Source: Bradyrhizobium sp. CCGUVB1N3
GTDB lineage: Bacteria > Pseudomonadota > Alphaproteobacteria > Rhizobiales > Xanthobacteraceae
Length of the DNA: 64,000 nt
Direction: 5' to 3'
NCBI RefSeq assembly: GCF_024199925.1
Contig: NZ_JANADR010000001.1
Coordinates: 2,790,001 to 2,854,000, forward strand
In this document: piece after piece, positions 1 to 64,000 of the stretch
Numbering within the stretch: the stretch's first letter is position 1
How the letters are laid out: the number at the start of each line of letters is the position of its first letter
Made by a program: the position numbers and the translations under genes
Notes under the pieces: generated by a model
The model's input: the letters and a program-made list of their open reading frames with translations, nothing else
Told to the model about the DNA's origin: nothing
The model's database searches: none

Positions 1-520
1 GGCCGTTGACGACGGCGTTGAGCTTGGTCTGGCCGTCACCGGCAACGGTCTGGAACTCGCTCTCCTTCAGGCCCGTCTTCTTCAGGAACAGCGGCCAGAT
101 CTGCGTCATCGAGTCCGCGGGCGTGATCGCCACTGTCTTGCCCCTGATGTCCTCGGGCTTCCTGATGTTCTTGTCGACGAACCCCATCGCCGACATCGGG
201 CTGGTCTGGAGCAACACGCCGGTCGCGATCACAGGCGCGCCCTTGATCGCGGCGCGCATCATGGTGGGCACGTCGACATAGCCGAAGTCGGCGGTCTTGG
301 CCGCAACGGCCTGCGTTGTTGCCGCCGAGCCGCGGCCTTCCTGGATCTCGAGGTCGATGCCTTCGGCGGCGTAGATGCCCTTGGCCTTGCCGTAGTAGAA
401 CGGCGCGTGCTCGCCATAGACGTACCAGTTGAGCATCAGCACGACCTTGTCGGCGGCCTGCGCCGGCGCGACGCCGAGCGCCATCAGCGCCACCGAGACA
501 GCTCCTATCAACCGCTTCAT
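1..520 (-). CDS. ABC transporter substrate-binding protein, NMT1/THI5-like (partial)
   Basis: The gene runs off the left edge of the window, so only about the first 173 residues are visible. It begins with a signal peptide (MKRLIGAVSVALMALG, then APAQA before the mature part). The mature region contains LNWYVYGEHAPFYYGKAKG, which is typical of NMT1/THI5-type periplasmic binding proteins for pyrimidine-like, sulfonate or nitrate-like ligands. The start is the ATG at 518-520, preceded on the minus strand by a purine-rich GGGAGGAGT. It lies 55 bp downstream of the permease gene and is probably in the same operon; an ATPase may lie beyond the window. The ligand cannot be told from the sequence. 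Confidence 0.88.
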   Translation of the reverse strand, partial: MKRLIGAVSVALMALGVAPAQAADKVVLMLNWYVYGEHAPFYYGKAKGIYAAEGIDLEIQEGRGSAATTQAVAAKTADFGYVDVPTMMRAAIKGAPVIATGVLLQTSPMSAMGFVDKNIRKPEDIRGKTVAITPADSMTQIWPLFLKKTGLKESEFQTVAGDGQTKLNAVVNG

Positions 521-575
521 CGCTACTCCTCCCACTCCCTTTTTTGGCTTCGGCCGTTGCTGGCCGCTGGTTGGC

Positions 576-1385
576 TTATGAGGCGAAAATGACATCCTCG
601 CGCTGGCTGACATGCCAGGGAATGACGAGGCGCTCGATGCGGTCGACGATCCAGAACAGCACCACGCCGAGCAGCGCCAGGATGACCAGCGCCGCGAACA
701 TCGTCGGCAGGTCGAACGTTCCGATCGAGCGCTGCATGACGTAGCCGATGCCGGAATTGGAACCGACGAACTCGCCGACCACGGCGCCGACCACGGCGAG
801 GGTCACCGAGACTTTCAGGCCGGAGAAGATCGCCGGCAGCGCATGCGGCAGGTTCACCGCGAGGAACACCTGGAAGCGGCTGCCCTGCATGGCGCGGGCG
901 AGATCGACCATGTCAGGATCGACCGATTTGAAGCCCTGCACGGCGGAGACAACGACGGGGAAGAACCCGAGCAGGAATGCGGAAATCACTTTTGGAATGA
1001 TGCCGAAGCCGAACCAGACCACGAACAAGGGCGCGATCGCGATCTTCGGCACGGACTGCGAGAACACCAGAAGCGGATAGACGTAGCTCTCCACCGTCTT
1101 CGAGCCCGCGATCAGCATCGCCACGGGAATGCCGAACAGCGCGGACAGCAGGAAGCCGCAGATCGTCGCATAGGTCGTCGGCCAGGACTGCCGCAACAGT
1201 TCCGGCCAATCGGTGCGCAGCACGGCGACGACGTCGGCCGGTGCCGGGATCTGGTAGGCGGGGATCCTGAACAGCCGGATCGCGAGATCCCAGGCAATGA
1301 CGACGAACACCAGGAACAGGAACGGCCGCACCCAGGCGGCATTCAGCATCTTCGACAGCGCGCCTTGCGGTCTGACCTCCGCCAC
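576..1385 (-). CDS. ABC transporter permease
   Basis: This 269-residue integral membrane protein has about six hydrophobic segments and the ABC permease EAA-like loop around residues 160-180 (LARAMQGSRFQVFLAVNLP). This loop docks onto the cytoplasmic ATPase. It belongs to the SsuC/TauC/ThiX-type family that partners NMT1-like binding proteins, which agrees with the gene immediately downstream. In the transcript it precedes the binding protein, so it is probably the first visible gene of the importer operon. Length is normal for the family. The transported substrate is not known. Confidence 0.92.
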   Translation of the reverse strand: MAEVRPQGALSKMLNAAWVRPFLFLVFVVIAWDLAIRLFRIPAYQIPAPADVVAVLRTDWPELLRQSWPTTYATICGFLLSALFGIPVAMLIAGSKTVESYVYPLLVFSQSVPKIAIAPLFVVWFGFGIIPKVISAFLLGFFPVVVSAVQGFKSVDPDMVDLARAMQGSRFQVFLAVNLPHALPAIFSGLKVSVTLAVVGAVVGEFVGSNSGIGYVMQRSIGTFDLPTMFAALVILALLGVVLFWIVDRIERLVIPWHVSQREDVIFAS

Positions 1386-1693
1386 GTCTCACTCCCGGTC
1401 TTCTTTTTCGTTCTCGGGAGAAATTAACTTGTTGGATAAATACTGTCCAGCGCTTTCCCTGTGGCGTTTTGTGGCGCCTGCCCGACCCGGCATTCCGAGA
1501 GCTTGATCGGATATCAAGGGCGATCGACGGGTTCCGCTCCGTTCGCCCGCTCCTGCGCATGTCGATGATCGCGCGCTGCTGATTTGCCCGACGCGTCAAA
1601 GGCTTCGCGCAACGCGCAAGGCGTTGGACCGGCGGCCGCCGGCTACTTTGCATGGGGTTGTTTTCGAGGTTTGGTTTGCCGTCGCGTCGGACG
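1386..1693. other. Intergenic region upstream of ABC permease
   Basis: There is no convincing gene here. The region should hold the leftward promoter of the ABC operon. It carries a TTGAT/ATCAA dyad at 1503-1517 and one copy of a dispersed 25-bp repeat at 1643-1667. Confidence 0.6.
1643..1667 (+). repeat. Dispersed 25-bp repeat, copy 1
   Basis: The sequence starts CTACTTTGCATGGGG and ends GTTGTTTTCGA. An identical 25-mer is at 48809-48833, and 22 of its bases recur inverted at 53770-53791. All three copies are intergenic. Confidence 0.8.
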
Positions 1694-2434
1694 CTAGACC
1701 GGCTGGTGCTGCGGGACGCGCCGTTTCGACGCCTTGACCATGCCGAACAATTCCGCCGAGCGCCCGGTCAGCGCCGCCAGCACGAGACCGATCATATGCG
1801 CGAGCCGCTCCTCCTTGGCGTCTTTCCCGAGCAGGTCGCGGCCGAAAATCACGCTCAGCGTGGCGCTGTTGGAGAGATAGAAGAAGGTGAGCGCCGCGAT
1901 CGAGATGTAGAGCTGCACCGGATCGACCGCGATCTGGAAGTCGCCGCTCTCGACGCCGCGGCGAACCACGGTGCGGATCATCTCGACGAAGGGCGAGTGC
2001 ATCGACTTGACCTTGGTCGAGCGCTTCAGATGTCTTGCGCGCGAAAGATTCTCGGTCTGGAGCAGCGACAGGAATTCGGGATTTTGCAGGAAGTAATTCC
2101 AGGTGAACTCGATCAGCCGCTTGATGGCCTCGGGCGGATCGAGATGCTCGAGATCGAGCCCCCGCTCCTCGTTGCGTATCTTCTCATAGGCGCCCTCCAG
2201 CACCGCAAGATAAAGTTCGTCCTTCTTGCCGACGTGGTAGTAGAGCATGCGCTTGTTGGCGCCGGCCTTGGCCGCGATGCGGTCGACGCGGGCCCCCGCA
2301 AGGCCATGGGCCGAAAACTCCTGCTTCGCCGCTTCGAGGATGCGGAGCCGCATCCCTTCCGGGTCACGCTGCCATTTGAGAGCTCGTTTTGCCTTCGCCA
2401 AACCGGTTGCCCGCCGATGCCTGTCCGATTGCAT
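1694..2434 (-). CDS. TetR/AcrR family transcriptional regulator
   Basis: This 246-residue protein has the TetR N-terminal helix-turn-helix at about residues 28-75 (RILEAAKQEFSAHGLAG, then RIAAKAGANKRMLYYHVGKK). The helical C-terminal ligand and dimer domain follows. The TLSVIFGRDLLG-type C-terminal region resembles RutR-like family members. It starts 35 bp after the VOC gene and is probably co-transcribed with it. It may control that gene, itself or the ABC importer downstream. The ligand is unknown. Confidence 0.9.
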   Translation of the reverse strand: MQSDRHRRATGLAKAKRALKWQRDPEGMRLRILEAAKQEFSAHGLAGARVDRIAAKAGANKRMLYYHVGKKDELYLAVLEGAYEKIRNEERGLDLEHLDPPEAIKRLIEFTWNYFLQNPEFLSLLQTENLSRARHLKRSTKVKSMHSPFVEMIRTVVRRGVESGDFQIAVDPVQLYISIAALTFFYLSNSATLSVIFGRDLLGKDAKEERLAHMIGLVLAALTGRSAELFGMVKASKRRVPQHQPV

Positions 2435-2469
2435 GTATCACGCGCACAAGGATTTGAGAATGCGAGCGA

Positions 2470-3318
2470 TCACGCCGCCGGCTTCGGTGCGCGCTCGAGG
2501 AGGATCGTCTGGATGCCGCAGGTGCGGCTGCGCACCGTCATCACCCGCGTGCCCGGCTTTCGGCCGTTGCGCACCTCGCTGACGTCGACGCCCGCGGCGA
2601 TCAGGCGGGCGCGGGTCGCTTCGATGTCGGCGACGCGCCAGCTCAGGCCCCAGAGCCGGTCATGACTGAGGTCGCCGCCCGCGACCGGCCGGCGCACCAC
2701 CTCGACGATGAGGTCGCCGCAGCGGAAGAACATCAGCTGGCCCCAGTCGTGATGCGAGCGGTCGAGCGCCAGATCGAGCCCGAGCCGGGCGCCATAGAGC
2801 GCCGCGGCACGCTCGGAATCCTCGGTCGCGACCACGACGTGGTCGAGCCCTTCGATCGGGCCGACGTCGGTCACATCTGAAATCGGGCGCTGCTCGGCGA
2901 GCTCGAGAAAGAACATGCGCACGCCGCGCGTGAGCTCGGTGGCCGTGCGGGTGCGCTTCCAGTGCAGCACCGCGCCGCTCTCGGCGTCGCGGCTCTCGAC
3001 CTCCACGACCGGCTCCGGCTTCAGCGCCACACGGTCGAGCCGCCGGTGCATCTTGCCGACGTCTGCGACGCGGAAGCACAGGCTTGCGAGCACGCCCTCG
3101 TGGTCGTCCAGCAGCGCACGCATCCGGTCGGCGGTGACGCTGAAGCCGCTCGGCGCCATCAATTCCAGCGTCATATTGTCGAGGGTGAACAGCACGCGAT
3201 CGGCGCCGTCGCCGGAGTTCTGCCAGGCCGGCGCCCGTGCCAGCAGGGTCTGATAGGCGGCCTTGGCGGCGCCGATATCGCTGACCAGGGCGACCACGTG
3301 ATCGAGGCCGGTGATCAT
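2470..3318 (-). CDS. VOC (glyoxalase/bleomycin-resistance) superfamily protein, two domains
   Basis: The 282-residue protein contains two vicinal-oxygen-chelate modules. The first begins at residue 3 (GLDHVVALVSDIGAAKAAY) and the second near residue 155 (GLDHVVVATEDSERAAALY). Each has the expected histidine in the first strand. Such proteins are metal-dependent lyases, dioxygenases or binding proteins. The lone VOC-TetR pair gives no pathway. It lies divergent from the first sugar kinase, with a 212-bp shared upstream region. Confidence 0.87.
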   Translation of the reverse strand: MITGLDHVVALVSDIGAAKAAYQTLLARAPAWQNSGDGADRVLFTLDNMTLELMAPSGFSVTADRMRALLDDHEGVLASLCFRVADVGKMHRRLDRVALKPEPVVEVESRDAESGAVLHWKRTRTATELTRGVRMFFLELAEQRPISDVTDVGPIEGLDHVVVATEDSERAAALYGARLGLDLALDRSHHDWGQLMFFRCGDLIVEVVRRPVAGGDLSHDRLWGLSWRVADIEATRARLIAAGVDVSEVRNGRKPGTRVMTVRSRTCGIQTILLERAPKPAA

Positions 3319-3530
3319 TATTCCCCCCTATTTGACCGCCCCGGAACAACGGGTCGAAATACGGCATTTGTCCGGGCTTGGCATTGCCCAGCGATGGTCG
3401 TATTCCGGCCCTATGCTCACCTCAAGCGCCGAGGGCGGTGCCTGTGCGAATAATTTCCGCGTTCCATCCGCGGAAGCGGTGCTAATGTAGTGCCGCCGGC
3501 CGGGACCACCCAGCGCATCACGGACAACCA

Positions 3531-4424
3531 ATGCAGGCTCTCTTTATCGGACAGACCTATATCGACGTCACCTTCATTACCGACCACATGCCGACCGGCG
3601 ACGAGAAGCACGTGGCGGATGCTTACGCGGTCTCGTTCGGCGGCAATGCGGTAACTGCGGCTTTCTGCTGCGCCAAGCTGGGAATCGTGCCCGACCTTAT
3701 CGCGACCGTCGCCAATGACTGGCTCGGGCGGATGTTCCAGGACATGTGCGCGAAATATGCGATCTCGCTGCACAACCGGAAGGTCAACCAGTCCTCGCTG
3801 TCCTTCATCATGCCCAAGGACGGCAAGCGCGCCATCGTCCGCTGCCGCGACGATCACCACATCCACCCCTTCCCGATCCTCAATCTCGGCAGCTGCCGCG
3901 CGCTGCACATCGACGGCCACCAGCCCGATGCAGCGATCCACTACGCAAAAGTCTGCCGCGAGGCCGGCATCTTGACCTCGCTCGACGGCGGCGGCCTGCG
4001 CACCAACACGCATGAGCTCCTGGAGTTCATCGATGTTGCGATCGTCGCGGAGCGGCTGTGCGAGCAGATGGACCTGACACCGGACAAGATGCTCGATTAC
4101 CTCAAGAGCCGCGGCTGCAGGATCGGCGGCGTCACCATGGGTGAGAAGGGCCTGCTCTGGTACAACGAGACCGGGGCGGTCGACATCATGCCCGCCATGC
4201 CAATTCCGCGCGAGCGCGTGATCGACACCAATGGCGCCGGCGATGTGTTCCACGGCGCCTACATCTATTCCTACCTCGCCCACCCCGGCAAAAGCTGGCG
4301 CGAGCATTTCGACTTCGCCCGCGCCGCCTCGACCTTCAAGATCCAGCGCCTCGGCAACGAGGCCGGCTTGCCGACCCTTGTCGACATCGCCAAAGTCAGG
4401 CAGGAATTCGAGGTCAGGGTTTAG
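3531..4424 (+). CDS. PfkB-family carbohydrate kinase
   Basis: The 297-residue protein has the PfkB signature near the C-terminus, DTNGAGDVFHGA at about residues 232-243. It contains the catalytic Asp and the anion-hole glycines that bind ATP phosphates. The N-terminal half has the sugar-lid region (SFGGNAVTAAFCCAKLG). The substrate is probably a sugar, sugar acid or nucleoside, but cannot be specified. It is followed after 32 bp by a second PfkB kinase on the same strand, probably in one transcript. Confidence 0.88.
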   Translation: MQALFIGQTYIDVTFITDHMPTGDEKHVADAYAVSFGGNAVTAAFCCAKLGIVPDLIATVANDWLGRMFQDMCAKYAISLHNRKVNQSSLSFIMPKDGKRAIVRCRDDHHIHPFPILNLGSCRALHIDGHQPDAAIHYAKVCREAGILTSLDGGGLRTNTHELLEFIDVAIVAERLCEQMDLTPDKMLDYLKSRGCRIGGVTMGEKGLLWYNETGAVDIMPAMPIPRERVIDTNGAGDVFHGAYIYSYLAHPGKSWREHFDFARAASTFKIQRLGNEAGLPTLVDIAKVRQEFEVRV

Positions 4425-4456
4425 TCTTCGCCGTAGTTTCGCATCTGGGGTATCAC

Positions 4457-5374
4457 ATGGGGCGCGTCTTCGTCGCCGGCAGCATCAATATGGATGTGGT
4501 GGCGACTGCCGATCGCCATCCCAGGGTCGGTGAGACCGTCGCCGGCAAGCAGGTGCTATACTTCCCGGGCGGCAAGGGTGCCAACCAAGCGGTCGCAGCC
4601 TCAAGACTCGGCGCACGGACCACGCTGATCGGCCGGCTCGGCAAAGACTCCTTCGGCGCGGAGCTGAAGGCGTTCCTCGGCGGTCAAGGCATCGATCTTG
4701 GCTATGTCCAGGAGACGGCGGAGGCCCACACCGGCACCGCCATCATCACCGTCGCCGAGGCCGACAACACCATCGTCGTCATTCCCGGCACCAATGCGCT
4801 GGTCAGCGCCGAGGACGTCGGTGTCGCGCCGTTGGCGAAGGACGATGTCGCGGTCAGCCAGTTCGAGATTCCGCTGCCGACGATTGCCGCCTTCTTCCGG
4901 CGTGCCCGCGCGGCGCAGGCGCGGACGCTGCTCAACCCGGCACCGGCACAGAAATTCGGCCGCGACCTGCTCGAGCTGGTCGACGTCCTCGTGCTGAACG
5001 AGACCGAGCTTGGCCTGCTCGCGGGAACCGAATTGTCAGACGGCGACGAGGTCGCGCGGATCATCGACGTGGCGCGCAGACTTCAGGCTGGCCCGGACCA
5101 GACCATCTGCGTCACGCTCGGCAAGCGCGGCGTTGTCGCGCTCGCCGGCCGCGAGGAGCTGGTCGTGCCGGGCCGCGTGGTGCGGGCGGTCGACACCACC
5201 GGCGCCGGCGATTGCTTCGTCGGCGCGCTGGCGGCGCAGCTTGCGGATGGCGCAGCCTTGCGCGACGCGCTCGCCTTTGCCAACGCCGCCGCCTCGATCT
5301 CCGTGCAGCGCATGGGTGCCGGCCCCTCGATGCCGACGGCGGAAGAAGTTTCCGCCGTCCTCAACAAAGGCTGA
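4457..5374 (+). CDS. rbsK: Ribokinase (PfkB family)
   Basis: The 305-residue protein has both PfkB signatures: an N-terminal GGKGANQAVAASRLG at about residues 40-54 and a C-terminal DTTGAGDCFVGALAAQL at about residues 247-263. The N-terminal GSINMDVVATADRHPRVGET is strongly ribokinase-like. It should phosphorylate D-ribose at O5 using ATP in the cytoplasm. No ribose transporter lies nearby, so a related pentose or deoxyribose is also possible. Its stop codon abuts the stop of the convergent flavoprotein gene with no gap. Confidence 0.85.
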   Translation: MGRVFVAGSINMDVVATADRHPRVGETVAGKQVLYFPGGKGANQAVAASRLGARTTLIGRLGKDSFGAELKAFLGGQGIDLGYVQETAEAHTGTAIITVAEADNTIVVIPGTNALVSAEDVGVAPLAKDDVAVSQFEIPLPTIAAFFRRARAAQARTLLNPAPAQKFGRDLLELVDVLVLNETELGLLAGTELSDGDEVARIIDVARRLQAGPDQTICVTLGKRGVVALAGREELVVPGRVVRAVDTTGAGDCFVGALAAQLADGAALRDALAFANAAASISVQRMGAGPSMPTAEEVSAVLNKG

Positions 5375-6595
5375 TCAAGCCAGCGCGCTCTTCAAATCGA
5401 AAGTCTCGTCCGCGGCCTTGTCGGGCGCGAGCGAGCGGTCCATGCCGAGCAGGCGGCGGCCGAACATGTGGTCGCCGGCGCGGTTGATGGACTCGATGCC
5501 GAGCAGCTTGTCGCCCTTGTAGCAGAAGGCCGAGAACGCCTTCTTCGTGGGGTCGCCGCGCAGCACGACGCGGTCGTAGCCTGTGGTCAGCCCCGCGATT
5601 TGCAGCTTGTCGTCGCCCTGGTCGCTCCAGAACCAGGGCTGGCCGTCATAGACCTTCCTGTCGCCGGTCAGCCGCGCCGCCACGCAGCGGGCGTGGTCGG
5701 TAGCGTTCTGCACCGACTCCAGCCGCAGCGAGCCGCCGAAACGCGGGCTCGCGAACAGCGCACAATCGCCGACCGCCGAGATGTTCGGATCGGCTGTCAG
5801 GAGATATTCGTCGACGATGATGCCGGAGGCAACCGCAAGCCCCGCCTCTGCCGCAAGCTCGATATTCGGCAGCACCCCGACGCCGACCACGACGAGATCC
5901 GCCGGCAGATGACGGCCGTCGCTTAAGGACACGCCGGTGATCTTGCGGTCCTCGGCCTCGATGCTGGTCGCCTGCACGCCGAGATGAATGCGGATGCCGG
6001 CCTCGCGATGGCGCTCCTGGAAATATTCCGAGACCTCCGCCGTCACCGCCCGCGCCATCACGCGCGGCGCGAGCTCGAGCACGTCGACCTCCAGGCCCTT
6101 GATCCGGGCGGTCGACGCGAATTCGAGTCCAATGAAGCCCGCGCCGATCACCACGACCCGTGTCTTCGACGGGATGATCTTTCGCAACGCCTCGCTCTCG
6201 TCGAGGATGCGCAGGTATTTGACATCAGGAAGATTGGCGTTGGGCAGATCGAGCAGCCGGTTGCGCGCGCCCGTCGCCAGCACGAGGTGGCCGTAATCGA
6301 GCATGTCGCCGGAGGCGAGGTGAACCTTGCGCCCGGCGCGGTCGATCGAGGTCACGCGGCCCGCGATCAGCTCAATCTTCTGGTCGGTATAGAATTTCTC
6401 CGGCCGGAACATCAGGCTTTCAGGGCCAGCCGAGCCCTTGATATAGGCCTTGGACAAAGGCGGCCGCTGATACGGCAGATGTGCCTCGTCATTGATCAAG
6501 CAGACGCGACCGGCAAAGCCGGACTGACGCAGGGACGCGGCGACCTGGTAGCCACCATGGCCCGCGCCGACGATAATCACCGAACCATCCGTCAT
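5375..6595 (-). CDS. FAD-dependent oxidoreductase, ferredoxin/rubredoxin reductase type
   Basis: The 406-residue protein has an N-terminal FAD-binding Rossmann motif (VIIVGAGHGGYQVAASL), an NAD(P)-binding motif near residue 148 (VVVIGAGFIGLEFAS), the second FAD motif (ISAVGDCALF) and the C-terminal reductase domain with its QPWFWSDQG motif. It resembles class I P450 or ring-hydroxylating-oxygenase ferredoxin reductases such as palustrisredoxin reductase of Rhodopseudomonas. No ferredoxin, P450 or oxygenase is adjacent. It therefore probably serves a redox partner encoded elsewhere. Confidence 0.9.
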   Translation of the reverse strand: MTDGSVIIVGAGHGGYQVAASLRQSGFAGRVCLINDEAHLPYQRPPLSKAYIKGSAGPESLMFRPEKFYTDQKIELIAGRVTSIDRAGRKVHLASGDMLDYGHLVLATGARNRLLDLPNANLPDVKYLRILDESEALRKIIPSKTRVVVIGAGFIGLEFASTARIKGLEVDVLELAPRVMARAVTAEVSEYFQERHREAGIRIHLGVQATSIEAEDRKITGVSLSDGRHLPADLVVVGVGVLPNIELAAEAGLAVASGIIVDEYLLTADPNISAVGDCALFASPRFGGSLRLESVQNATDHARCVAARLTGDRKVYDGQPWFWSDQGDDKLQIAGLTTGYDRVVLRGDPTKKAFSAFCYKGDKLLGIESINRAGDHMFGRRLLGMDRSLAPDKAADETFDLKSALA

Positions 6596-6840
6596 CGGAA
6601 CAGCCCAACTTTCTGGACACGAGCGTTACCCATGTCGTCTCCTCTCTCACTGATTTTGGCTCGCTGGCCTTGTCGGTCGAGGAGCCGGCGCTCGTGTCCG
6701 TCCCTAAACGATGGCACCGCCATTTGACCCTATCGTTCCCGGTAACGCAAGAGCGACTGGCAGCATCCGGCGGTGGGGATTGTCTCCCCTCGCCTTCTGC
6801 GATTTAGTTGCGGCAAAGACCTCTTGCCGGGGATTTTGCC

Positions 6841-7638
6841 ATGTCCGTATCCACTGCCTCCCATTCCGACGACGCCGCGCTGCTGCGCATCGACGGCTCC
6901 GTCGCCACCATCACGCTCAACCGCCCCGCCGCGTTCAACTCGATCAATCTCGCGATCGCGCAGAGGCTCGAGCAGATCGCCACCGAGATCGAGGCTTCCG
7001 ACGCGATCAGGGTCGTCGTCATCGAAGGCGAAGGCCGCGCCTTCTGCGCCGGCGGCGATTTGCAGACCATCGGTGCCGCGGCCGAAGCCAACACGGTAAC
7101 GCCGGTCGTGGGCGAGCTGTTGAAGCATTATCACGCCTTCATCGAGACGCTCAGGCGCATGCCAAAATTGTCGCTCTCGAGCGTGCACGGCTCGGCCGCC
7201 GGCGCCGGCATGGGGCTCGCCTTCGTCACCGACCTCTGTATCGCCGCGGAAGATGCCAAGTTCACGCCGGCCTATGCCAAGATCGGCGTGTCGCCGGACG
7301 GCGGCAGCACAGTCGGGATCGTCGGAACCGTCGGCACAAGGCGCGCGCTGCAGATATTCCTCGTGGAGGACAGCTTTACCGCACAGCAGGCCCAAGAATG
7401 GGGCCTCGTCGCCAAGGTCGTTCCCGCGGCTGAGCTCAAGGCCGCCACGCGGCAGCTCGCAGAGCGTCTCGCGCAAAATCCGCCAGCCGCAATCGCGGGA
7501 ACAAAATCGTTGGTCTATCAGGCCGCGACGACGCCGGTGAGACAGCAGCTCGATGCCGAGGAGCACAAGATCATCATGGCGATGCACACGGATGATTTTC
7601 GCGTCGCCGTGAAGAAATTCACCAGCAAGTCGAAATGA
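6841..7638 (+). CDS. Enoyl-CoA hydratase/isomerase family protein
   Basis: The 265-residue crotonase-fold protein has the first oxyanion-hole region (GRAFCAGGDLQTIG) and the second (GSAAGAGMGLAFVTDLCIAA). It probably hydrates or isomerises an acyl-CoA. The usual hydratase glutamate pair is not evident (the second position reads SPDGGS), so isomerase or another crotonase activity is possible. The ATG at 6841 is preferred over an in-frame TTG at 6808, because the family begins close to this point. Its TGA overlaps the ATG of the next gene by 4 bp, which implies translational coupling. Confidence 0.87.
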   Translation: MSVSTASHSDDAALLRIDGSVATITLNRPAAFNSINLAIAQRLEQIATEIEASDAIRVVVIEGEGRAFCAGGDLQTIGAAAEANTVTPVVGELLKHYHAFIETLRRMPKLSLSSVHGSAAGAGMGLAFVTDLCIAAEDAKFTPAYAKIGVSPDGGSTVGIVGTVGTRRALQIFLVEDSFTAQQAQEWGLVAKVVPAAELKAATRQLAERLAQNPPAAIAGTKSLVYQAATTPVRQQLDAEEHKIIMAMHTDDFRVAVKKFTSKSK

Positions 7639-8216
7639 AGGTGCTGACCCCATCACGCTCGTTCTACGGCCTCCGTCATGGCGCGACCGACTGGAATCGC
7701 GAGGGACGTTTCCAGGGACGGACCGACAATCCGCTGAACGCGGATGGCCTCACGCAAGCCCATGCAGCCGGAGACGTGCTGCGCGGCGTCGGCATCAGCC
7801 GCATCGTCACCAGTCCGCTGGTGCGCGCGGCAAGAACGGCCGAGATCATTGCAGCCGCGATCTCGGCGCCGTTGACGATCGACGACCGCATCATCGAGTG
7901 CGATTTCGGCAGCTTCGAGGGACTATCCGTCCGCGCCGCCATGGAGAAGCACGGCGTCAAATCGGCCGAGGGCCTCATATCCATTCTGCCCGCCGACGGT
8001 GAAGCCTGGGATGTCGTCACCGAACGGTCGCTGGCTTGCGTGTCGGGGTGGCTGGAGCGGCACCCCGACGAGCACATCCTGTTCGTCTGCCATGATGCAG
8101 TGATGCAGGCGCTTGCGCGGTCGCTGTGCGGCGGCTTTTTCCAGAACCGCCACGGCACGCCCTTTCGGTACGTGCCCTCACGGCAGGGGTGGAGCGTCGA
8201 GGAAGTTCGCTACTGA
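7635..8216 (+). CDS. Histidine phosphatase family protein (phosphoglycerate-mutase-like)
   Basis: The 193-residue protein has the RHG motif (FYGLRHGATDWN, about residues 11-22) with the nucleophilic His. A conserved Arg follows (GRFQGRTDNPLN), as does a C-terminal catalytic His in LFVCHDAVMQAL. It fits small cytosolic phosphatases acting on phosphorylated sugars or alpha-ribazole phosphate. It overlaps the upstream hydratase by 4 bp (ATGA). It also overlaps the convergent TRAP permease gene by 7 bp at its end. Confidence 0.87.
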   Translation: MKVLTPSRSFYGLRHGATDWNREGRFQGRTDNPLNADGLTQAHAAGDVLRGVGISRIVTSPLVRAARTAEIIAAAISAPLTIDDRIIECDFGSFEGLSVRAAMEKHGVKSAEGLISILPADGEAWDVVTERSLACVSGWLERHPDEHILFVCHDAVMQALARSLCGGFFQNRHGTPFRYVPSRQGWSVEEVRY

Positions 8217-9550
8217 GGGCAGATATAGCCCGTGCCCGCCGGCGACTTGAAGCAGCCGACCGACTCGGGAAGCACTTGCCGCGGCAGCCACAAAACCACG
8301 CTCGGAAAATAGATCGCAAAGGCGATAGTGGCGAAGAACACGACATAGATCGGCAATGCGGCGCGCAGCGCCTTGGCAAAGCTGATCCCGACGAATTTCG
8401 AGGCCATCAGCAGCACCAGGCCGTAGGGCGGCGTGATCAGGCCGAAGGCGAGCGTTGCGATCAGCACCACGCCCATATGCACGCCGTTGATGTCGCCCGC
8501 TTCCGTCAGCGCGTTGACCAGCGGCATGAAGATGATGATGGTCGGCACCGGCTCGATGAAGTCGCCGACCACGGTGAACAGCAACACCATCAAGAGCATG
8601 ATCAAATGCGGATCGTTGCCGGCGATCGAGGTGATCCATTCCGCGATGTAGTTCGCGCCGCGCAAATAAGCGAGCATCCAGCCGAAGGCGTTGGCGGCGC
8701 CGATCGTGATCAGCGGCAGCGAGAAGATCAGCCCGGCGAGGCAGAAATCGTACGGAATCTTCCTGAAGTGGCCGCGGTTCAGTGCGGGGATCACGACCAG
8801 GATGATCCAGGCCACGGCAACCACGCCGGCTTCCGTCGGCGTGAACCAGCCGGTCAAAATGCCGCCGAGCAGGATGACCGGGATCATCAGCGGCAGGGCC
8901 GCATCGCCGGCAGCGAACACCACCTGCCGCAGCGGCGCGCGCGGCTTGCGCAGGCCCGAGGGGCCGAAGAAGTAGCAATAGATCATCAGGCCGAAGCCGA
9001 TCATCAGGCCGGGCACGACGCCCGCCATGAACAGGCCGGCGATCGAAACATTGCCGACGGCGCCATAGACCACCGCGGTGATGCTCGGCGGCACCAGCGC
9101 GGCAATCGTCGAGGCCGACGCAATGATCGCGGCGATGAACGCCGGCTCGTAGCCCTCGCGCTTCATCGGGCCACCGAGCGCGCGGCTCATCACGGCGACG
9201 TCGGCCGTCGTCGAGCCCGACATTTCCGAGAAGAACATGCTGAAGACGACGACGACCTGCGACAGCCCGCCCCTGATATGGCCGACCAGCGACACCGAGA
9301 GGTTCGCGATTCTTACCACCACATTCGCCGAACTCATGAGCTCGCCGACCAGCAGGAAGAACGGGATCGCCAGCAGCGCCTCGGAATCGACGCCGTCAAA
9401 GATCTTCTGGATGATGGCGGCGAGCGAAACGTCGGACAGGATCGCGCCGATGAAGACGCCGGCCATCAGCGAGAACGGCACGGGCACGCCAAGATAGCCG
9501 AAGAACAGGAAGCAGGACGACATCAACACCAGGACGACGGGTGCGCTCAC
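8210..9550 (-). CDS. TRAP transporter large permease, DctM type
   Basis: The 446-residue very hydrophobic protein has about 12 membrane segments. It shows DctM-family features, such as GSTTADVAVMSRALGGPMKR near residue 110 and the two inverted halves of the elevator-type transporter. It forms the sodium-driven channel subunit of a DctPQM system. Its start overlaps the stop of the small-permease gene by 4 bp. Upstream binding protein, sugar-acid dehydratase and GntR genes suggest a uronate or aldonate substrate; this is inference. Confidence 0.93.
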   Translation of the reverse strand: MSAPVVLVLMSSCFLFFGYLGVPVPFSLMAGVFIGAILSDVSLAAIIQKIFDGVDSEALLAIPFFLLVGELMSSANVVVRIANLSVSLVGHIRGGLSQVVVVFSMFFSEMSGSTTADVAVMSRALGGPMKREGYEPAFIAAIIASASTIAALVPPSITAVVYGAVGNVSIAGLFMAGVVPGLMIGFGLMIYCYFFGPSGLRKPRAPLRQVVFAAGDAALPLMIPVILLGGILTGWFTPTEAGVVAVAWIILVVIPALNRGHFRKIPYDFCLAGLIFSLPLITIGAANAFGWMLAYLRGANYIAEWITSIAGNDPHLIMLLMVLLFTVVGDFIEPVPTIIIFMPLVNALTEAGDINGVHMGVVLIATLAFGLITPPYGLVLLMASKFVGISFAKALRAALPIYVVFFATIAFAIYFPSVVLWLPRQVLPESVGCFKSPAGTGYICPQ

Positions 9551-10122
9551 GGCTGCACCCTCGTCTCACTGGCTGCGGGAGGCGCGGGATCCTCGTCCAG
9601 CGGTTCGGGATGATCAAAACCGTTGCGCAGGCCGTTGACGAGCTGCTCGACGGTGAACAGGCCGATCAGGACGCCCGACACCGGAATGATGGCATAGAGC
9701 GAGGCGATCGGCGTGCCCGACGGCAGGCGAAAACTGCCGAAGCCGCGAAGATAGTTGAGATAGCCGTACCAGATCAGGCAGGCGGCAACGCCGAGCACGA
9801 CAATGCGGATGATGACCTCGACGATCAGCCGCGGCGTGCCGTGCATCGCCTCGGAGATCGCTGTGAGATAGAGATGGTCGTTGCGCCGCGTCGCGGCCGC
9901 CGTGCCAATGAAGATCGCGTAGATGAACAGCGTCGAGGTGACCTCCTGGAGCCACAGCCAGGGATGACCGATGGTGCGGGTGACGATGTCGGCGGTCACC
10001 GACAGCGAGAAGCCGAAGCACAGCACGCCGCAAAGCATCATCAGCGCAAGCTCGAGCCAGTCGAAGATACGCCACTTCAGGTGACGCTGCCGCGTCAGGA
10101 CGAGCTTGTCGGCGATGGCCAT
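9547..10122 (-). CDS. TRAP transporter small permease, DctQ type
   Basis: From the ATG at 10122 the protein is 191 residues with four hydrophobic segments. This includes a TRAP small-subunit region near WLWLQEVTSTLFIYAIFIG. A longer frame reaches 10206, but its extra residues (PAFAGTTG) are translation of a REP-like palindrome, so the internal ATG is preferred. It pairs with the large permease, which it overlaps by 4 bp, and lies between the repeat and that gene. Confidence 0.9.
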   Translation of the reverse strand: MAIADKLVLTRQRHLKWRIFDWLELALMMLCGVLCFGFSLSVTADIVTRTIGHPWLWLQEVTSTLFIYAIFIGTAAATRRNDHLYLTAISEAMHGTPRLIVEVIIRIVVLGVAACLIWYGYLNYLRGFGSFRLPSGTPIASLYAIIPVSGVLIGLFTVEQLVNGLRNGFDHPEPLDEDPAPPAASETRVQP

Positions 10123-10132
10123 CAACGTCCCC

Positions 10133-10250
10133 GTCGTCCCGGCGAATGCCGGGACCCATAACCCCAGCTCCGCGTTGTTGAAAGAAGCAGACAGCCATCG
10201 TGCCACAAGCTGCGTCGCGGAGTATGGGTCCCGGCCTTCGCCGGGACGAC
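10133..10250. repeat. REP-like inverted repeat pair
   Basis: A GTCGTCCCGGCGAATGCCGG arm at 10133 is matched in reverse complement by the arm ending at 10250 (CCGGCCTTCGCCGGGACGAC). Each arm is itself a GCCGG-type hairpin. About 60 bp of spacer separates them. The element lies between the TRAP binding protein and small permease genes and could act as an attenuator or mRNA-stabilising stem within the operon. Confidence 0.75.
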
Positions 10251-10275
10251 TCGTGGAGGCAGTGGCATCTGCGGC

Positions 10276-11271
10276 CTAGTTGATCGACCGGATCAGGTTC
10301 TTGATCTTCTCGGCGTGCCGGCCGAGATCCTTGGCGAGCTTGTCGAGATAGGGATCGGCGAACGCGGTAAAGCTCTTCTTGTCGACGTTGTCGACGATCT
10401 TGACGCCCATCTTCTTCAGCTTCTCGGCCGCGCTGCGCTCGAGTTCGAACGCTTTCTGCGGCTCCTTCGAGCTGATCTCGTTGGCCGCGGTCTGCACCCA
10501 CTGCTTCTGCTCGGCCGTAAGACTCTGCCAGAGCTTGTCGGAGACGAACACCAGCGCGTTGTTGGCCTCGTGCTCGGTGATGTTGAGCACCGGTGCCACC
10601 TCGTAGTGCTTGTTGACGAGATAGACGTTGATGCTGTTCTCAGCGACGTCGACCACGCCGGTCTGCAGCGAGGTGTAGACGCTGCCGAAGGGCATGTGCA
10701 CCGTCTGGGCGCCATAGGCCGGGAACATGGTGTCCTCTGTCGCAGTCGCCTGCACGCGGACCTTCAGCCCCTTGATGTCACCGACATTGTGGATCTCCCG
10801 CTTGGAGTACATGTGGCGCACGCCCTGCGAGCCCGTCGCGATCAGGTGCAGGCCCTGCGTGGTCTCGTCGATCAACGTCTTGAGCGCTTCGAACACTTTT
10901 GGATCGGCCAATCCCTTGATCACGTGATTTTCGTCGCGGAACAGGAAGTGCAGCGACATCACGCCGGCCTGCGGCGAGATCGTGGCGGTGTTGGCGGAGG
11001 AGATAATCGCGAATTCAATGTCGCCCGACTTCACGAGCTGGAGCACCTGCGGCTCCTGGCCGAGCTGCGCGCCGGGATATTGGTCAATGATCATGGTGCC
11101 CTTGCTCAATTCCTTGAGCTTGTCCGCAAAGAGATCACCGGCGATCGAATAGCCGGTGTTGCGCGGCTGGTCATAGGCGAAGCGATAATGCTTCACCTCC
11201 TGTGCCGATGCGCCCGTGACGAACAGGATCACAGCCGTTGCCGCCAGCCCAAGCATGGATCGTGCAATCAT
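10276..11271 (-). CDS. TRAP transporter substrate-binding protein, DctP family
   Basis: The 331-residue periplasmic protein has a signal peptide (MLGLAATAVILFVTGASAQ). The DctP fold includes the Arg-containing ligand motif around residues 165-175 (IKGLKVRVQATATEDTMF) and the PFGSVYTSLQTGVVD segment. It captures a carboxylate-bearing solute for the DctQM permease downstream. The neighbouring dehydratase and GntR genes suggest a sugar acid. The 60-bp gap to the dehydratase gene suggests one leftward operon. Confidence 0.93.
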   Translation of the reverse strand: MIARSMLGLAATAVILFVTGASAQEVKHYRFAYDQPRNTGYSIAGDLFADKLKELSKGTMIIDQYPGAQLGQEPQVLQLVKSGDIEFAIISSANTATISPQAGVMSLHFLFRDENHVIKGLADPKVFEALKTLIDETTQGLHLIATGSQGVRHMYSKREIHNVGDIKGLKVRVQATATEDTMFPAYGAQTVHMPFGSVYTSLQTGVVDVAENSINVYLVNKHYEVAPVLNITEHEANNALVFVSDKLWQSLTAEQKQWVQTAANEISSKEPQKAFELERSAAEKLKKMGVKIVDNVDKKSFTAFADPYLDKLAKDLGRHAEKIKNLIRSIN

Positions 11272-11331
11272 CGTCTCCCCCTGTTTTATGGTTCGCCGCT
11301 TTTGCGGCTGAACAGTTTTGCGGGTGGTCGC

Positions 11332-13050
11332 TCACCCCTTCTCGGTCTTTGGTCCAGTCCTCTGCATGAAATCGAAGTCGCAGCCCTCGTCGGCCTGCAA
11401 GATGGTCTCGTTGAACAGCCAGGCATAGCCACGCCTGCTTTCGTCCGGCGCGGCCGCCGGCTTCAACGCCGCCCGCCGCCGCGCGAACTCCGTATCGTCA
11501 ACCAGAAGCTCGATGCTGCGCCTGGCAACGTCCAGCCGGATCATGTCGCCGTTCTTCACCAGCGCCAGGGGACCGCCGACCGCGGATTCCGGCGTGATGT
11601 GCAGGACGATGGTGCCGAACGCCGTGCCGCTCATGCGCGCGTCCGAGATGCGCACCATGTCCTTGGTGCCGCCACGCGCGAGCTTCTTCGGGATTGGCAA
11701 GTAACCTGCCTCGGGCATGCCGGGCGCGCCCTTCGGACCCGCATTGCGCAGCACCAGCACGTCATCGGCGGTCACGTCGAGATCGGGATCGTCGACCCGC
11801 AAGGTCATGTCCGCGACGGATTCGAACACCACCGCGCGCCCGGTGTGCTGCAATAGCTTGGGGCTCGCGGCGGATTGCTTGATGACGGCACCGCGCGGCG
11901 CGAGATTGCCGTGCAGGACGGCGAGCCCGCCCTCGGGCTTGATCGGATTGTCGCGCGGCCGGATCGCGTCCTGTCCCGGCACTTCCTCCGCGTTGGCGAC
12001 GACATCGTGCAGCGACTGCCCCGAGATCGTCTTGGCGTCGAGATCGATGAGATCGCCGAGCTGCGCCAGCAGCTTCGGCACGCCGCCGGCGTGATGGAAA
12101 TGCTCCATATAGTGCTCGCCGGACGGTTTGAGGTCGACCAGCACCGGCACCTCGCGGCCGAGCTTGTCGAAGGCGTCGAGATCGAGCCGGTGCGGCGAGC
12201 GGTGCGCCATCGCCGTTAGATGGATCAGGCCGTTGGTCGAGCCGCCGATCGCCTGGAGCACGACCTGCGCATTCTTGAAGGACGCCGGCGTCAGCAATTC
12301 GCTCGGCTTCGGTCCCTTGGTCTTGGCCATCTCGGCGGCGACCTTGCCGCTCGCTTCCGCCAGGCGAAAGCGCTCGGCATGCGGCGCCGGGATCGTCGCG
12401 CTCATCGGCAGCGAGAGGCCCATGGCTTCGATCATGCAGGCCATGGTCGAGGCCGTGCCCATCACCATGCAGGTGCCGACCGATGGCGCGAGCCGGCCGT
12501 TGACCGCCTCGATCTCGGCATCGTCGATGTCGCCGGCGCGATACTTCGCCCACAGCCGCCGGCAGTCCGTACAGGCGCCCAGCACCTCGCCCTTGTGATG
12601 GCCGACAACCATCGGCCCCACGGGAATGACCACCGTCGGCAGGTCGGCGCTGATCGCGGCCATCACCTGCGCAGGCAGCGTCTTGTCGCAGCCGCCGATC
12701 ACGATCACCGCATCCATCGGCTGGGCGCGGATCATCTCCTCGGTGTCCATCGCCATGAGGTTGCGGAGATACATCGAGGTTGGATGCGCAAAGCTCTCGG
12801 CGATCGAGATGGTCGGGAACACGAACGGCATCGCGCCCGACAGCATCACGCCGCGCTTGGCCGCCTCGATAATCTGCGGCACGTTGCCGTGGCAGGGATT
12901 GTAGTCGCTGTAGGTGTTGGTGATGCCGACGATCGGGCGCTCAAGCGCGTCGTCGGAATAGCCCATGGCCTTGATGAAGGCCTTGCGCAGGAACAGCGAG
13001 AAGCCGGCATCGCCATAGCTCGTCAGCCCCTTGCGCAAGCCACTCGTCAT
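11332..13050 (-). CDS. IlvD/Edd-family dehydratase, probably sugar-acid (aldonate) dehydratase
   Basis: From the ATG at 13050 the enzyme is 572 residues. It has the three cysteines expected to hold the iron-sulfur cluster: NPCHGN near residue 50, GGCDKTLPAQ near 118 and GTCMVMGTASTM near 188. The C-terminal swivel domain has PEAGYLPIPKKL and RISDARMSGTAFG. The CTDCRRLW insertion and overall length suit aldonate dehydratases (arabinonate/xylonate type) better than IlvD of branched-chain synthesis. It should convert a sugar acid to the 2-keto-3-deoxy acid. It is the first gene of the leftward TRAP operon and diverges from a GntR regulator. An 18-residue upstream extension is possible but unlikely. 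Confidence 0.9.
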   Translation of the reverse strand: MTSGLRKGLTSYGDAGFSLFLRKAFIKAMGYSDDALERPIVGITNTYSDYNPCHGNVPQIIEAAKRGVMLSGAMPFVFPTISIAESFAHPTSMYLRNLMAMDTEEMIRAQPMDAVIVIGGCDKTLPAQVMAAISADLPTVVIPVGPMVVGHHKGEVLGACTDCRRLWAKYRAGDIDDAEIEAVNGRLAPSVGTCMVMGTASTMACMIEAMGLSLPMSATIPAPHAERFRLAEASGKVAAEMAKTKGPKPSELLTPASFKNAQVVLQAIGGSTNGLIHLTAMAHRSPHRLDLDAFDKLGREVPVLVDLKPSGEHYMEHFHHAGGVPKLLAQLGDLIDLDAKTISGQSLHDVVANAEEVPGQDAIRPRDNPIKPEGGLAVLHGNLAPRGAVIKQSAASPKLLQHTGRAVVFESVADMTLRVDDPDLDVTADDVLVLRNAGPKGAPGMPEAGYLPIPKKLARGGTKDMVRISDARMSGTAFGTIVLHITPESAVGGPLALVKNGDMIRLDVARRSIELLVDDTEFARRRAALKPAAAPDESRRGYAWLFNETILQADEGCDFDFMQRTGPKTEKG

Positions 13051-13096
13051 GATGCCACTCCATTCGCCTCGGCATTGTCGTACAGGCTGCCCCCTG

Positions 13097-13171
13097 ATTG
13101 TCAATAACAGAGGCCGCTATTAGACCTTTTTCCAACCCAAACTCCGCCGAGCACGGCAGATTATTGACAAT
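13097..13171. promoter_or_regulatory. Paired ATTGWCAAT operator-like sites between dehydratase and GntR genes
   Basis: ATTGTCAAT is at 13097-13105 and ATTGACAAT at 13163-13171. They are reverse complements inside a perfect 12-bp inverted repeat (GATTGTCAATAA / TTATTGACAATC). They sit in the only promoter region shared by the dehydratase operon and the divergent FCD-GntR gene. Such ATTGnCAAT-like palindromes are a usual size for FCD-GntR operators. A repression loop across about 66 bp is plausible. Confidence 0.55.
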
Positions 13172-13233
13172 CCACTCCCTCCCTGCTCCACAGGAGCGAC
13201 CGAACCACGGGCCCGGCCCGGGAGGCCAAGGGG

Positions 13234-13935
13234 ATGACGGAGATTTTGAGCGCGAGCCCGGCGGCACTTCGGCGCGAGGACCCCGACGACGTGGTCGCGC
13301 GGCTCGAGGAGGACATCATCTTCGGCCGCTTCGCACCGGCCGCGCGCCTGACCGAGGACGCGCTGATGTCGCGCTACGGCACCTCGCGGCATTTCGTCCG
13401 CCAGGCTCTTGTGGAGGCCGAGCGGCGCGGCATCGTCCGGCGCGAGAAGAATATCGGCGCTACCGTTCGCTTCTATTCGGCCGAGGAAGTCCGGCAGATC
13501 TACGAGGTGCGGGAGATGCTGACGCGGCAGGCCGCGCTGATGATCCCCCTGCCCGCGCCGCAAGCCCTGGTCGAGGAGCTGACCGAGCTACAGCGGCACT
13601 ATTGCGCGAAGGCCGAGGCGCAGGACCTGCGCGGCATCCACGAAGCGAACGACGCCTTCCACGTCGCGCTGTTCTCGGCCTGCGGCAATCCCTATCTGGT
13701 GCGCTCGCTGCAGGACTACATGAACCTGACGCTGCCGATGCGCGCGAAGAACCTCGCCGACCGCGACGGGCTGGCGCTGTCACGACGCCAGCACGAGCTG
13801 ATGATCGAATTGCTGAAGGGCAGGGATAGCTGGGCCCTGGCGCAGCTCTGCGTCGATCACATGCAATTCAGCAAGTCGGATTATCTCGCCCGCATCGCGG
13901 ACGATGAAACTGAACGCCAAGGTGCGCCCCCTTAA
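13234..13935 (+). CDS. GntR family transcriptional regulator, FCD (FadR-like) type
   Basis: The 233-residue protein has an N-terminal winged helix (RLTEDALMSRYGTSRHFVRQAL, roughly residues 35-60). An all-helical FCD domain carries the metal and ligand residues (ANDAFHVALFSACGN, near 142, and late HDxxF-like histidines). It diverges from the dehydratase-TRAP operon and probably represses it until the sugar acid or a breakdown product is present. The start codon follows GGCCAAGGGG. Confidence 0.9.
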   Translation: MTEILSASPAALRREDPDDVVARLEEDIIFGRFAPAARLTEDALMSRYGTSRHFVRQALVEAERRGIVRREKNIGATVRFYSAEEVRQIYEVREMLTRQAALMIPLPAPQALVEELTELQRHYCAKAEAQDLRGIHEANDAFHVALFSACGNPYLVRSLQDYMNLTLPMRAKNLADRDGLALSRRQHELMIELLKGRDSWALAQLCVDHMQFSKSDYLARIADDETERQGAPP

Positions 13936-14132
13936 ATAAGCTGGATGTCAGTGCCCGGTATGCATGGAATGTAGGGATAGGACCAACCGCAGCTTGAACC
14001 GACGCATGCCGAGACGAGCTTTAAAACTGTTTGTCAAGCCATCGAAATAACGCAGAGCCAGAAATAAATAGGGACGGGCGTCCAGCGGCACATCGCACAT
14101 GCTCACCCTTTTCCTTCCCGAATGAAAATGTC

Positions 14133-15404
14133 ATGACCGAACAAACCCTGACAGAGCCGATCGATGAGCGGCGAGAGGTGTCCCGCGGCTTTTCGCGCTA
14201 CCAGTCAATTCTCGTCGCGCTGCTGGCGCTTGTCCAATTCACCATCATCATCGATTTCATGATTATGTCGCCACTCGGCGCCATCATCATGCCGGCGCTC
14301 AATATTTCGGCCGCGCAGTTCGGGGTGGCCGTCTCCGCTTACGCATTCAGCGCGGGAATTTCCGGCATCCTGGCGGCCGGCTTTGCCGATCAGTTCGATC
14401 GCAAGCGGCTGCTCTTGTTTTTTTATTTCGGGTTTACCCTTGGGACCGCGCTTTGCGCGATCGCTCCCAACTATCATGTGCTGCTGCTTGGGCGGATCGT
14501 TACCGGCTTGTTCGGCGGTGTGATCGGCTCCGTTGTGCTCGCCATCGTGACCGATCTCTTTGCACTGCAATTGCGGGGCCGTGTCATGGGCTTCGTGCAA
14601 ACCGCCTTCGCTGCAAGCCAGGTGCTGGGGATTCCAGCCGGTCTTTTTCTCTCCAACCACTGGAGCTGGCACGTCGCGTTCGGCGCATTGGTCGGCGTGT
14701 CGATCGTTGGGATGGCCGCCGTGCTGCTTTTGATGAAACCGGTAAACGGCCATCTCTTGCTGAAGCAGGATAAAAGCCCGTTCCGGCACCTCATCGCAAC
14801 GATCGCACAGCCACGCTACTGGATGGCATTCGCGGTGACGACGCTGCTCGCAACCGGCGGCTATATGCTGATGCCGTTCGGGAGCGCCTACACCGTGCAC
14901 AATCTCGGCATCGATATCGTTCATCTGCCGACGATCTATCTCGTCTCCGGTCTGTTTAGCATTTTGATCGGACCGCTGGTCGGACGTGCGAGCGATGCTT
15001 TTGGCAAATTTCCCACCTTTGCCTTCGGCAGCGCCATGTCCATCGTCATGGTGCTCATCTACACGCATCTCGGCCAGGTGAGTTTGACGGTCGCGATCCT
15101 CGTCAACGTCTTGATGTTCGTTGGAATCTTTTCACGCATGATCCCGTCGCAAGCGTTGATTTCCGCAATCCCCGAGCCGGCACAACGCGGCTCCTTCAGC
15201 GCGATCGGCGCCTCCCTGCAACAGCTCTCCGGCGGTCTCGGCTCCGTGCTCGCAGCCGCACTCATCGCACAAAATGCCGATGGTTCGCTCCGGCATTTCG
15301 ATTGGCTAGGATACGTCGTTGTTACAACGGCGGTGATTTCCCTGATCGTGATGTATCTTGCGCAGAGGCCAATCGCCGCCCGGGTTGGCAAGCACGTTGT
15401 TTAA
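14133..15404 (+). CDS. MFS transporter
   Basis: From the ATG at 14133 this is a 423-residue protein with about 12 membrane segments. It has the MFS loop motif after helix 2 (AGFADQFDRKRLLLFFYFG). It resembles drug-efflux or sugar-efflux permeases of the DHA/arabinose-efflux groups; the substrate is unknown. A longer TTG-initiated frame from 14031 has atypical residues and is rejected. Base composition is visibly less GC-rich than in the neighbours, with T-runs and AT-ending codons. A perfect 8-bp-stem hairpin follows immediately at 15405-15422. Confidence 0.87.
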   Translation: MTEQTLTEPIDERREVSRGFSRYQSILVALLALVQFTIIIDFMIMSPLGAIIMPALNISAAQFGVAVSAYAFSAGISGILAAGFADQFDRKRLLLFFYFGFTLGTALCAIAPNYHVLLLGRIVTGLFGGVIGSVVLAIVTDLFALQLRGRVMGFVQTAFAASQVLGIPAGLFLSNHWSWHVAFGALVGVSIVGMAAVLLLMKPVNGHLLLKQDKSPFRHLIATIAQPRYWMAFAVTTLLATGGYMLMPFGSAYTVHNLGIDIVHLPTIYLVSGLFSILIGPLVGRASDAFGKFPTFAFGSAMSIVMVLIYTHLGQVSLTVAILVNVLMFVGIFSRMIPSQALISAIPEPAQRGSFSAIGASLQQLSGGLGSVLAAALIAQNADGSLRHFDWLGYVVVTTAVISLIVMYLAQRPIAARVGKHVV

Positions 15405-15518
15405 GGCGTCGGTTCCGACGCCCGGACACGCTACGGCGATCTGCCCCTGCCCACTCCCGAGGGCGAGAACGGACAGGGCGTGCCGCTGGCTGATCGGATT
15501 CTGCGAATGGACGCCTAG
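15405..15518 (+). pseudogene. Possible C-terminal remnant of a gene ending at the IS target site
   Basis: The stretch between the MFS stop and the IS is open in the MFS frame and reads as plausible protein (RYGDLPLPTPEGENGQGVPL, then ADRILRMDA). GC3 is about 76%, counted by hand over 37 codons. It ends in a TAG that forms part of the IS target duplication CTAG. No start codon or ribosome site is visible. It may be the 3' end of a gene that once converged on the uronate dehydrogenase gene. I could not identify the family. The first 18 bases also form a hairpin (GGCGTCGG/CCGACGCC), so terminator sequence is an alternative for the left part. Confidence 0.35.
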
Positions 15519-15593
15519 GGTCTGTACTCAATAAGGATTCCGGCTGAGCCCGGTTTGTGATTCAAGGTCTCCGAAGATGATTTGGAGGCCGGG

Positions 15594-15986
15594 ATGGCGA
15601 AGGTGCTCTACCTTTTGAACGATGCGGAATGGCGGCGGATCGAGCCGTTGTTGCCCCGTGGTCGGCGTGGAGCGCGTCGCGTCGACGATCGCCGGGTGAT
15701 CAGCGGGATCGTCTACATGCTGCGTTCGGGCGGTCGCTGGCGCGATTGCCCGGCGGGGTATGGTCCCTACACGACGATCTACAATCGCTATAATCGCTGG
15801 AGCCGTCAGGGGATTTGGCACGACATCTTCAAGGCTCTGACCGGTCATAGCGGCATCTTCGGCACCGTCGCCATCGACAGCACCCACGTCAAAGCCCACC
15901 GCTCCGCCGCTGGCGCAAAAGGGGGGACTTCGCGCAAGGTATCGGCCGCTCGCGCGGCGGGCGCACGACGAAGCTCCACGGCCTGA
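15594..15986 (+). CDS. IS5-family transposase, first frame (orfA)
   Basis: This 130-residue frame begins at an ATG preceded by GGAGG. It carries the IS5 DUF4096-type N-terminal domain (DAEWRRIEPLLPRG, GGRWRDCPAGYGPYTTIYNR) and the first catalytic Asp (VAIDSTHVKAHRSA). At 15917-15926 there is an AAAAGGGGGG slippery run. A -1 shift there joins this frame to the second one, giving the usual IS5 order (GRSRGGRTTKLHGLTDAKGR). Without the shift the protein ends at 15986 and lacks the other catalytic residues. Confidence 0.88.
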   Translation: MAKVLYLLNDAEWRRIEPLLPRGRRGARRVDDRRVISGIVYMLRSGGRWRDCPAGYGPYTTIYNRYNRWSRQGIWHDIFKALTGHSGIFGTVAIDSTHVKAHRSAAGAKGGTSRKVSAARAAGARRSSTA

Positions 15987-16009
15987 CCGACGCCAAAGGA
16001 CGGCCTCGG

Positions 16010-16354
16010 GTGCTTTTGCTCACCGCCGGCAATGTCAACGACATCACCGTTGCCGCCGATCTGGTCCGCGCTATCGGTCCCTTCCGCCGCCTGATCGCCG
16101 ACCGCGGATACGACGCCGATCACCTGCGCCACCTGATCAAGGGCCGCAAAGCTGAACCGGTCATCCCCTCGACCACATCAAGGCGCAGCCCTATTCCTTA
16201 CGACAAACGCGCTTACAAGCAGCGAAACCGCGTCGAACGTATGTGGTGCAGACTCAAAGACTGGCGTCGCATCGCCACCCGATACGACAAACTCGCCAGG
16301 AATTACCTCAGTGCAGCCTTCATCGCCGCCGCAGTCACCTATTGGCTCAATTGA
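16010..16354 (+). CDS. IS5-family transposase, second frame (orfB)
   Basis: This frame supplies the C-terminal catalytic core: the second Asp in LIADRGYDAD and the Glu in RNRVERMWCRLKDWRRIATRYDKL. The frame is open from about 15926, so it is expected to be made as a fusion with orfA by -1 slippage rather than on its own. The full product is about 253 residues, normal for small IS5 elements. It stops 9 bp before the right IS end. Confidence 0.85.
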   Translation: MLLLTAGNVNDITVAADLVRAIGPFRRLIADRGYDADHLRHLIKGRKAEPVIPSTTSRRSPIPYDKRAYKQRNRVERMWCRLKDWRRIATRYDKLARNYLSAAFIAAAVTYWLN

Positions 16355-16363
16355 GTCCGGACC

Positions 16364-17188
16364 CTAGCGCTTGGTCCAGTCGATGATTCGGCTTGGATCC
16401 GCATCGAATTCGATGCTGCAAAACGCGCCGCCCTGGTAGTAGTCGCCGACCGGATCGGGCTTCAGCTTGGCCTGCTCGGCCATCGCGTGCTGCCAAAAGT
16501 CCTCTGCGCGGCCGGTGGGACGGTAGCCGAACTCATAGGCGCGGTGGTTGTCCCACCAGGCGCGCTCGTTGAGCGAGGCGCCGTAGAAGATCTCGAAATG
16601 GATGTCGGGGTGCTCGAGGCCGATGCGGCAGAGCTGCACGAGATCCTCGGGCTTCAGCCAGATCGCGAGCCGGCGCTGGTCGAGCGGCTTCTCGCCGAAA
16701 TTTCCGATACGGATGCAGGTGACCTTGAGCCCGTGCTTGTCGGCATAGAGCGCGCCGACCGCTTCGCCAAACACCTTGCTGACGCCGTAGCGGCCGTCGG
16801 GGCGCGGCGTGACGTCGGTACCGATCTTGTGGTGGCGCGGATAGAAGCCGACCGCGTGGTTGGAGGACGCGAAGATCACGCGCTTGACGCCCTGCTTGCG
16901 CGCGGCCTCGAACAGGTTGTAGCCGCCGATGATGTTGGCCTGGAGAATGTCGTCCCAGGATCCCTCGACCGAATAGCCGCCAAAATGCAGGATGCCGTCG
17001 ACGCCCTCGCAGATCGCCTCGCATTGCGCGAGATCGGACAGGTCCGCCGCCTTGAATTTCTCGTTGGCGCCGAGATCGGCGGGCGGCTTGATGTCAGAGA
17101 GCAGGAGGTCCGGATAGATCGGCGGCAGCAATTTGCGCATCGCGCTGCCGATTCCGCCCGAAGCTCCCGTCATCAAAATACGCGGCAT
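16364..17188 (-). CDS. udh: Uronate dehydrogenase (NAD-dependent SDR/epimerase family)
   Basis: The 274-residue extended short-chain dehydrogenase has the GASGGIGSAMRK nucleotide-binding motif (residues 8-19). It also has the FASSNHAVGFYP segment and the YGVSK catalytic pair near residues 130-140. AWWDNHRAYEFGYRP follows the pattern of Agrobacterium uronate dehydrogenase. It should oxidise galacturonate or glucuronate to the aldarolactone with NAD+. The divergent lactonase next door fits the next step. Its TAG stop lies in the CTAG duplicated by the IS insertion, so the frame was left intact. Confidence 0.85.
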   Translation of the reverse strand: MPRILMTGASGGIGSAMRKLLPPIYPDLLLSDIKPPADLGANEKFKAADLSDLAQCEAICEGVDGILHFGGYSVEGSWDDILQANIIGGYNLFEAARKQGVKRVIFASSNHAVGFYPRHHKIGTDVTPRPDGRYGVSKVFGEAVGALYADKHGLKVTCIRIGNFGEKPLDQRRLAIWLKPEDLVQLCRIGLEHPDIHFEIFYGASLNERAWWDNHRAYEFGYRPTGRAEDFWQHAMAEQAKLKPDPVGDYYQGGAFCSIEFDADPSRIIDWTKR

Positions 17189-17279
17189 GTCTTCCCTCGC
17201 AGGTAGCGACCGGTTTGCGGTCGCGGGGCTCTAATGATAGCAGACCTGACCAGAGGGGACGCAACAACGAGAACTGCAC

Positions 17280-18260
<981 letters not shown>

Positions 18261-18634
18261 ATGAAAGGGCCTGCCCTACATCGCCCTGCAATGGAGTGGG
18301 CCAACGATTGAAGTCATGTCAAATCGGCGGCGCCTGGCTCGCCGTTGAATGGAACTTCCTTCGCACTTCAGCGTTAAGTGCTGCTTTGTCAGAATTCAAC
18401 TGGGGTGCGGTTCCCATGTTGTGAGTGGACAGTTGGAAGTTTTTCGCCGGACATTCCGTCGATCGGCAGGAACCCGCCGACTTATTTCCAACACCAACCA
18501 TCGGCCCGAAATTTCCCAAGAGAAATTTCCCAAGACAAGGCAGTTGCGAGATCGTGCGACGGCCGTCGTCCACCCGCAGATCAGGAGCGACCCCAACAAA
18601 GCAACATTGCAACAATCAATGCGGAGAGAACGCC
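18261..18634. other. Intergenic region upstream of DUF937 gene
   Basis: I see no gene in these 374 bases. They include a perfect two-unit tandem repeat of GAAATTTCCCAAGA (18508-18521 and 18522-18535), about 100 bp before the DUF937 start. They presumably hold the promoter of that gene. The long frame that runs through here in phase with the next gene lacks coding character. Confidence 0.6.
18508..18535. repeat. Perfect 14-bp tandem duplication
   Basis: Two adjacent copies of GAAATTTCCCAAGA lie in the leader or promoter of the DUF937 gene. The unit could be a duplicated operator or a recent slippage event. Confidence 0.75.
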
Positions 18635-19756
18635 ATGGCCGCCAATCTCACGTCCGTTGTGATGCAATTCCTGACTCCTGAAGTTCTGTCGCAAATCGCT
18701 TCATTCCTTGGAATCGATCGAACCACAGCCCAGAAGGCAACAACCGGAGCTGTCCCGTCACTGCTGGCCGGGCTGGCAGACCTTGTCGGAACTCCTGCTG
18801 GAAGCAATCAATTGTCAAAGCTGCTGTCCCAACAGCAAACCGGCTCTCTTGCAGATATTTTGCGCAGCGCGGGTCCTGACCGACTGGCCGAGAGCGGGTC
18901 GGGCATGCTGTCCGAATTGTTCGGCGCCGGAACAATGGGGACCATGGCCCAGGCCGTTGGAAAGTTTGCCGGCCTAGGCGATGGCGGCGGAAAGTCGCTG
19001 CTCAGCATCCTCGGCCCGATCGTGCTGGGCGCGCTGGGGCAGCACCAGCGCGAGGCTGGTCTCGATGCAAACGGTTTGGCATCGCTGCTGCGCTCGCAGA
19101 AGGACCAGATTTCCGCGGCCATCCCGGCAGGCCTTGCCAATCAGCTCAGCGCTGCGGGTCTGATCGACCAGGCAGGAGCCGGAGTGCGCAGCGGGATGGC
19201 TGCTGCCTCCGCCGCAGGAAGTAGAGTCGCGAGCGCAACCGAACGGGCGAGTTCCGCTTACGCAACAGCCACCAAGACCACTCAATGGCCCTATTGGCTC
19301 GCCGCCCTGGTCGTCCTGGGGGGCCTGGCATGGTACGCATTCGACCGTCCCGGCCAGCAGACGGTCGCTGAGCAAACCGCTCCCGCGCGGCCCACCACCG
19401 CCACAGTGGGCATGGCACCTCCGAACCTGACCGTCGACGGTGTGAACCTGGCCAGCCAGGTCAACACGACGATCGACTCCTTGAAGTCAGCGCTTCCGAG
19501 CATCACCGATGCCACCGGGGCGCAGGCGGCTCTGCCAAAAATCAACGCGGCAATATCGCAACTCGACGACGTCGGCACACGCGCGGCGAAGCTCACACCC
19601 GAAGGACGAACTGCGCTCGCCAAACTGATCGCCGCCGCAATGCCGGCCATCAACCAGATGTGCGACAAGGTCATGGCGGCTCCCGGCGTCGGGCCGATCG
19701 CGAAACCGGCGATCGACGATCTCAAAGCGAAGCTCGATTCGCTGGCTCGCGTTTGA
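18635..19756 (+). CDS. DUF937 domain protein with one membrane segment
   Basis: From the ATG at 18635, preceded by GGAGAG, the product is 373 residues. The N-terminal ~170 residues match the DUF937/YidB-like pattern (LSQIASFLGIDRTTAQKA, AVPSLLAGLADLVGTP, LLSILGPIVLGALG). A Ser/Ala-rich linker leads to a single membrane helix (WPYWLAALVVLGGLAWYAF, near residue 220). A C-terminal helical domain of about 110 residues follows (NTTIDSLKSALPSITDATGA). This suggests a cytoplasmic DUF937 domain tethered to the inner membrane with a periplasmic helical domain. The function is not known. The next gene on the same strand may be related. Confidence 0.8.
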   Translation: MAANLTSVVMQFLTPEVLSQIASFLGIDRTTAQKATTGAVPSLLAGLADLVGTPAGSNQLSKLLSQQQTGSLADILRSAGPDRLAESGSGMLSELFGAGTMGTMAQAVGKFAGLGDGGGKSLLSILGPIVLGALGQHQREAGLDANGLASLLRSQKDQISAAIPAGLANQLSAAGLIDQAGAGVRSGMAAASAAGSRVASATERASSAYATATKTTQWPYWLAALVVLGGLAWYAFDRPGQQTVAEQTAPARPTTATVGMAPPNLTVDGVNLASQVNTTIDSLKSALPSITDATGAQAALPKINAAISQLDDVGTRAAKLTPEGRTALAKLIAAAMPAINQMCDKVMAAPGVGPIAKPAIDDLKAKLDSLARV

Positions 19757-19761
19757 GATTT

Positions 19762-19797
19762 CTGAGCGCGGAGACACTGGACTGTCGCCGCGCTCAG
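19762..19797. terminator. Hairpin after DUF937 gene
   Basis: CTGAGCGCGG (19762-19771) pairs with CCGCGCTCAG (19788-19797), a perfect 10-bp stem with a 16-base loop, directly after the stop codon. There is no T-run, so termination may be partial. Confidence 0.5.
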
Positions 19798-19837
19798 ATC
19801 GGCTTTCACACGGCGGATTGTGTCAGGGAGTGGATCT

Positions 19838-20332
19838 ATGGCTGACAAAGCAAGTTTCACGAAGGACGAATGGGCCTTGCTCTTGAGAAGTCCAATGAAT
19901 GCAGGGATCGCCATCACAGCGGCTGAACCGAGCGGCTTGTGGGGCCTGCTCAAGGAGTCGTTTGCGAGTGGCGCGGCGCTGAGCCAGGCGGCCACAGACC
20001 CCAGCGCCAACGCATTGGTCAAGGCGGTGGTTGCGGATTTCACGACCGGCGACGGCAGAGGCGTGGCTCGCGATGGATTGAAAGCCGAACTCGCGAACAG
20101 CAAGCCGGCGGAGGTCAAAACCAAAGCCATCGACTCGCTGCGGCAAGTCTCGGCGATCCTCGCAGCCAAGGCGCCCGGTGACGCCGCGGCGTTCAAGGAT
20201 TGGCTCCGCCAGGTCAGCCAGAAGACGGCCGAGGCTGCATCTGAGGGTGGAGGCCTGTTTGGCGGCGGCGTCCTGGTCAGCGACGCCGAGAAGGCAACGC
20301 TTGGCGAAATCTCGGCCGCGCTCGGCGCCTGA
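19838..20332 (+). CDS. Uncharacterised 164-residue protein
   Basis: The ATG at 19838 follows AGGGAGTGG, so it is preferred to an in-frame GTG at 19820. The product starts MADKASFTKDEWALLLRSPM and is mostly helical, Ala-rich and soluble, with a glycine stretch near the end (EGGGLFGGGVLVS). I recognise no enzyme motif. Same-strand proximity (81 bp) to the DUF937 protein suggests a shared role. It is closed by a strong hairpin. Confidence 0.75.
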   Translation: MADKASFTKDEWALLLRSPMNAGIAITAAEPSGLWGLLKESFASGAALSQAATDPSANALVKAVVADFTTGDGRGVARDGLKAELANSKPAEVKTKAIDSLRQVSAILAAKAPGDAAAFKDWLRQVSQKTAEAASEGGGLFGGGVLVSDAEKATLGEISAALGA

Positions 20333-20373
20333 TCGCGGCCGACACCGAAGGTTGCCTGCCTGCTGACGCGAAA

Positions 20374-20400
20374 CGCCGGAGCGGTCATCCCGCTCCGGCG
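20374..20400. terminator. Bidirectional terminator-like hairpin
   Basis: CGCCGGAGCGG (20374-20384) pairs perfectly with CCGCTCCGGCG (20390-20400) around a 5-base loop. It sits between the convergent ends of the 164-residue gene and the aldehyde dehydrogenase gene. It lacks a clear T-run. Confidence 0.6.
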
Positions 20401-20424
20401 CCCGCAATTGCGTTCGCGAAAGGC

Positions 20425-21855
20425 TTATGCCGCGTTGAAGCCGGCGACCGCCTTCACCTCGAGGAAGTCCTCGAGACCGTACTTGCCCCACTCGCGGCCG
20501 TTGCCGGACTGCTTGTAGCCGCCGAACGGCGCACTGCGATCGTTGGGCACGCCCTGGAGGTTGACGTTGCCGGCGCGGATCTGGCGGGCAACGCGCTTCG
20601 CGCTCTCCACCGTATCGGCCGAGACGTAGCCCGCGAGGCCATAGGGCGTGTCGTTGGCGATCTGCACGGCATCGGCTTCGTCCTTGGCGCCGATGATGGT
20701 CAGCACCGGTCCGAAAATCTCCTCCTTCGCGATCGTCATATCGCTGGTGACGTCGGCGAAGATGGTCGGGCGAACGTAGAAGCCCTTGTTGACGCCCTCG
20801 GGCAGGCCCGGCCCGCCGGCGACGAGCGTTGCGCCCTCGTCGATGCCCTTCTTGATCAGCGCCTGGATCTTGTCCCACTGGCCGCGGTTGACGACCGGGC
20901 CGATGGTGGTGCCTTCACCGCGCGGATCACCCGCCTTGGTCTTGTCGGCCACCGCCTTCGCGATCGCGGCCACTTCCTTCATCTTGGACAGCGGCACGAT
21001 CATGCGCGAGGGCGCGTTGCAGGACTGGCCGGAGTTGTTGAACATGTGCATCACGCCGCCGGTCACCGCCTTCGTGAGGTCGGCGCCTTCGAGGATGACG
21101 TTCGGCGACTTGCCGCCGAGCTCCTGGCTGACGCGCTTCACGGTCGGGGCTGCGCGCTTGGCCACATCGATGCCGGCGCGGGTCGAGCCGGTGAAGGAGA
21201 TCATGTCGACATCCGGATGCTCGCTCATGGCGGCACCGACCTCGGGGCCGAGACCGTTGACGAGGTTGAACACTCCCTTCGGCACGCCGGCTTCATGGAG
21301 GATTTCCGCGAAGATCAGCGCCGAGGTCGGCGTGAACTCCGACGGCTTCAGGATCATGGTGCAGCCGGCGGCGAGCGCGGGTGCCACCTTGCAGGCGATC
21401 TGGTTGAGCGGCCAGTTCCAGGGCGTGATCATGCCGACCACGCCGACCGGCTCGCGCAGCACCATGGCGGTGCCGACCGGCTCCTCGAAATGATAGTTCT
21501 TGAGCACGTCGAGCGTGGTCATGAGGTGGCCGAGGCCGGCGCCGGCCTGAAGCTTCTCCGCCATCGGCAGCGGAGCGCCCATCTCGTCGGATACGGCGGC
21601 GCCGATCTCCTTGAGACGGCCCTTGTAGATCTCGATGACCTTGGAGAGCAGCGCGACGCGCTCCTCGCGGCTGGTCTGGGAATAGGTGACAAAGGCGCGC
21701 TTGGCGGCAGCGACGGCCTTGTCCACGTCGGCCTTGGAGCCGAGCGCAACCTCATACATCGCCTCTTCCGTCGCCGGATTGACGACCGGCGTCGACTTCT
21801 TCACGGCGGGATCGACCCAGGCGCCGTCGATGTAGAATTGCATGCGATTGACCAT
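20425..21855 (-). CDS. NAD(P)-dependent aldehyde dehydrogenase
   Basis: From the ATG at 21855 the enzyme is 476 residues. It has the cofactor region (GVVGMITPWNWPLNQIACK), the catalytic Glu (SQELGGKSPNVIL) and the catalytic Cys (NNSGQSCNAPSRM), all at usual family positions. It oxidises an aldehyde to an acid; the substrate class is not evident. The longer frame to 21999 adds 48 residues of poor character and is rejected. It stands alone, 208 bp from the E1-like gene on the same strand. A role in 2-ketoglutarate semialdehyde oxidation for sugar-acid catabolism is possible but unsupported. Confidence 0.9.
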   Translation of the reverse strand: MVNRMQFYIDGAWVDPAVKKSTPVVNPATEEAMYEVALGSKADVDKAVAAAKRAFVTYSQTSREERVALLSKVIEIYKGRLKEIGAAVSDEMGAPLPMAEKLQAGAGLGHLMTTLDVLKNYHFEEPVGTAMVLREPVGVVGMITPWNWPLNQIACKVAPALAAGCTMILKPSEFTPTSALIFAEILHEAGVPKGVFNLVNGLGPEVGAAMSEHPDVDMISFTGSTRAGIDVAKRAAPTVKRVSQELGGKSPNVILEGADLTKAVTGGVMHMFNNSGQSCNAPSRMIVPLSKMKEVAAIAKAVADKTKAGDPRGEGTTIGPVVNRGQWDKIQALIKKGIDEGATLVAGGPGLPEGVNKGFYVRPTIFADVTSDMTIAKEEIFGPVLTIIGAKDEADAVQIANDTPYGLAGYVSADTVESAKRVARQIRAGNVNLQGVPNDRSAPFGGYKQSGNGREWGKYGLEDFLEVKAVAGFNAA

Positions 21856-22063
21856 TGTGAACCTCTTCTTTTCGCAAATGGAGGGGGCGTTTCGGCAGGC
21901 ATCCTTGCACGAAAGCCGGGGGAGTTGAACCCGCCCCCATGCTTGACCTGCGATGCGGCGGACGCGCGGGAATATGATCGCGGACCGCCGTCGTGGCAAG
22001 GTCCCTCAGCCGGCATTCCAGGGCGGCGGTCTTGGTTGCCTATGACGGCCTAGGTTACTTCCG

Positions 22064-24427
22064 TCACACCGCCATCTTCCGATGCAGCACTGGCGCACCG
22101 GTGGTGAGGCTTTCGGCCGCATCGATGATGGCGTTGGCATCGAGCCCATGGTGGCGATAGAGGTCGGCGATGGTGCCGGTCTGGCCGAACTGCTCGACGC
22201 CCAGTGCCTCGACTCGGTTGCCGCGGACGCTGCCGAGCCAGCCGAGCGTGGCCGGGTGGCCGTCGATCACGGTCACGAGACCGCAATCGCGCGGCAGCGG
22301 TGCCAAAAGCTTCTCGATATGGCTCAAATGCTGCACGCCGCGGCGGTCGCGACGCAATTTCCGCGCGGCGGTCCATCCGGCATGCAGGCGATCCGCCGAA
22401 GTAATCGCAAGCAGGCCGACGTCGCGACGGCTCTCGCCGATGAAGCCGGTCGCCTCGATCGCCTCCGGCGCCACCGCGCCGGTATAGGCGATCACGACTT
22501 CGGCATTGGGGCCCGGCTTGCGTAGCCAATAGGCGCCGTCGGTGATGCCCTGCGCGAGCTCGGCCGTCATGATCCGCTGCGCCTGCTCGATGGTGCGCGT
22601 CGACAGACGCAAGTAGACCGAGCCGCCCTCGCCCGCGTCGCGCTGCATGTGGTCAAACCCCCAGCCCATGATCACGGCGAGTTCGTCGACAAAGGCCGGC
22701 TCGAACGATGAGAGCCCGTCCTGGGCCATGCCGATCAAAGGCGTTGCGATCGACTGATGCGCGCCGCCTTCGGGTGCGAGCGTGATGCCGGAGGGCGTCG
22801 CCGCCACCATGAAGCGAGCATCCTGATAGCAGGCGTAGTTCAGCGCATCGAGGCCGCGCTCGATGAAGGGATCGTAGAGCGTGCCGACCGGCAGCAGCCG
22901 CTCGCCATTGATCTGGTGCGAGAGACCCAGGGCCGACATCATGATGAACAGGTTCATCTCGGCAATACCGAGTTCGAGATGCTGCCCCCTAGGCGATGCA
23001 TCCCAGTTGAAGGTCGATGGAATTTTCTCGCTGCGGAATAAATCCGCTTTTTCGGCGCGTGCAAACAGGCCGCGGCGATTGACCCAGGGACCGAGATTGG
23101 TCGAGACGGTGACGTCGGGCGACGTCGTCACGATGCGCTTTGCAAGCTCGCTGTCGCTGCGCGCGACCTCGTTCAGCACCAGTCCAAAACCCTGCTGGGT
23201 CGACATCTGCGCCGACGGCTTGAAAGTGAGCTGAGAGGGAACCTCGACGACGGGCGCGGTCAGCCGGCGGCCGTCCTGGTTGAAGGGCACGCGCGCGAGG
23301 AAGGCTTCGAGCCCGGCAGCATCCTGCGCCAGGCCTTCGAACTTGTCCCACTCATGTCCAGGGCGAATGTTCTGGGTGCTGCGAAACTTCTCCATCTGCG
23401 CGACCGTCATCAGGCCGGCATGGTTGTCCTTGTGGCCCTGGAACGGCAGGCCGACGCCCTTGATGGTGTAGGCAATGAAGCAGACCGGGCGATCGTGATC
23501 GATCTTTTCAAACGCCTCCAGCATGCTCGCCATGTCGTGGCCGCCAAGGTTCGACATCAGTGCCAGCAGCTCATCGTCGCTGCGACGATCGATCAGCTTG
23601 GTGATCGGCCCCTGGTCGCCGATCTCGTCATGCAAGTGCTTGCGGAAGGCCGCGCCGCCCTGGAAGCAAAGCGCCGCGTAGAGCGCGTTCGGGCAGTTGT
23701 CGATCCACGCTTTAAGCGCTTCGCCACCGGGCTCGGCAAAAGCCTCGCGCATCAGCCGGCCGTATTTCACGATCACCACGTCCCAGCCGAAATTGCGGAA
23801 CATGGTCTCGAACTTTTCCCAGAGCCCCTCGCGCACGACGGCGTCGAGCGACTGCCTGTTGTAGTCGACCACCCACCAGGTGTTGCGCAGGCCGTGCTTC
23901 CACCCCTCGGCCAGCGCCTCGAAAATGTTGCCCTCGTCCATCTCGGCGTCGCCGACCAGCGCGATCATCCGCCCTTCGCTGCGATCCTTCATCCAGCCAT
24001 GCGACTTGACGTAGTCCTGCACCAGCGAGGAGAACAGCGTCTGCGCGACGCCGAGGCCGACCGAGCCGGTCGAGAAATCGACGTCATCGATATCCTTGGT
24101 GCGCGAGGGATAGGACTGCGCGCCCTTGAAGCCGCGAAAATTCTCCAGCTTCTCGCGGGTCTGCCGACCGAACAGATACTGGATGGCGTGGAACACCGGG
24201 CTCGCATGCGGCTTCACCGCGACGCGATCCTCAGGTTTCAACACGTGGAAATACAGCGCCGACATGATGGTCGCGAGCGAGGCCGAGGAGGCTTGATGGC
24301 CGCCGACCTTCAGGCCATCCGCGTTGGCGCGGACATGGTTGGCATGATGGATGGTCCAGGACGACAGCCAAAGCACCTTGCGGGCGAGCGCGGACAATGT
24401 GTCGAGGCGAGCAGAATCAACGGGCAT
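22064..24427 (-). CDS. Homodimeric pyruvate-dehydrogenase-E1-like enzyme (transketolase superfamily)
   Basis: The 787-residue protein has the thiamine-diphosphate site in AceE-like form: LVGDAEMDEGNIFEA with GDA in place of the usual GDG, then VVDYNRQSLD. A pyrimidine-domain half follows (GQHLELGIAEMNLFIMMSALG, YDPFIERGLDALNYACY). It is about 100 residues shorter than AceE of E. coli (887) and resembles MdeB, the 2-ketobutyrate dehydrogenase E1 homologue of Pseudomonas. The start at 24427 follows CCGGAG. No E2 or E3 gene is near. A divergent Lrp-type regulator 132 bp away mirrors the mdeR-mdeB arrangement, which suggests a 2-keto acid from amino-acid breakdown. Confidence 0.85.
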   Translation of the reverse strand: MPVDSARLDTLSALARKVLWLSSWTIHHANHVRANADGLKVGGHQASSASLATIMSALYFHVLKPEDRVAVKPHASPVFHAIQYLFGRQTREKLENFRGFKGAQSYPSRTKDIDDVDFSTGSVGLGVAQTLFSSLVQDYVKSHGWMKDRSEGRMIALVGDAEMDEGNIFEALAEGWKHGLRNTWWVVDYNRQSLDAVVREGLWEKFETMFRNFGWDVVIVKYGRLMREAFAEPGGEALKAWIDNCPNALYAALCFQGGAAFRKHLHDEIGDQGPITKLIDRRSDDELLALMSNLGGHDMASMLEAFEKIDHDRPVCFIAYTIKGVGLPFQGHKDNHAGLMTVAQMEKFRSTQNIRPGHEWDKFEGLAQDAAGLEAFLARVPFNQDGRRLTAPVVEVPSQLTFKPSAQMSTQQGFGLVLNEVARSDSELAKRIVTTSPDVTVSTNLGPWVNRRGLFARAEKADLFRSEKIPSTFNWDASPRGQHLELGIAEMNLFIMMSALGLSHQINGERLLPVGTLYDPFIERGLDALNYACYQDARFMVAATPSGITLAPEGGAHQSIATPLIGMAQDGLSSFEPAFVDELAVIMGWGFDHMQRDAGEGGSVYLRLSTRTIEQAQRIMTAELAQGITDGAYWLRKPGPNAEVVIAYTGAVAPEAIEATGFIGESRRDVGLLAITSADRLHAGWTAARKLRRDRRGVQHLSHIEKLLAPLPRDCGLVTVIDGHPATLGWLGSVRGNRVEALGVEQFGQTGTIADLYRHHGLDANAIIDAAESLTTGAPVLHRKMAV

Positions 24428-24505
24428 GGCAATGCTCCGGAAAATGATGGCCCATGATACGCCTGCGGAGGGGCGCAAAATTCTCAATTTTTCGCGCTAT
24501 GCCAG

Positions 24506-24515
24506 CCAATATTGG
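24506..24515. promoter_or_regulatory. Candidate Lrp-type operator
   Basis: The perfect palindrome CCAATATTGG lies in the 132-bp region between the E1-like gene and the divergent Lrp gene. A half site CCAATA follows at 24525-24530. AT-centred palindromes at this position are usual for local Lrp/AsnC regulators. Confidence 0.4.
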
Positions 24516-24559
24516 GATACTTTACCAATAGATAGCCACTCCACACAGGTTTCATACCA

Positions 24560-25021
24560 ATGCCCGAGCTCGACGCCATCGACCGAAAGATCCTCGCCCT
24601 GCTCCAGACCGACAGCCGGCTGACCATGCAGGAGCTCGCCGACAAGGTCGGGCTGTCGGTCTCCCCCTGCCACCGCCGGGTCAAGCTTCTGGAGGAGCGC
24701 GGCGTCATCAGCCGCTACATCGCGACCGTCGACCAGAAGGCGCTGGGGCTGCATGTCAGCGTCTTCATCTCGATCAAGCTGGCACGGCAGAAGGAGGAGG
24801 ATCTCAACCGCTTTGCGCGAGCGATCTCGAAATGGGACGAGGTGCTGGAGTGCTATCTGATGACCGGCAACCGCGACTATCTCTTGCGTGTCGTCGCCGC
24901 CGACCTCTCGTCCTATGAAGCATTCCTTAAGAACAAGCTCACCCGGCTCGACGGCATCGCCTCGATCGAGTCGAGCTTTGCGCTGAGCCAGGTCAAATAT
25001 TCGATCGCGCTGCCGGTGTAG
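24560..25021 (+). CDS. Lrp/AsnC family transcriptional regulator
   Basis: The 153-residue protein has an N-terminal helix-turn-helix (LDAIDRKILALLQTDSRLTM, ELADKVGLSVSPCHRRVKLL) and a C-terminal RAM/AsnC ligand domain (VLECYLMTGNRDYLLRVVA). It is divergent from the E1-like gene and probably activates it in response to an amino acid. Length and domain layout are normal. Confidence 0.92.
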   Translation: MPELDAIDRKILALLQTDSRLTMQELADKVGLSVSPCHRRVKLLEERGVISRYIATVDQKALGLHVSVFISIKLARQKEEDLNRFARAISKWDEVLECYLMTGNRDYLLRVVAADLSSYEAFLKNKLTRLDGIASIESSFALSQVKYSIALPV

Positions 25022-25149
25022 CTCAGCCTCTGTCATAGTCTTGGTAGGCGCCTCGGGCGCGCGCGATGCCGGTGTGACGACGGTGTCACATGGGCGCAAC
25101 AAAGGCCGTCGATGGTCGTGCCCTGGCACCTCAGGGAAGAGAAGGACCC

Positions 25150-26070
25150 ATGACCGCAGCCGACCGTAGCGCCGATGCCGCCAAGCGCGAGCGCATCATT
25201 CAGGAAATGGCCGACAATCTGGACGAGGAGCTCGAACTCGAGCTTGACGACAGCCGCCTCGACGATCTGCTCGACGAGACAAACACCCTCCACCCGACGC
25301 TGGACCGCAGGGTCTATTTCAGAGAGCTGCTCCGCCTCCAGGGCGAGCTGGTCAAGCTCCAGGACTGGGTGCAGAACGAGAGGAAGAAGGTCGTGGTGCT
25401 GTTCGAGGGCCGCGACTCCGCCGGCAAGGGCGGTGTCATCAAGCGCATCACCCAGCGCCTCAATCCCCGCATCTGCCGGGTCGCGGCCCTTCCCGCGCCG
25501 AGCGAGCGCGAGCGCACGCAATGGTATTTCCAGCGCTACGTGACGCATTTGCCCGCCGGCGGCGAGATCGTGCTGTTCGACCGCAGCTGGTACAACCGCG
25601 CCGGCGTAGAGCGCGTGATGGGCTTCTGCAGCGACGAGCAGTACCAGGAATTCTTCCAGTCGGTGCCGGAGTTCGAACGGATGCTGATCCGCTCCGGCAC
25701 CATCCTGCTCAAATACTGGTTCTCCATCACCGACGACGAGCAGCAGTTCCGCTTCACCATGCGCATCCAGGATCCGCTGAAGCAGTGGAAGCTGAGCCCG
25801 ATGGATGTCGAGGCGCGCAGCCGCTGGGAGCAGTACACCAGGGCCAAGGAGACGATGCTGGAGCGCACCCACCTGCCGGACTCGCCGTGGTGGATCGTCG
25901 ATGCCGTGGACAAGAAGCGCGCGCGACTCAACTGCATCGCGCATCTGCTCAGCCAGATCCCGTACCAGGACGTCTCGCACGTGCCAGTGGTGCTGCCGCC
26001 GCGCGTCCGCAACCCCGACTATCATCGCGGGCCGATTCCGGCGGAGATGTACGTGCCTGCTAAATATTGA
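25150..26070 (+). CDS. ppk2: Polyphosphate kinase 2 family protein
   Basis: From the ATG at 25150, preceded by GGGAAGAGAAGGA, the protein is 306 residues, the usual PPK2 length. It has a Walker A loop (GRDSAGKGGVIKRI) near residue 90 and a Walker B/lid region (LFDRSWYNRAGVERVMGFC). The PPK2 Arg/Lys residues follow (FRFTMRIQDPLKQWKLSPMD). PPK2 enzymes use polyphosphate to phosphorylate nucleoside mono- or diphosphates. Class I (NDP) is likely from the Walker region, but the class cannot be fixed by eye. The next gene, 51 bp on, is an unrelated TAXI protein. Confidence 0.92.
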   Translation: MTAADRSADAAKRERIIQEMADNLDEELELELDDSRLDDLLDETNTLHPTLDRRVYFRELLRLQGELVKLQDWVQNERKKVVVLFEGRDSAGKGGVIKRITQRLNPRICRVAALPAPSERERTQWYFQRYVTHLPAGGEIVLFDRSWYNRAGVERVMGFCSDEQYQEFFQSVPEFERMLIRSGTILLKYWFSITDDEQQFRFTMRIQDPLKQWKLSPMDVEARSRWEQYTRAKETMLERTHLPDSPWWIVDAVDKKRARLNCIAHLLSQIPYQDVSHVPVVLPPRVRNPDYHRGPIPAEMYVPAKY

Positions 26071-26121
26071 CCGCGCCGGCCGCAGTCGCCGGCAACAGGC
26101 CTTCGGGATGAGGACCACGAC

Positions 26122-27543
26122 ATGCCCGTGCCGACCGATTTGAGTGTGAATAGTGGGACCCCGCTTCGCCGCCGCAATCGCTCCGGCCCGTGGCTCGCGC
26201 TCGCAAGCATTCTTTCGGCGGTGACGGTGGTTCTCGCGGTCGCCTATTGGGCCTGGCAGCCGGCGAGCTTGCGCATCGCCGTCGGCCCACCCGGCAGCGA
26301 CGACCAGACCGTGATACAGGCGCTTGCGAGGGCCTTCGATGCGAAGGGCGGTGCGATCCGGCTCGCGCCGATCGAGACCGACGGCACGTTGCAAAGCCTC
26401 AACCTGCTCGGCGCGGGCAAGACCGATCTTGCGGTGGCGCGCGGCGACCTCGACATGCCGCCTGATACCAATTCGGTGGCAATCCTCCGCAGGAGCCTCG
26501 TGCTGCTGTGGGCGCCGACGGGCCGCAAGGGCGCGGCGAAATCGAAGGTGACGGAGATCGCAGGCCTCAGCGGTCGCCGCATCGGCGTTGTCGGCCTCGG
26601 CGATGCCAACGTCATCCTGCTGCGGGTCATCCTCGCGGAGTCCGGCGTCAATCCACAGAAGGTAACGGTGGTGCAATTCGGCGCAGACCACATCTCCGAG
26701 ATGGCGCAGGATACCACGCTCGATGCCTTCATGACGGTCGGTGCGCTCGATGCCAAGGTGATCGCGGACACGATCGCCGCAACGGCGCGGGCGCGCGGCG
26801 AGCCGAAATTCCTCGGCATCGACGTCTCCGACGCCATTGCCGAGCGACATCCGCTCTATGAATCCGAGGAGATCCCCGCCGGTGCGTTCGGCTCCTCGCC
26901 GCAGCGGCCCGATGACAAGATCGACACCATCGCCGTCAACCACCTGATCGTGGCGCCGAGCTCGCTCTCCGAGGACGCCGTTGCGGCCTTCACCCGCGAG
27001 CTGTTCACGATCCGGCCGTCGCTCGCGAAGGAGTTGCCGGCTGTCAGTCACATCCAGAAGCCCGACACCGACAAGGATGCAGCGCTGCCGGCCCATCCCG
27101 GCGCGGCCGCCTACATCGACAGCAATGAACGCAGCTTCATGGACAAGTACAGCGACTACATCTGGGGTGCGGTGCTAATCCTCTCCGGACTCGGCTCGGT
27201 GGCCGCGTGGCTGCGTCACTATCTGAGACGGAACGAGCGCAAGCTGAACACGCTGCACCGCGACCGCCTGCTCGGCGCGATTGTAAGCGTGCGCGAGGCG
27301 GCGTCGCTCGACGAGCTGGCGGCCATGCAACGCGCGGCCGACGACATCCTGCGCGAGACGCTGATCTGCCACGAGGACGGCGCCATCGAGGATGGCGATC
27401 TTGCCGCTTTCGGGCTCGTGTTGGCGCAATTCCACCAGGCGATCGTCGACCGCCGCGCCGTGATCAACGGCGAGGCCGAAGGACATGCAAGGCCTGATGG
27501 TCCCGCACTTCAGCTTGCCTCTATCTCCACGGCTCCACGATGA
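26122..27543 (+). CDS. TAXI-family TRAP-type solute-binding protein with membrane anchors
   Basis: The 473-residue protein has an N-terminal membrane segment (WLALASILSAVTVVLAVAYWA). A TAXI/NMT1-like binding domain follows (LRIAVGPPGSDDQTVIQAL near residue 50), then a second hydrophobic segment near residue 345 (YIWGAVLILSGLGSVAAWL) and a cytoplasmic helical tail of about 100 residues. Ordinary TAXI receptors are about 320 residues and lack the tail. This form may therefore be membrane-tethered and may signal rather than transport. No TRAP permease lies nearby. Its end overlaps the convergent alcohol dehydrogenase gene by 23 bp. Confidence 0.85.
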   Translation: MPVPTDLSVNSGTPLRRRNRSGPWLALASILSAVTVVLAVAYWAWQPASLRIAVGPPGSDDQTVIQALARAFDAKGGAIRLAPIETDGTLQSLNLLGAGKTDLAVARGDLDMPPDTNSVAILRRSLVLLWAPTGRKGAAKSKVTEIAGLSGRRIGVVGLGDANVILLRVILAESGVNPQKVTVVQFGADHISEMAQDTTLDAFMTVGALDAKVIADTIAATARARGEPKFLGIDVSDAIAERHPLYESEEIPAGAFGSSPQRPDDKIDTIAVNHLIVAPSSLSEDAVAAFTRELFTIRPSLAKELPAVSHIQKPDTDKDAALPAHPGAAAYIDSNERSFMDKYSDYIWGAVLILSGLGSVAAWLRHYLRRNERKLNTLHRDRLLGAIVSVREAASLDELAAMQRAADDILRETLICHEDGAIEDGDLAAFGLVLAQFHQAIVDRRAVINGEAEGHARPDGPALQLASISTAPR

Positions 27544-28600
27544 TCTTGGTGTGCGCCTCGGGATTGGCGAGGTCGGCAAACGCTTTCGCCACGCCGTCGA
27601 TGCCGACGGTCGCCGTCACCATTGCCGCCGCGTCCAGCTCGCCCTCCGCGATCAGCCGCAGCGAATAGGCGAACTCCTCCGGCGTGTAGCCGAGGACGTA
27701 CTGGACATTGAGCTCCTTCATGATGCCGAGCATCGGCTCGCTCTTGTCGCTTTCCATGCAGACGCCGACCACGACGATGCGGGCATCGCGCGGGGCGCCT
27801 TCGAACACCTGCTGGAGCAGGCCGGGCACGCCGACGCATTCGAAGATCAGCGCGGGCTTCAGCGCCGGCAGCATCGCCTGGAACGGCGGCCGCGCGGCCT
27901 TTTCCTGCTCCGACATCTGGGCGTGCTCAGCCCAGGCCGCATAGGGTTGCGACACCCGGGGATCGACGACGATGTCGGCGCCGAGTTTTGCCGCAAGCGC
28001 GCGCCGCGCCGGCGAGTAATCCGCGGCGACGATCGGGTGCAGGCCCTTGATCCTCAGCGCCGCAATGACCGCGAGCCCGACCGGCCCGCAACCGATGACC
28101 AGCGGCACCTCGCCGCCGCGCAGGTTTGCTTTGGCGACGGCATGGACGCCGACTGCGAGCGGCTCGGTAAGTGCTGCATGTTCCGCGGCGAGGCCGTTCG
28201 GCACTTCGAGCAGCAGCGGTTCGCTGAGCAGCATCGCCTCCGCGTAGCCGCCGATATTGTCGTTGGAATAGCCGATGCCCTGGATGCCCGCGGGCGTCAG
28301 CAGCGCCGGCAGCGAGCAGACGCGGGTGCCGGGTCTCAGCTTGCGTTCGGTACCCGGACCGTATTCGACGACCTCGCAACAGAACTCGTGACCGAAAACG
28401 ACGTCGCGCGACAGGTCCATCGCGGTGCGCCCGACCTTCTTCGCCATCTCCACCATGCGGTGGGCGTGTTGGCGCGCGTGCAGATCGGAACCGCAGATGC
28501 CGCAGGCGAGCGTCTTGACCAGCACCTGGCCGGGGCCCGGCTTAGGTTCCGGCAACCTGTCGACGACAATCTCGCCGTTTCTGAAAATCGCGGCGCGCAT
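27521..28600 (-). CDS. Zinc-dependent alcohol dehydrogenase family protein
   Basis: From the ATG at 28600 the protein is 359 residues. It has catalytic-zinc ligands (CGICGSDLHARQH, GHEFCCEVVEYG) and a Rossmann motif (PLVIGCGPVGLAVIAAL). The four-cysteine structural zinc lobe typical of class I enzymes is not seen. It oxidises an alcohol or reduces an aldehyde with NAD(P). A frame extending to 28915 is shadow sequence of the EamA gene and is rejected. It is 61 bp after the EamA gene and may be co-transcribed. Confidence 0.88.
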   Translation of the reverse strand: MRAAIFRNGEIVVDRLPEPKPGPGQVLVKTLACGICGSDLHARQHAHRMVEMAKKVGRTAMDLSRDVVFGHEFCCEVVEYGPGTERKLRPGTRVCSLPALLTPAGIQGIGYSNDNIGGYAEAMLLSEPLLLEVPNGLAAEHAALTEPLAVGVHAVAKANLRGGEVPLVIGCGPVGLAVIAALRIKGLHPIVAADYSPARRALAAKLGADIVVDPRVSQPYAAWAEHAQMSEQEKAARPPFQAMLPALKPALIFECVGVPGLLQQVFEGAPRDARIVVVGVCMESDKSEPMLGIMKELNVQYVLGYTPEEFAYSLRLIAEGELDAAAMVTATVGIDGVAKAFADLANPEAHTKIIVEPWR

Positions 28601-28661
28601 CCGGCTCCTCCCAGTCTTGTTGGAGCCGTTGATAGCACAGAGCCAGCCCTGAGATATTGCG

Positions 28662-29597
28662 TCAGGCGTTCGGCGAACGCTCTTCGAGCACCAAAATCTG
28701 CGCGCGGCGGACACGCTCGCGATGGGCGATATAGAGGCCGCTCGCGACGATGAAGGCGGCGCCCGTGATGGTCCAAACATCCGGCAGCTCGCCGAAGATG
28801 AAGAAGCCCAGAATGCTGACCCACAACAATTGCGTGTAGGAGAACGGCGCCAGCACCGAGGCATCGCCATAACGATAGGCGAGCACGATGATCCACTGGC
28901 CGACCGTCGAAGCAATGCCGATGAAGATGCCGAGCCCGATGGCGCTCCAGGACGGCGTGACCCAGACGAATGGCACCATGACGGTCAGGAGGGCAACGCC
29001 CGTGAGCGCGGAATAAGCCATCGTGGTGAGGACGGCCTCCCGGCCGCTTATCATGCGCGTCAGGATCAGCGCAGCAGCCCAGCAGAACGCCGAGACGATC
29101 GGGAAGAACGCGGCGACGTGAAATGCGTTCGAGCCCGGCCGCAGGATAATCGTGACGCCGACGAGGCCGAGCGCGGTTGCGAGCCAGCGGCGCAGGCCGA
29201 CCTTCTCGCTCAGGAAGATGATCGACAGCGCAGTGACGAACAGCGGCGAAACAAAGCCGGTCGCAGAAGCTTCCGCGATGGGGAGGAAGCGCAAGCCGGT
29301 GATGAAGAACAGCGAGGAGCCGAGCAGAGCTGCGCCGCGCATCAACTGAAGGCCGAGCCGCTCGGTACGCATCGCATAGAGCGGCGAGGCCGGAAGCATC
29401 ACCGGCGTGAACATCAGCGCGAAGGTCAGGAAGCGGATCCAGGTGATCTCGATCGACGGCAGGCTCGTCGAAAGGTATTTCGCGGTGACGTCGGAGCAAC
29501 CGAGGAACACGGTCGACAACAGGACCAGCGCAATGCCTTTGAAGGGATGGTCGACGCGCGCAGGTGCGCGGCGTGCAGCCTGCTTCCTCTCTGGCAT
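28662..29597 (-). CDS. EamA-family (DMT superfamily) transporter
   Basis: The protein has about ten membrane segments in two EamA repeats of five (first: GIALVLLSTVFLGCSDVTAK; second: FFPIVSAFCWAAALILTRM). Such proteins export metabolites or amino acids, or salvage S-adenosylmethionine. The ATG at 29597 gives 311 residues; a GTG at 29648 would add 17 Ala/Pro-rich residues, and neither has a clear ribosome site. The substrate is unknown. Confidence 0.87.
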   Translation of the reverse strand: MPERKQAARRAPARVDHPFKGIALVLLSTVFLGCSDVTAKYLSTSLPSIEITWIRFLTFALMFTPVMLPASPLYAMRTERLGLQLMRGAALLGSSLFFITGLRFLPIAEASATGFVSPLFVTALSIIFLSEKVGLRRWLATALGLVGVTIILRPGSNAFHVAAFFPIVSAFCWAAALILTRMISGREAVLTTMAYSALTGVALLTVMVPFVWVTPSWSAIGLGIFIGIASTVGQWIIVLAYRYGDASVLAPFSYTQLLWVSILGFFIFGELPDVWTITGAAFIVASGLYIAHRERVRRAQILVLEERSPNA

Positions 29598-29791
29598 AGG
29601 CACGGAAATACTGTCGAGCCTTGCGGCTGCGGCGGGCGGCGGTGTCACGGCTGGAACTCGGGAAAATGCGAATCTTATGAGCCTATAAAAACGCCAATTG
29701 CGCGCGGTTCACAACGCCCGAAAACAGGAAGCCGATATGCGCTGATGGGCACGTGTGTGAACGCTCCGTTAATAAAATGCGCCTTTTTGCA

Positions 29792-30631
29792 CTACAGCAT
29801 CGGCAGGCTGCGCGGCTTGCTCCCGCGCGGAAACGCCGCATCCAGCGCTGTGATGTCGTCCTTGCTCAACACGAGATCGCCACTTGCCGCATTTTCGCCA
29901 GCATGCTCGGCAGACGACGCCTTCGGGATCGCGAACACGGTAGTTGCGCGTGTGAGGAAGCTGAGCGCCACCTGACGCGGCGTCGCGCGGTGCGCCTCCG
30001 CAATGCGCGCGAGCACCGCGCCACCCTTGCTCGCCGCTGCGGGAAAATCGTCATGGCCGAAAGGCGAATAGGCCACCACCGCGACACCGCGCCGCTCGCA
30101 CCACGGGATCACCGCGTGCTCGATCGCGCGCTCCTTCAGATGGTACAGCACCTGATTGCAGGCGATCTTGCCGTCACCGGCAACGTCGAGGATATCGTCG
30201 AGATCGTCGGTATCAAAGTTGGACACGCCCCAGGATTTGATCTTGCCGGCCTTCACCAGTTCCTCGAATGCGGCAACGGTGTCCTCCAGCGCGTAGGAGC
30301 CGCGCCAGTGCAGCAAATAGCAGTCGAGCCGGTCCGTCTTCAGCCGCTTGAGCGAGCGCTCGCAAGCCGTGATGGTGCCGCGGCGCGAGGCGTTGCTCGG
30401 CAGCACTTTTGAGACCAGGAACACCTCGTCGCGGCGGCTCGCGATCGCGTCGGCAATGACGAGCTCCGCATCGCCATACATCTCAGCGGTGTCGATATGC
30501 GTCATCCCGAGATCGAGCCCGCGCTGAAGCGCCGCAATCGCGCGCTTGCGGTCGCCGTGGTCGAGATACCAGGTCCCCTGCCCGATGATGGAGACGTTGG
30601 CGCCGGTGTGGCCGAAGGGTTTTGTGTTCAT
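29792..30631 (-). CDS. Aldo/keto reductase
   Basis: From the ATG at 30631, preceded by GGAG, the enzyme is 279 residues. It has the full catalytic set: Asp and Tyr in HIDTAEMYG, Lys in FLVSKVLPS and His in CYLLHWRGS. NADPH-binding AIPKASS follows late. It reduces aldehydes or ketones in the cytoplasm. The frame extends upstream to 30724, but that part is atypical. It appears monocistronic. Confidence 0.9.
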   Translation of the reverse strand: MNTKPFGHTGANVSIIGQGTWYLDHGDRKRAIAALQRGLDLGMTHIDTAEMYGDAELVIADAIASRRDEVFLVSKVLPSNASRRGTITACERSLKRLKTDRLDCYLLHWRGSYALEDTVAAFEELVKAGKIKSWGVSNFDTDDLDDILDVAGDGKIACNQVLYHLKERAIEHAVIPWCERRGVAVVAYSPFGHDDFPAAASKGGAVLARIAEAHRATPRQVALSFLTRATTVFAIPKASSAEHAGENAASGDLVLSKDDITALDAAFPRGSKPRSLPML

Positions 30632-30952
30632 GTTTTTCTCCACAGGCGAGATCGAAAGCCCACCCTGTCCCCACATGCGGGGAAAGGCGAACGAGCGCGC
30701 GGCTTGCGTTTCATCCCACAACAACTATCGAACGCTAGAGTTCACCGATATCGGCGTTTCCAGGTACATGATGGTTGTTGTGTTGTCAGTATGTCCCGGA
30801 CAGGCGCTCGCGTCAGCATAAGCGACAATCTCGGATGACAGTAAGTGCGCGGCCGAGCGATGATTTGGATCAATCCATCGCCGCCTTCCAGCGTTGTCAT
30901 GTCGGCCGCCGTGCGCGCCCCGAACAGGTTTCGCGGCGATTTGTCCCGGGCT
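30632..30952. other. Intergenic region between aldo/keto reductase and chemoreceptor genes
   Basis: I see no gene in this 321-bp stretch. It holds the leftward promoter of the aldo/keto reductase gene and a short REP-like stem (TCCCCACATGCGGGGA at 30668-30683). Confidence 0.5.
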
Positions 30953-32935
30953 TCAGGAGGCCCGCACCGTCACAAGGAACTGCTCGACCTCGCGACCCAA
31001 CCGATTGCTTTCCCCGAGCAGCGCTGACGCGGCGCCGTGAACCTGCGCGGCTGCTGAGCCCGTATCGGATGCGCCCCGACTGACCTCCGCGACATTGCTC
31101 GAGACCTGGACTGCGCCCAGGGCGGCCTGCTGCACATCGCGGGCAATCTGCTGCGCGGCGGATCCTTGTTCCTCGACGGCCGTGGCGATCGACGAAGACA
31201 TTTCCGCAATCGACTGGATGGTGCCGCCGATCTCCTTGATGGCTCCGACCGACTGCTCGGTCGCCGATCGGATCTGAGTCACCTGGCGCGCGATTTCTTC
31301 GGTCGCCTTGGCGGTTTGTCCCGCCAGCGCCTTGACCTCGGCCGCAACAACCGCAAACCCCTTGCCCGCTTCGCCCGCGCGCGCCGCCTCGATCGTCGCG
31401 TTCAAGGCAAGCAGGTTGGTTTGCTCGGCTACGGCGGAGATGAGCTGGATAACCTCTCCGATGCGGGCGGCCGACTTGGACAGCTCGTTGATCTGCAGAT
31501 TGGTGCGATCGGCCTGCTCGACCGCGGTGAGCGCAACCTTCTGCGATTCGACGACCCGTCGGCCAACCTCGCTTACCGAGGAGACCATCTGCTCGCAGGC
31601 TGCCGCCGCGGACTCCACACTGGCCGACGACTGTCCCGAGGCTGCCGCCACCGAAGCCGACAGCTCGTGCGTGGCCTCCGCGGTCTTGGTCATCCCGTTG
31701 GCCGCCAGCTCGATTTCGGATGACGCCGTGGTGACCGCGGTTACGATCCTGCCGACAGCCGTCTCAAAGCCGTCCGCGATCTCAAGCATGGTTTGCTTGC
31801 GCTGCGCTTCGGCCTGCTCCTTGGCACTCTCGCGCTCATCGGCCAGCTGCCTGTTCTCCAGCAGCTTGCGATGGAACACCGACAGGGTGGCCGAGATCTT
31901 GCCGATTTCGTCGCGGCGATCGATCCGTTCGACCGTGCGTTCGAGATGTCCCTGCGCAAGGCCCTCCATCACGTCCACCATCCGGACCAACGGCGCCGTC
32001 AAGCGTCGGCCGAACAGGAGAGCCACAATCATCATGACGGCGACCGCGATGCAGATGGACCAGACCACGTAGCGCTGCACGGTTGCCAGATCGTCCCTGA
32101 CCGCTTCAAGCCGCTTATCGGACGCGTTTCGCACGGCATCCAGGTTGGGCCGCAGCCGGTCGTAGATCTGCGCGAGATCGGCGGCCTCCTCCGCGAGCGT
32201 GCTTTGTCCGGCCATGAAAGCGAGGAAGCTGATCTTGTAGGTATCTATGAGCTTGGATATCTCGGCCTTGGCCTCCGTGGGCAGATCGGACTTCGGGAGC
32301 TCGGCGAGGAATTCGCCCACGCGCTTGGTCAAATCATCGCCGTATTTTTCGTCGCCGCGCAGCATGAAATCCTTCTCATGCCGCCGCATCATGAGCATCA
32401 GCACGGCAAGCCGCGGCTGATCGAAGGTCTTGAGCTTGCTCTCGACCGAATGCACGGCCGCACGGAGCCTGCCCTGCAGGCCGTCGTTTTCGTTGAAGCC
32501 AACAAGCTTCTGCGCCGCGACCACGTTGGAGAAGCGCGTGGTGTAGTTGCCGATGACCGCACGGAAGGTCAGCGCCTTGCGCAGTTCATCGCCTTCTGGA
32601 AGCGAGCCGGCAAGCTCCTCGATTTCGGCAAGACGGACGGCGGCGGACTTGATGGTCTCCTCGTGCGCGGCTACCTTCTTGTCAGTCGGCTTCTGCAGAA
32701 ATTCGGTCGCGGTTTCGCGGCCCTGCAGCAGGCCTTCGGATAGCCGCGCCGTCAGGGACTCAAGCTTTGCAAAGCGATCGGCGACCCGTTGGCTACGATC
32801 TTCGATCTGGCGCCCGGCCAGATAGATTGCGCCCACCACGACGACGCCGGCGACCCCAAGCAGAAGGATTTGCGTGCGCAGGCCAACGTGAAGCCGTCCC
32901 GCCAGCCGGCCCTTGCCTAGCTCCCTCATGCGCAC
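30953..32935 (-). CDS. Methyl-accepting chemotaxis protein
   Basis: The 660-residue receptor has a membrane segment at residues 23-44 ([19 protein letters not shown]) and a long helical periplasmic sensor of about 245 residues. A second membrane segment follows near 290-312 ([19 protein letters not shown]), then a HAMP domain and the cytoplasmic signalling hairpin with its conserved tip ([40 protein letters not shown]). The sensor resembles helical-bundle domains; the ligand is unknown. No che genes are adjacent. The start is a GTG at 32935 or the ATG two codons on; AGGG lies just upstream. Confidence 0.93.
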
Positions 32936-33131
32936 CCATATCCCTAAAGAATAAATTCTAAGATTGAATTCCTAGTAGACGGAATTGCTTAATACTTTTG
33001 CAATCGGCCGCTTGGGACCTATCCGAGAACCGAAGCGCCAGTCCGCCGCCTACGCTTCGGCGGCCCCATGACCGCAAGCCCGGCGAAGCCTTCGGCGTAA
33101 GCCGTGTCGCAGGCGATGATCCGAGCCCAAA

Positions 33132-35834
33132 TCAGCTCGCCGCGCCGGCGAAGTTTGCTTCCTTCGCCGCCCCGCCCGTCTCCGCAATCAGCCGCTTGAG
33201 CTGGGGAATGCAGGAGCCGCAATTGGTGCCGGCTTTGAGTTTTGCGCCGATCTCGGCCGCGCTGCGCGCGCCGGCAGAGATGGTGTCGCAGATGGTGGCG
33301 CGGCCGACGCCGAAGCAGGCGCAGACCACGGGACCGGTCGAGGCGACGCCTTCGGTCGATTTGCCCGAGAGCAACAGGCGGCGCTGCTCGTCGCTGACGC
33401 TGTCTGCCGCGAACAGGCTCTTCACCACTTCCCAGTCGCCGGCATCATGGGCAGGCCCGATGAACAGGCAGGTCTCGATGCGATCGTCGACGAAGGATGC
33501 GGCGCGATAGACGCCGCCGCCGAAATCGCGATACTCCGCGATATCCTCACCGGCGATCCCCTGGAGCCAGGCCGGCCAGCGCGACAGATCCGCATTGTCG
33601 GCGAAGAGATAGCCGTAGCCGCCGCCGATCGCGGCACGCGCCCACCACAGATGCGGCGGCAGCGCGAGCTGCTTGCGCGAGAGCGCAAAGCCGCGGAAGA
33701 CGTACTCATACGGCGCGATCGCGGCCGGGGTCGCCTTGGCTTCCGGCTGCCCCGAAAACGGATCGTTGAACGACTGCACCAGCGCGCCGATGCGGCCGTG
33801 CGAAGTGTTCATCGCGCTCCAGTGGATCGGCACGAACAGCGTGCCGCGCTGCTGGCGCTCGCTGACCACGACTTTCAGGATGCACTGGCCGTAGTCGGTG
33901 GTGACGCGGGCAAAGCTGTCGTCGGTGACGCCGTATTTGCCGGCGTCATCGGGATGAACCTCGACAAACGGCTCCGGCAGATGCGCCCCAAGCCGCTGGC
34001 TGAGGCCGGTGCGGGTCATGGTGTGCCACTGGTCGCGGATGCGTCCGGTGTTCAGCCGCAGCGGTCGCCCCGCATTGGTCTCGCTGCGCAGCGCCGGCAC
34101 CTCCGGTGCGACGAAACGGCCCTTGCCGTCATTGGTGAAGAAGCCGCCGTTCGCGAAGAAACGTTCTCCGGACGGCTGGCCCTCGCGCGCCGGCCATTGC
34201 AGCGGCACCAGCGCATCATAGGCTTCGTCCGAGACCGATTGCAGCGCGCCGATGTCGAAGTCACGGCTGCCATCGTTCTCGAACGCCGAGAGCGCGGCAT
34301 GCTCGCGGAAGATCTCGGCGGCCGATTTGTAGTTGAAGCCCTCGCCGAAGCCGAGGCGCTTTGCGACCTCGCTCAGAATCCACCAGTCCGGCCGCGCCTC
34401 GCCCGGCGCCGGCAAGAACGAGCGCTGCCGCGAGATGCGGCGCTCGGAATTAGTCACCGTGCCCGACTTCTCGCCCCATGCGAGCGCGGGCAACAGCACA
34501 TGCGGCCCCGCCTCGACCGTATCGTTGGCGAGCACGTTCTCCGAGACCACGAACAGCTCGAGCTTCTTCAGCGCCTCGCGCACGAGGTCGGCATCCGGCA
34601 GCGACACCGCAGGATTGGTGCCCATCACCCACAGCGCCTTGACCTCGCCGCGGTTGATCGCCTCGAACAGCTGCACCGCCTTCAGCCCTTCATGGGTGGC
34701 GATGCGCGGCGCCTTCCAGAACCGGCGCACGCGATCGATCTCGGGCGGCGTGAAGTTCATGTGCGCGGCGAGCTGGTTGGCGAGCCCGCCGACCTCGCGC
34801 CCGCCCATCGCATTGGGCTGTCCCGTGAGCGAGAACGGCGAGGCCCCTGGCTTGCCGATGCGGCCCGTGGCGAGATGGCAGTTGAGGATGGCGTTGACCT
34901 TGTCGGTGCCCTGCGCCGACTGGTTGACGCCCTGCGAGTACAGCGAGACGACCCGCTCCGTCTCGCGGAACATCGCAAAGAACGCCGCGACGTCCTGCTC
35001 CGACAAACCGGTCGCGAGCGCCGTCGCAGTGACGCTGCCGGCGATGCTGCGCGCACGTGCCAGCGCATCGTCGAAGCCCGACGTGTTATCCGCGATGTAG
35101 TCCTTGTCGAGAGCGCCGCTGTCGGCGAGATGGACGAACAGGCCGGAGAACAGCGCGGTGTCGGTACCCGGCTTGACGCCAAGGAACAGGTCGATATCGC
35201 TTGCGGTGTCGGTGCGGCGCGGATCGATCACGACGATGCGCGCACCGCGCTCCTCCTTGTTCCTGCGCATGCGCTGGAACAGGATCGGATGGCACCAGGC
35301 CGCATTGGAGCCGACCAGCACGAGCAGGTCGGCTTTGTCGAGATCCTCGTAGCAGCCGGGCACGGTGTCGGCGCCGAAGGCGCGGCGATGGCCGGCGACC
35401 GAGGACGACATGCAGAGTCGCGAATTGGTGTCGACATTCGCCGTGCCGACAAAGCCCTTCATCAGCTTGTTGGCGACGTAGTAGTCCTCCGTCAGCAACT
35501 GGCCGGAGAGATAGAAGGCGACCGCATCCGCGCCGTCGCGCGCCACGATATGCTGCATGCGATGGGCGACATGGTCGAGCGCGTCGCTCCAGGCGACACG
35601 TTCCATGACGCCTTTGCAGCGGATCATCGGATAGAGCAGACGTCCCTCGAGTCCGACGGTCTCGCCGAGCGCCGAGCCCTTGGAGCAGAGCCGGCCGAAA
35701 TTGGCGGGATGCTCGGAGTCGCCGGCGATCGCAGCGCCACCGTTGCCGTCGGGCGTTGCCAGCACGCCGCAGCCGACGCCGCAATAGGGGCAGGTCGTTC
35801 GGGTGGTGCGGAGCGTCGGATCGATCGCAGTCAT
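33132..35834 (-). CDS. nasC: Assimilatory nitrate reductase, molybdopterin catalytic subunit
   Basis: The 900-residue protein has the N-terminal 4Fe-4S site (CPYCGVGCGV, then RLCSKG). The molybdopterin-guanine-dinucleotide domains follow (YLSGQLLTEDYYVANKLMKG, MGTNPAVSLPDAD), then the C-terminal dinucleotide-binding domain (GRIRDQWHTMTRTG). A last 2Fe-2S BFD-like domain has CACFG and NCGSC. It reduces nitrate to nitrite in the cytoplasm, with electrons probably from the flavoprotein encoded 14 bp upstream. It is the last gene of the nrt-bjgb-narK-flp-nas cluster. The nitrite reductase gene is not in this window, as reported for B. japonicum where nirA maps elsewhere with nasST. Confidence 0.95.
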   Translation of the reverse strand: MTAIDPTLRTTRTTCPYCGVGCGVLATPDGNGGAAIAGDSEHPANFGRLCSKGSALGETVGLEGRLLYPMIRCKGVMERVAWSDALDHVAHRMQHIVARDGADAVAFYLSGQLLTEDYYVANKLMKGFVGTANVDTNSRLCMSSSVAGHRRAFGADTVPGCYEDLDKADLLVLVGSNAAWCHPILFQRMRRNKEERGARIVVIDPRRTDTASDIDLFLGVKPGTDTALFSGLFVHLADSGALDKDYIADNTSGFDDALARARSIAGSVTATALATGLSEQDVAAFFAMFRETERVVSLYSQGVNQSAQGTDKVNAILNCHLATGRIGKPGASPFSLTGQPNAMGGREVGGLANQLAAHMNFTPPEIDRVRRFWKAPRIATHEGLKAVQLFEAINRGEVKALWVMGTNPAVSLPDADLVREALKKLELFVVSENVLANDTVEAGPHVLLPALAWGEKSGTVTNSERRISRQRSFLPAPGEARPDWWILSEVAKRLGFGEGFNYKSAAEIFREHAALSAFENDGSRDFDIGALQSVSDEAYDALVPLQWPAREGQPSGERFFANGGFFTNDGKGRFVAPEVPALRSETNAGRPLRLNTGRIRDQWHTMTRTGLSQRLGAHLPEPFVEVHPDDAGKYGVTDDSFARVTTDYGQCILKVVVSERQQRGTLFVPIHWSAMNTSHGRIGALVQSFNDPFSGQPEAKATPAAIAPYEYVFRGFALSRKQLALPPHLWWARAAIGGGYGYLFADNADLSRWPAWLQGIAGEDIAEYRDFGGGVYRAASFVDDRIETCLFIGPAHDAGDWEVVKSLFAADSVSDEQRRLLLSGKSTEGVASTGPVVCACFGVGRATICDTISAGARSAAEIGAKLKAGTNCGSCIPQLKRLIAETGGAAKEANFAGAAS

Positions 35835-35848
35835 TCAGGCGACATCCA

Positions 35849-37066
35849 TCAGGCGGCTTTGGGGGGAAGCGCGAGCGCGCGGCCGAACATCATGTCGGTG
35901 CGGATCGCGGCGACCTTCTCGCTATTGCGGATCAGTTCGAGATACCAGAGCGCGTCCACGGTATCGCCGATCAGCACGGCGCCGGTGAGTCTGCCGTCTG
36001 CGATCACCAGCTTCTTGTAGGTGCCGCGCCTGCGATCGGAGAGCACGAGGCTCTCGCTGCCCTCGCCGCCGACGAAATCGCCGGCCGAGAACACGCTGAC
36101 GCCGGATACCTTCAGATTGGTCGAGACCACGCTGCCCTGATAGGCGGCACTCTTCCCGGCGAGATGCCGCGCCAGCACGCGCGCCTGCTCATAGGCCGGC
36201 TCGACGAGCCCGTAAGCGGTGCCGCGATGTTCGGCGCATTCGCCGAGCGCGAAGATGTCGGACTCGCTGGTCTGGAGGCAATCGTTCACGACGATGCCGC
36301 GATTGACAGCAAGCCCCGCCTCCTTCGCGACCGCGACGTTCGGCCGAATGCCGGCCGCAAAGATCACGGCATCGGCCTCGATGCGGCTGCCGTCGGCAAG
36401 CTCGACGGCCTCGACGTGGCCGTCGCCATGAATGCATTTGGTGCTGGCGTTCAGAACGACGTGGATGCCCTTGCGCTCGACCAGCGTCTTGAGCAACTCG
36501 GCGGCCGGCAGATCGAGCTGGCGCTCCATCAGGCGGTCCATCAGATGCAGCAGCGTCACCGGTGCACCCGCTTTCGCAAGACCATAGGCCGCCTCCAGTC
36601 CCAAGAGGCCGCCGCCGACCACGACGACGCGCTTCCTGGCTGCTGCGAGCGTCAGGAGGAGATCGACGTCGCGGCTGTCGCGAAAGGTGTGGACACCTGC
36701 GAGATCCGCACCCGGCACGTTCAGCCGCAGCGGCGTCGAGCCGGTGGCGAGGACAAGCTTGGAGTATTCCATGCTCTCCTCGCCGGCGATCTTCAGTTCG
36801 CGACGGCCGACATCGATCTCGGTGACGCGATAGCCGTAGCGCACGGTGACGCCGCGCTGCCGCCACCAGTCGGCCGGCCTGAGCTCGATCTCGTGCGAGC
36901 CGGTCTCGCCCGCAAGCACGGACGAGAGCAGCACGCGGTTGTAAGCGAGCCGCGGCTCTTCGCCGATCACAGCGACTGCGTAACGGCCGAGCGCGGTCTT
37001 GGCGAGTTCATCGACCAGACGCGCTGCCGCCATACCGTTACCGACGATGACGAGCGGTTCACTCAT
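35849..37066 (-). CDS. flp: FAD/NAD(P)H-dependent oxidoreductase of nitrate assimilation
   Basis: The 405-residue flavoprotein resembles the N-terminal half of NirB-type nitrite reductases and rubredoxin reductases. It has an FAD motif (LVIVGNGMAAARLVDEL), an NAD(P)H motif (RVVVVGGGLLGLEAAYGLAK near residue 145) and the second FAD motif (IFALGECAEH). In B. japonicum the equivalent gene, flp, is placed in this cluster and thought to pass electrons to NasC and/or Bjgb. It lies between narK and nasC and starts after a short REP-like stem. Confidence 0.9.
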   Translation of the reverse strand: MSEPLVIVGNGMAAARLVDELAKTALGRYAVAVIGEEPRLAYNRVLLSSVLAGETGSHEIELRPADWWRQRGVTVRYGYRVTEIDVGRRELKIAGEESMEYSKLVLATGSTPLRLNVPGADLAGVHTFRDSRDVDLLLTLAAARKRVVVVGGGLLGLEAAYGLAKAGAPVTLLHLMDRLMERQLDLPAAELLKTLVERKGIHVVLNASTKCIHGDGHVEAVELADGSRIEADAVIFAAGIRPNVAVAKEAGLAVNRGIVVNDCLQTSESDIFALGECAEHRGTAYGLVEPAYEQARVLARHLAGKSAAYQGSVVSTNLKVSGVSVFSAGDFVGGEGSESLVLSDRRRGTYKKLVIADGRLTGAVLIGDTVDALWYLELIRNSEKVAAIRTDMMFGRALALPPKAA

Positions 37067-37100
37067 GAAAGTCCTCTATTCTACAGCCTGAGGGATGCTC

Positions 37101-37118
37101 CTCCCCGCGTACGGGGAG
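37101..37118. repeat. REP-like hairpin between narK and flp
   Basis: CTCCCCG and CGGGGAG form a 7-bp stem around CGTA in the 74-bp gap between narK and flp. As an intra-operon stem it may stabilise or attenuate the message. It resembles short palindromes scattered in rhizobial genomes. Confidence 0.55.
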
Positions 37119-37140
37119 AAGCGAGATTCGTACCAATCCT

Positions 37141-38532
37141 CTACACTCGCGCTTCGGCAAGGCTCGGAGCACCTTCGGCTTGCGGGCCGCGACGCAGGTA
37201 GAACCACCAGGTCAGCCCGAGGCAGGAGGCGTAGAAGGCGAGATAGATCGCGAGCGCGAGCTGCGGCCCGCCGGTCATGGCGATCGACTTGCCGAACCCG
37301 GTCGGGATCAGATAGCCGCCGACCGCGCCGACCGCGCCGATGAAGCCCACGGCCGCACCGCTTTCGATGCTCGCCGTCTTCAGCGCGAGCGCACGCGCCG
37401 CATCGCCCTTGCCGCGCACCTTGAACAGGTTTTCCTCGCGGAAGATCGAGGGGATCATCCGGTAGGTCGAACCGTTGCCGATGCCCGTCGTGACGAACAG
37501 GATCAGGAACATCGCAAGGAAGCCCAAGAAATCCTTCTGCCCGACGAAATAGAGCACGCCGATCGTCGCCGCCGCCATCGCGATGAAATTCCAGAAGGTG
37601 ATGATGGAGCCGCCGACCTTGTCGGCAAGCCAGCCGCCGAGCGGGCGCGACAGCGAGCCGACCAGCGGACCGAGGAAGGCGATCGAGATCGTCATCGCGG
37701 GGAACTGGGTCTTGATCAGCAGCGGAAACGCCGCCGAGTAGCCGATGAACGAGCCGAAGGTCCCGATATAGAGATAGGCCATGATCCAGGTGTGCTTGCG
37801 CTTGACGATCGCGAGCTGGTTCTTCACCGACGACTTGGCCGAGGTCAGGTTGTTCATGAAGAACACAGCGCCGAACACCGCGATCGCGATCGGCAGCACC
37901 CACATCAAACCGGCGTTCTGAAGGAAGATGCCGTCGACGGGCGTCGCCTGGAACAGGTTGATGACGCCGAGTGTCATCAGGATGGGCGTCAGGAGCTGCA
38001 CGCTGGAGACACCGATATTGCCGCCGGCCGCGTTGAGACCGAGCGCCGATCCCTTCATCCGGTCGGGGAAGAAGAAGGAGATGTTGGTCATGCTGGAGGC
38101 GAAATTGCCGCCGCCGAGGCCTGCGGTCGACGCAACAAGCAGCATCAGCCAGAACGGCGTGTCGGGCTGGCTCACGAAATAAGCAAGCGACATCGTCGGG
38201 ATGAACAGGATCGCCGCGCTGAAGATGGTCCAGTTGCGGCCGCCAAAGGTCGTGACCGCGAAGGTATAGGGAAAGCGCATGAAGGCGCCGATCAGGCCCG
38301 GCACGGCGACGAGCTGGAAGAGCTGATCGGTCGTGTAGTGGAAGCCTGCCTGCGGCAGTTTGGTGGTCACGATGCTCCAGATCAGCCAGACCGAGAAGCC
38401 GATATGCTCGGCCACGATCGACCAGATCAGGTTACGCCGCGCGACAGTCTTGCCAGTCGCATTCCAGAACGCCTCGTCTTCGGGGCGCCAGTCTGAAATC
38501 CAGGTCGGATTTCCGGTCGGATTCTTCGTCAT
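37141..38532 (-). CDS. narK: NarK-type nitrate/nitrite transporter (MFS)
   Basis: The 463-residue protein has about 12 membrane segments. It has NarK-family signatures: glycine-rich GLGGGNFASSMTNISFFFP near residue 135, GNIGVSS, and a second motif near residue 390 (ESGAAVGFIGAVGAVGGYLI). Conserved arginines occur in RFPYTFAVTTFGGRNW and GPLVGSLSRPLGGWLADKVG. It should move nitrate and nitrite across the inner membrane, taking up nitrate and/or exporting nitrite. It has its own 419-bp upstream region, with a promoter module that duplicates the one before nrtA. Confidence 0.93.
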   Translation of the reverse strand: MTKNPTGNPTWISDWRPEDEAFWNATGKTVARRNLIWSIVAEHIGFSVWLIWSIVTTKLPQAGFHYTTDQLFQLVAVPGLIGAFMRFPYTFAVTTFGGRNWTIFSAAILFIPTMSLAYFVSQPDTPFWLMLLVASTAGLGGGNFASSMTNISFFFPDRMKGSALGLNAAGGNIGVSSVQLLTPILMTLGVINLFQATPVDGIFLQNAGLMWVLPIAIAVFGAVFFMNNLTSAKSSVKNQLAIVKRKHTWIMAYLYIGTFGSFIGYSAAFPLLIKTQFPAMTISIAFLGPLVGSLSRPLGGWLADKVGGSIITFWNFIAMAAATIGVLYFVGQKDFLGFLAMFLILFVTTGIGNGSTYRMIPSIFREENLFKVRGKGDAARALALKTASIESGAAVGFIGAVGAVGGYLIPTGFGKSIAMTGGPQLALAIYLAFYASCLGLTWWFYLRRGPQAEGAPSLAEARV

Positions 38533-38650
38533 TGATAATCCCTTTTGGTCTCACCGCTGCGTCGTTGCAGGCTCAGCCTCCACGCATGGAGGCACGCTCC
38601 GAGGCTTCCCCCCGGTGGCGAGTTCACGATGCTGATTGATGATGTCTGGG

Positions 38651-38668
38651 GACGTCGTCGTTGGCGTC
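38651..38668 (-). promoter_or_regulatory. Candidate NasT/ANTAR-type leader stem, narK
   Basis: On the minus strand, GACGCC, a six-base loop AACGAC and GACGTC form a stem with one mismatch and a C-G closing pair. The loop has A at position 1 and G at position 4, as in hexaloops recognised by ANTAR antiterminators such as NasT/NasR. It starts about 12 nt after the sigma54-like -12 element. A second stem, required in known ANTAR targets, was not found with confidence. Confidence 0.35.
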
Positions 38669-38680
38669 GCAAAATGACAT

Positions 38681-38697
38681 TTCAAATTCCATGCCAA
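38681..38697 (-). promoter_or_regulatory. Sigma54-like -24/-12 element of narK
   Basis: The minus strand reads TTGGCATGGAATTTGAA. TGGCAY-N5-TTG matches the RpoN consensus, but the -12 GC is GA. The nrtA element has the same deviation at the same place. Confidence 0.5.
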
Positions 38698-38769
38698 CTG
38701 CGCGCGATCGGGAAATACAGGAATTTCAGCGACTTATTCGAACGGCCCGAAATTTTCGCAGGCCATTTT

Positions 38770-38813
38770 CGCATGCAAATTTTGCGATTCGCTCAATCCT
38801 TGTGCGACGCACA
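38770..38813 (-). promoter_or_regulatory. Putative enhancer of narK (NtrC-like dyads plus GTGCG palindrome)
   Basis: Two 17-bp imperfect dyads, CGCAC-N7-GAGCG (38790-38806) and CGCAA-N7-ATGCG (38770-38786), lie with centres 20 bp apart. Their spacing pattern is that of NtrC sites. A perfect dyad TGTGCG-T-CGCACA (38801-38813) overlaps the first. The block is about 75-120 bp upstream of the sigma54-like element and is strongly conserved with the nrtA copy. Confidence 0.45.
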
Positions 38814-38951
38814 AAGATTGAGCGAGATGTCGATTACTTGGGCGCGCGATGCAGGGGGTAACGACGCGTTTACGCGGCTTCGGCGAAGCGCGCACACAAG
38901 TTCGCATGGTCGCCGCACTTCGCGCGAGCACTACGCCCTTCCGGATGCTTC

Positions 38952-39377
38952 CTACTCGGCCGCCTGCGGCCGGCCATAGGCCTCAGTGATCATGAAATTG
39001 GAGAGGACGCCGTAGGCTGCGGTCCAGGCGGAAGCGACCTCAGGCGTCCAGGCTTCACCGAGGCCTTTTTCCAACGTCCAGAGCAGTGCGGAGCCCACCA
39101 CCGGATAATGCTCCGCCTTCGCGCCATAAGCGACGTGACGCTTTGCCAGCGCGCTCGCGGCGGGCAGGATCGATTCAAGGTTGGAAAGACCGCCGACGAC
39201 GATTGCGAGCGTTGCCATCAGCTTCTTGCGCTGATCGGTCAGGTCGGCCGGAAACATCGCCTTCACGGAAGGCGCGACTTCGAACAAACGATCGTAGAAA
39301 ATGACAGCGGCCTTTTCCGAGATCGGTGCGACCTTGGCAAAGCTGTCCTGGACTAATTTGATTTGCGTCGGATTCAT
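38952..39377 (-). CDS. bjgb: Single-domain haemoglobin (Bjgb type)
   Basis: The 141-residue globin has a Tyr at the B10 position (VIFYDRLFE), helix C Pro (MFPADL), the proximal His in LAKRHVAYGAKAEHY near residue 84 and the H helix (WTAAYGVLSNFMI). It lacks the reductase domain of flavohaemoglobins. The flavoprotein encoded downstream may be its electron donor. In B. japonicum the matching protein is linked to nitric-oxide detoxification during nitrate assimilation. It lies 97 bp after nrtC. Confidence 0.92.
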   Translation of the reverse strand: MNPTQIKLVQDSFAKVAPISEKAAVIFYDRLFEVAPSVKAMFPADLTDQRKKLMATLAIVVGGLSNLESILPAASALAKRHVAYGAKAEHYPVVGSALLWTLEKGLGEAWTPEVASAWTAAYGVLSNFMITEAYGRPQAAE

Positions 39378-39474
39378 CTCAAACTTCCTTAGGTGACGTG
39401 ATCAAGAGAGACCCGTTGGTCGCGACGCCGGCGCTTTGGTTCAATGCCAGTGCTTCCCGCGCCACACACCTGGA

Positions 39475-40269
39475 CTACGCCGCCTCGACGAAGCGATGAC
39501 GCTCGTAGAGGAATTCGAGCACGCGCTGGCGGCACTTCAAGTAAGTGGCGTTCGACGCGAGCTCGAGCCGCTTGCGAGGACGCGCGAGCGGCACGTCCAA
39601 CACCTCGCCGATGTGCGCGCTCGGCCCGTTGGTCATCATCACGATACGGTCGGACAACAGCACGGCCTCGTCGACGTCGTGGGTGATCATCAGAATCGTG
39701 TTGCCGAGCTTCTGATGCAGCGCCATCACCGAGTCCTGCAAATGCGCGCGGGTCAGCGCGTCGAGCGCGCCGAAGGGCTCGTCGAGCAGGAGCACCTTCG
39801 GCTCCATCGCGAGCGCACGCGCAATGCCGACGCGCTGCTTCATGCCGCCGGAGATTTCCGACGGACGCTTGTCCTTGGCATGGGCCATCTGCACGAGGTT
39901 GAGATTGTGCATGACCCAGGCCTCGCGCTCGGCCCGCTTCTTGGTCCTGGCAAACACCTTGTCGACGCCAAGCTTGACGTTCTCGAACACGGTCAGCCAG
40001 GGCAGCAGGCTGTGGTTCTGGAACACCACGGCGCGATCGGGTCCGGGCGAGTTGGCCTCGCGGTTCTCCAGCAGCACGCCGCCGGTCGAGGCGCCGGTCA
40101 GACCTGCGATGATGTTGAGCAGGGTCGACTTGCCGCAGCCGGAATGGCCGATGATCGAGACGTATTCGCCCTTCTCGATGGTGAGGTTGATGTCCTTCAG
40201 CACCTCGGTGGTGGCGGCACCGCGGGTAAAGATCTTGTCGATGTGATCGAGCTTCAGATAGGCGGTCAT
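39475..40269 (-). CDS. nrtC: ABC-type nitrate transporter ATPase
   Basis: The 264-residue ABC ATPase has Walker A (GHSGCGKSTLLNIIAGL), the signature (EISGGMKQRVGIARAL) and Walker B with the catalytic Glu (VLLLDEPFGALDALTR). The switch His follows (MITHDVDEAVLLSDRI). It lacks the extra NrtA-like domain of cyanobacterial NrtC and so corresponds to a compact NrtC/NrtD ATPase. It powers the NrtAB importer, whose genes precede it with a 12-bp gap. Confidence 0.93.
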   Translation of the reverse strand: MTAYLKLDHIDKIFTRGAATTEVLKDINLTIEKGEYVSIIGHSGCGKSTLLNIIAGLTGASTGGVLLENREANSPGPDRAVVFQNHSLLPWLTVFENVKLGVDKVFARTKKRAEREAWVMHNLNLVQMAHAKDKRPSEISGGMKQRVGIARALAMEPKVLLLDEPFGALDALTRAHLQDSVMALHQKLGNTILMITHDVDEAVLLSDRIVMMTNGPSAHIGEVLDVPLARPRKRLELASNATYLKCRQRVLEFLYERHRFVEAA

Positions 40270-40281
40270 GTGCCCTCTCCT

Positions 40282-41181
40282 TCAGTTCTGCGCGGTGCCG
40301 TGGGTGACGAACTTGCCGAGGCCCGCGATCAGGCGGTCGAGCACGAAGCCGATGATGCCGACATAGAACAGTGCCAGGATGATCTCGCTGATATGCGAGG
40401 AGTTCCAGGCGTCCCAGATGAAGAAGCCGATGCCGACGCCGCCGATCAGCATCTCGGCCGCGACGATCGCGAGCCAGGAGAGGCCGATGCCGATACGCAG
40501 GCCGGTGAAGATGTAGGGCGCGGCCGCGGGGATCATGATCTTGCCGAAGAACTCCAGCGGATTGAGCTGCACGACGGCCGCGACGTTGCGGTAGTCCTGC
40601 GGGATGTTGCGGATGCCGACCGCGGTGTTGATGATGATCGGCCACACCGAGGTGATGAAGATGACGAAGATCGCCGAAGGCTGCCCGTCGCGGAAGGCGG
40701 CGAGCGAGAGCGGCAGCCAGGCGAGCGGCGGGATGGTGCGAAGGACCTGGAATAGCGGATCGAGTCCGCGCATCGCCCAGACCGATTGCCCGACCAGCGT
40801 GCCGAGCGCGATGCCGACGATGGCCGCGATCGAGTAGCCATAGGCGACGCGCTGGAGGCTGGCGGAGAGATGCCAGAACAGGCCCTTGTCGATACCGCCG
40901 TGGTCGAAGAACGGATCGAGGATCAGCTCCTTCGTATCCTTGAACACTTTCGACGGCGGCGGCAGCGTGGAGCCGGCGCGGCGGCAGATGAGCTCCCAGA
41001 CCAGCATCGACAACGCGAGCACGACGAGCGGCGGGATGACGCGGACCGCGGTCTCCTTTGCCATACGAGCGTATGTCTCGGCGCGCGGCGGGCGCTTGGG
41101 TGTCATCGCGACGACCGACGCGGCCGCGCCGGCGGAAGGTGCAACACCTTCGGCGTCGATCTTCTTCACGGACATGTTCAT
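40282..41181 (-). CDS. nrtB: ABC-type nitrate transporter permease
   Basis: The 299-residue membrane protein has a hydrophilic N-terminus of about 45 residues and then about six membrane segments. The EAA-like loop is VQLNPLEFFGKIMIPAAAPYI. WLAIVAAEMLIGGVGIGFFI is typical of nitrate/sulfonate permeases. It forms the channel of the NrtABC importer. It is 59 bp after nrtA and 12 bp before nrtC. Confidence 0.93.
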   Translation of the reverse strand: MNMSVKKIDAEGVAPSAGAAASVVAMTPKRPPRAETYARMAKETAVRVIPPLVVLALSMLVWELICRRAGSTLPPPSKVFKDTKELILDPFFDHGGIDKGLFWHLSASLQRVAYGYSIAAIVGIALGTLVGQSVWAMRGLDPLFQVLRTIPPLAWLPLSLAAFRDGQPSAIFVIFITSVWPIIINTAVGIRNIPQDYRNVAAVVQLNPLEFFGKIMIPAAAPYIFTGLRIGIGLSWLAIVAAEMLIGGVGIGFFIWDAWNSSHISEIILALFYVGIIGFVLDRLIAGLGKFVTHGTAQN

Positions 41182-41240
41182 CGAAATCGTTCTCCGGCTG
41201 CAATGGCGATGCGGCCGCCCATGGGCGGCCGCGGGACCTG

Positions 41241-42557
41241 TCAGACTTCGACGCGCTTGATCGCGAGCGACTTCAGATAGGCAGCCGGATTTTCGGGATC
41301 GAACACCTTGCCGTCGAAGAAGGTCTCCTTGCCGCGCGAGGTGGAGGCCGGAACATCAGCGGCTGCAACGCCCAGCGTCTTGGCCGCGTCCTTCCAGAGG
41401 TCCTCGCGGTTGACCTTGGCGATCAGCGCCTTGGTGTCGAAATTGGGTTCGTACTTGCCCCAGCGGATGTCTTCGGTAAGGAACCAGAGGTCATGACTCT
41501 GGAACGGATAGGACGCATTGTCCTTCCAGAAGCGCATCTGCTGCGGCGAGTTCTCGACGATGCGGCCGGTGCCGTAGTCGAACTTGCCTTTCATGCGGTC
41601 GGTGACGTCCTCGACCGGGCAATTGATCCACTGGCGCTTGGCGCAGATCGTCGCTGCTTCCTCGCGGTTCTCGACCTTCTCGGCCCATTGCTGGGCTTCC
41701 ATCACCGCCATCAGCAGTGCTTTCGTCGCCTTCGGATATTTGTCGACGAAGGCCGCGCGCATGCCGAACGACTTCTCGGGATGCTTGTCCCAGAGTTCAC
41801 CGGTAGTGACCGCGGTGTAGCCGATCTCCTGGTGGATGAGCTGGAGGTTCCAGGGCTCGCAGACGCAGAAGCAATCCATCGTGCCAACCTTCATGTTAGC
41901 GACCATCTGCGGCGGCGGCACGACGATGGTTTCGATGTCCTTGTCGGGATCGATCCCGCCGGCGGCAAGCCAGTAGCGGATCCAGAGGTCATGCGTGCCG
42001 CCGGGGAAGGTCATCGCGGCCTTCACGGCCTTGCCGGAGGCCTTCTTCTTGTCCAGCGCGACCTTGAACGGCGCGGTGTCGATTCCAACCTTGATGTCGG
42101 CATATTCCTTGGCGACCGAGATGCACTGTCCGTTCAGGTTGAGCCTTGCCAGGATGTACATCGGCGTCGGCTGATTGTTCTGCGTCACCTTGCCGGCGGA
42201 GATCAGATACGGCATCGGAGTGAGGATGTGCGCGCCGTCGATGCCGTTGCCTTCGGAGCCGAGCACGAGGTTGTCGCGCGTCGTGCCCCACGAGGCCTGC
42301 TTCTGTACCTCGACATCGGGCATGCCATATTTGGCGAAGATGCCCTTCTCCTTGGCAACGAACAGCGGGGTCGCATCAGTGAGCGCGATGAAGCCTAGCT
42401 TGGCGCCCTTGACCTCGGGGCCTGATTCTTGCGCGAACGCACCTGCGGGGAAATTCAGCTTGGCGGCGGCGAGAAGTGCGGCGGTGCTACCGGTCGCTTT
42501 CAACAATTGACGGCGGCTGAGGCCGCTCGCGGAGGGGCGGCGAATGCGCTTGGTCAT
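41241..42557 (-). CDS. nrtA: ABC-type nitrate transporter substrate-binding protein
   Basis: The 438-residue protein starts with a twin-arginine signal (LSRRQLLKATGSTAALLAAA), so it is probably exported folded. The mature part resembles NrtA/CmpA: GFIALTDATPLFVAKEKGIF, QASWGTTRDNLVLGSEGNGI and a late CVCEPWNLQLIHQEIG. It should bind nitrate, possibly nitrite, in the periplasm. It is the first gene of the cluster and follows a 343-bp region with a sigma54/NtrC/leader-type control module. Confidence 0.93.
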   Translation of the reverse strand: MTKRIRRPSASGLSRRQLLKATGSTAALLAAAKLNFPAGAFAQESGPEVKGAKLGFIALTDATPLFVAKEKGIFAKYGMPDVEVQKQASWGTTRDNLVLGSEGNGIDGAHILTPMPYLISAGKVTQNNQPTPMYILARLNLNGQCISVAKEYADIKVGIDTAPFKVALDKKKASGKAVKAAMTFPGGTHDLWIRYWLAAGGIDPDKDIETIVVPPPQMVANMKVGTMDCFCVCEPWNLQLIHQEIGYTAVTTGELWDKHPEKSFGMRAAFVDKYPKATKALLMAVMEAQQWAEKVENREEAATICAKRQWINCPVEDVTDRMKGKFDYGTGRIVENSPQQMRFWKDNASYPFQSHDLWFLTEDIRWGKYEPNFDTKALIAKVNREDLWKDAAKTLGVAAADVPASTSRGKETFFDGKVFDPENPAAYLKSLAIKRVEV

Positions 42558-42707
42558 AGGTCGTGTCGTCCTTTGCGTCGTTGCAGAGATGGTGCGTCAG
42601 TGCACACGAGCCCGCCTGTCCGGTGACGCCGCCTTTGGCGCATGCGAACGCATGACGGAGAGACCCCCGTCCGGTGGCGTCGGCAATTCGGATGAGAAGT
42701 CTCGCGG

Positions 42708-42725
42708 GACGGCATCAGTGGCGTC
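42708..42725 (-). promoter_or_regulatory. Candidate NasT/ANTAR-type leader stem, nrtA
   Basis: The minus strand reads GACGCCACTGATGCCGTC: a stem with one C-C mismatch, a C-G closing pair and loop ACTGAT with A1 and G4. It corresponds position for position to the stem before narK, although the loop and 3' arm differ in sequence. That covariation supports an RNA role. The partner stem is not identified. Confidence 0.38.
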
Positions 42726-42736
42726 GGCACAAACTA

Positions 42737-42753
42737 TTCAAGCTTTGTGCCAA
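42737..42753 (-). promoter_or_regulatory. Sigma54-like -24/-12 element of nrtA
   Basis: The minus strand reads TTGGCACAAAGCTTGAA. The -24 block is a perfect TGGCAC, while the -12 block is TTGAA instead of TTGCA. GGCACAAA here also pairs with TTTGTGCC just downstream, which gives a DNA dyad over the promoter. Confidence 0.5.
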
Positions 42754-42826
42754 GCGGGACAGCGCGAATATTATTTATAAATCAATATATTAAGGCATGG
42801 GAACAGATTGTCGCAGGCCTCTGTTC

Positions 42827-42870
42827 CGCATGCAGAATTTGCGACCTGCCCAGTTCTTGTGCGGCGCACA
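42827..42870 (-). promoter_or_regulatory. Putative enhancer of nrtA (NtrC-like dyads plus GTGCG palindrome)
   Basis: CGCAC-N7-GGGCA (42847-42863) and CGCAA-N7-ATGCG (42827-42843) have centres 20 bp apart. TGTGCG-C-CGCACA is at 42858-42870. Most bases over this ~45-bp block are identical to the narK copy, and its distance to the -24/-12 element is the same within 1 bp. Confidence 0.45.
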
Positions 42871-42900
42871 TAAACTAGGCAGGCGCTGGGAGGGCCGCTC

Positions 42901-43818
42901 TCACGCGTGCTCCGCGACCTTCACCCCGAGCGGCTTGGGAGCCAAACCGCTGCCCGGCTTGAGGTGGAATTCATAAGTCATCAGGTGCCAGGGCGCAGCC
43001 GCCTTGCCGCCGTCGGGCATCGCCGGATCGGCGCGTTTCTCGACCTTCGCGATCAGCTCGTCCTTGACGCCGAACACCACGTCGGAATCCAGGTATTTGT
43101 CGCCGCCAATGAAGACGTGGGTGATCAGGGGCTCATAGCCCTTGGCGTTGACCAGGAAGTGAACGTGCGCGGGCCGCATCGGGTGGCGGTTGGTCTGCAC
43201 GATCATCTCGCCGACCGGTCCGTCAGTCGGGATCGGATAGCTGCAGGGCAGAATGGTGCGAAAGAAAAAGCGGCCGTCACTGTCCGTGACGAACCGCGCC
43301 CGCGCCGAAGCGCCAACCTCGTCGTAGTTCGGCTTCTGGGAATCGTAGAAGCCGTCGTCGTCGGCGTGCCAGACGTCGACCGGAACATTCGCGAGCGGCG
43401 CACCGCTGAGATCCGTGACACGGCTCTGCACGAACATCCTCTCGCCGGTCAGGTTATGCGGCGAGATGTCGGTGCCGTGCGCGGTCACCTTGTGCTCGCC
43501 GACATAGAAGGGACCGAGCACCGTCGTCTCGGTGGCGCCGTCGCGGTCGCGGTGGTTCACCGCGTCGACCAGCATGGAGACGCCGAGCACGTCGGAAAGC
43601 AGGATGAACTCCTGGCGGGTGTCGGTGCACTTTTGTCCTGTACGGGTCAGGAAATCGATCGCATAGTCCCATTCCTCGAAGGTGAGGCCGGTCTTGCTCA
43701 CGTAATCGTGCAGCGACTTCACCAATTCCTGGAGCAGGAACTTTGCACGCGGATTGGGCGTGTTGTCGAAGCTCTTGATGACGGCCTCGGTAAGCTCGGT
43801 CTCGTTGAACTGGGTCAT
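42901..43818 (-). CDS. Intradiol ring-cleavage dioxygenase (hydroxyquinol/catechol 1,2-dioxygenase type)
   Basis: The 305-residue enzyme has the N-terminal helical dimer domain of catechol-type dioxygenases and the Fe(III) ligands: a Tyr in FYDSQKPNYDE, a Tyr in LPCSYPIPTDG and two His in MRPAHVHFLV. VLGPFYV is also typical. It should open a catechol, or more likely hydroxyquinol (1,2,4-trihydroxybenzene), between the hydroxyls. No maleylacetate reductase lies nearby. It is separated from the nrt cluster by the nrtA promoter region. Confidence 0.88.
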   Translation of the reverse strand: MTQFNETELTEAVIKSFDNTPNPRAKFLLQELVKSLHDYVSKTGLTFEEWDYAIDFLTRTGQKCTDTRQEFILLSDVLGVSMLVDAVNHRDRDGATETTVLGPFYVGEHKVTAHGTDISPHNLTGERMFVQSRVTDLSGAPLANVPVDVWHADDDGFYDSQKPNYDEVGASARARFVTDSDGRFFFRTILPCSYPIPTDGPVGEMIVQTNRHPMRPAHVHFLVNAKGYEPLITHVFIGGDKYLDSDVVFGVKDELIAKVEKRADPAMPDGGKAAAPWHLMTYEFHLKPGSGLAPKPLGVKVAEHA

Positions 43819-43980
43819 TTCTCTTTCCCGCTGTCCGATTTTCTCGTTGTTTGGCCTGACGGCGTTCCGCTGCGGAGCCTACACCAGCCGGGCATACGGC
43901 GTTAAGCGCGACCGGCTTGGAATGGAGCCCTCATTTCGGCTATCACCTCCCCACAAGAACACTCCGGAGGAACGTTCCAG

Positions 43981-45255
43981 ATGCTCGCCCCCACCCCCGC
44001 CTCGCCCGAATCCGTCGGCATGTCCAAGGCCGCGCTCGACCGCGTCGATGCGCATCTGAAGAACCGGTATGTCGATGCCGGCCGCTTCCCGGGAACGCAG
44101 CTCCTGGTCTATCGCCGCGGCAAGATCGCCCACCGCTCGGTGCTGGGCCTTGCCGACGTCGAGCGCGAGGTACCGGTCAAGGACGACACCATCTACCGCA
44201 TCTATTCCATGACCAAGCCACTCACCAGCGTCGCCTTCATGATGCTGGTCGAGGAAGGCCTCGTCGCGATCGACGAACCCGTGCACAAGTACATTCCGGA
44301 ATGGAAGGACCTCGGCGTCTTCGTCGCCGGCACGAACCCTGCCTTCCTGACCCGGCCGCCGTCCCGGCCGATGCAGATCGTCGACCTCCTGCGGCACACC
44401 TCGGGACTGACCTACGGCTTCCAGCAGCGCTCCAATGTCGATGCGGCCTATCGCGAGCAGAAGATCGGCGAGGTCGAGAAGGCCGGCACGCTGCAGACGA
44501 TGATCGAGGGGCTCGCCAAGATCCCGCTGGAGTTCTCGCCGGGCGATGCCTGGAACTACTCGGTCTCAACCGACGTGATCGGCTATCTCATCGGCAAGAT
44601 TTCGGGAATGCCGTTCGAGCAATTCCTGAAGCAGCGCATCCTCGACCCGCTCGGCATGACCGACACCGATTTCCACGTGCCCGCCTCCAAGGCGCACCGC
44701 TTCGCGGCCTGCTATTCCGCCGATCCGCAGGGCGGCATGACCTTCCATGCCGGCCAGCGCCGTCAGGGCCTGACGCTGCAGGACGACCCGACGACGAGCT
44801 CGTTCCTGTCGCCCCCAGATTTCATCTCCGGCGGCGGCGGTCTGTGCTCGACCGCTGCAGACTATCTCACCTTCTGCCGCGCGCTGATCAATGGCGGCGA
44901 ACTCGGGGGCGTCAGGCTGATCGGACCGAAGACGCTGGCGCTCATGACGACCAACCACATTCCGGGCGGCCACAGCCTGCCCGACGTGTCTCGCTCGCTG
45001 TTCAGCGAAGCGACGTACAATGGCATCGGCTTTGGCCTCGGCGTCGCCGTGACCATGCGCCCCGCCGAGACACTCATTGCGGGCAGCCCCGGTGAATATA
45101 ATTGGGGCGGCGCCGCCACCACCTCGTTCTGGATCGATCCGGCCGAAGAGCTGATCACGATCTTCATGACGCAGGTTCTGCCGTCGAGCGCCTACCCGAT
45201 CCGGCGCGAGCTGCGCAGCATGGTCTACGCCGCGATCACCGAGAGCAATCTGTAG
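43981..45255 (+). CDS. Serine hydrolase, beta-lactamase/EstB (class C-like) family
   Basis: The 424-residue protein has the Ser-x-x-Lys motif as S76-M-T-K79 (YRIYSMTKPLTSVAF) and a Tyr-x-Ser motif as Y193-S (GDAWNYSVSTDVIGY). The C-terminal GGGGLCSTAADYLTF segment is usual in the family. No signal peptide is visible, so it is probably a cytoplasmic esterase or amide hydrolase such as EstB, not a resistance enzyme. It starts 8 bp after a GGAGGAA ribosome site. Confidence 0.88.
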   Translation: MLAPTPASPESVGMSKAALDRVDAHLKNRYVDAGRFPGTQLLVYRRGKIAHRSVLGLADVEREVPVKDDTIYRIYSMTKPLTSVAFMMLVEEGLVAIDEPVHKYIPEWKDLGVFVAGTNPAFLTRPPSRPMQIVDLLRHTSGLTYGFQQRSNVDAAYREQKIGEVEKAGTLQTMIEGLAKIPLEFSPGDAWNYSVSTDVIGYLIGKISGMPFEQFLKQRILDPLGMTDTDFHVPASKAHRFAACYSADPQGGMTFHAGQRRQGLTLQDDPTTSSFLSPPDFISGGGGLCSTAADYLTFCRALINGGELGGVRLIGPKTLALMTTNHIPGGHSLPDVSRSLFSEATYNGIGFGLGVAVTMRPAETLIAGSPGEYNWGGAATTSFWIDPAEELITIFMTQVLPSSAYPIRRELRSMVYAAITESNL

Positions 45256-45287
45256 GCGCACCACGGGGCGGGCCTCGGCACTTCACC

Positions 45288-47024
45288 CTAAGGCCCGTTC
45301 GCTCCAACCTCGGCTTGGTCCTCCCAGTCCTCCCACGCCACATCATTGATTTCGAGATAACGAGAAACGGCGACCCCGATGGTCGGGAAGAAGTAGTTTT
45401 CGCCAAGCTGCGCGAACAAGCCAAATCGCTTCAGCTTGTCCTTCACGGGATCCTTGAGCTCGGCAAAGCACAGCTCAATCCCCTGCGCGTGCAGCGCTAC
45501 ATCGAGTTCAGCGACCACGTCGCAGGCTGTGACGTCTACGCTCGTAACCGGCTCCGCCGCAACGACCAGCCAGCGTACAGACGTCGGCGATGTTGCTATG
45601 GCATCCAGAATGCGCTCCTTGAAGAATTCGGCGTTGGCAAAGAACAGAGGCGCATCCCACCGAAACAGGACCAGCCCGGGGATTCGGCGTGCATCCGGAT
45701 ATCTTGTGACGTCGTGATAACCCTTGACGCCTTGGGCGCGCCCCAACACGGCGGAATGCGGGCGCCATCCGTCCCAAAGAAACTCCGCGATGGCGATGGC
45801 GATTGCCAGGCCTATTCCTGGAATCACACCGAGCACGGCGACACCGACAAAGCAGACGATCGCCAACCAAAACTCCCACCGCTGAATGCGATAGATTCGT
45901 TTCAGGTCGGCGACCTCGATCAAGCCGATCGCCGAAGTGATGACCACAGCGGCCAATGCTGCACTCGGCAAATGCTGAAGGAGGTTTGGCGCCGCCAGCA
46001 AGAGCACAACGATGGCAAGCGCGCCAACGACGCTGGTAAGTTGGGTCCGCGCGCCGGCGGCTTCCGCAACGGGTGTACGCGAGCTGCTGCTGCTGATCGA
46101 AAACCCCTGAAAAAAGCCGGTCACCAGATTGGCGACGCCGAGGCCCACCAACTCCTGGTTGGGATCGACCCGCGTCCCCAATCGTGCGGCATAGGCCCGT
46201 GAGAGCACGCTGGTATCTGCAAATGATATCAGCGCTATCGCACAACCGCCGACCAGCACAGGGACCATGTCGCCGTAGCTGATCCAGGGAACGACGAAAC
46301 CCGGCAGTCCCTGAGGAAGAGGACCCAGGACCTTCACGTCATAAGGCGCTGCGAGACCGAGCGCACCGACGACGACCGTCGCGCCAAGAACCGCGATCAG
46401 AATGCCCGGGAGCCGCTTGCTGTTCCTGAGAAGCAGGATCACGATCAACGTGCCGAGCCCGATCCCAAACGCGACCCAGTTTGTCCGCCCTTGATGGATT
46501 GCGCCGCCGATCGCCAACAAACTTCGAAGAGGTCCTTCGCTCTCAATCGAGAAGCCCATGAGCTTCGGCAGCTGGCTGATCAATACGGTCAACGCGATTC
46601 CGTTCATGTAACCGTAGCGTATCGGCTTGGAGAGAAGCTCGGTCACAAAGCCCAGGCGCGCGATACCCGCCAGAATGCAGACCATCCCCGAAACGATCGC
46701 CATCATGCCGGCGAGCGTCGCGGCCCGCAGGGGATCACCACCGGACAACGGAGCGACAACGCCGAGGATGACTCCTGCCAGAGCGGAGTCCGGGCCGAGG
46801 ACGAGGATACGGCTTGGACCGAACAACGCATAGACCATTAGCGGCACGATCGTTGCGTACAGACCATAGATGCCAGGCAATCCCGATGCTGTGGCGTAGG
46901 CAATTCCGACCGGGACCAGCATTGTCGCCAGGACGATCCCGGCGAAGGTATCGTGCCGAAGCCACGCCGCCTCATACCGACGGAGAGTATGGAGCCCCGG
47001 CAACCAGTGGATCCAATGCTTCAT
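45288..47024 (-). CDS. SulP family inorganic anion transporter with STAS domain
   Basis: The 578-residue protein has about 10-14 membrane segments with the SulP consensus near the N-terminus (MLVPVGIAYATASGLPGIYG, LYATIVPLMVYALFGPSR). The C-terminal STAS domain begins near residue 440 (GLVLFRWDAPLFFANAEFF). It may import sulfate, bicarbonate or dicarboxylate with cations; no carbonic anhydrase is fused or adjacent. It converges on the serine hydrolase gene with a 32-bp gap. Confidence 0.92.
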   Translation of the reverse strand: MKHWIHWLPGLHTLRRYEAAWLRHDTFAGIVLATMLVPVGIAYATASGLPGIYGLYATIVPLMVYALFGPSRILVLGPDSALAGVILGVVAPLSGGDPLRAATLAGMMAIVSGMVCILAGIARLGFVTELLSKPIRYGYMNGIALTVLISQLPKLMGFSIESEGPLRSLLAIGGAIHQGRTNWVAFGIGLGTLIVILLLRNSKRLPGILIAVLGATVVVGALGLAAPYDVKVLGPLPQGLPGFVVPWISYGDMVPVLVGGCAIALISFADTSVLSRAYAARLGTRVDPNQELVGLGVANLVTGFFQGFSISSSSSRTPVAEAAGARTQLTSVVGALAIVVLLLAAPNLLQHLPSAALAAVVITSAIGLIEVADLKRIYRIQRWEFWLAIVCFVGVAVLGVIPGIGLAIAIAIAEFLWDGWRPHSAVLGRAQGVKGYHDVTRYPDARRIPGLVLFRWDAPLFFANAEFFKERILDAIATSPTSVRWLVVAAEPVTSVDVTACDVVAELDVALHAQGIELCFAELKDPVKDKLKRFGLFAQLGENYFFPTIGVAVSRYLEINDVAWEDWEDQAEVGANGP

Positions 47025-47215
47025 CGGCGATCACCCCAAACCCGGGCAGGGCTAGTTGGCCGCGCTCTATACGCTGGCCGAGATTAGCGCGGCTGGAATC
47101 CAGCGTAGGCTAATACGCCCCTAGCAAGCTGAACAGTGGCGTAGTGTTCATGCGAGCGACGCAGAATGCAGTGCAAAATCTGACGCGCCGTCATCTGCCA
47201 TGAATTCGAAAACCC

Positions 47216-48799
47216 GTGGCGCAACCGAGAGGCTCCTCGTATGCTCTTTCGTCTTCCGGCGCCGTCGCACCGGAACCAGGGCGTCCGCGTTTGTCCAAGT
47301 TGACCCTACCTGTGCGGCTCGCGCTCCTCGTCATGGGGACGATGCTGCCCCTGATCGTCTTCGCCGTCGGCATCGTCTTCTACAACTACACGCAAGACCG
47401 CAGCGACGCCAATCGCCGTGTGCTGGAAACGGTGCGCAGCATACGCCTGGTGCTCGATGCCGAGGTACAGCGAATGACCGGTGGCTTGCAGGTGCTTGCG
47501 CTCACCAACGCACTGCGCAGCGGCGACTTCGAAAGCTTTCGACGCATCGTCTCAGGCTTCCTCGACCAGTACGGCAAGGACGGCGTCGTGCTGGTCTCCG
47601 ACCGCAAGGGGCGGCTGCTGTTCTCGTCGGTGACGGAGAACACCGCGGGCCTGCCGCTGCGCAACAACACCGAGATCGTGGAGAAGGTCTTCGCGACCAA
47701 GTCGCCGCAATATTCCGACCTGTTCCTGGGCGCGATCAAGCAGCGCCAGGTCGTCACCGTGGAAGTCCCCGTGCTGCGCGACGGCGAGGTGATCTACGCG
47801 CTTACCTTCAGCCCGCCGCTCGACATCTTCCAGACGCTGGTCGAAAAGCAACGGCCGGATGAGCACTGGACGGTGTCGCTGCTGGACAGCAAGGGCGTCG
47901 TGTTCGCGCGCGCGCCCAACCCGGGCGACACGTTCGGCAAACGCGCCACCTCCTCGCTCTATGACGAGATGTTCCGCAAGGGCGAGGCGTCCTTGTCGGC
48001 GGTCTCGCTCGACAACATTCCGCTCAGTGCTGCCTATACGCGATCACGACTGACAGGCTGGACGGTTGCCGCCGGCGTTGCCGAGAGCTCGCTGGTCGCG
48101 CCGCTTTGGCGCAACATCGCGATCACGAGCCTGATCGGCGGCGTGCTGCTCCTGACAGGGCTTACCTTCGCCCTGCGGATGGCCGCGACCATCGCGCGTG
48201 GCGAAATGCTGCACAATCTGCTGATCGAAGAGCTCAACCATCGCGTCAAGAACACCCTCGCCTTGATGCAGGCGATCGCGGTGCAGTCGTTCCGCAGCGC
48301 GAGCCGCGACGAGCGCACCAAGTTCGAGGGGCGCCTCGGCGCGCTTGCGGAAGCCCACAATCTCCTGAGCCAGGAGAAGTGGCAGGGCTCCGATCTGAAG
48401 GACGTCATTGCCCGGGCACTGGACCCGTTCCTGCTGAACAATCCGGACCGCATACGGATGAACGGACCGGCGGTGCCGCTATCGCCGCGCCTCGCCCTCG
48501 TGCTGTCGATGATCGTGCACGAGATCGCGACCAACGCCGCCAAGTACGGCGCGCTGTCCAACGAGACCGGGACGGTGACGCTGGACTGGGAGGTCACGGC
48601 CGATACGGCCAAGCCGCGGCTGCGGCTGATCTGGACCGAGCGCGGCGGCCCGCCGGTGACCGCGCCCGTGCAGCGCGGCTTCGGCTCGCGCCTGATCGAG
48701 CGCAGCGCGCGTGATCAGCTCGGCGGCGAAGCGACGGTGGACTTCCTGCCGCGCGGCGTCGTCTACACGATCAGCTGCGCGCTGGACGAACCGCGGTAG
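47216..48799 (+). CDS. Membrane sensor histidine kinase, HWE/HisKA_2 type
   Basis: The 527-residue protein has two membrane segments (LALLVMGTMLPLIVFAVGIV near residue 35, ITSLIGGVLLLTGLTFAL near 305) around a periplasmic sensor of about 240 residues resembling dCache/PDC folds. The kinase core has the phospho-acceptor His in EELNHRVKNTLALMQAIAVQ, the N box HEIATNAAKYGAL and the HWE-type WTERGGPP. No response regulator is adjacent, so it is an orphan. The start is uncertain: GTG at 47216, with a weak ribosome site. Confidence 0.88.
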   Translation: MAQPRGSSYALSSSGAVAPEPGRPRLSKLTLPVRLALLVMGTMLPLIVFAVGIVFYNYTQDRSDANRRVLETVRSIRLVLDAEVQRMTGGLQVLALTNALRSGDFESFRRIVSGFLDQYGKDGVVLVSDRKGRLLFSSVTENTAGLPLRNNTEIVEKVFATKSPQYSDLFLGAIKQRQVVTVEVPVLRDGEVIYALTFSPPLDIFQTLVEKQRPDEHWTVSLLDSKGVVFARAPNPGDTFGKRATSSLYDEMFRKGEASLSAVSLDNIPLSAAYTRSRLTGWTVAAGVAESSLVAPLWRNIAITSLIGGVLLLTGLTFALRMAATIARGEMLHNLLIEELNHRVKNTLALMQAIAVQSFRSASRDERTKFEGRLGALAEAHNLLSQEKWQGSDLKDVIARALDPFLLNNPDRIRMNGPAVPLSPRLALVLSMIVHEIATNAAKYGALSNETGTVTLDWEVTADTAKPRLRLIWTERGGPPVTAPVQRGFGSRLIERSARDQLGGEATVDFLPRGVVYTISCALDEPR

Positions 48800-48808
48800 C
48801 GAATGAGC

Positions 48809-48833
48809 CTACTTTGCATGGGGTTGTTTTCGA
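48809..48833 (+). repeat. Dispersed 25-bp repeat, copy 2
   Basis: It is identical over 25 bases to 1643-1667 and lies just after the sensor kinase stop, between convergent genes. Confidence 0.8.
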
Positions 48834-48870
48834 TATTTTTATTGTCCGGCCTCAGGCCCTGATCTGGCCC

Positions 48871-49602
48871 CTAGCCGATCGACTGGAGCACCGGAAAAGT
48901 CTCGAGCAGCCAGATGCTCATGTTGCTGATCGCGCCGGTGAGAAAGAAAATGCCGGTGATCACCATCAGCACGCCCATGGCCCGCTCGACATTGACGAGA
49001 TGGCCCTTCATGCGCGCGAACAGCGCCGAGAATTGCTCGATCAGGAGCGCTGCGATCAGGAAGGGAATGCCGAGCCCCGCGGAATAGACCGCGAGCAGAC
49101 CGGCTCCCTTGGTCACCGTCGCCTCCGCTGCGGCAATCGAGAGGATCGCCGCGAGGATCGGCCCGATGCAGGGCGTCCAGCCGAAGGCGAAGGCCAGCCC
49201 CATGATATAGGCGCCCCACAGCCCCACGGGCCTGGGGATCGGCAGCCGCCCTTCCCGCATCAACAGGTTGATGCGCGTCAAACCGAGGAAGTGCAGGCCC
49301 ATCACGATGATGACGACGCCGGCGAGGATCGAGAGCTCGGCCGACCAGGCGCGGATCACGGTGCCGATCAGGGAGGCGCTGGCGCCCAGCGCAATGAAGA
49401 TCGTCGAGAAGCCAAGCACGAACAGCAGTGCCGACATCATCACCGCGCGCCTGGAGGCCGACGGCTGCTCGTCGCTCTCGACGTGCTCGATCGTGGCGCC
49501 GGTCAGATAGATCAGATAGGGCGGAACCAGGGGCAGGACGCAGGGCGAGAGGAAGCTGACGAGGCCGGCAAGCAGCGCCGCCGTGATCGAAACATTTTGC
49601 AT
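48871..49602 (-). CDS. ccdA: Cytochrome c biogenesis/thiol transport protein, CcdA/DsbD family
   Basis: The 243-residue protein has six membrane segments and the two conserved membrane cysteines, in LSPCVLPLVPPYL near residue 21 and GWTPCIGPILAAI near residue 142. These carry electrons from cytoplasmic thioredoxin to periplasmic thiol proteins, used in cytochrome c maturation or thiol repair. The gene appears monocistronic and converges on the sensor kinase gene. Confidence 0.9.
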   Translation of the reverse strand: MQNVSITAALLAGLVSFLSPCVLPLVPPYLIYLTGATIEHVESDEQPSASRRAVMMSALLFVLGFSTIFIALGASASLIGTVIRAWSAELSILAGVVIIVMGLHFLGLTRINLLMREGRLPIPRPVGLWGAYIMGLAFAFGWTPCIGPILAAILSIAAAEATVTKGAGLLAVYSAGLGIPFLIAALLIEQFSALFARMKGHLVNVERAMGVLMVITGIFFLTGAISNMSIWLLETFPVLQSIG

Positions 49603-49730
49603 GATGCAGTCGGGGCCATCTCAAGGCCCGCACCGCGCGCAAGGGAAGCGCGCCGGAATTTGGGCCTAACGGCCCTTGGTGTAACCGATGCAGGGCAATG
49701 CGCAACAGAGGCGCGGGAAACCAAGGCTCC

Positions 49731-49768
49731 TCCCGATGCCGCCTGTGATCACAGGTGCGGCATCGGGA
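49731..49768. terminator. Long palindromic hairpin
   Basis: TCCCGATGCCGC pairs with GCGGCATCGGGA, and CCTGTGATCACAGG lies inside, giving a stem of 11-12 bp plus an inner palindrome with a 1-2 nt bulge. It lies between two leftward genes, after the 88-residue gene. It has no T-run. It may be a terminator or a dispersed palindromic element. Confidence 0.45.
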
Positions 49769-49807
49769 CACGCACAAATCTCGCGGATGCGAGAGACGGC
49801 GGCGCGG

Positions 49808-50074
49808 TTATTTCACCACGCGGAGCAGCGGACGCCGGGGCTGGTCCTGCGTCTGCTTGGAACGGGAGGCGGATTCGCTGGCAGCGCCCCGCAGCATTTC
49901 GTCGCACAAGGCCCGAAGCTCGGCGTTGTCGACGCCTTTGAGTTTCATCCGCAAATCGAGGATGGCGATCGAGAGCAGCTCGACTGTCTCGCGGACCTGA
50001 TTCTCACCGAGAACCCGACGGCACTCCTCGAGCGTTTCGAGCACCGACTGCAATTGTTCATCTGAATGCGACAC
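49808..50074 (-). CDS. Small uncharacterised protein (88 aa)
   Basis: A GTG start at 50074 follows GGAAAG at good spacing and gives VSHSDEQLQSVLETLEECRR onwards. The product is mainly helical and soluble (VRETVELLSIAILDLRMKLK, ELRALCDEMLRG), with a basic tail (RRPLLRVVK). The longer frame to 50368 reads as non-coding sequence. I recognise no family. It stands alone before a strong hairpin. Confidence 0.65.
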   Translation of the reverse strand: MSHSDEQLQSVLETLEECRRVLGENQVRETVELLSIAILDLRMKLKGVDNAELRALCDEMLRGAASESASRSKQTQDQPRRPLLRVVK

Positions 50075-50567
50075 CAGCGTTCTTTCCGTTAGTTCAACCT
50101 GTGAGAATGAATGGCAACCATCCACGCGGTCCATGGTTGCGAACGAGGATAGCACGATGAATCCGAGCCTTCGAAGACGATTTCGGCACGTCCGGGCTCG
50201 AAAATCGCAGTTCCAGTGCAAGAAAAGCCTTGCGTGATCGCCAAAGCACGGCGCGTCAGCATGATTGGATTTGTTGGCAATGATGCTTCCGCTGTGGACA
50301 ATCGGGAGATGGACGTGAAGCCGGACTCGCGACCAATGCCCTCCGTTTTCGGAGAGCCCGATATCCACACGGTCTTCTCAAGGCTCGCAACGGAACGCAC
50401 GCGATACCCCTCATCCGGACGATCGTCTGCCCGATTCCCAGTCATGGCGCACTCCAATACCTCCCGCGAGGCGGTAACAATGGCGTTAAAAACTCGCCAC
50501 CCCCGCAACCCGCCGTGGTTGTGGTTTGCCCAAGTTTCTGCCAGTTTAGCCAGCCGAAAGGACTTGT
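50075..50567. other. Intergenic region upstream of LysR gene
   Basis: This 493-bp stretch lies between divergent genes and should carry both promoters. Frames exist on both strands (for example 50216-50665, plus), but they lack ribosome sites and family-like sequence. I make no gene call. Confidence 0.5.
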
Positions 50568-51611
50568 ATGCACCTCTTGGCGGAAAGGGGCGTTCCTCTG
50601 GAAGAACGCCAGAAAGCACTCCTCGGCGGCCTCTCGGATTGGGACGCGGCCAGGATATTCCTTGAGGTCGTGCGTTGCGGCAGCTTCCGTTCGGCGGCCG
50701 AGCGCCTTTCGCTCTCCATTAATGCCGTCCGGCGACGAATCGACGATTTCGAGCGCCAGATCGGGTCCACCCTGTTCACCCGCGACGTCCATGGCACCCA
50801 TCTGACCGATGAAGGCGCACTGGTGGTCTCGGCCGTGGAGCGGATGGAGGCCGCGACCTTCGACGTGATGCGCGCCAGCGATACGCTCGCCGGCACGTCC
50901 GGCGAGGTGCGGGTTGCCATCACCGAAGGGCTCGGGACCTTCTGGCTCGCGCCGCGGCTGGTCGAATTCCAGCAGAGCTATCCGAACATCCTCGTCGACC
51001 TGCACTGCGCGATGCGCTCGGCCGACGTCTCCCGGCACGAGGCCGACGTCGCCATCCATCTGTCGCGCCCCTCAGCGCTCGACATCAAGCTGGTGCGACT
51101 GGGCCGCATGCATCTGATGTTCTGGGCGGCCGAAAGATACATTCAGAAACATGGCGCTCCGCGCACGGCTCACGAATTGATCAAGCACCGCCTGGTGCTG
51201 CAATTCGCCGACCAGCTCGCAGCCAAGGAAACATTCGAGAGCTTCTTCCCGGGCGTTGCGGAGCGTGACCTTCTGGTCATGAAGACCAACGTCTCAAGCG
51301 CCAACTACTGGGCTGTCGCGAACGGCGCCGGAATCGGCGTATTCCCGAGCTATGCCATCGCGCTTGGCGGGAAGTTGATACCACTGGAGGTCGCGTTGAA
51401 CCGACCGCTGGATATCTGGTTGTCCTACCATCCCGGTAGCGGTCGGATTCCAAGGGTGCGGCACATGATTGACTGGCTGATCGAAGCCTTCAATCCGGCT
51501 CGCTTCCCGTGGTTCAAGGATGAATTCGTGCATCCGCGCGAATTCAAGGAAGTGTACATGGGCGAACCCCTGACCCAACTCTTCGGGGGATTTTCAACCG
51601 AAGAACGGTGA
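50568..51611 (+). CDS. LysR family transcriptional regulator
   Basis: The 347-residue protein has the LysR helix-turn-helix at about residues 24-80 (ARIFLEVVRCGSFRSAAERL, LSINAVRRRIDDFERQIGS) and a substrate-binding domain (GEVRVAITEGLGTFWLAPRL). There is an N-terminal extension of about 20 residues and a C-terminal tail. The ATG follows AAAGGA. Its TGA overlaps the possible GTG start of the next gene and lies 8 bp before the preferred ATG, so the two are probably one transcript. The target is unknown. Confidence 0.88.
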   Translation: MHLLAERGVPLEERQKALLGGLSDWDAARIFLEVVRCGSFRSAAERLSLSINAVRRRIDDFERQIGSTLFTRDVHGTHLTDEGALVVSAVERMEAATFDVMRASDTLAGTSGEVRVAITEGLGTFWLAPRLVEFQQSYPNILVDLHCAMRSADVSRHEADVAIHLSRPSALDIKLVRLGRMHLMFWAAERYIQKHGAPRTAHELIKHRLVLQFADQLAAKETFESFFPGVAERDLLVMKTNVSSANYWAVANGAGIGVFPSYAIALGGKLIPLEVALNRPLDIWLSYHPGSGRIPRVRHMIDWLIEAFNPARFPWFKDEFVHPREFKEVYMGEPLTQLFGGFSTEER

Positions 51612-51619
51612 GAAAAAGT

Positions 51620-52012
51620 ATGAAAACAGCGGCGAAGAGAATGAAGCAGCGCAGTGCCGGCAAGCCGGACATTGAGCTTGGCAAACGGATCAGGTTGCGG
51701 CGCGTCGAGATGAAGATCTCGCAGGCTGAGCTTGGCGAGAAGCTGGGCGTCAGCTTCCAGCAGGTCCAGAAGTACGAAAAGGGCGTCAATCGTGTCGGCG
51801 CGGCCCGTCTGCAGCAGATTGCTTCGGCGCTCGATGTGCCCGTGACCTTCTTCTACGACGGCGACAACAAGGCGCGCGAAGTCGAGAGCCTTCTGTTCCT
51901 CGACAGTGCCTTCAGCCTCCGGCTGCTGCGCGCCTACAGCAAGATCAAGGACCAGACGGTGCAGCGTCAGCTCGTTTCGCTGATGGAATCGATCGCGGCG
52001 AACGAAAGCTGA
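51620..52012 (+). CDS. XRE/HipB-like helix-turn-helix regulator
   Basis: The ~130-residue protein has an XRE helix-turn-helix at about residues 20-75 (RIRLRRVEMKISQAELGEKL, GVSFQQVQKYEKGVNRVG). A C-terminal helical tail has the LRLLRAYSKIKDQTVQRQLV pattern common in alphaproteobacterial regulators of this type. The ATG at 51620 is chosen; a GTG at 51608 overlapping the LysR stop is possible. A strong Rho-independent terminator follows. Confidence 0.87.
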   Translation: MKTAAKRMKQRSAGKPDIELGKRIRLRRVEMKISQAELGEKLGVSFQQVQKYEKGVNRVGAARLQQIASALDVPVTFFYDGDNKAREVESLLFLDSAFSLRLLRAYSKIKDQTVQRQLVSLMESIAANES

Positions 52013-52101
52013 GCGATCGACGGCTGGGCAGTCGGCCGTCCATCGGACTTGATGTTCAATCCGCCGCGTCGCGGGGGCGCGGCTGGATTGGACGGGACTT
52101 C

Positions 52102-52132
52102 GCCGCGCGCCTGACGCGCGGCTTTTGCTTTT
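52102..52132 (+). terminator. Rho-independent terminator after XRE gene
   Basis: GCCGCGCG (52102-52109), loop CCTGA and CGCGCGGC (52115-52122) form a perfect 8-bp stem followed by TTTTGCTTTTT. This is the clearest intrinsic terminator in the window. The 370-bp gap from 52013 to 52382 otherwise holds only the promoter region of the next gene. Confidence 0.92.
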
Positions 52133-52382
52133 TGGCCCTCCTTCTAAAACGCCCCCTTGTTGCTTTTCGTCCGTTTCCTCGCGTTTTTCACGAACCGATC
52201 CGAGCCGTCGAACGACCAAATCGAGGGCGGATGGGCCGGGACGCCTGCGTTTAATCGGACCGCAATCCCCATGCCCTAGCCTGCCTCCGACTCGCCGAAA
52301 GCCGCGCCCGCGGCACTGCCGCAAGAAGAACATCATGCGAGCGCCCGTCCGGGCCTCGTCTTTCCAAGGGAAGATCAGACAC

Positions 52383-53738
52383 ATGTTGAAGCGCCAAGCC
52401 ATGATCGTTGCGGTTGGGCTGCTCGCGAGCGCCTCGGCCCTTGCGCAAACCGAAACCACCGGCCAGGCCGGTCCTGCCAAGCCCGCGACCGCAGCACCGG
52501 CCGGTACGACACCCGCGACGGCCAATCCGGCCCACACGGCGGCGCCGAAGGCCGCCACAACGCCTGCCTCGACCCCGGAGTCACGCTCAGCCGCCGCGCT
52601 TGCGCTATCGCATGAGCCGACCTTCGACGAAGGCTCGGCCCAGCGGATCAAGGACGCCGCGCTGAGCTACTCCGACCTCGCCGTGCGCGGCGGCTGGCCG
52701 ACGATCCCTGCGGACGCGAAATTCACCCTCGGCACGCAAGGGCCCAATGACGAGCTGCTGCGCAAGAGGCTGATCGCCTCCGGCGATCTCGCCGCCGACA
52801 AGGCAAGCGGCCCCTTCGACCAGGATCTGACTGAGGCCGTGAAGCGCTTCCAGGCGCGCCACGGTCTCGCGCCGACGGGCACGGTGACGCCGCGCACGAT
52901 CGCGGCCATGAACGTCTCGGTGCAAAAGCGCATCCGGCAGCTCGAGGCGTCGCTGGAGCGGCTCCAGAACACCAACTTCGGCTTCGGGCAACGCTATGTC
53001 GTGGTCAATATCCCCGCGGCCTTTGCCGAAGCGGTCGAGAACGACGTCGTGGTGCGGCGCTATCGCGTGATCGTCGGCAAGACCGAAAAGCAGTCGCCGA
53101 CACTGACGACAGAGATCACGGGCGTCGTCCTCAATCCGACCTGGACCGTGCCCTCCTCGATCGCCAAGACCGAAATCTCCGCGCATATGCGCAAGGATCC
53201 GACCTATCTGTCGCGCATGCACATGGAGGTGCTCGACGCTCACGACAATCCGATCGATCCGCATTCGGTCGACTGGTCGGGCACGCACACGCCGAACTTC
53301 ACCGTGCGCCAGCAGAACGGCACCTTCAACGCGCTTGGCGCGGTCAAAATCGACATGCCGAACTCCTATTCGGTCTACATGCACGACACCAACCAGCGCA
53401 ACCTGTTCAGCGACGACTACCGCTTCGATTCCCACGGCTGCTCGCGCGTCGACAACGTGCGCGATCTCGCGGCCTGGCTGCTGAAGGACCAGCCGAAGTG
53501 GAGCCGCGCCGCGATCGATGCGGAAATCGCCACCGGCCAGCATCTCGAAGTCGCCATGGCGAAGAAGGTCCCGGTGACCTGGATCTATCTCACAGCGTGG
53601 ATGACCAAGGACCAGACCATTCAGTTCCGCAACGACGTCTATAACCAGGACGAACAGTTGCTGGAGGCCACGGCCGAAGAAGCCGCATTCTTCAGCAATG
53701 CCGCCAACCATCCGCTGACCGCGCATCTGGCGCAGTAG
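52383..53738 (+). CDS. L,D-transpeptidase (YkuD) family protein
   Basis: From the ATG at 52383 the protein is 451 residues. It has a signal peptide (MLKRQAMIVAVGLLASASALAQ) and an Ala/Pro/Thr-rich linker. A peptidoglycan-binding domain lies near residues 135-180 (AVKRFQARHGLAPTGTVTPR). A YkuD domain with catalytic Cys353 follows in DSHGCSRVDNV. It resembles E. coli YcbB/LdtD in domain order but is shorter. It should form 3-3 peptidoglycan cross-links or attach proteins in the periplasm. An upstream Met at 52335 would add 16 residues before the signal peptide and is less likely. Confidence 0.92.
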   Translation: MLKRQAMIVAVGLLASASALAQTETTGQAGPAKPATAAPAGTTPATANPAHTAAPKAATTPASTPESRSAAALALSHEPTFDEGSAQRIKDAALSYSDLAVRGGWPTIPADAKFTLGTQGPNDELLRKRLIASGDLAADKASGPFDQDLTEAVKRFQARHGLAPTGTVTPRTIAAMNVSVQKRIRQLEASLERLQNTNFGFGQRYVVVNIPAAFAEAVENDVVVRRYRVIVGKTEKQSPTLTTEITGVVLNPTWTVPSSIAKTEISAHMRKDPTYLSRMHMEVLDAHDNPIDPHSVDWSGTHTPNFTVRQQNGTFNALGAVKIDMPNSYSVYMHDTNQRNLFSDDYRFDSHGCSRVDNVRDLAAWLLKDQPKWSRAAIDAEIATGQHLEVAMAKKVPVTWIYLTAWMTKDQTIQFRNDVYNQDEQLLEATAEEAAFFSNAANHPLTAHLAQ

Positions 53739-53769
53739 GCCCGGCACGGCCCGCTCGACCAAAATCTGG

Positions 53770-53791
53770 AAAACAACCCCATGCAAAGTAG
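53770..53791 (-). repeat. Dispersed 25-bp repeat, copy 3 (22 bp, inverted)
   Basis: Its reverse complement matches the first 22 bases of the copies at 1643 and 48809. With two mismatches, similarity to copy 2 continues to 53761. It lies in the 394-bp gap between the L,D-transpeptidase and enoyl-CoA hydratase genes. Confidence 0.75.
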
Positions 53792-53990
53792 CGAGGCCGG
53801 GGGATGGCGCATTGCTGATTTACAGAAATCGACTTGACACGTCGGGCAAATCAGGGGCAATAGTCGATCATCGCGCAATCTGCGAAAGGCAACCGTGCCC
53901 TGCCTGAGAAATGGGCCCGTGGAACGGTTGACCTCGCCGCAGCGCCTGCCGCACATTGCTCATGCGCGATGAGATCGGGACGAGCCGTCA

Positions 53991-54107
53991 TCGCGCTTTA
54001 GGTTGTTGAGCATGATCTCCGCGCAAAATGCGTTCCGCGTTTGTCGCGAGGGAAAAACCGCTGCACACTTTGCGCCAACGCGGCCCTTTGGGTCCGGATC
54101 ATGCTCT
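53991..54107 (+). repeat. 118-bp dispersed repeat, copy 1
   Basis: This block runs from TCGCGCTTTAGGTTGTTGAG through a GAGCATGATC...GATCATGCTC bounded core. It matches the reverse complement of 58559-58676 with few changes. It is intergenic and bounded by inverted ends, like a rhizobial MITE or REP element without a gene. Confidence 0.85.
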
Positions 54108-54132
54108 AGCCGCCAACACAAGCGGGTGCGCG

Positions 54133-54951
54133 ATGACAGACGTTTTCCAGCCGGACACTTCATTCGCCGACGGCAAGATCCTCAAATCTTCCACCGACGG
54201 CGTGGGCGCGATCACCTTCAACAATCCGGACAAGCACAATGCGATGTCGCTGGAGATGTGGGAAGGGTTTGGCCAGGCGCTGACGAGCTTGCGCGACGAC
54301 GACACGGTGCGCGTGGTGATCCTGCGCGGCGCCGGTGGCAAGGCTTTCGTGTCGGGTGCCGACATCAGCCAGTTCGAGAAGCAGCGCCACAACGCGGCAG
54401 CCTCCGAGGACTACGCGAAGCGCAGCGCCGTGCAGCGGGCGCTGCTCGCAGACTACCCCAAGCCGACGATCGCCTGCATCCAGGGCTTCTGCCTCGGCGG
54501 CGGCATGCAGGTCGCAATGCTCGCCGATATCCGTATCGCCGCCGCGAGCAGCCAGTTCGGAATCCCCGCGGCAAGGCTCGGAATCGCCTATGGCTATGAC
54601 GGCTTGCGCCACCTGGTCTCGCTGATCGGCCCATCCTGGGCGCGACTGCTGATGTACACGGGCATGCGCATCGATGCGGCGGAAGCACTGCGGATCGGGC
54701 TCGTGGAGCGCGTGATCCCCGACGATCAGCTCTGGGGCGAGACCATGGCGATCGCCGAGACGATTTCCGGGAATGCGCCGCTCGCGATCAAGGCCGCCAA
54801 GATCACCATTGCAGAGGTGCTGAAGGACGAGAGCCAGCGCGACATGGACGCGATCAAGCAGGTCGGTACAGCCTGCATGGACAGCGAAGATTTTCGCGAG
54901 GGCCGCCAAGCCTTCATGGAAAAGCGCAAGCCGCAATTCCGCGGACGCTAG
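54133..54951 (+). CDS. Enoyl-CoA hydratase/isomerase family protein
   Basis: From the ATG at 54133 the protein is 272 residues with the crotonase oxyanion-hole regions (GKAFVSGADISQFEK and GFCLGGGMQVAMLADIRIAA). The second catalytic Glu position is not a standard hydratase EE pair (ARLGIAYGYDG). It probably acts on an acyl-CoA. The frame runs upstream to 54028, but that part lies in the repeat element and is rejected. Confidence 0.88.
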   Translation: MTDVFQPDTSFADGKILKSSTDGVGAITFNNPDKHNAMSLEMWEGFGQALTSLRDDDTVRVVILRGAGGKAFVSGADISQFEKQRHNAAASEDYAKRSAVQRALLADYPKPTIACIQGFCLGGGMQVAMLADIRIAAASSQFGIPAARLGIAYGYDGLRHLVSLIGPSWARLLMYTGMRIDAAEALRIGLVERVIPDDQLWGETMAIAETISGNAPLAIKAAKITIAEVLKDESQRDMDAIKQVGTACMDSEDFREGRQAFMEKRKPQFRGR

Positions 54952-55174
54952 GGCGGAGCGGTGAATTCGTCAGGTCCGCCCTGCTCTGGGAAGGTCGGGC
55001 TCGCTACCAGTCTGGAAGCCAAATGCCAGCGCACGCGGCACGAAAGCCAGCGAAGCCTTTAATTGCGTCAAATGCAGGTCTTTTGGGCCGCCGGCCTCGC
55101 CGCTGGGCCGATTACCAGCTTGTTGACAATGGAGTTCGACGGTACCGTGGGAACGGCTTTTCGCAGGGACCTAA

Positions 55175-58100
55175 ATGATTTGCCCGAGGTGCCAGCACCA
55201 AAACGGCGCAGCGGCGAAGTTCTGCGAACAATGTGCTTTAGCACTGACACGCGTTTGCGCGAACTGCGGCACTGAGGTTTCGCCGACGGCCAAGTTCTGT
55301 TCGCATTGCGGTCACGCAACGGGTCAGGGTGCCGCAAACTACCTGTCTGCCCGCTCTCAGGCGGTGAGACCACAGACTGCCCAACTCATCCCTGACGACG
55401 TTCTCACCGCTACCGCCGAACCCGCGGGTGAACGAAAGCAGGTGAGCGTGCTGTTCGCAGACATCACGGGCTCACTGGCCCTGATATCCGGCCAAGATCC
55501 GGAGAGCGCGCAGGCGATCCTCAACCCTGTGCTCGAGCGGATGTGCGAGGCCGTCCACCGCTATGAGGGTACGGTCAACAGGATCCTTAGTGACGGTATC
55601 ATGGCGATTTTTGGCGCGCCGCTCGCCCATGAGGATCATGCCGTGCGGGCTTGTTACGCCGCGCTGATGATGCAGGACTCCATGGCCAAATTGGCTGACG
55701 GTACCGATCCGTCTGATCATAAGCCCCTCGAGATTCGCGTTGGGCTCAACTCGGGCGAAGTTGTCATCTGCGCGATCAGCAACGAGCTTGACATGGAATA
55801 CACCGTTGTCGGTGAGGCCGTGCACGTGGCTTCTCGCATGGAGCAGATGGCGCAGCCAGGCTCGATCTTGACGACGAAGAAGACCATCCGATTGGCTGAG
55901 GGATACATCATGGCGCGGTCGCTGGGGCCGCTGCCGATTAAGGGGCTTGCCGAGCCCGAGGAGGTCTATGAGCTCATCGGAGCGGGGCCCGCGCGCACGC
56001 GTTTGCAGGCCGCAACGCTTCGGGGCCTAACCCAGTTCATCGGCCGCGAGGCCGAACTCGATGAGCTGCGTCGCGCACAGCAGCAAGCCGACACGGGATC
56101 GGGCCAATCGGTGGCGGTCATTGGTGAGGCGGGCGTGGGCAAGTCACGTCTCGTCTATGAGTTCACCCATGCCAATCGGCTGCTCGGTCTGCTTGGCTGG
56201 CTGATACTCGATAGTACGTCGATCTCGCATGGACGAGCGACCAGCTACTTGCCGGTCATCGCGCTTCTCAAGAGCTACTTTGGCATCCAGGACCGGGATG
56301 AGCTTCACGAGATGCGTCGAAAGGTGGTCGAGAAAATCTTCGCTCTCGACGAAAGGCTGGAGCCGACGCTTCCCGCGCTTCTGGCACTGCTCGATATCCC
56401 GGTCGAGGACCAAAGCTGGCATGCGCTCGATCCGATTCAGCGCAGACGTCGCAATATCGATGCCGTGAAGAGTTTGTTGCTGCGGGAGGCTTGCAAGCAA
56501 CCGGTCCTCTTGATCTTCGAGGACCTCCATTGGGTGGATAACGAAACGCAGGAATTGCTCGATGCTTTGGTCACCGTCCTGGGCTCGGCTCGCCTTATGC
56601 TGCTTGTCAGTTATCGCCCCGACTACCAGCACAACTGGGGGAGCAAGGAAAACTACCGTCAGATCCGGCTGAGCGCGTTGCCGACCCGCGACACGCGCTA
56701 TCTGCTGGAGGCACTCCTGGGTGAAGATCCTGAACTCGCGTCACTCAAGCAGCTTCTGATCGCACGGGGCGGCAATCCCTTTTTCATTGAAGAAACAGTC
56801 CGCTCGCTGGTGGAGACCCAATACCTCGCCGGAGAACGCGGTCACTATCGACTGTTGCGTCCGACCGGGAATGTTCAGGTTCCACCTACCGTCCAGGCCA
56901 TTTTGGCGGCGCGCATAGATCGGCTGCTTCCCGGTGACAAGAATCTTTTGCAAATCGCATCAGTTGCGGGCCGCGAGACTCCGTTGGCGGTACTTCGGCC
57001 GATGGCCGACCTGACGGAAGGCGCACTGGACGGCGCGCTGGATCGGCTGCTGGCGGCCGGCTTTCTCTACGAGTCCGGGCTCTTTCCGGACGTAGAGTAC
57101 TCGTTTGTACACGCGCTCACCCACGATGTAACATACGACGGCTTGCTGCGGACGCGGCGGCGCGCGCTGCACGCGCGACTGGTCGGCACGATTGAGACTC
57201 TGTATCGGGACCGGATCGGCGAGCACATTGAGCGCCTTGCGCAACATGCGGTTCGTGGAGAGTTGCCGGACAAGGCTGTTCGATACCTGCGGCAAGCCGG
57301 ACTGAAGGCGCTCTCGCGGTCGGCGCTCGAGAACGGGCGGGTCTGGTTCGAACAGGCGCTCGCGATCATCGAGAAGTTGCCCGAAACCAAAGACAATATC
57401 GAACTTGCCATCGATATTCGCTTTGATCTCCGAAACGCACTTCATCCCCTGGGCCACCTTGAGAAATGCCTGGGCCAACTGCAGAGAGTGGAGGCGCAGG
57501 CGATACAGCTCGCGGACAAGCGAAGGCTTGGTCAGGCATCATCGTTCATATGCCAATACTACCGCTTGCTTGGCGAGTTGGGCCCGGCGATCGAGGCGGG
57601 CGAACGCGCGATGGCCATAGCGGAGGAATTGGATGACCTGTCGCTTCGGACGATAGTCAGTGGGCATTTAGGAGCAGCTCTGGCGGCACGGGGAGATCAT
57701 CGTCGTGCGGTACAAATATTGTCTGAGGCTGTTGAGCGCCTGCGAGGTGATCTCGCCTCCGACACGATGGGAACGACCGGGGTTCAGGGCGTTTTCAGGC
57801 GGGTCTATCTGGTGTGTTCGCTTGCCGAACTCGGCGAGTTCGACCAGGCCTTGCGCCTTGCGGAAGAGGCCATGGAAATTGCCAGAGTTGCCAACCACGT
57901 CTACAGCCTTGGGTTCTCTCTTTACGGAGCTGGTACTGTTCTAGCCCTTCGGGGCGAGGCGCCGCGAGGCATCAGCGTCCTTGAGCAGGGCCTCGAGCTC
58001 TGCCGCTCATGGATTCTGCCACTGATGATACCACTCATCGGCACGTCCCTTGGATATGCCTATTGCCTCTCCGATCGCCTCGACGAGGCCATCGTCCTGT

Positions 58101-58540
58101 TGGAGGAAACCGAACGGGAATCGACCGCAATGCACCGCATGGGCGGGCTCGCCATGACCCTGGTCCGGTTAGGTGAGGCTTACCTTCGAAAGCTTCGGGC
58201 GGTCGAGGCTGAGCGGTGCGGCCAACGGGCACTGATGCTTTCACGCAAACATGGCGAGCGCGGCAACGAAGCTTACGCCCTGCGATTGCTCGCTGAGCTT
58301 GGCGCGACAGACCCTGCTCACCTTGATGAATGCCAGACAAATTTTCTCGAGGCGCTGCGCAGGGCCGAGGAGCTCGGTCTGCGACCTCTCGCGGCTCAAT
58401 GTCACCTCGGGCTCGGAAAACGCTACCGATGGATCGGCCAGCAGACGAGCGCCGAACAGCACCTCAACATCGCCGCAGCCATGTTCTCGGAACTCGGGAT
58501 GCAGTTCTCGCAGGAGGAGCATGCCGCGTGTGGCAGCTAG
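55175..58540 (+). CDS. Class III adenylate/guanylate cyclase with zinc ribbons, AAA-type ATPase and TPR-like domains
   Basis: The 1121-residue protein starts with two zinc ribbons (CPRCQHQNGAAAKFCEQC, CANCGTEVSPTAKFCSHC). A class III cyclase domain follows at about residues 88-265 (VLFADITGSLALISG with metal Asp; ILSDGIMAIFGAP with the second Asp). The usual catalytic Asn before the Arg reads His (VGEAVHVASRMEQMA), so activity is uncertain. An ATPase/NB-ARC-like module follows (Walker A GEAGVGKSRLVYEF, Walker B LLIFEDLHWVD), then about 450 residues of TPR-like helical repeats. The layout is that of large cytosolic cyclase-ATPase sensors. The gene stands alone between inverted repeats. Confidence 0.88.
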   Translation: MICPRCQHQNGAAAKFCEQCALALTRVCANCGTEVSPTAKFCSHCGHATGQGAANYLSARSQAVRPQTAQLIPDDVLTATAEPAGERKQVSVLFADITGSLALISGQDPESAQAILNPVLERMCEAVHRYEGTVNRILSDGIMAIFGAPLAHEDHAVRACYAALMMQDSMAKLADGTDPSDHKPLEIRVGLNSGEVVICAISNELDMEYTVVGEAVHVASRMEQMAQPGSILTTKKTIRLAEGYIMARSLGPLPIKGLAEPEEVYELIGAGPARTRLQAATLRGLTQFIGREAELDELRRAQQQADTGSGQSVAVIGEAGVGKSRLVYEFTHANRLLGLLGWLILDSTSISHGRATSYLPVIALLKSYFGIQDRDELHEMRRKVVEKIFALDERLEPTLPALLALLDIPVEDQSWHALDPIQRRRRNIDAVKSLLLREACKQPVLLIFEDLHWVDNETQELLDALVTVLGSARLMLLVSYRPDYQHNWGSKENYRQIRLSALPTRDTRYLLEALLGEDPELASLKQLLIARGGNPFFIEETVRSLVETQYLAGERGHYRLLRPTGNVQVPPTVQAILAARIDRLLPGDKNLLQIASVAGRETPLAVLRPMADLTEGALDGALDRLLAAGFLYESGLFPDVEYSFVHALTHDVTYDGLLRTRRRALHARLVGTIETLYRDRIGEHIERLAQHAVRGELPDKAVRYLRQAGLKALSRSALENGRVWFEQALAIIEKLPETKDNIELAIDIRFDLRNALHPLGHLEKCLGQLQRVEAQAIQLADKRRLGQASSFICQYYRLLGELGPAIEAGERAMAIAEELDDLSLRTIVSGHLGAALAARGDHRRAVQILSEAVERLRGDLASDTMGTTGVQGVFRRVYLVCSLAELGEFDQALRLAEEAMEIARVANHVYSLGFSLYGAGTVLALRGEAPRGISVLEQGLELCRSWILPLMIPLIGTSLGYAYCLSDRLDEAIVLLEETERESTAMHRMGGLAMTLVRLGEAYLRKLRAVEAERCGQRALMLSRKHGERGNEAYALRLLAELGATDPAHLDECQTNFLEALRRAEELGLRPLAAQCHLGLGKRYRWIGQQTSAEQHLNIAAAMFSELGMQFSQEEHAACGS

Positions 58541-58558
58541 CTCAATCTTCCCGGGACC

Positions 58559-58676
58559 AGAGCATGATCCGGACCCGAAGGCCGCGCTAGCGCAAAATGT
58601 GCAGCGGTTTTCCCTCGCGACAAACGCGGAACGCGTTTGCGCGGAGATCATGCTCAAACAATAACCTAAAGCGCGA
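58559..58676 (-). repeat. 118-bp dispersed repeat, copy 2 (inverted)
   Basis: It is the inverted copy of 53991-54107, starting AGAGCATGATCCGGACCCGA. Together the two bracket the enoyl-CoA hydratase and cyclase genes. A further CGCGCTTTAGGT fragment is at 58699-58710. Confidence 0.85.
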
Positions 58677-58772
58677 TCACGATTCATCTTGGTCTCATCG
58701 CGCTTTAGGTCAGCCGAACTGCGGCGCGGACGAGCACGCGCGCGCCCGGAAAACCGGGCACGAAAATGCGGG

Positions 58773-58970
58773 CTAGCGGCGAGTGGTCGTTTCGACCTCG
58801 ATGCTGCTCACCTCCAGCCCGCAGGATCGCGCGAGAGCTCGCAGCTCGAGCTGGATCGTCTCCAGCTGATGGCTATCGAGGTCTCGATCGATCGTGACCG
58901 TAGCGACGACCTGTTGCTCCGTTTCGCTACTTCGCAGCCTTCTTCTTTTTCTTGGCTTTTTGCGCGTCAC
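58773..58970 (-). CDS. Possible small protein overlapping the upstream gene
   Basis: A GTG at 58970 opens a 65-residue frame. Its second half looks like real protein (VATVTIDRDLDSHQLETIQL, SCGLEVSSIEVETTTRR) with strand-helix-strand character. Its first part overlaps the lysine-rich tail of the 66-residue gene in another frame. No good ribosome site is seen. It may be a genuine overlapping gene or a shadow. Confidence 0.3.
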   Translation of the reverse strand: MTRKKPRKRRRLRSSETEQQVVATVTIDRDLDSHQLETIQLELRALARSCGLEVSSIEVETTTRR

Positions 58971-59127
58971 GATAGGCCCCGGTCGCTTTCCATTCTTTCT
59001 CAAATTCTCTTACCTCGGCCTGGAATTGACGAAGCAGTTTGCGCGTCTCTGTGCTTTTGGGTGTGGCCGCCACCCGGATAAACGTGCGACCCTTGTTCAC
59101 TCGTTTGTAGACCTTGATATCCGCCAT
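58927..59127 (-). CDS. Small basic protein (66 aa), unknown
   Basis: The ATG at 59127 comes one base after the TAG of the broken ATP-grasp gene, so the two are translationally linked. The product starts MADIKVYKRVNKGRTFIRVA, is highly charged and ends in a lysine-rich tail (AQKAKKKKKAAK). It has no known domain that I recognise. Position suggests it worked with the ATP-grasp enzyme; a carrier or substrate peptide is a guess. Confidence 0.65.
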   Translation of the reverse strand: MADIKVYKRVNKGRTFIRVAATPKSTETRKLLRQFQAEVREFEKEWKATGAYRDAQKAKKKKKAAK

Positions 59128-59128
59128 G

Positions 59129-60244
59129 CTATTTGCCCCTTGCCTGCAAGCGGCCCCGACGGGAGCCTGCCCCTTGCCAAGGTTTTCTGATGTTATCGGA
59201 GAATTCGGAGGCGTGGAAGATGCACGGAGTGCCATCGATGCCTCTGAGCATGTACCAATCCGGAGCCGCGTCGTAACTGTTCTCAATATCGACCGGCTCA
59301 CCTTGCGCCAGCCGGACAAAGCTCGCGGCCATGTTGTGCTTTCCAACCAGATCGAAGATGTTGGTTGCTGACGAAAACCGGCCTGCGTTGATTTCCGTGA
59401 TGCAAGGAACGCCGCGTGCATTCGCTTTGAGATCCACGCTGAAAACGCCGGACACCTTTGCATCAAGCAATCGGATTGCCCGTGTACAGGTGTCGACGAC
59501 CTTCGGTTCGAACACGGTCTTTGCGAGGGCCGCGACCGAAGACACTTCCGCTGGTTGGCTGCCCGTCCCGAGATAGGAAAGCCGTTCATAGGTCTTGATC
59601 AGCACCAGCTCGCCATCCTTCCAAAGGCTTTGACAGCCGAAATCGCGGCCTGGCAGTTACTCTGAAAGCATGAACGCGGAGACGGGCACGCCGCGCATCT
59701 CCTTCCAGTACCGGATCCAGCTGCGCGCCTGCTCCGGCGTCCGGACTGGCAGCGCGCCGAGCGCGCCGGCCCCGTCCCGAACACGGCACCACAGTGGCCT
59801 GCCGCCCCTCAATTCCTGAAAGATCTTGGTGATGTGCCTCAGATCCTTCACCTGATAGCTCGCGGGGGCGTCGATGCCGTTGTCGCGCAACAGCGCAATG
59901 AGACGGTTTTTGTCCCGGCAGATTTCGAGCACGGATGCGCGTGGCAGAAACAGGTACTCACTCAGGTGCTTACGCACGCGCGACAAGCTATCCGGATCAG
60001 AATCTACCGTAGGAACAATGAGATCCAGACGTTCTGTTTCGACAATCCATCGCAGTGCCTGAGACCATTCCGGATGGTCCACGGGCGGAACGACATAGTG
60101 CCTGTCCGCGTCTGATTTCTTCAGAGTGAACTGGTCGTCATTGCAGCCGACTATGAAGACAGGCTCGGCACCCTTTCGCAAGCTGCGGGCCAGATTGTTG
60201 CTCGGAGCGTGACCAGCGTTCGTAAAGAGCAATCGCGCAGCCAA
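59129..60244 (-). pseudogene. ATP-grasp enzyme (CarB-like), interrupted by an in-frame stop
   Basis: A frame of 371 codons reads as an ATP-grasp ligase: a pre-ATP-grasp domain (MAARLLFTNAGHAPSNNLAR), a lid region (DKNRLIALLRDNGIDAPASY) and a C-terminal catalytic part (GVFSVDLKANARGVPCITEI, then NAGRF) with the metal-binding Glu and Asn. Codon 196 is TAA (59657-59659), where the family has Tyr in an EYLPGRDF motif; the frame continues unchanged on both sides. This is one base from TAC or TAT. As written, only a 195-residue N-terminal fragment is made, without the catalytic metal site. A sequencing error is the main alternative. Confidence 0.82.
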
Positions 60245-60344
60245 CTAACTTCTCCTGCGTCTGACAGCGACATGTCGTCCACAGGAGACACTATGGATCA
60301 TAAGACATGAAATAGACATTCAATTTCCACTGGCCTTCGCCGCC

Positions 60345-60373
60345 ATCGGACCGGCCTCCCCGGGCGGTCCGAT
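60345..60373. terminator. Hairpin after HD-domain gene
   Basis: ATCGGACCG (60345-60353) pairs with CGGTCCGAT (60365-60373) around an 11-base loop, just past the HD-domain stop. It has no T-run. It separates that gene from the ATP-grasp gene. Confidence 0.5.
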
Positions 60374-60382
60374 CAAACGTAG

Positions 60383-61237
60383 TCAAGGCTGCGGACCAGA
60401 TAGACCTGGCTCGCGCTCGGCCCGGAAAACATTACTATAAAGATTTGCTATCCATTGCCGACCGCTCGAGGTGATATTGAGATAGCGTATCGCGGCCTGA
60501 ATTTGTGGAGCAACGTTGTTCCAATAAAATTGCGGGTATTTGTAAACCACGTCGGCAGGCGTTTCATAGCCGAGCTTTTTGTTTAAACCGATTTCCTCGA
60601 ACTCGTAGAACAGAGCATTTGACTTTCTCAGGTAGTTGGGATCACCAAGCTGACCGATAAGATCGGCGGCGCGCAGCAACATACCCTCCTCTTCCATCAA
60701 ACTGTCGTTTGAGGATTCCGAATAGGGAAAGCGCGTAAATTCTATGGCTCGGGCAATTCGGCTTGCGTCGATATCTTCGATGTCGTCGAGGCGTTCCAAG
60801 ACGAACAATTTTGAGCGGTCCACATGATAGGGTGCGAGCGCGGCGTCAGACGCGCCCCGTGGGAGACGAACCATGCGGCCAGTCAAATCTGCGACATAGG
60901 AATCGTCGTTATCTCCCTGAACGACTCCGCGCACGTACCCGATGTCATGGGTGAGGCACGCCAGGGTAAAATTCGCATAGTCGACGACTGTCGTTGGTCG
61001 CAACAGCATTCGTCCCATCAGGATATCGTGCCCGGCAAGAGTAGCGAGCATCGAGTGCTCTATGTTGTGATACAGGGCGTCGCTGTTGCCAATGCATTCC
61101 AATGTGAGCCTGGCCGCAAAGGGGAGAACTTCAGCCAGGCGGGCATGCGAAGAGCCAAACCGATCTCGTGTATCAGAGGTCAGAAACGACGCCAAAGTCT
61201 GCGCTACCAGTTCTGGAATTGTGATCATCTGAACACC
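60383..61237 (-). CDS. HD-domain metal-dependent phosphohydrolase-like protein
   Basis: The protein (~284 residues) has HD-superfamily features: YHNIEHSMLATLAGHDI near residue 55 and the core His-Asp in ACLTHDIGYVRG near residue 100. Later acidic residues follow (RAADLIGQLGDPNYLRKS), so a mono- or dinuclear metal site is likely. It may hydrolyse a nucleotide or cyclic nucleotide. The start is uncertain: ATG at 61237 is chosen, with ATG at 61228 and a TTG at 61267 as alternatives. It has no clear partner. Confidence 0.82.
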   Translation of the reverse strand, partial: GVQMITIPELVAQTLASFLTSDTRDRFGSSHARLAEVLPFAARLTLECIGNSDALYHNIEHSMLATLAGHDILMGRMLLRPTTVVDYANFTLACLTHDIGYVRGVVQGDNDDSYVADLTGRMVRLPRGASDAALAPYHVDRSKLFVLERLDDIEDIDASRIARAIEFTRFPYSESSNDSLMEEEGMLLRAADLIGQLGDPNYLRKSNALFYEFEEIGLNKKLGYETPADVVYKYPQFYWNNVAPQIQAAIRYLNITSSGRQWIANLYSNVFRAEREPGLSGPQP

Positions 61238-61536
61238 CATCTCAGTGTGCGCCGCGGGTTTCGACAAGCTCCTTCGTTGGGCTTCAATGATAGCACATCG
61301 CTCGTCTCTGCGTCGGTGAATGTGACGTCCGTGCGGACCCTGACCTCACCGGTCGGCCGGCAAGATCCATTTGGGGCGGCATCGAACTGATTCCGCATCC
61401 AGAAGCGAGCACTTCCGAAATAGGCTCATCAGCGAAGGGAGGCACGTCTCGTCAAGGTCCGCTCAGCGCGGTGAAGCGGACTGGATTTGCTCACGTTGAA
61501 TTCTTCGCAATTTGACCCAAAGCGGACCTAGTGCGG

Positions 61537-61980
61537 CTAACGGGGATGAGTGTCGCCCTCGTGCTTCGGCACCACGCGAAACGTGGCGTTCGCCCGTGCG
61601 ATTACACTGTCGTCGGCCTTGATTAGGCTTTGCGCGAAGCAGATCGTTCTGCCGGTCTTGATCACTTCGCTTTCCACGCTGAGCCATTGCCCGATCTGCG
61701 CGATGCCGGTGAAGTCGACCGCAAGAGTGATCGTCGCCAGCGACGATGCCCAGCCAATCGCTTGTCCGCAGCTATTACCCATTGCGTTGTCAGCAAGCGC
61801 GGAGATCAGTCCGCCATGAACATTACCACGCGCATTGGTGTGCGGCCTGGCCAGCCGCAATCCGATGATCACGGCTTTGTCCGTCCGCTTTGAATAGAGC
61901 GGTTCCCAAGGATCGGTGAAAGGGCTCTTGCGGAAGTGAGGCTCGAAACCTTCGGGGATACCAATGCTGTTCATGGTCAT
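61537..61980 (-). CDS. PaaI-family thioesterase (hotdog fold)
   Basis: The 147-residue protein has the hotdog-fold HGG motif (NVHGGLISALADNAMG near residue 55) and later strands (LATITLAVDFTGIAQIGQWL). It should hydrolyse an acyl-CoA thioester as a cytosolic tetramer. No pathway genes are adjacent. Confidence 0.88.
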   Translation of the reverse strand: MTMNSIGIPEGFEPHFRKSPFTDPWEPLYSKRTDKAVIIGLRLARPHTNARGNVHGGLISALADNAMGNSCGQAIGWASSLATITLAVDFTGIAQIGQWLSVESEVIKTGRTICFAQSLIKADDSVIARANATFRVVPKHEGDTHPR

Positions 61981-62157
61981 GCGCGACCTCCGTTGTTGGC
62001 GAAGCCCGTGCCATTCGCCTCAGTTGGCGGCCTTTTTTTATATCAAGCCAAGCTCGCCATGTCGCCTATTTGCCCTTCGGCGACGTACAGCGACGTCCGC
62101 TATTGAGCCGCTGTCGGCGAACAAGCGGACATCAGGCGCATTTTATGGGTACACGGC

Positions 62158-63237
62158 TTACAGCGCCGCAAGCACCGCTTTCGCGATATCGGCGGTGCCG
62201 TTGCTGCCGCCGAACTCCATCGGCTTGATGCCGCCGGCATAGACCTTATCGACCGCGCGCTCGATCTGCTCGCCGGCCTCCGCGGCGCTTTCCACGCCAT
62301 GCTTGTCGGCGAGCCAGTCGAGCATCATCGCAGCCGACAGGATCATGCCGGTGGGATTGGCCTTGCCCTGCCCCATGATGTCGGGCGCGGTGCCGTGGCA
62401 AGGCTGGAACACGGCGTAGCGGTCGCCGATGTCGGCCGACGGCGCCATGCCGAGGCCGCCGATCAGGCTGGCGGTGATATCGGAGACGATGTCGCCGAAC
62501 ATGTTCTCCATCACCATCACATCGAAATCCCAGGGCCGTTTCACCAGCATCGCCGAGCAGGCGTCGACATAGAGGCGATCGGCCTTCACATCCGGATGCC
62601 GCTTGGCCGTTTCGTCAAAAATCCCGCGGAAGAAGGCAAAGGCCTTGAACACGTTCGCCTTGTCGACGCAGGTCAGCGCGCCCGGCCGGCCGCGCGCCTT
62701 GCGCCGCTCGGCCAGACGAAACGAGAACTCGAACAGGCGTTCGGATGTCTTGCGCGTGATCACCATCGTCTCGCGCGCGTCCTCATGCGTGACGATGCCC
62801 TTGCCCATCGAGGCGAACAGGCCCTCGGTGGATTCGCGGATGACGACGAGATCGATGCCGCGCTGATCCGCGCCGACGATCGGGCTCGGCACGCCCGGGA
62901 TGAGGCGTGCCGGGCGCACGCCGGCATAGAGATCGAAGATGAAGCGCAGCTCGATCTGCGGCGCGATCTCGGTGTTATCGGGATAACGCACCGACGGCAG
63001 GCCGCAGGCCCCTAGCAGGATCGCATCCGCTTCCTCGCACAGCTTGATCGTCGAATCCGGCATCGACTTGCCGGTGGCGAGATAATTGTTGGCGCCGGCG
63101 GGCGCCTCGGTGAAGCGGAAGCTCAGCCCTGCCTTCCCGCCGACCTTGCGCAGCACCTCCAGGGCCGGCGCCATGACTTCGGGACCGATGCCGTCACCGG
63201 CAAGCACGGTAATGTGGAAGGCGTTATTTGCGGACAT
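62158..63237 (-). CDS. Isopropylmalate/isocitrate/tartrate dehydrogenase family protein
   Basis: The 359-residue beta-decarboxylating dehydrogenase has the N-terminal VLAGDGIGPEVM, a substrate loop VIRESTEGLFASMGKG and metal-binding Asp residues in MENMFGDIVSDITASLIGG. The NAD-binding PCHGTAPDIMGQGKANPTG follows. The substrate loop is unlike LeuB and closer to tartrate/D-malate dehydrogenases (TtuC/DmlA). It therefore probably oxidises D-malate, tartrate or a related hydroxyacid with NAD+. Confidence 0.87.
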   Translation of the reverse strand: MSANNAFHITVLAGDGIGPEVMAPALEVLRKVGGKAGLSFRFTEAPAGANNYLATGKSMPDSTIKLCEEADAILLGACGLPSVRYPDNTEIAPQIELRFIFDLYAGVRPARLIPGVPSPIVGADQRGIDLVVIRESTEGLFASMGKGIVTHEDARETMVITRKTSERLFEFSFRLAERRKARGRPGALTCVDKANVFKAFAFFRGIFDETAKRHPDVKADRLYVDACSAMLVKRPWDFDVMVMENMFGDIVSDITASLIGGLGMAPSADIGDRYAVFQPCHGTAPDIMGQGKANPTGMILSAAMMLDWLADKHGVESAAEAGEQIERAVDKVYAGGIKPMEFGGSNGTADIAKAVLAAL

Positions 63238-63257
63238 GGGGATTCCTGTCGAAGGGG

Positions 63258-63299
63258 CGTCATTCCAGGGCGGTCCAAAGGACCGAACCCGGAATGACG
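63258..63299. repeat. REP-like palindrome
   Basis: CGTCATTCC pairs with GGAATGACG, and the inner CGGTCC pairs with GGACCG. It lies between two leftward genes and may stabilise or end the upstream message. Confidence 0.65.
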
Positions 63300-63307
63300 G
63301 AACAAGG

Positions 63308-64000
63308 CTACGGCGTCAACACCGTGCGTCCGACCACCGCACCCTGCTGCAATTGCACGAGCGCGTCGTTGGCCTTGTTGAGCGGCAATGGCGTCACGGG
63401 GATCGGCGGCACTTTCCTTGACCGAACAAGGTCGAGTAATTCCCGCGTCTCGCGCAAATTGCCGACATAGCTGCCCTGGATCGTCACCGCCTTGATCGGG
63501 ATCAGCGGCAGCGCCCAGGTGGCGCCGCCACCGAACAGGCCGACGATGACGAGCTTGCCGCCCTTGGTCAGGCAGTCAAAGCCGAGCTGCGTGGTCGCGG
63601 CGTTGCCGACGAGATCGATCACCGCGCGGATCGGGCCGCCTGCCTTCCTGGCGAGCTGCTCCAGCGCATCCGGCGCCTTGGGATCGACGGTGGCGAGCGC
63701 GCCGGCCTTCTCGGCCGCCTCGCGCTTCTTCGCATCGATGTCGACCATGATCGCGCCCTTGCCGCCCATCGCCTTGAGCAGCGACAGCGCCATCAGGCCG
63801 AGGCCGCCGGCGCCGAACATCACAATCGGCGTGTCGAAATGCTGCTCGACCTTTTTCAGCGCGCTGTAGGTGGTCACGCCGGAGCAGGCGTAGGGCGCGG
63901 AGGTCGCGGGATCGAGCCCCCTGAGATTGAGAAGGTAACGCGGATGCGGCACCAGCATGTGATCGGAATAGCCGCCGTCGCAATAGACGCCGAGCGAGCG
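63308..64000 (-). CDS. Zinc-type alcohol dehydrogenase (partial)
   Basis: The last 230 residues are visible; the N-terminus lies beyond the right edge. The visible part has YCDGGYSDHMLVPHPRYLL, the Rossmann motif VMFGAGGLGLMALSLLKAMG and VIDLVGNAATTQLGFDCL. It ends in VVGRTVLTP. It is a medium-chain NAD(P)-dependent dehydrogenase of the AdhP/quinone-oxidoreductase-like group. It may be co-transcribed with the dehydrogenase gene to its left, 70 bp on. Confidence 0.88.
   Translation of the reverse strand, partial: RSLGVYCDGGYSDHMLVPHPRYLLNLRGLDPATSAPYACSGVTTYSALKKVEQHFDTPIVMFGAGGLGLMALSLLKAMGGKGAIMVDIDAKKREAAEKAGALATVDPKAPDALEQLARKAGGPIRAVIDLVGNAATTQLGFDCLTKGGKLVIVGLFGGGATWALPLIPIKAVTIQGSYVGNLRETRELLDLVRSRKVPPIPVTPLPLNKANDALVQLQQGAVVGRTVLTP

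Follow-up and report, generated by a model that had tools for sequence, protein, structure and literature searches.

A putative PhaR box within conserved sigma54-type promoter modules of the nitrate-assimilation genes nrtA and narK in Bradyrhizobium

The window analysed here, a stretch of 64 kb from Bradyrhizobium sp. CCGUVB1N3, carries nrtA, encoding the substrate-binding protein of a nitrate ABC transporter, followed by nrtB and nrtC, and narK, encoding a nitrate/nitrite MFS transporter, followed by the genes for a NirB-like FAD protein and a NasC-like reductase (Table 1). A module of 163 bp on the minus strand lies upstream of both nrtA (42708-42870) and narK (38651-38813), in which a palindrome, two dyads, the element TTGGCAY-N5-TTGAA and a hexaloop stem are present in the order, and within the equal length, that a sequence-only reading of this DNA had described. 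The equal total arises from small differences that balance out, the palindrome start being 117 bp from TTGGCA in nrtA and 116 bp in narK. Two 17-bp dyads 20 bp apart had been claimed and were found in both modules, those of nrtA being CGCACAAGAACTGGGCA and then CGCAAATTCTGCATGCG, with starts 20 bp apart, and those of narK CGCACAAGGATTGAGCG and then CGCAAAATTTGCATGCG, the second of which starts at 38786, 21 bp ahead of 38765. When compared ungapped, the two modules are identical at 37/47 positions over the first 47 bp (26/47 for the next-best 47-mer elsewhere in the window), at 16/63 in the middle and at 28/53 at the promoter end, which bears out the near-identical first ~45 bp and the diverged middle. 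The palindrome TGTGCG-Y-CGCACA, with up to one mismatch, has only these two matches in the window, while shuffled sequences gave 0.31 matches on average and two or more in 4/100 shuffles. An Rfam scan of 37000-44000 returned no credible family, its five sub-threshold matches being animal, plant or archaeal models.

Table 1. Genes and sequence features of the nrtA and narK loci (positions in the window)
Feature	Position	Strand	Remark
nrtA	41241..42557	-	nitrate ABC transporter substrate-binding protein
nrtB	40282-41181		after nrtA
nrtC	39475-40269		after nrtB
narK	37141..38532	-	nitrate/nitrite MFS transporter
NirB-like FAD protein	35849-37066		after narK
NasC-like reductase	33132-35834		after NirB-like FAD protein
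Extended palindrome, nrtA	42848..42880	-	core and outer GC arms at ±15/16
Putative PhaR-type box, nrtA	42858..42870	-	TGTGCGCCGCACA, central palindrome; sequence match
Dyad D1, nrtA	42827..42843	-	CGCAAATTCTGCATGCG, 17 bp; NtrC-type spacing, candidate NtrC site
sigma54-type -24/-12 element, nrtA	42737..42753	-	TTGGCACAAAGCTTGAA; TTGGCAY-N5-TTGAA from 42753 to 42737
5' leader stem, nrtA	42708..42725	-	GACGCC-ACTGAT-GCCGTC, A1/G4 hexaloop
Leader hairpin, nrtA	42593..42604	-	TGC-ACTGAC-GCA, TGCACTGACGCA, A1/G4 hexaloop
Leader hairpin, nrtA	42574..42585	-	TGC-AACGAC-GCA, TGCAACGACGCA, A1/G4 hexaloop
Extended palindrome, narK	38791..38823	-	33 bp, nearly perfect
Putative PhaR-type box, narK	38801..38813	-	TGTGCGTCGCACA; sequence match
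Dyad D1, narK	38770..38786	-	CGCAAAATTTGCATGCG, 17 bp
Dyad D2, narK	38744..38760	-	TGCGAAAATTTCGGGCC, further GC-N11-GC dyad
sigma54-type -24/-12 element, narK	38681..38697	-	TTGGCATGGAATTTGAA; TTGGCAY-N5-TTGAA from 38697 to 38681
5' leader stem, narK	38651..38668	-	GACGCC-AACGAC-GACGTC, A1/G4 hexaloop
Leader hairpin, narK	38558..38569	-	TGC-AACGAC-GCA, TGCAACGACGCA

The promoter element of both modules contains TGGCAY with the 5-bp gap to TTG of sigma54 promoters, and its TTGAA lacks the GC dinucleotide that the sigma54 -12 box normally carries. It probably works like a sigma54 promoter despite the missing GC, since nrtA is rpoN-dependent in Bradyrhizobium sp. DOA9, where nrtA, nrtB, fnt and nirA fall in an rpoN mutant according to the available text of PMC13207237; this mutant and the conservation of the element back the RpoN control that had been proposed.

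Conservation was followed in the loci of the best 80 of at least 535 NrtA relatives, where the module counts leave out 4/81 nrtA upstream regions shorter than 350 nt as well as 9 that had no sigma54 match, 7 of these having the core somewhere within 500 nt. Among these best 80, the window included, the palindrome core stands in register with the sigma54 element in 60/68 nrtA rows and in 26/26 narK rows, the other 8/68 nrtA rows having a sigma54 match and no in-register core, and 74 of the 75 occurrences of TGTGCRNYGCACA in the 1.08 Mb of these loci are upstream of nrtA or narK. Genome scans for box and promoter together matched 95/146 genomes of the genus, 30/248 of the family and 17/397 of the order, at two places per genome at most, and all backward-pattern controls gave 0; these genomes are related and thus not independent, and some (e.g. 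G000, G020, G039, G091, G097 and G137) entered more than one scan. The combination is almost confined to nitrate/nitrite genes, which follow 65/68 of the scan loci examined. These 68 comprise 39 nrtA, 18 narK and 1 fnt-like locus, 8 loci outside the family (5 NrtA-like, 1 NarK-family, 1 NirB-like and 1 UrtA), 1 CysJ-like locus and 1 contig end, with no glnK/amtB among them. The CysJ-like locus is the third search match, L281. The 51/146 genus genomes without a match were scanned with a pattern that left out longer spacings and core variants, and the scans are silent on how often nitrate promoters lack the core, because core and promoter were both required. The proposed check of conservation in related genomes had a favourable outcome, and the footprint of the 80 loci, together with the scans, supports the view that the blocks are under selection in two promoters belonging to the same pathway.

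The leading palindrome, which the sequence-only reading did not recognise as such, is probably a PhaR box, judged by its letters, and constitutes the most novel part of the module. In the available text of PMC6201568, PhaR DNase footprints of B. diazoefficiens contain TGCGACGCACAA and TGCGTCGCACAA at phaP1 and TGCGCTGCACAA at phaP4, the consensus derived from footprints is TGCRNYGCASMA, and PHB abolishes the binding of PhaR to DNA. The narK core is identical over 12 bp to a footprinted phaP1 site, its minus strand being TGCGTCGCACAA and its plus strand TGCGACGCACAA, and it matches the consensus TGCRNYGCASMA, as does the nrtA core, which reads TGCGCCGCACAA. The 10.4-Mb genome contains exact TGTGCGNCGCACA at three places, namely nrtA, narK and upstream of a phasin gene, and has one PF07879 match above the cut-off, which identifies its PhaR gene. 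The PhaR core occurs in 30/30 and the 13-mer in 29/30 phasin loci of the genus (best 30 of the matches listed, 60 genomes). A core without arms is also found 56-57 bp ahead of the fnt sigma54 element in 8/9 loci, this genome included, and before one urtA. The main texts of PMC6201568 and PMC10888616 do not mention blr280*, nrt or narK, and no title or abstract start in the CC-licensed PMC literature searched links PhaR to nitrate assimilation. The published phaR-mutant RNA-seq, as far as its available description goes, used cells from TY, described as nitrogen-rich, without PHB, and is neutral on PhaR control of these promoters, because the nitrate operons should be off there.

The core at nitrate promoters carries arms on both sides, which can be read as two NtrC-spaced dyads followed by a third; in the nrtA extended palindrome, either arm forms GC-N11-GC with the adjoining inner half. 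To our knowledge, the arms are part of no known PhaR site. Two-sided arms are present in 57/60 nrtA and 26/26 narK rows of the best 80 of at least 535 NrtA relatives, and in 0/88 boxes of phasin loci. GC-N11-GC, with a background of 0.12 per 8-offset window, occurs in the nrtA rows of the best 80 at D0L (59/60), D0R (58/60) and D1 (58/60), and at each of the three in 26/26 narK rows, with dyad centres 18-20 bp apart. Outside the family the arms become weaker, with both GC arms at 5/8 loci and A-12 with T+12 at only 1/8. The R-N-Y rule fits the Y-GCA half-site of either PhaR or NtrC, and the core can equally stem from two abutting NtrC dyads. An enhancer read by NtrC alone, in which the palindrome would be two abutting members of an array of three or four dyads and would resemble a PhaR box by coincidence, would explain the near-constant GC-N11-GC at both arms and the next dyad, a spacing which we take to be that of the enterobacterial NtrC site, as well as the retention of the outer arms at nitrate and not at phasin promoters and the location upstream of the sigma54 element. 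It is nonetheless unlikely in view of a core that agrees at every base with a footprinted PhaR site (available text of PMC6201568), that this genome lacks at its three P-II loci, and that stands armless before fnt and one urtA; glnK/amtB was found at 0/68 of the scan loci examined, and inner half-sites start with C and outer ones with T (55/60 nrtA rows each among the best 80 of at least 535 relatives). NtrC control itself, which had been proposed, is plausible by the half-site spacing. Of the three P-II loci in this genome, one has GCA-N9-TGC upstream, and an NtrC consensus from these loci was set aside for having too few sites. A dyad-plus-sigma54 scan matched 36 of 60 genus genomes, at nrtA, narK and, as judged by eye, scattered other genes, and its backward-pattern control matched 4 genomes. 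TAA-N4-YTGAWW, which we take to be the IHF consensus and regard as a lead only, is present in 15/60 nrtA and 21/26 narK rows of the best 80 of at least 535 NrtA relatives.

The restriction of two-sided arms to nitrate promoters, and of box and promoter to nitrate/nitrite genes, would also suit another nitrate-specific regulator reading the 33-bp palindrome with PhaR uninvolved; this is improbable, as the core is an exact PhaR site in the available text cited above, the same genomes have it at phasin promoters, and no candidate regulator gene was found in this analysis. The long inverted repeat could further be an RNA hairpin, i.e. a terminator or the 3' end of an upstream transcript, because a dioxygenase-like gene ends ~30 bp ahead of it in the window and because pairing at some arm positions is more frequent than in shuffled columns. 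This is very hard to credit, because the upstream neighbour varies and the distance to the sigma54 element does not: the dioxygenase gene is kilobases away in many loci, fnt is divergent in others, and narK is preceded by nrtC or a globin gene; in addition, the palindrome is followed by no T-run.

The leaders of both genes contain the hairpin TGCAACGACGCA, starting 28 nt (nrtA) and 37 nt (narK) ahead of the start codon, which confirms the common element noticed earlier. The 5'-end stems have one mismatch each beside the loop-closing pair, C.C in nrtA and C.A in narK. This 5'-end element was found in 59/68 nrtA and 26/26 narK rows (best 80 of at least 535 NrtA relatives), and in all 85/85 rows having it the loop obeys the ANTAR rule, a hexaloop with A1 and G4 (available text of PMC3369931). 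Two A1/G4 hairpins with ~6 nt between them stand close to the nrtA start in the window, the only start where such a close pair was met, and paired ANTAR hairpins of eut leaders, in the part of the source available, have linkers of 5-12 nt. In the same best 80, at least one hairpin near the start is present in 31/79 nrtA rows and two or more in 14/79, while all 26/26 narK rows have at least one and 23 exactly one. Leader folds gave z-scores against shuffles of 0.95 and 1.04 for nrtA and -1.49 and -2.02 for narK, with no T-run seen by eye, and RNAalifold of 50 nrtA leaders, restricted to those of 150-200 nt, produced no convincing consensus. The antitermination by NasST that had been proposed agrees with the loop rule and not with the published nasT mutant, in which narK goes up, not down, under denitrifying conditions (available text of PMC6759348).

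The reading we favour, with a probability of about 0.62, is a sigma54 promoter with three inputs, at which PhaR competes with NtrC and carbon stores gate nitrate assimilation. Nitrogen status would act through the NtrC-type dyads as the enhancer of TTGGCAY-N5-TTGAA, carbon stores through the central palindrome TTGTGCRNYGCACAA as a PhaR box, and nitrate through the A1/G4 leader hairpins as candidate NasT targets. Since PHB displaces PhaR from DNA, repression of nitrate assimilation would be expected in cells without stored PHB, and release under carbon surplus with nitrogen shortage. PhaR and NtrC would probably compete directly for DNA, because each PhaR half-site doubles as the inner half of one of two NtrC-type dyads. 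More tentatively, with odds somewhat below even, such a composite palindrome, in which both proteins use the same half-sites, may let the PHB store gate nitrate assimilation directly in several families of the order. The influence of PHB reserves on nitrogen uptake is not settled in the field; if PhaR does act at the enhancers of the genes for nitrate transport and reduction, a single protein removable by PHB would link a surplus of carbon to the use of nitrate in soybean symbionts, which are denitrifiers as well. A PhaR box would also account for a conserved site unmentioned in the available parts of the NasT, RegR and RpoN papers cited here.

NtrC-sigma54 promoters of the glnA type consist of a -24/-12 element and upstream dyads. 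The modules resemble them in having a -24/-12-type element and upstream GC-N11-GC dyads 18-20 bp apart, and differ in the TTGAA of the -12 box without GC and in two dyads that share half-sites with the putative PhaR box. The A1/G4 hexaloops, and perhaps the nrtA pair ~6 nt apart, are like those of NasS-NasT/NasR ANTAR leaders (available text of PMC3369931), from which the mostly single narK hairpin near the start (best 80 of at least 535 NrtA relatives) and the response of narK in the nasT mutant differ. RegR boxes, proposed in the same promoter region as the palindrome, ahead of blr2806 (narK), with blr2806-09 being RegR-dependent, were rejected here on the negative gel shift of the blr2806 fragment from -214 to +34 (available text of PMC4064962), a fragment that would miss the palindrome if this has the position known from relatives, about -266 to -293. 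PhaR (AniA) boxes of alphaproteobacteria (e.g. phaP1, B. diazoefficiens, S. meliloti), in the sources as available, have the same core TTGTGCRNYGCACAA with a free central base, and do so within Bradyrhizobium itself; those of phaP1 flank the -35 element, whereas the nitrate box is located ~115 bp upstream of the sigma54 element and, unlike them, forms part of a longer palindrome whose outer GC arms are conserved.

On the minus strand, the 163-bp stretches before nrtA and narK both carry the elements described for them in the sequence-only reading, namely TGTGCG-Y-CGCACA, 17-bp dyads, TTGGCAY-N5-TTGAA and a hexaloop stem. Re-reading of the sequence upheld the duplication itself as well as its near-identical start and diverged middle, as the two modules agree at 37 of the first 47 bp, 16 of 63 bp in the middle and 28 of the last 53 bp; the next best match to the first 47 bp within the window reaches 26 positions. 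The exact TGTGCGNCGCACA occurs at three places in the 10.4-Mb genome, i.e. before nrtA, before narK and upstream of a phasin gene, which was named by eye from the protein that it encodes and from the phaP1 boxes in print.

Coordinates of the features discussed (L281 and L315, loci fetched from other genomes; C1, contig of the host genome)
Feature	Position	Strand	Remark
Module before nrtA	window 42708-42870	minus	163 bp
Module before narK	window 38651-38813	minus	163 bp
bjgb-like globin gene	window 38952-39377	minus	between nrtC and narK
Third copy of TGTGCGNCGCACA	C1:1970859		upstream of phasin gene
Match before urtA (urea transporter)	L315:1501-1638		outside family, no outer arms
Box and sigma54 element before sulfite-reductase flavoprotein-like gene (PRK06214)	L281:1479-1		one family genome

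The centre of the module palindrome matches the binding site of PhaR, the regulator sensing the carbon storage polymer PHB. Work on B. diazoefficiens gives the PhaR footprints TGCGACGCACAA and TGCGTCGCACAA (phaP1) and TGCGCTGCACAA (phaP4) and the consensus TGCRNYGCASMA, and states that PHB takes PhaR off DNA (PMC6201568). The narK core is identical letter for letter to both phaP1 sites, one per strand, while the nrtA core, TGCGCCGCACAA, is listed there for the PhaR-repressed bll2363 (PMC6201568). A similar palindrome around YGCRNYGCR is described for S. meliloti (PMC12542648). In a set of 30 phasin loci of the genus, all contain the core and 29 the 13-mer, another box following at a distance of about 30 bp, and the host genome has one PhaR gene. 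The nrtA and narK promoters are unnamed in the main text of two PhaR studies on B. diazoefficiens (PMC6201568, PMC10888616). The published phaR-mutant RNA-seq was done on TY-grown cells, PhaR-activated genes are also known, and nifR (blr4486), 2-fold, is among the PhaR-repressed genes listed with a box. The ntrBC operon is headed by nifR.

Of 535 loci encoding NrtA in species genomes, the best 80 supplied the upstream regions, and rows with a sigma54 match and enough sequence were kept (68 nrtA and 26 narK, window included). The blocks are conserved among relatives, as the sequence-only reading had anticipated, with the PhaR core TGCRNYGCA in register in 60 of 68 nrtA and 26 of 26 narK rows. 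This core lies 113-118 bp upstream of TTGGCA in 52 nrtA rows, 128-140 bp in eight, and 114-115 bp in the narK rows. Its central base is variable, and the adjoining positions are nearly always R and Y, which the search pattern sets. TGTGCRNYGCACA occurs 75 times in the 80 loci (1,077,286 bases in total), 50 times before nrtA, 24 before narK and once elsewhere.

Box plus sigma54 element was found in 95/146 genus, 30/248 family and 17/397 order genomes (11-base core in the pattern for family and order), at no more than two places per genome, and backward-pattern controls gave 0 in every scan. The 68 loci examined (30 from the genus scan, 30 from the family scan and 8 order-scan loci outside the family; some genomes twice) include 39 before nrtA, 18 before narK, one before an fnt-like gene (L282), one before a CysJ-like gene (L281) and one at a contig edge (L302). 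The eight outside the family, from seven genomes of five families, precede five NrtA-like genes (34-74% identical) and one each for a NarK-family protein, a NirB-like protein and the urea binding protein UrtA. By this tally, nitrate or nitrite genes follow the box and promoter in 65/68 loci; in two loci (L326 and L327) the box lies within clusters having NirB-like and NasC-like genes. The urtA match would reflect either chance or an extension of this control to urea.

At the nitrate promoters, arms flank the core, consisting of GC at ±15/16 together with A/T at ±12. GC arms on both sides are present in 57/60 nrtA rows, 26/26 narK rows, 28/30 family-scan loci and 5/8 loci outside the family (A-12 with T+12 in only 1/8), in 0/88 phasin-locus boxes (strand-wise count; right arm alone in 24), and in 11 of the 114 remaining cores of the 80 loci, a group which may include nrtA sites with variant flanks. 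Each arm forms GC-N11-GC with the adjoining inner half (D0L and D0R), and the next dyad, D1, is built likewise, the centres being at -9, +9 and +29 bp. This pattern occurs in 59, 58 and 58 of the 60 nrtA rows, respectively, and in 26/26 narK rows for each, where 12% of 8-offset windows contain such a pair as background. A fourth dyad, D2, sought over 16 offsets, is found in 37/60 nrtA and 23/26 narK rows, and was not seen by eye in the window nrtA module. Enterobacterial NtrC half-sites have the same GC-N11-GC spacing. Judged by this spacing, each PhaR half-site appears to double as the inner half of an NtrC-type dyad, two dyads being concerned.

Without PHB, PhaR would occupy the core and mask these inner halves; upon PHB accumulation it would leave, NtrC~P could occupy the dyads and the sigma54 promoter would fire, with nitrate then working via NasT at the leader. 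Repression as the sign of PhaR action is inferred here from PhaR biology. The main competing reading, an array of NtrC sites alone in which adjacent dyads would mimic a PhaR box, is weakened by the identity of the core to footprinted PhaR sites, by three core-free P-II loci of the host genome, by the absence of glnK/amtB from the 68 scan loci examined, and by the core without arms at fnt. The host fnt operon adjoins a two-domain sulfite/nitrite-reductase-like frame and likewise has a sigma54 element; in 8/9 fnt loci (L250-L258), the host's among them, such an element has the arm-free core 56-57 bp upstream, the remaining locus having neither. In 12 of 21 further loci (L259-L279), a second fnt gene (~46% identical) is divergent to an nrtA-type TTGGCAY...TTGAA element with the PhaR core in between, so one PhaR-type box may serve both directions.

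The minus-strand series in the window is nrtA-nrtB-nrtC, a single-domain globin, narK, a NirB-like FAD protein and a NasC-like reductase, the profile matches of the last three scoring under curated cut-offs. The order in B. diazoefficiens is narK-bjgb-flp-nasC, nrtABC having a separate promoter (PMC4724949). Among 25 loci with a narK match, the window order is shared only by B. guangdongense (L066) and narK is ahead of the globin in the other 24; the narK module stays upstream of narK in both orders. One contig labelled Streptomyces sp. AcH 505 (L079) encodes an nrtA 89% identical to that of the window and is probably from a contaminating alphaproteobacterium.

Expression of nrtA, nrtB, fnt and nirA is lost in an rpoN mutant of Bradyrhizobium sp. 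DOA9, for which the authors place the nrtA -24/-12 at -103 (PMC13207237). The conserved TTGGCATGAAGCTTGAA upstream of DOA9 nrtA (L093) is at -203, does not coincide with that element, and looks the better candidate. An IHF-like TAA-N4-YTGAWW is present 39-41 bp upstream of TTGGCA in 21/26 narK and 15/60 nrtA rows. The 5' element GACGCC-N6-GNCGTC begins 11-12 nt past TTGAA in 59/68 nrtA and 26/26 narK rows; its stem has one mismatch adjoining the loop-closing pair, and all 85 loops carry A1 and G4, which is the ANTAR loop rule (PMC3369931). Further A1/G4 hairpins stand by the start codon, two in the window nrtA leader (6-nt linker) and one in that of narK. NasT hairpins upstream of narK were proposed earlier, but narK expression goes up, not down, upon nasT loss under denitrifying conditions (PMC6759348).
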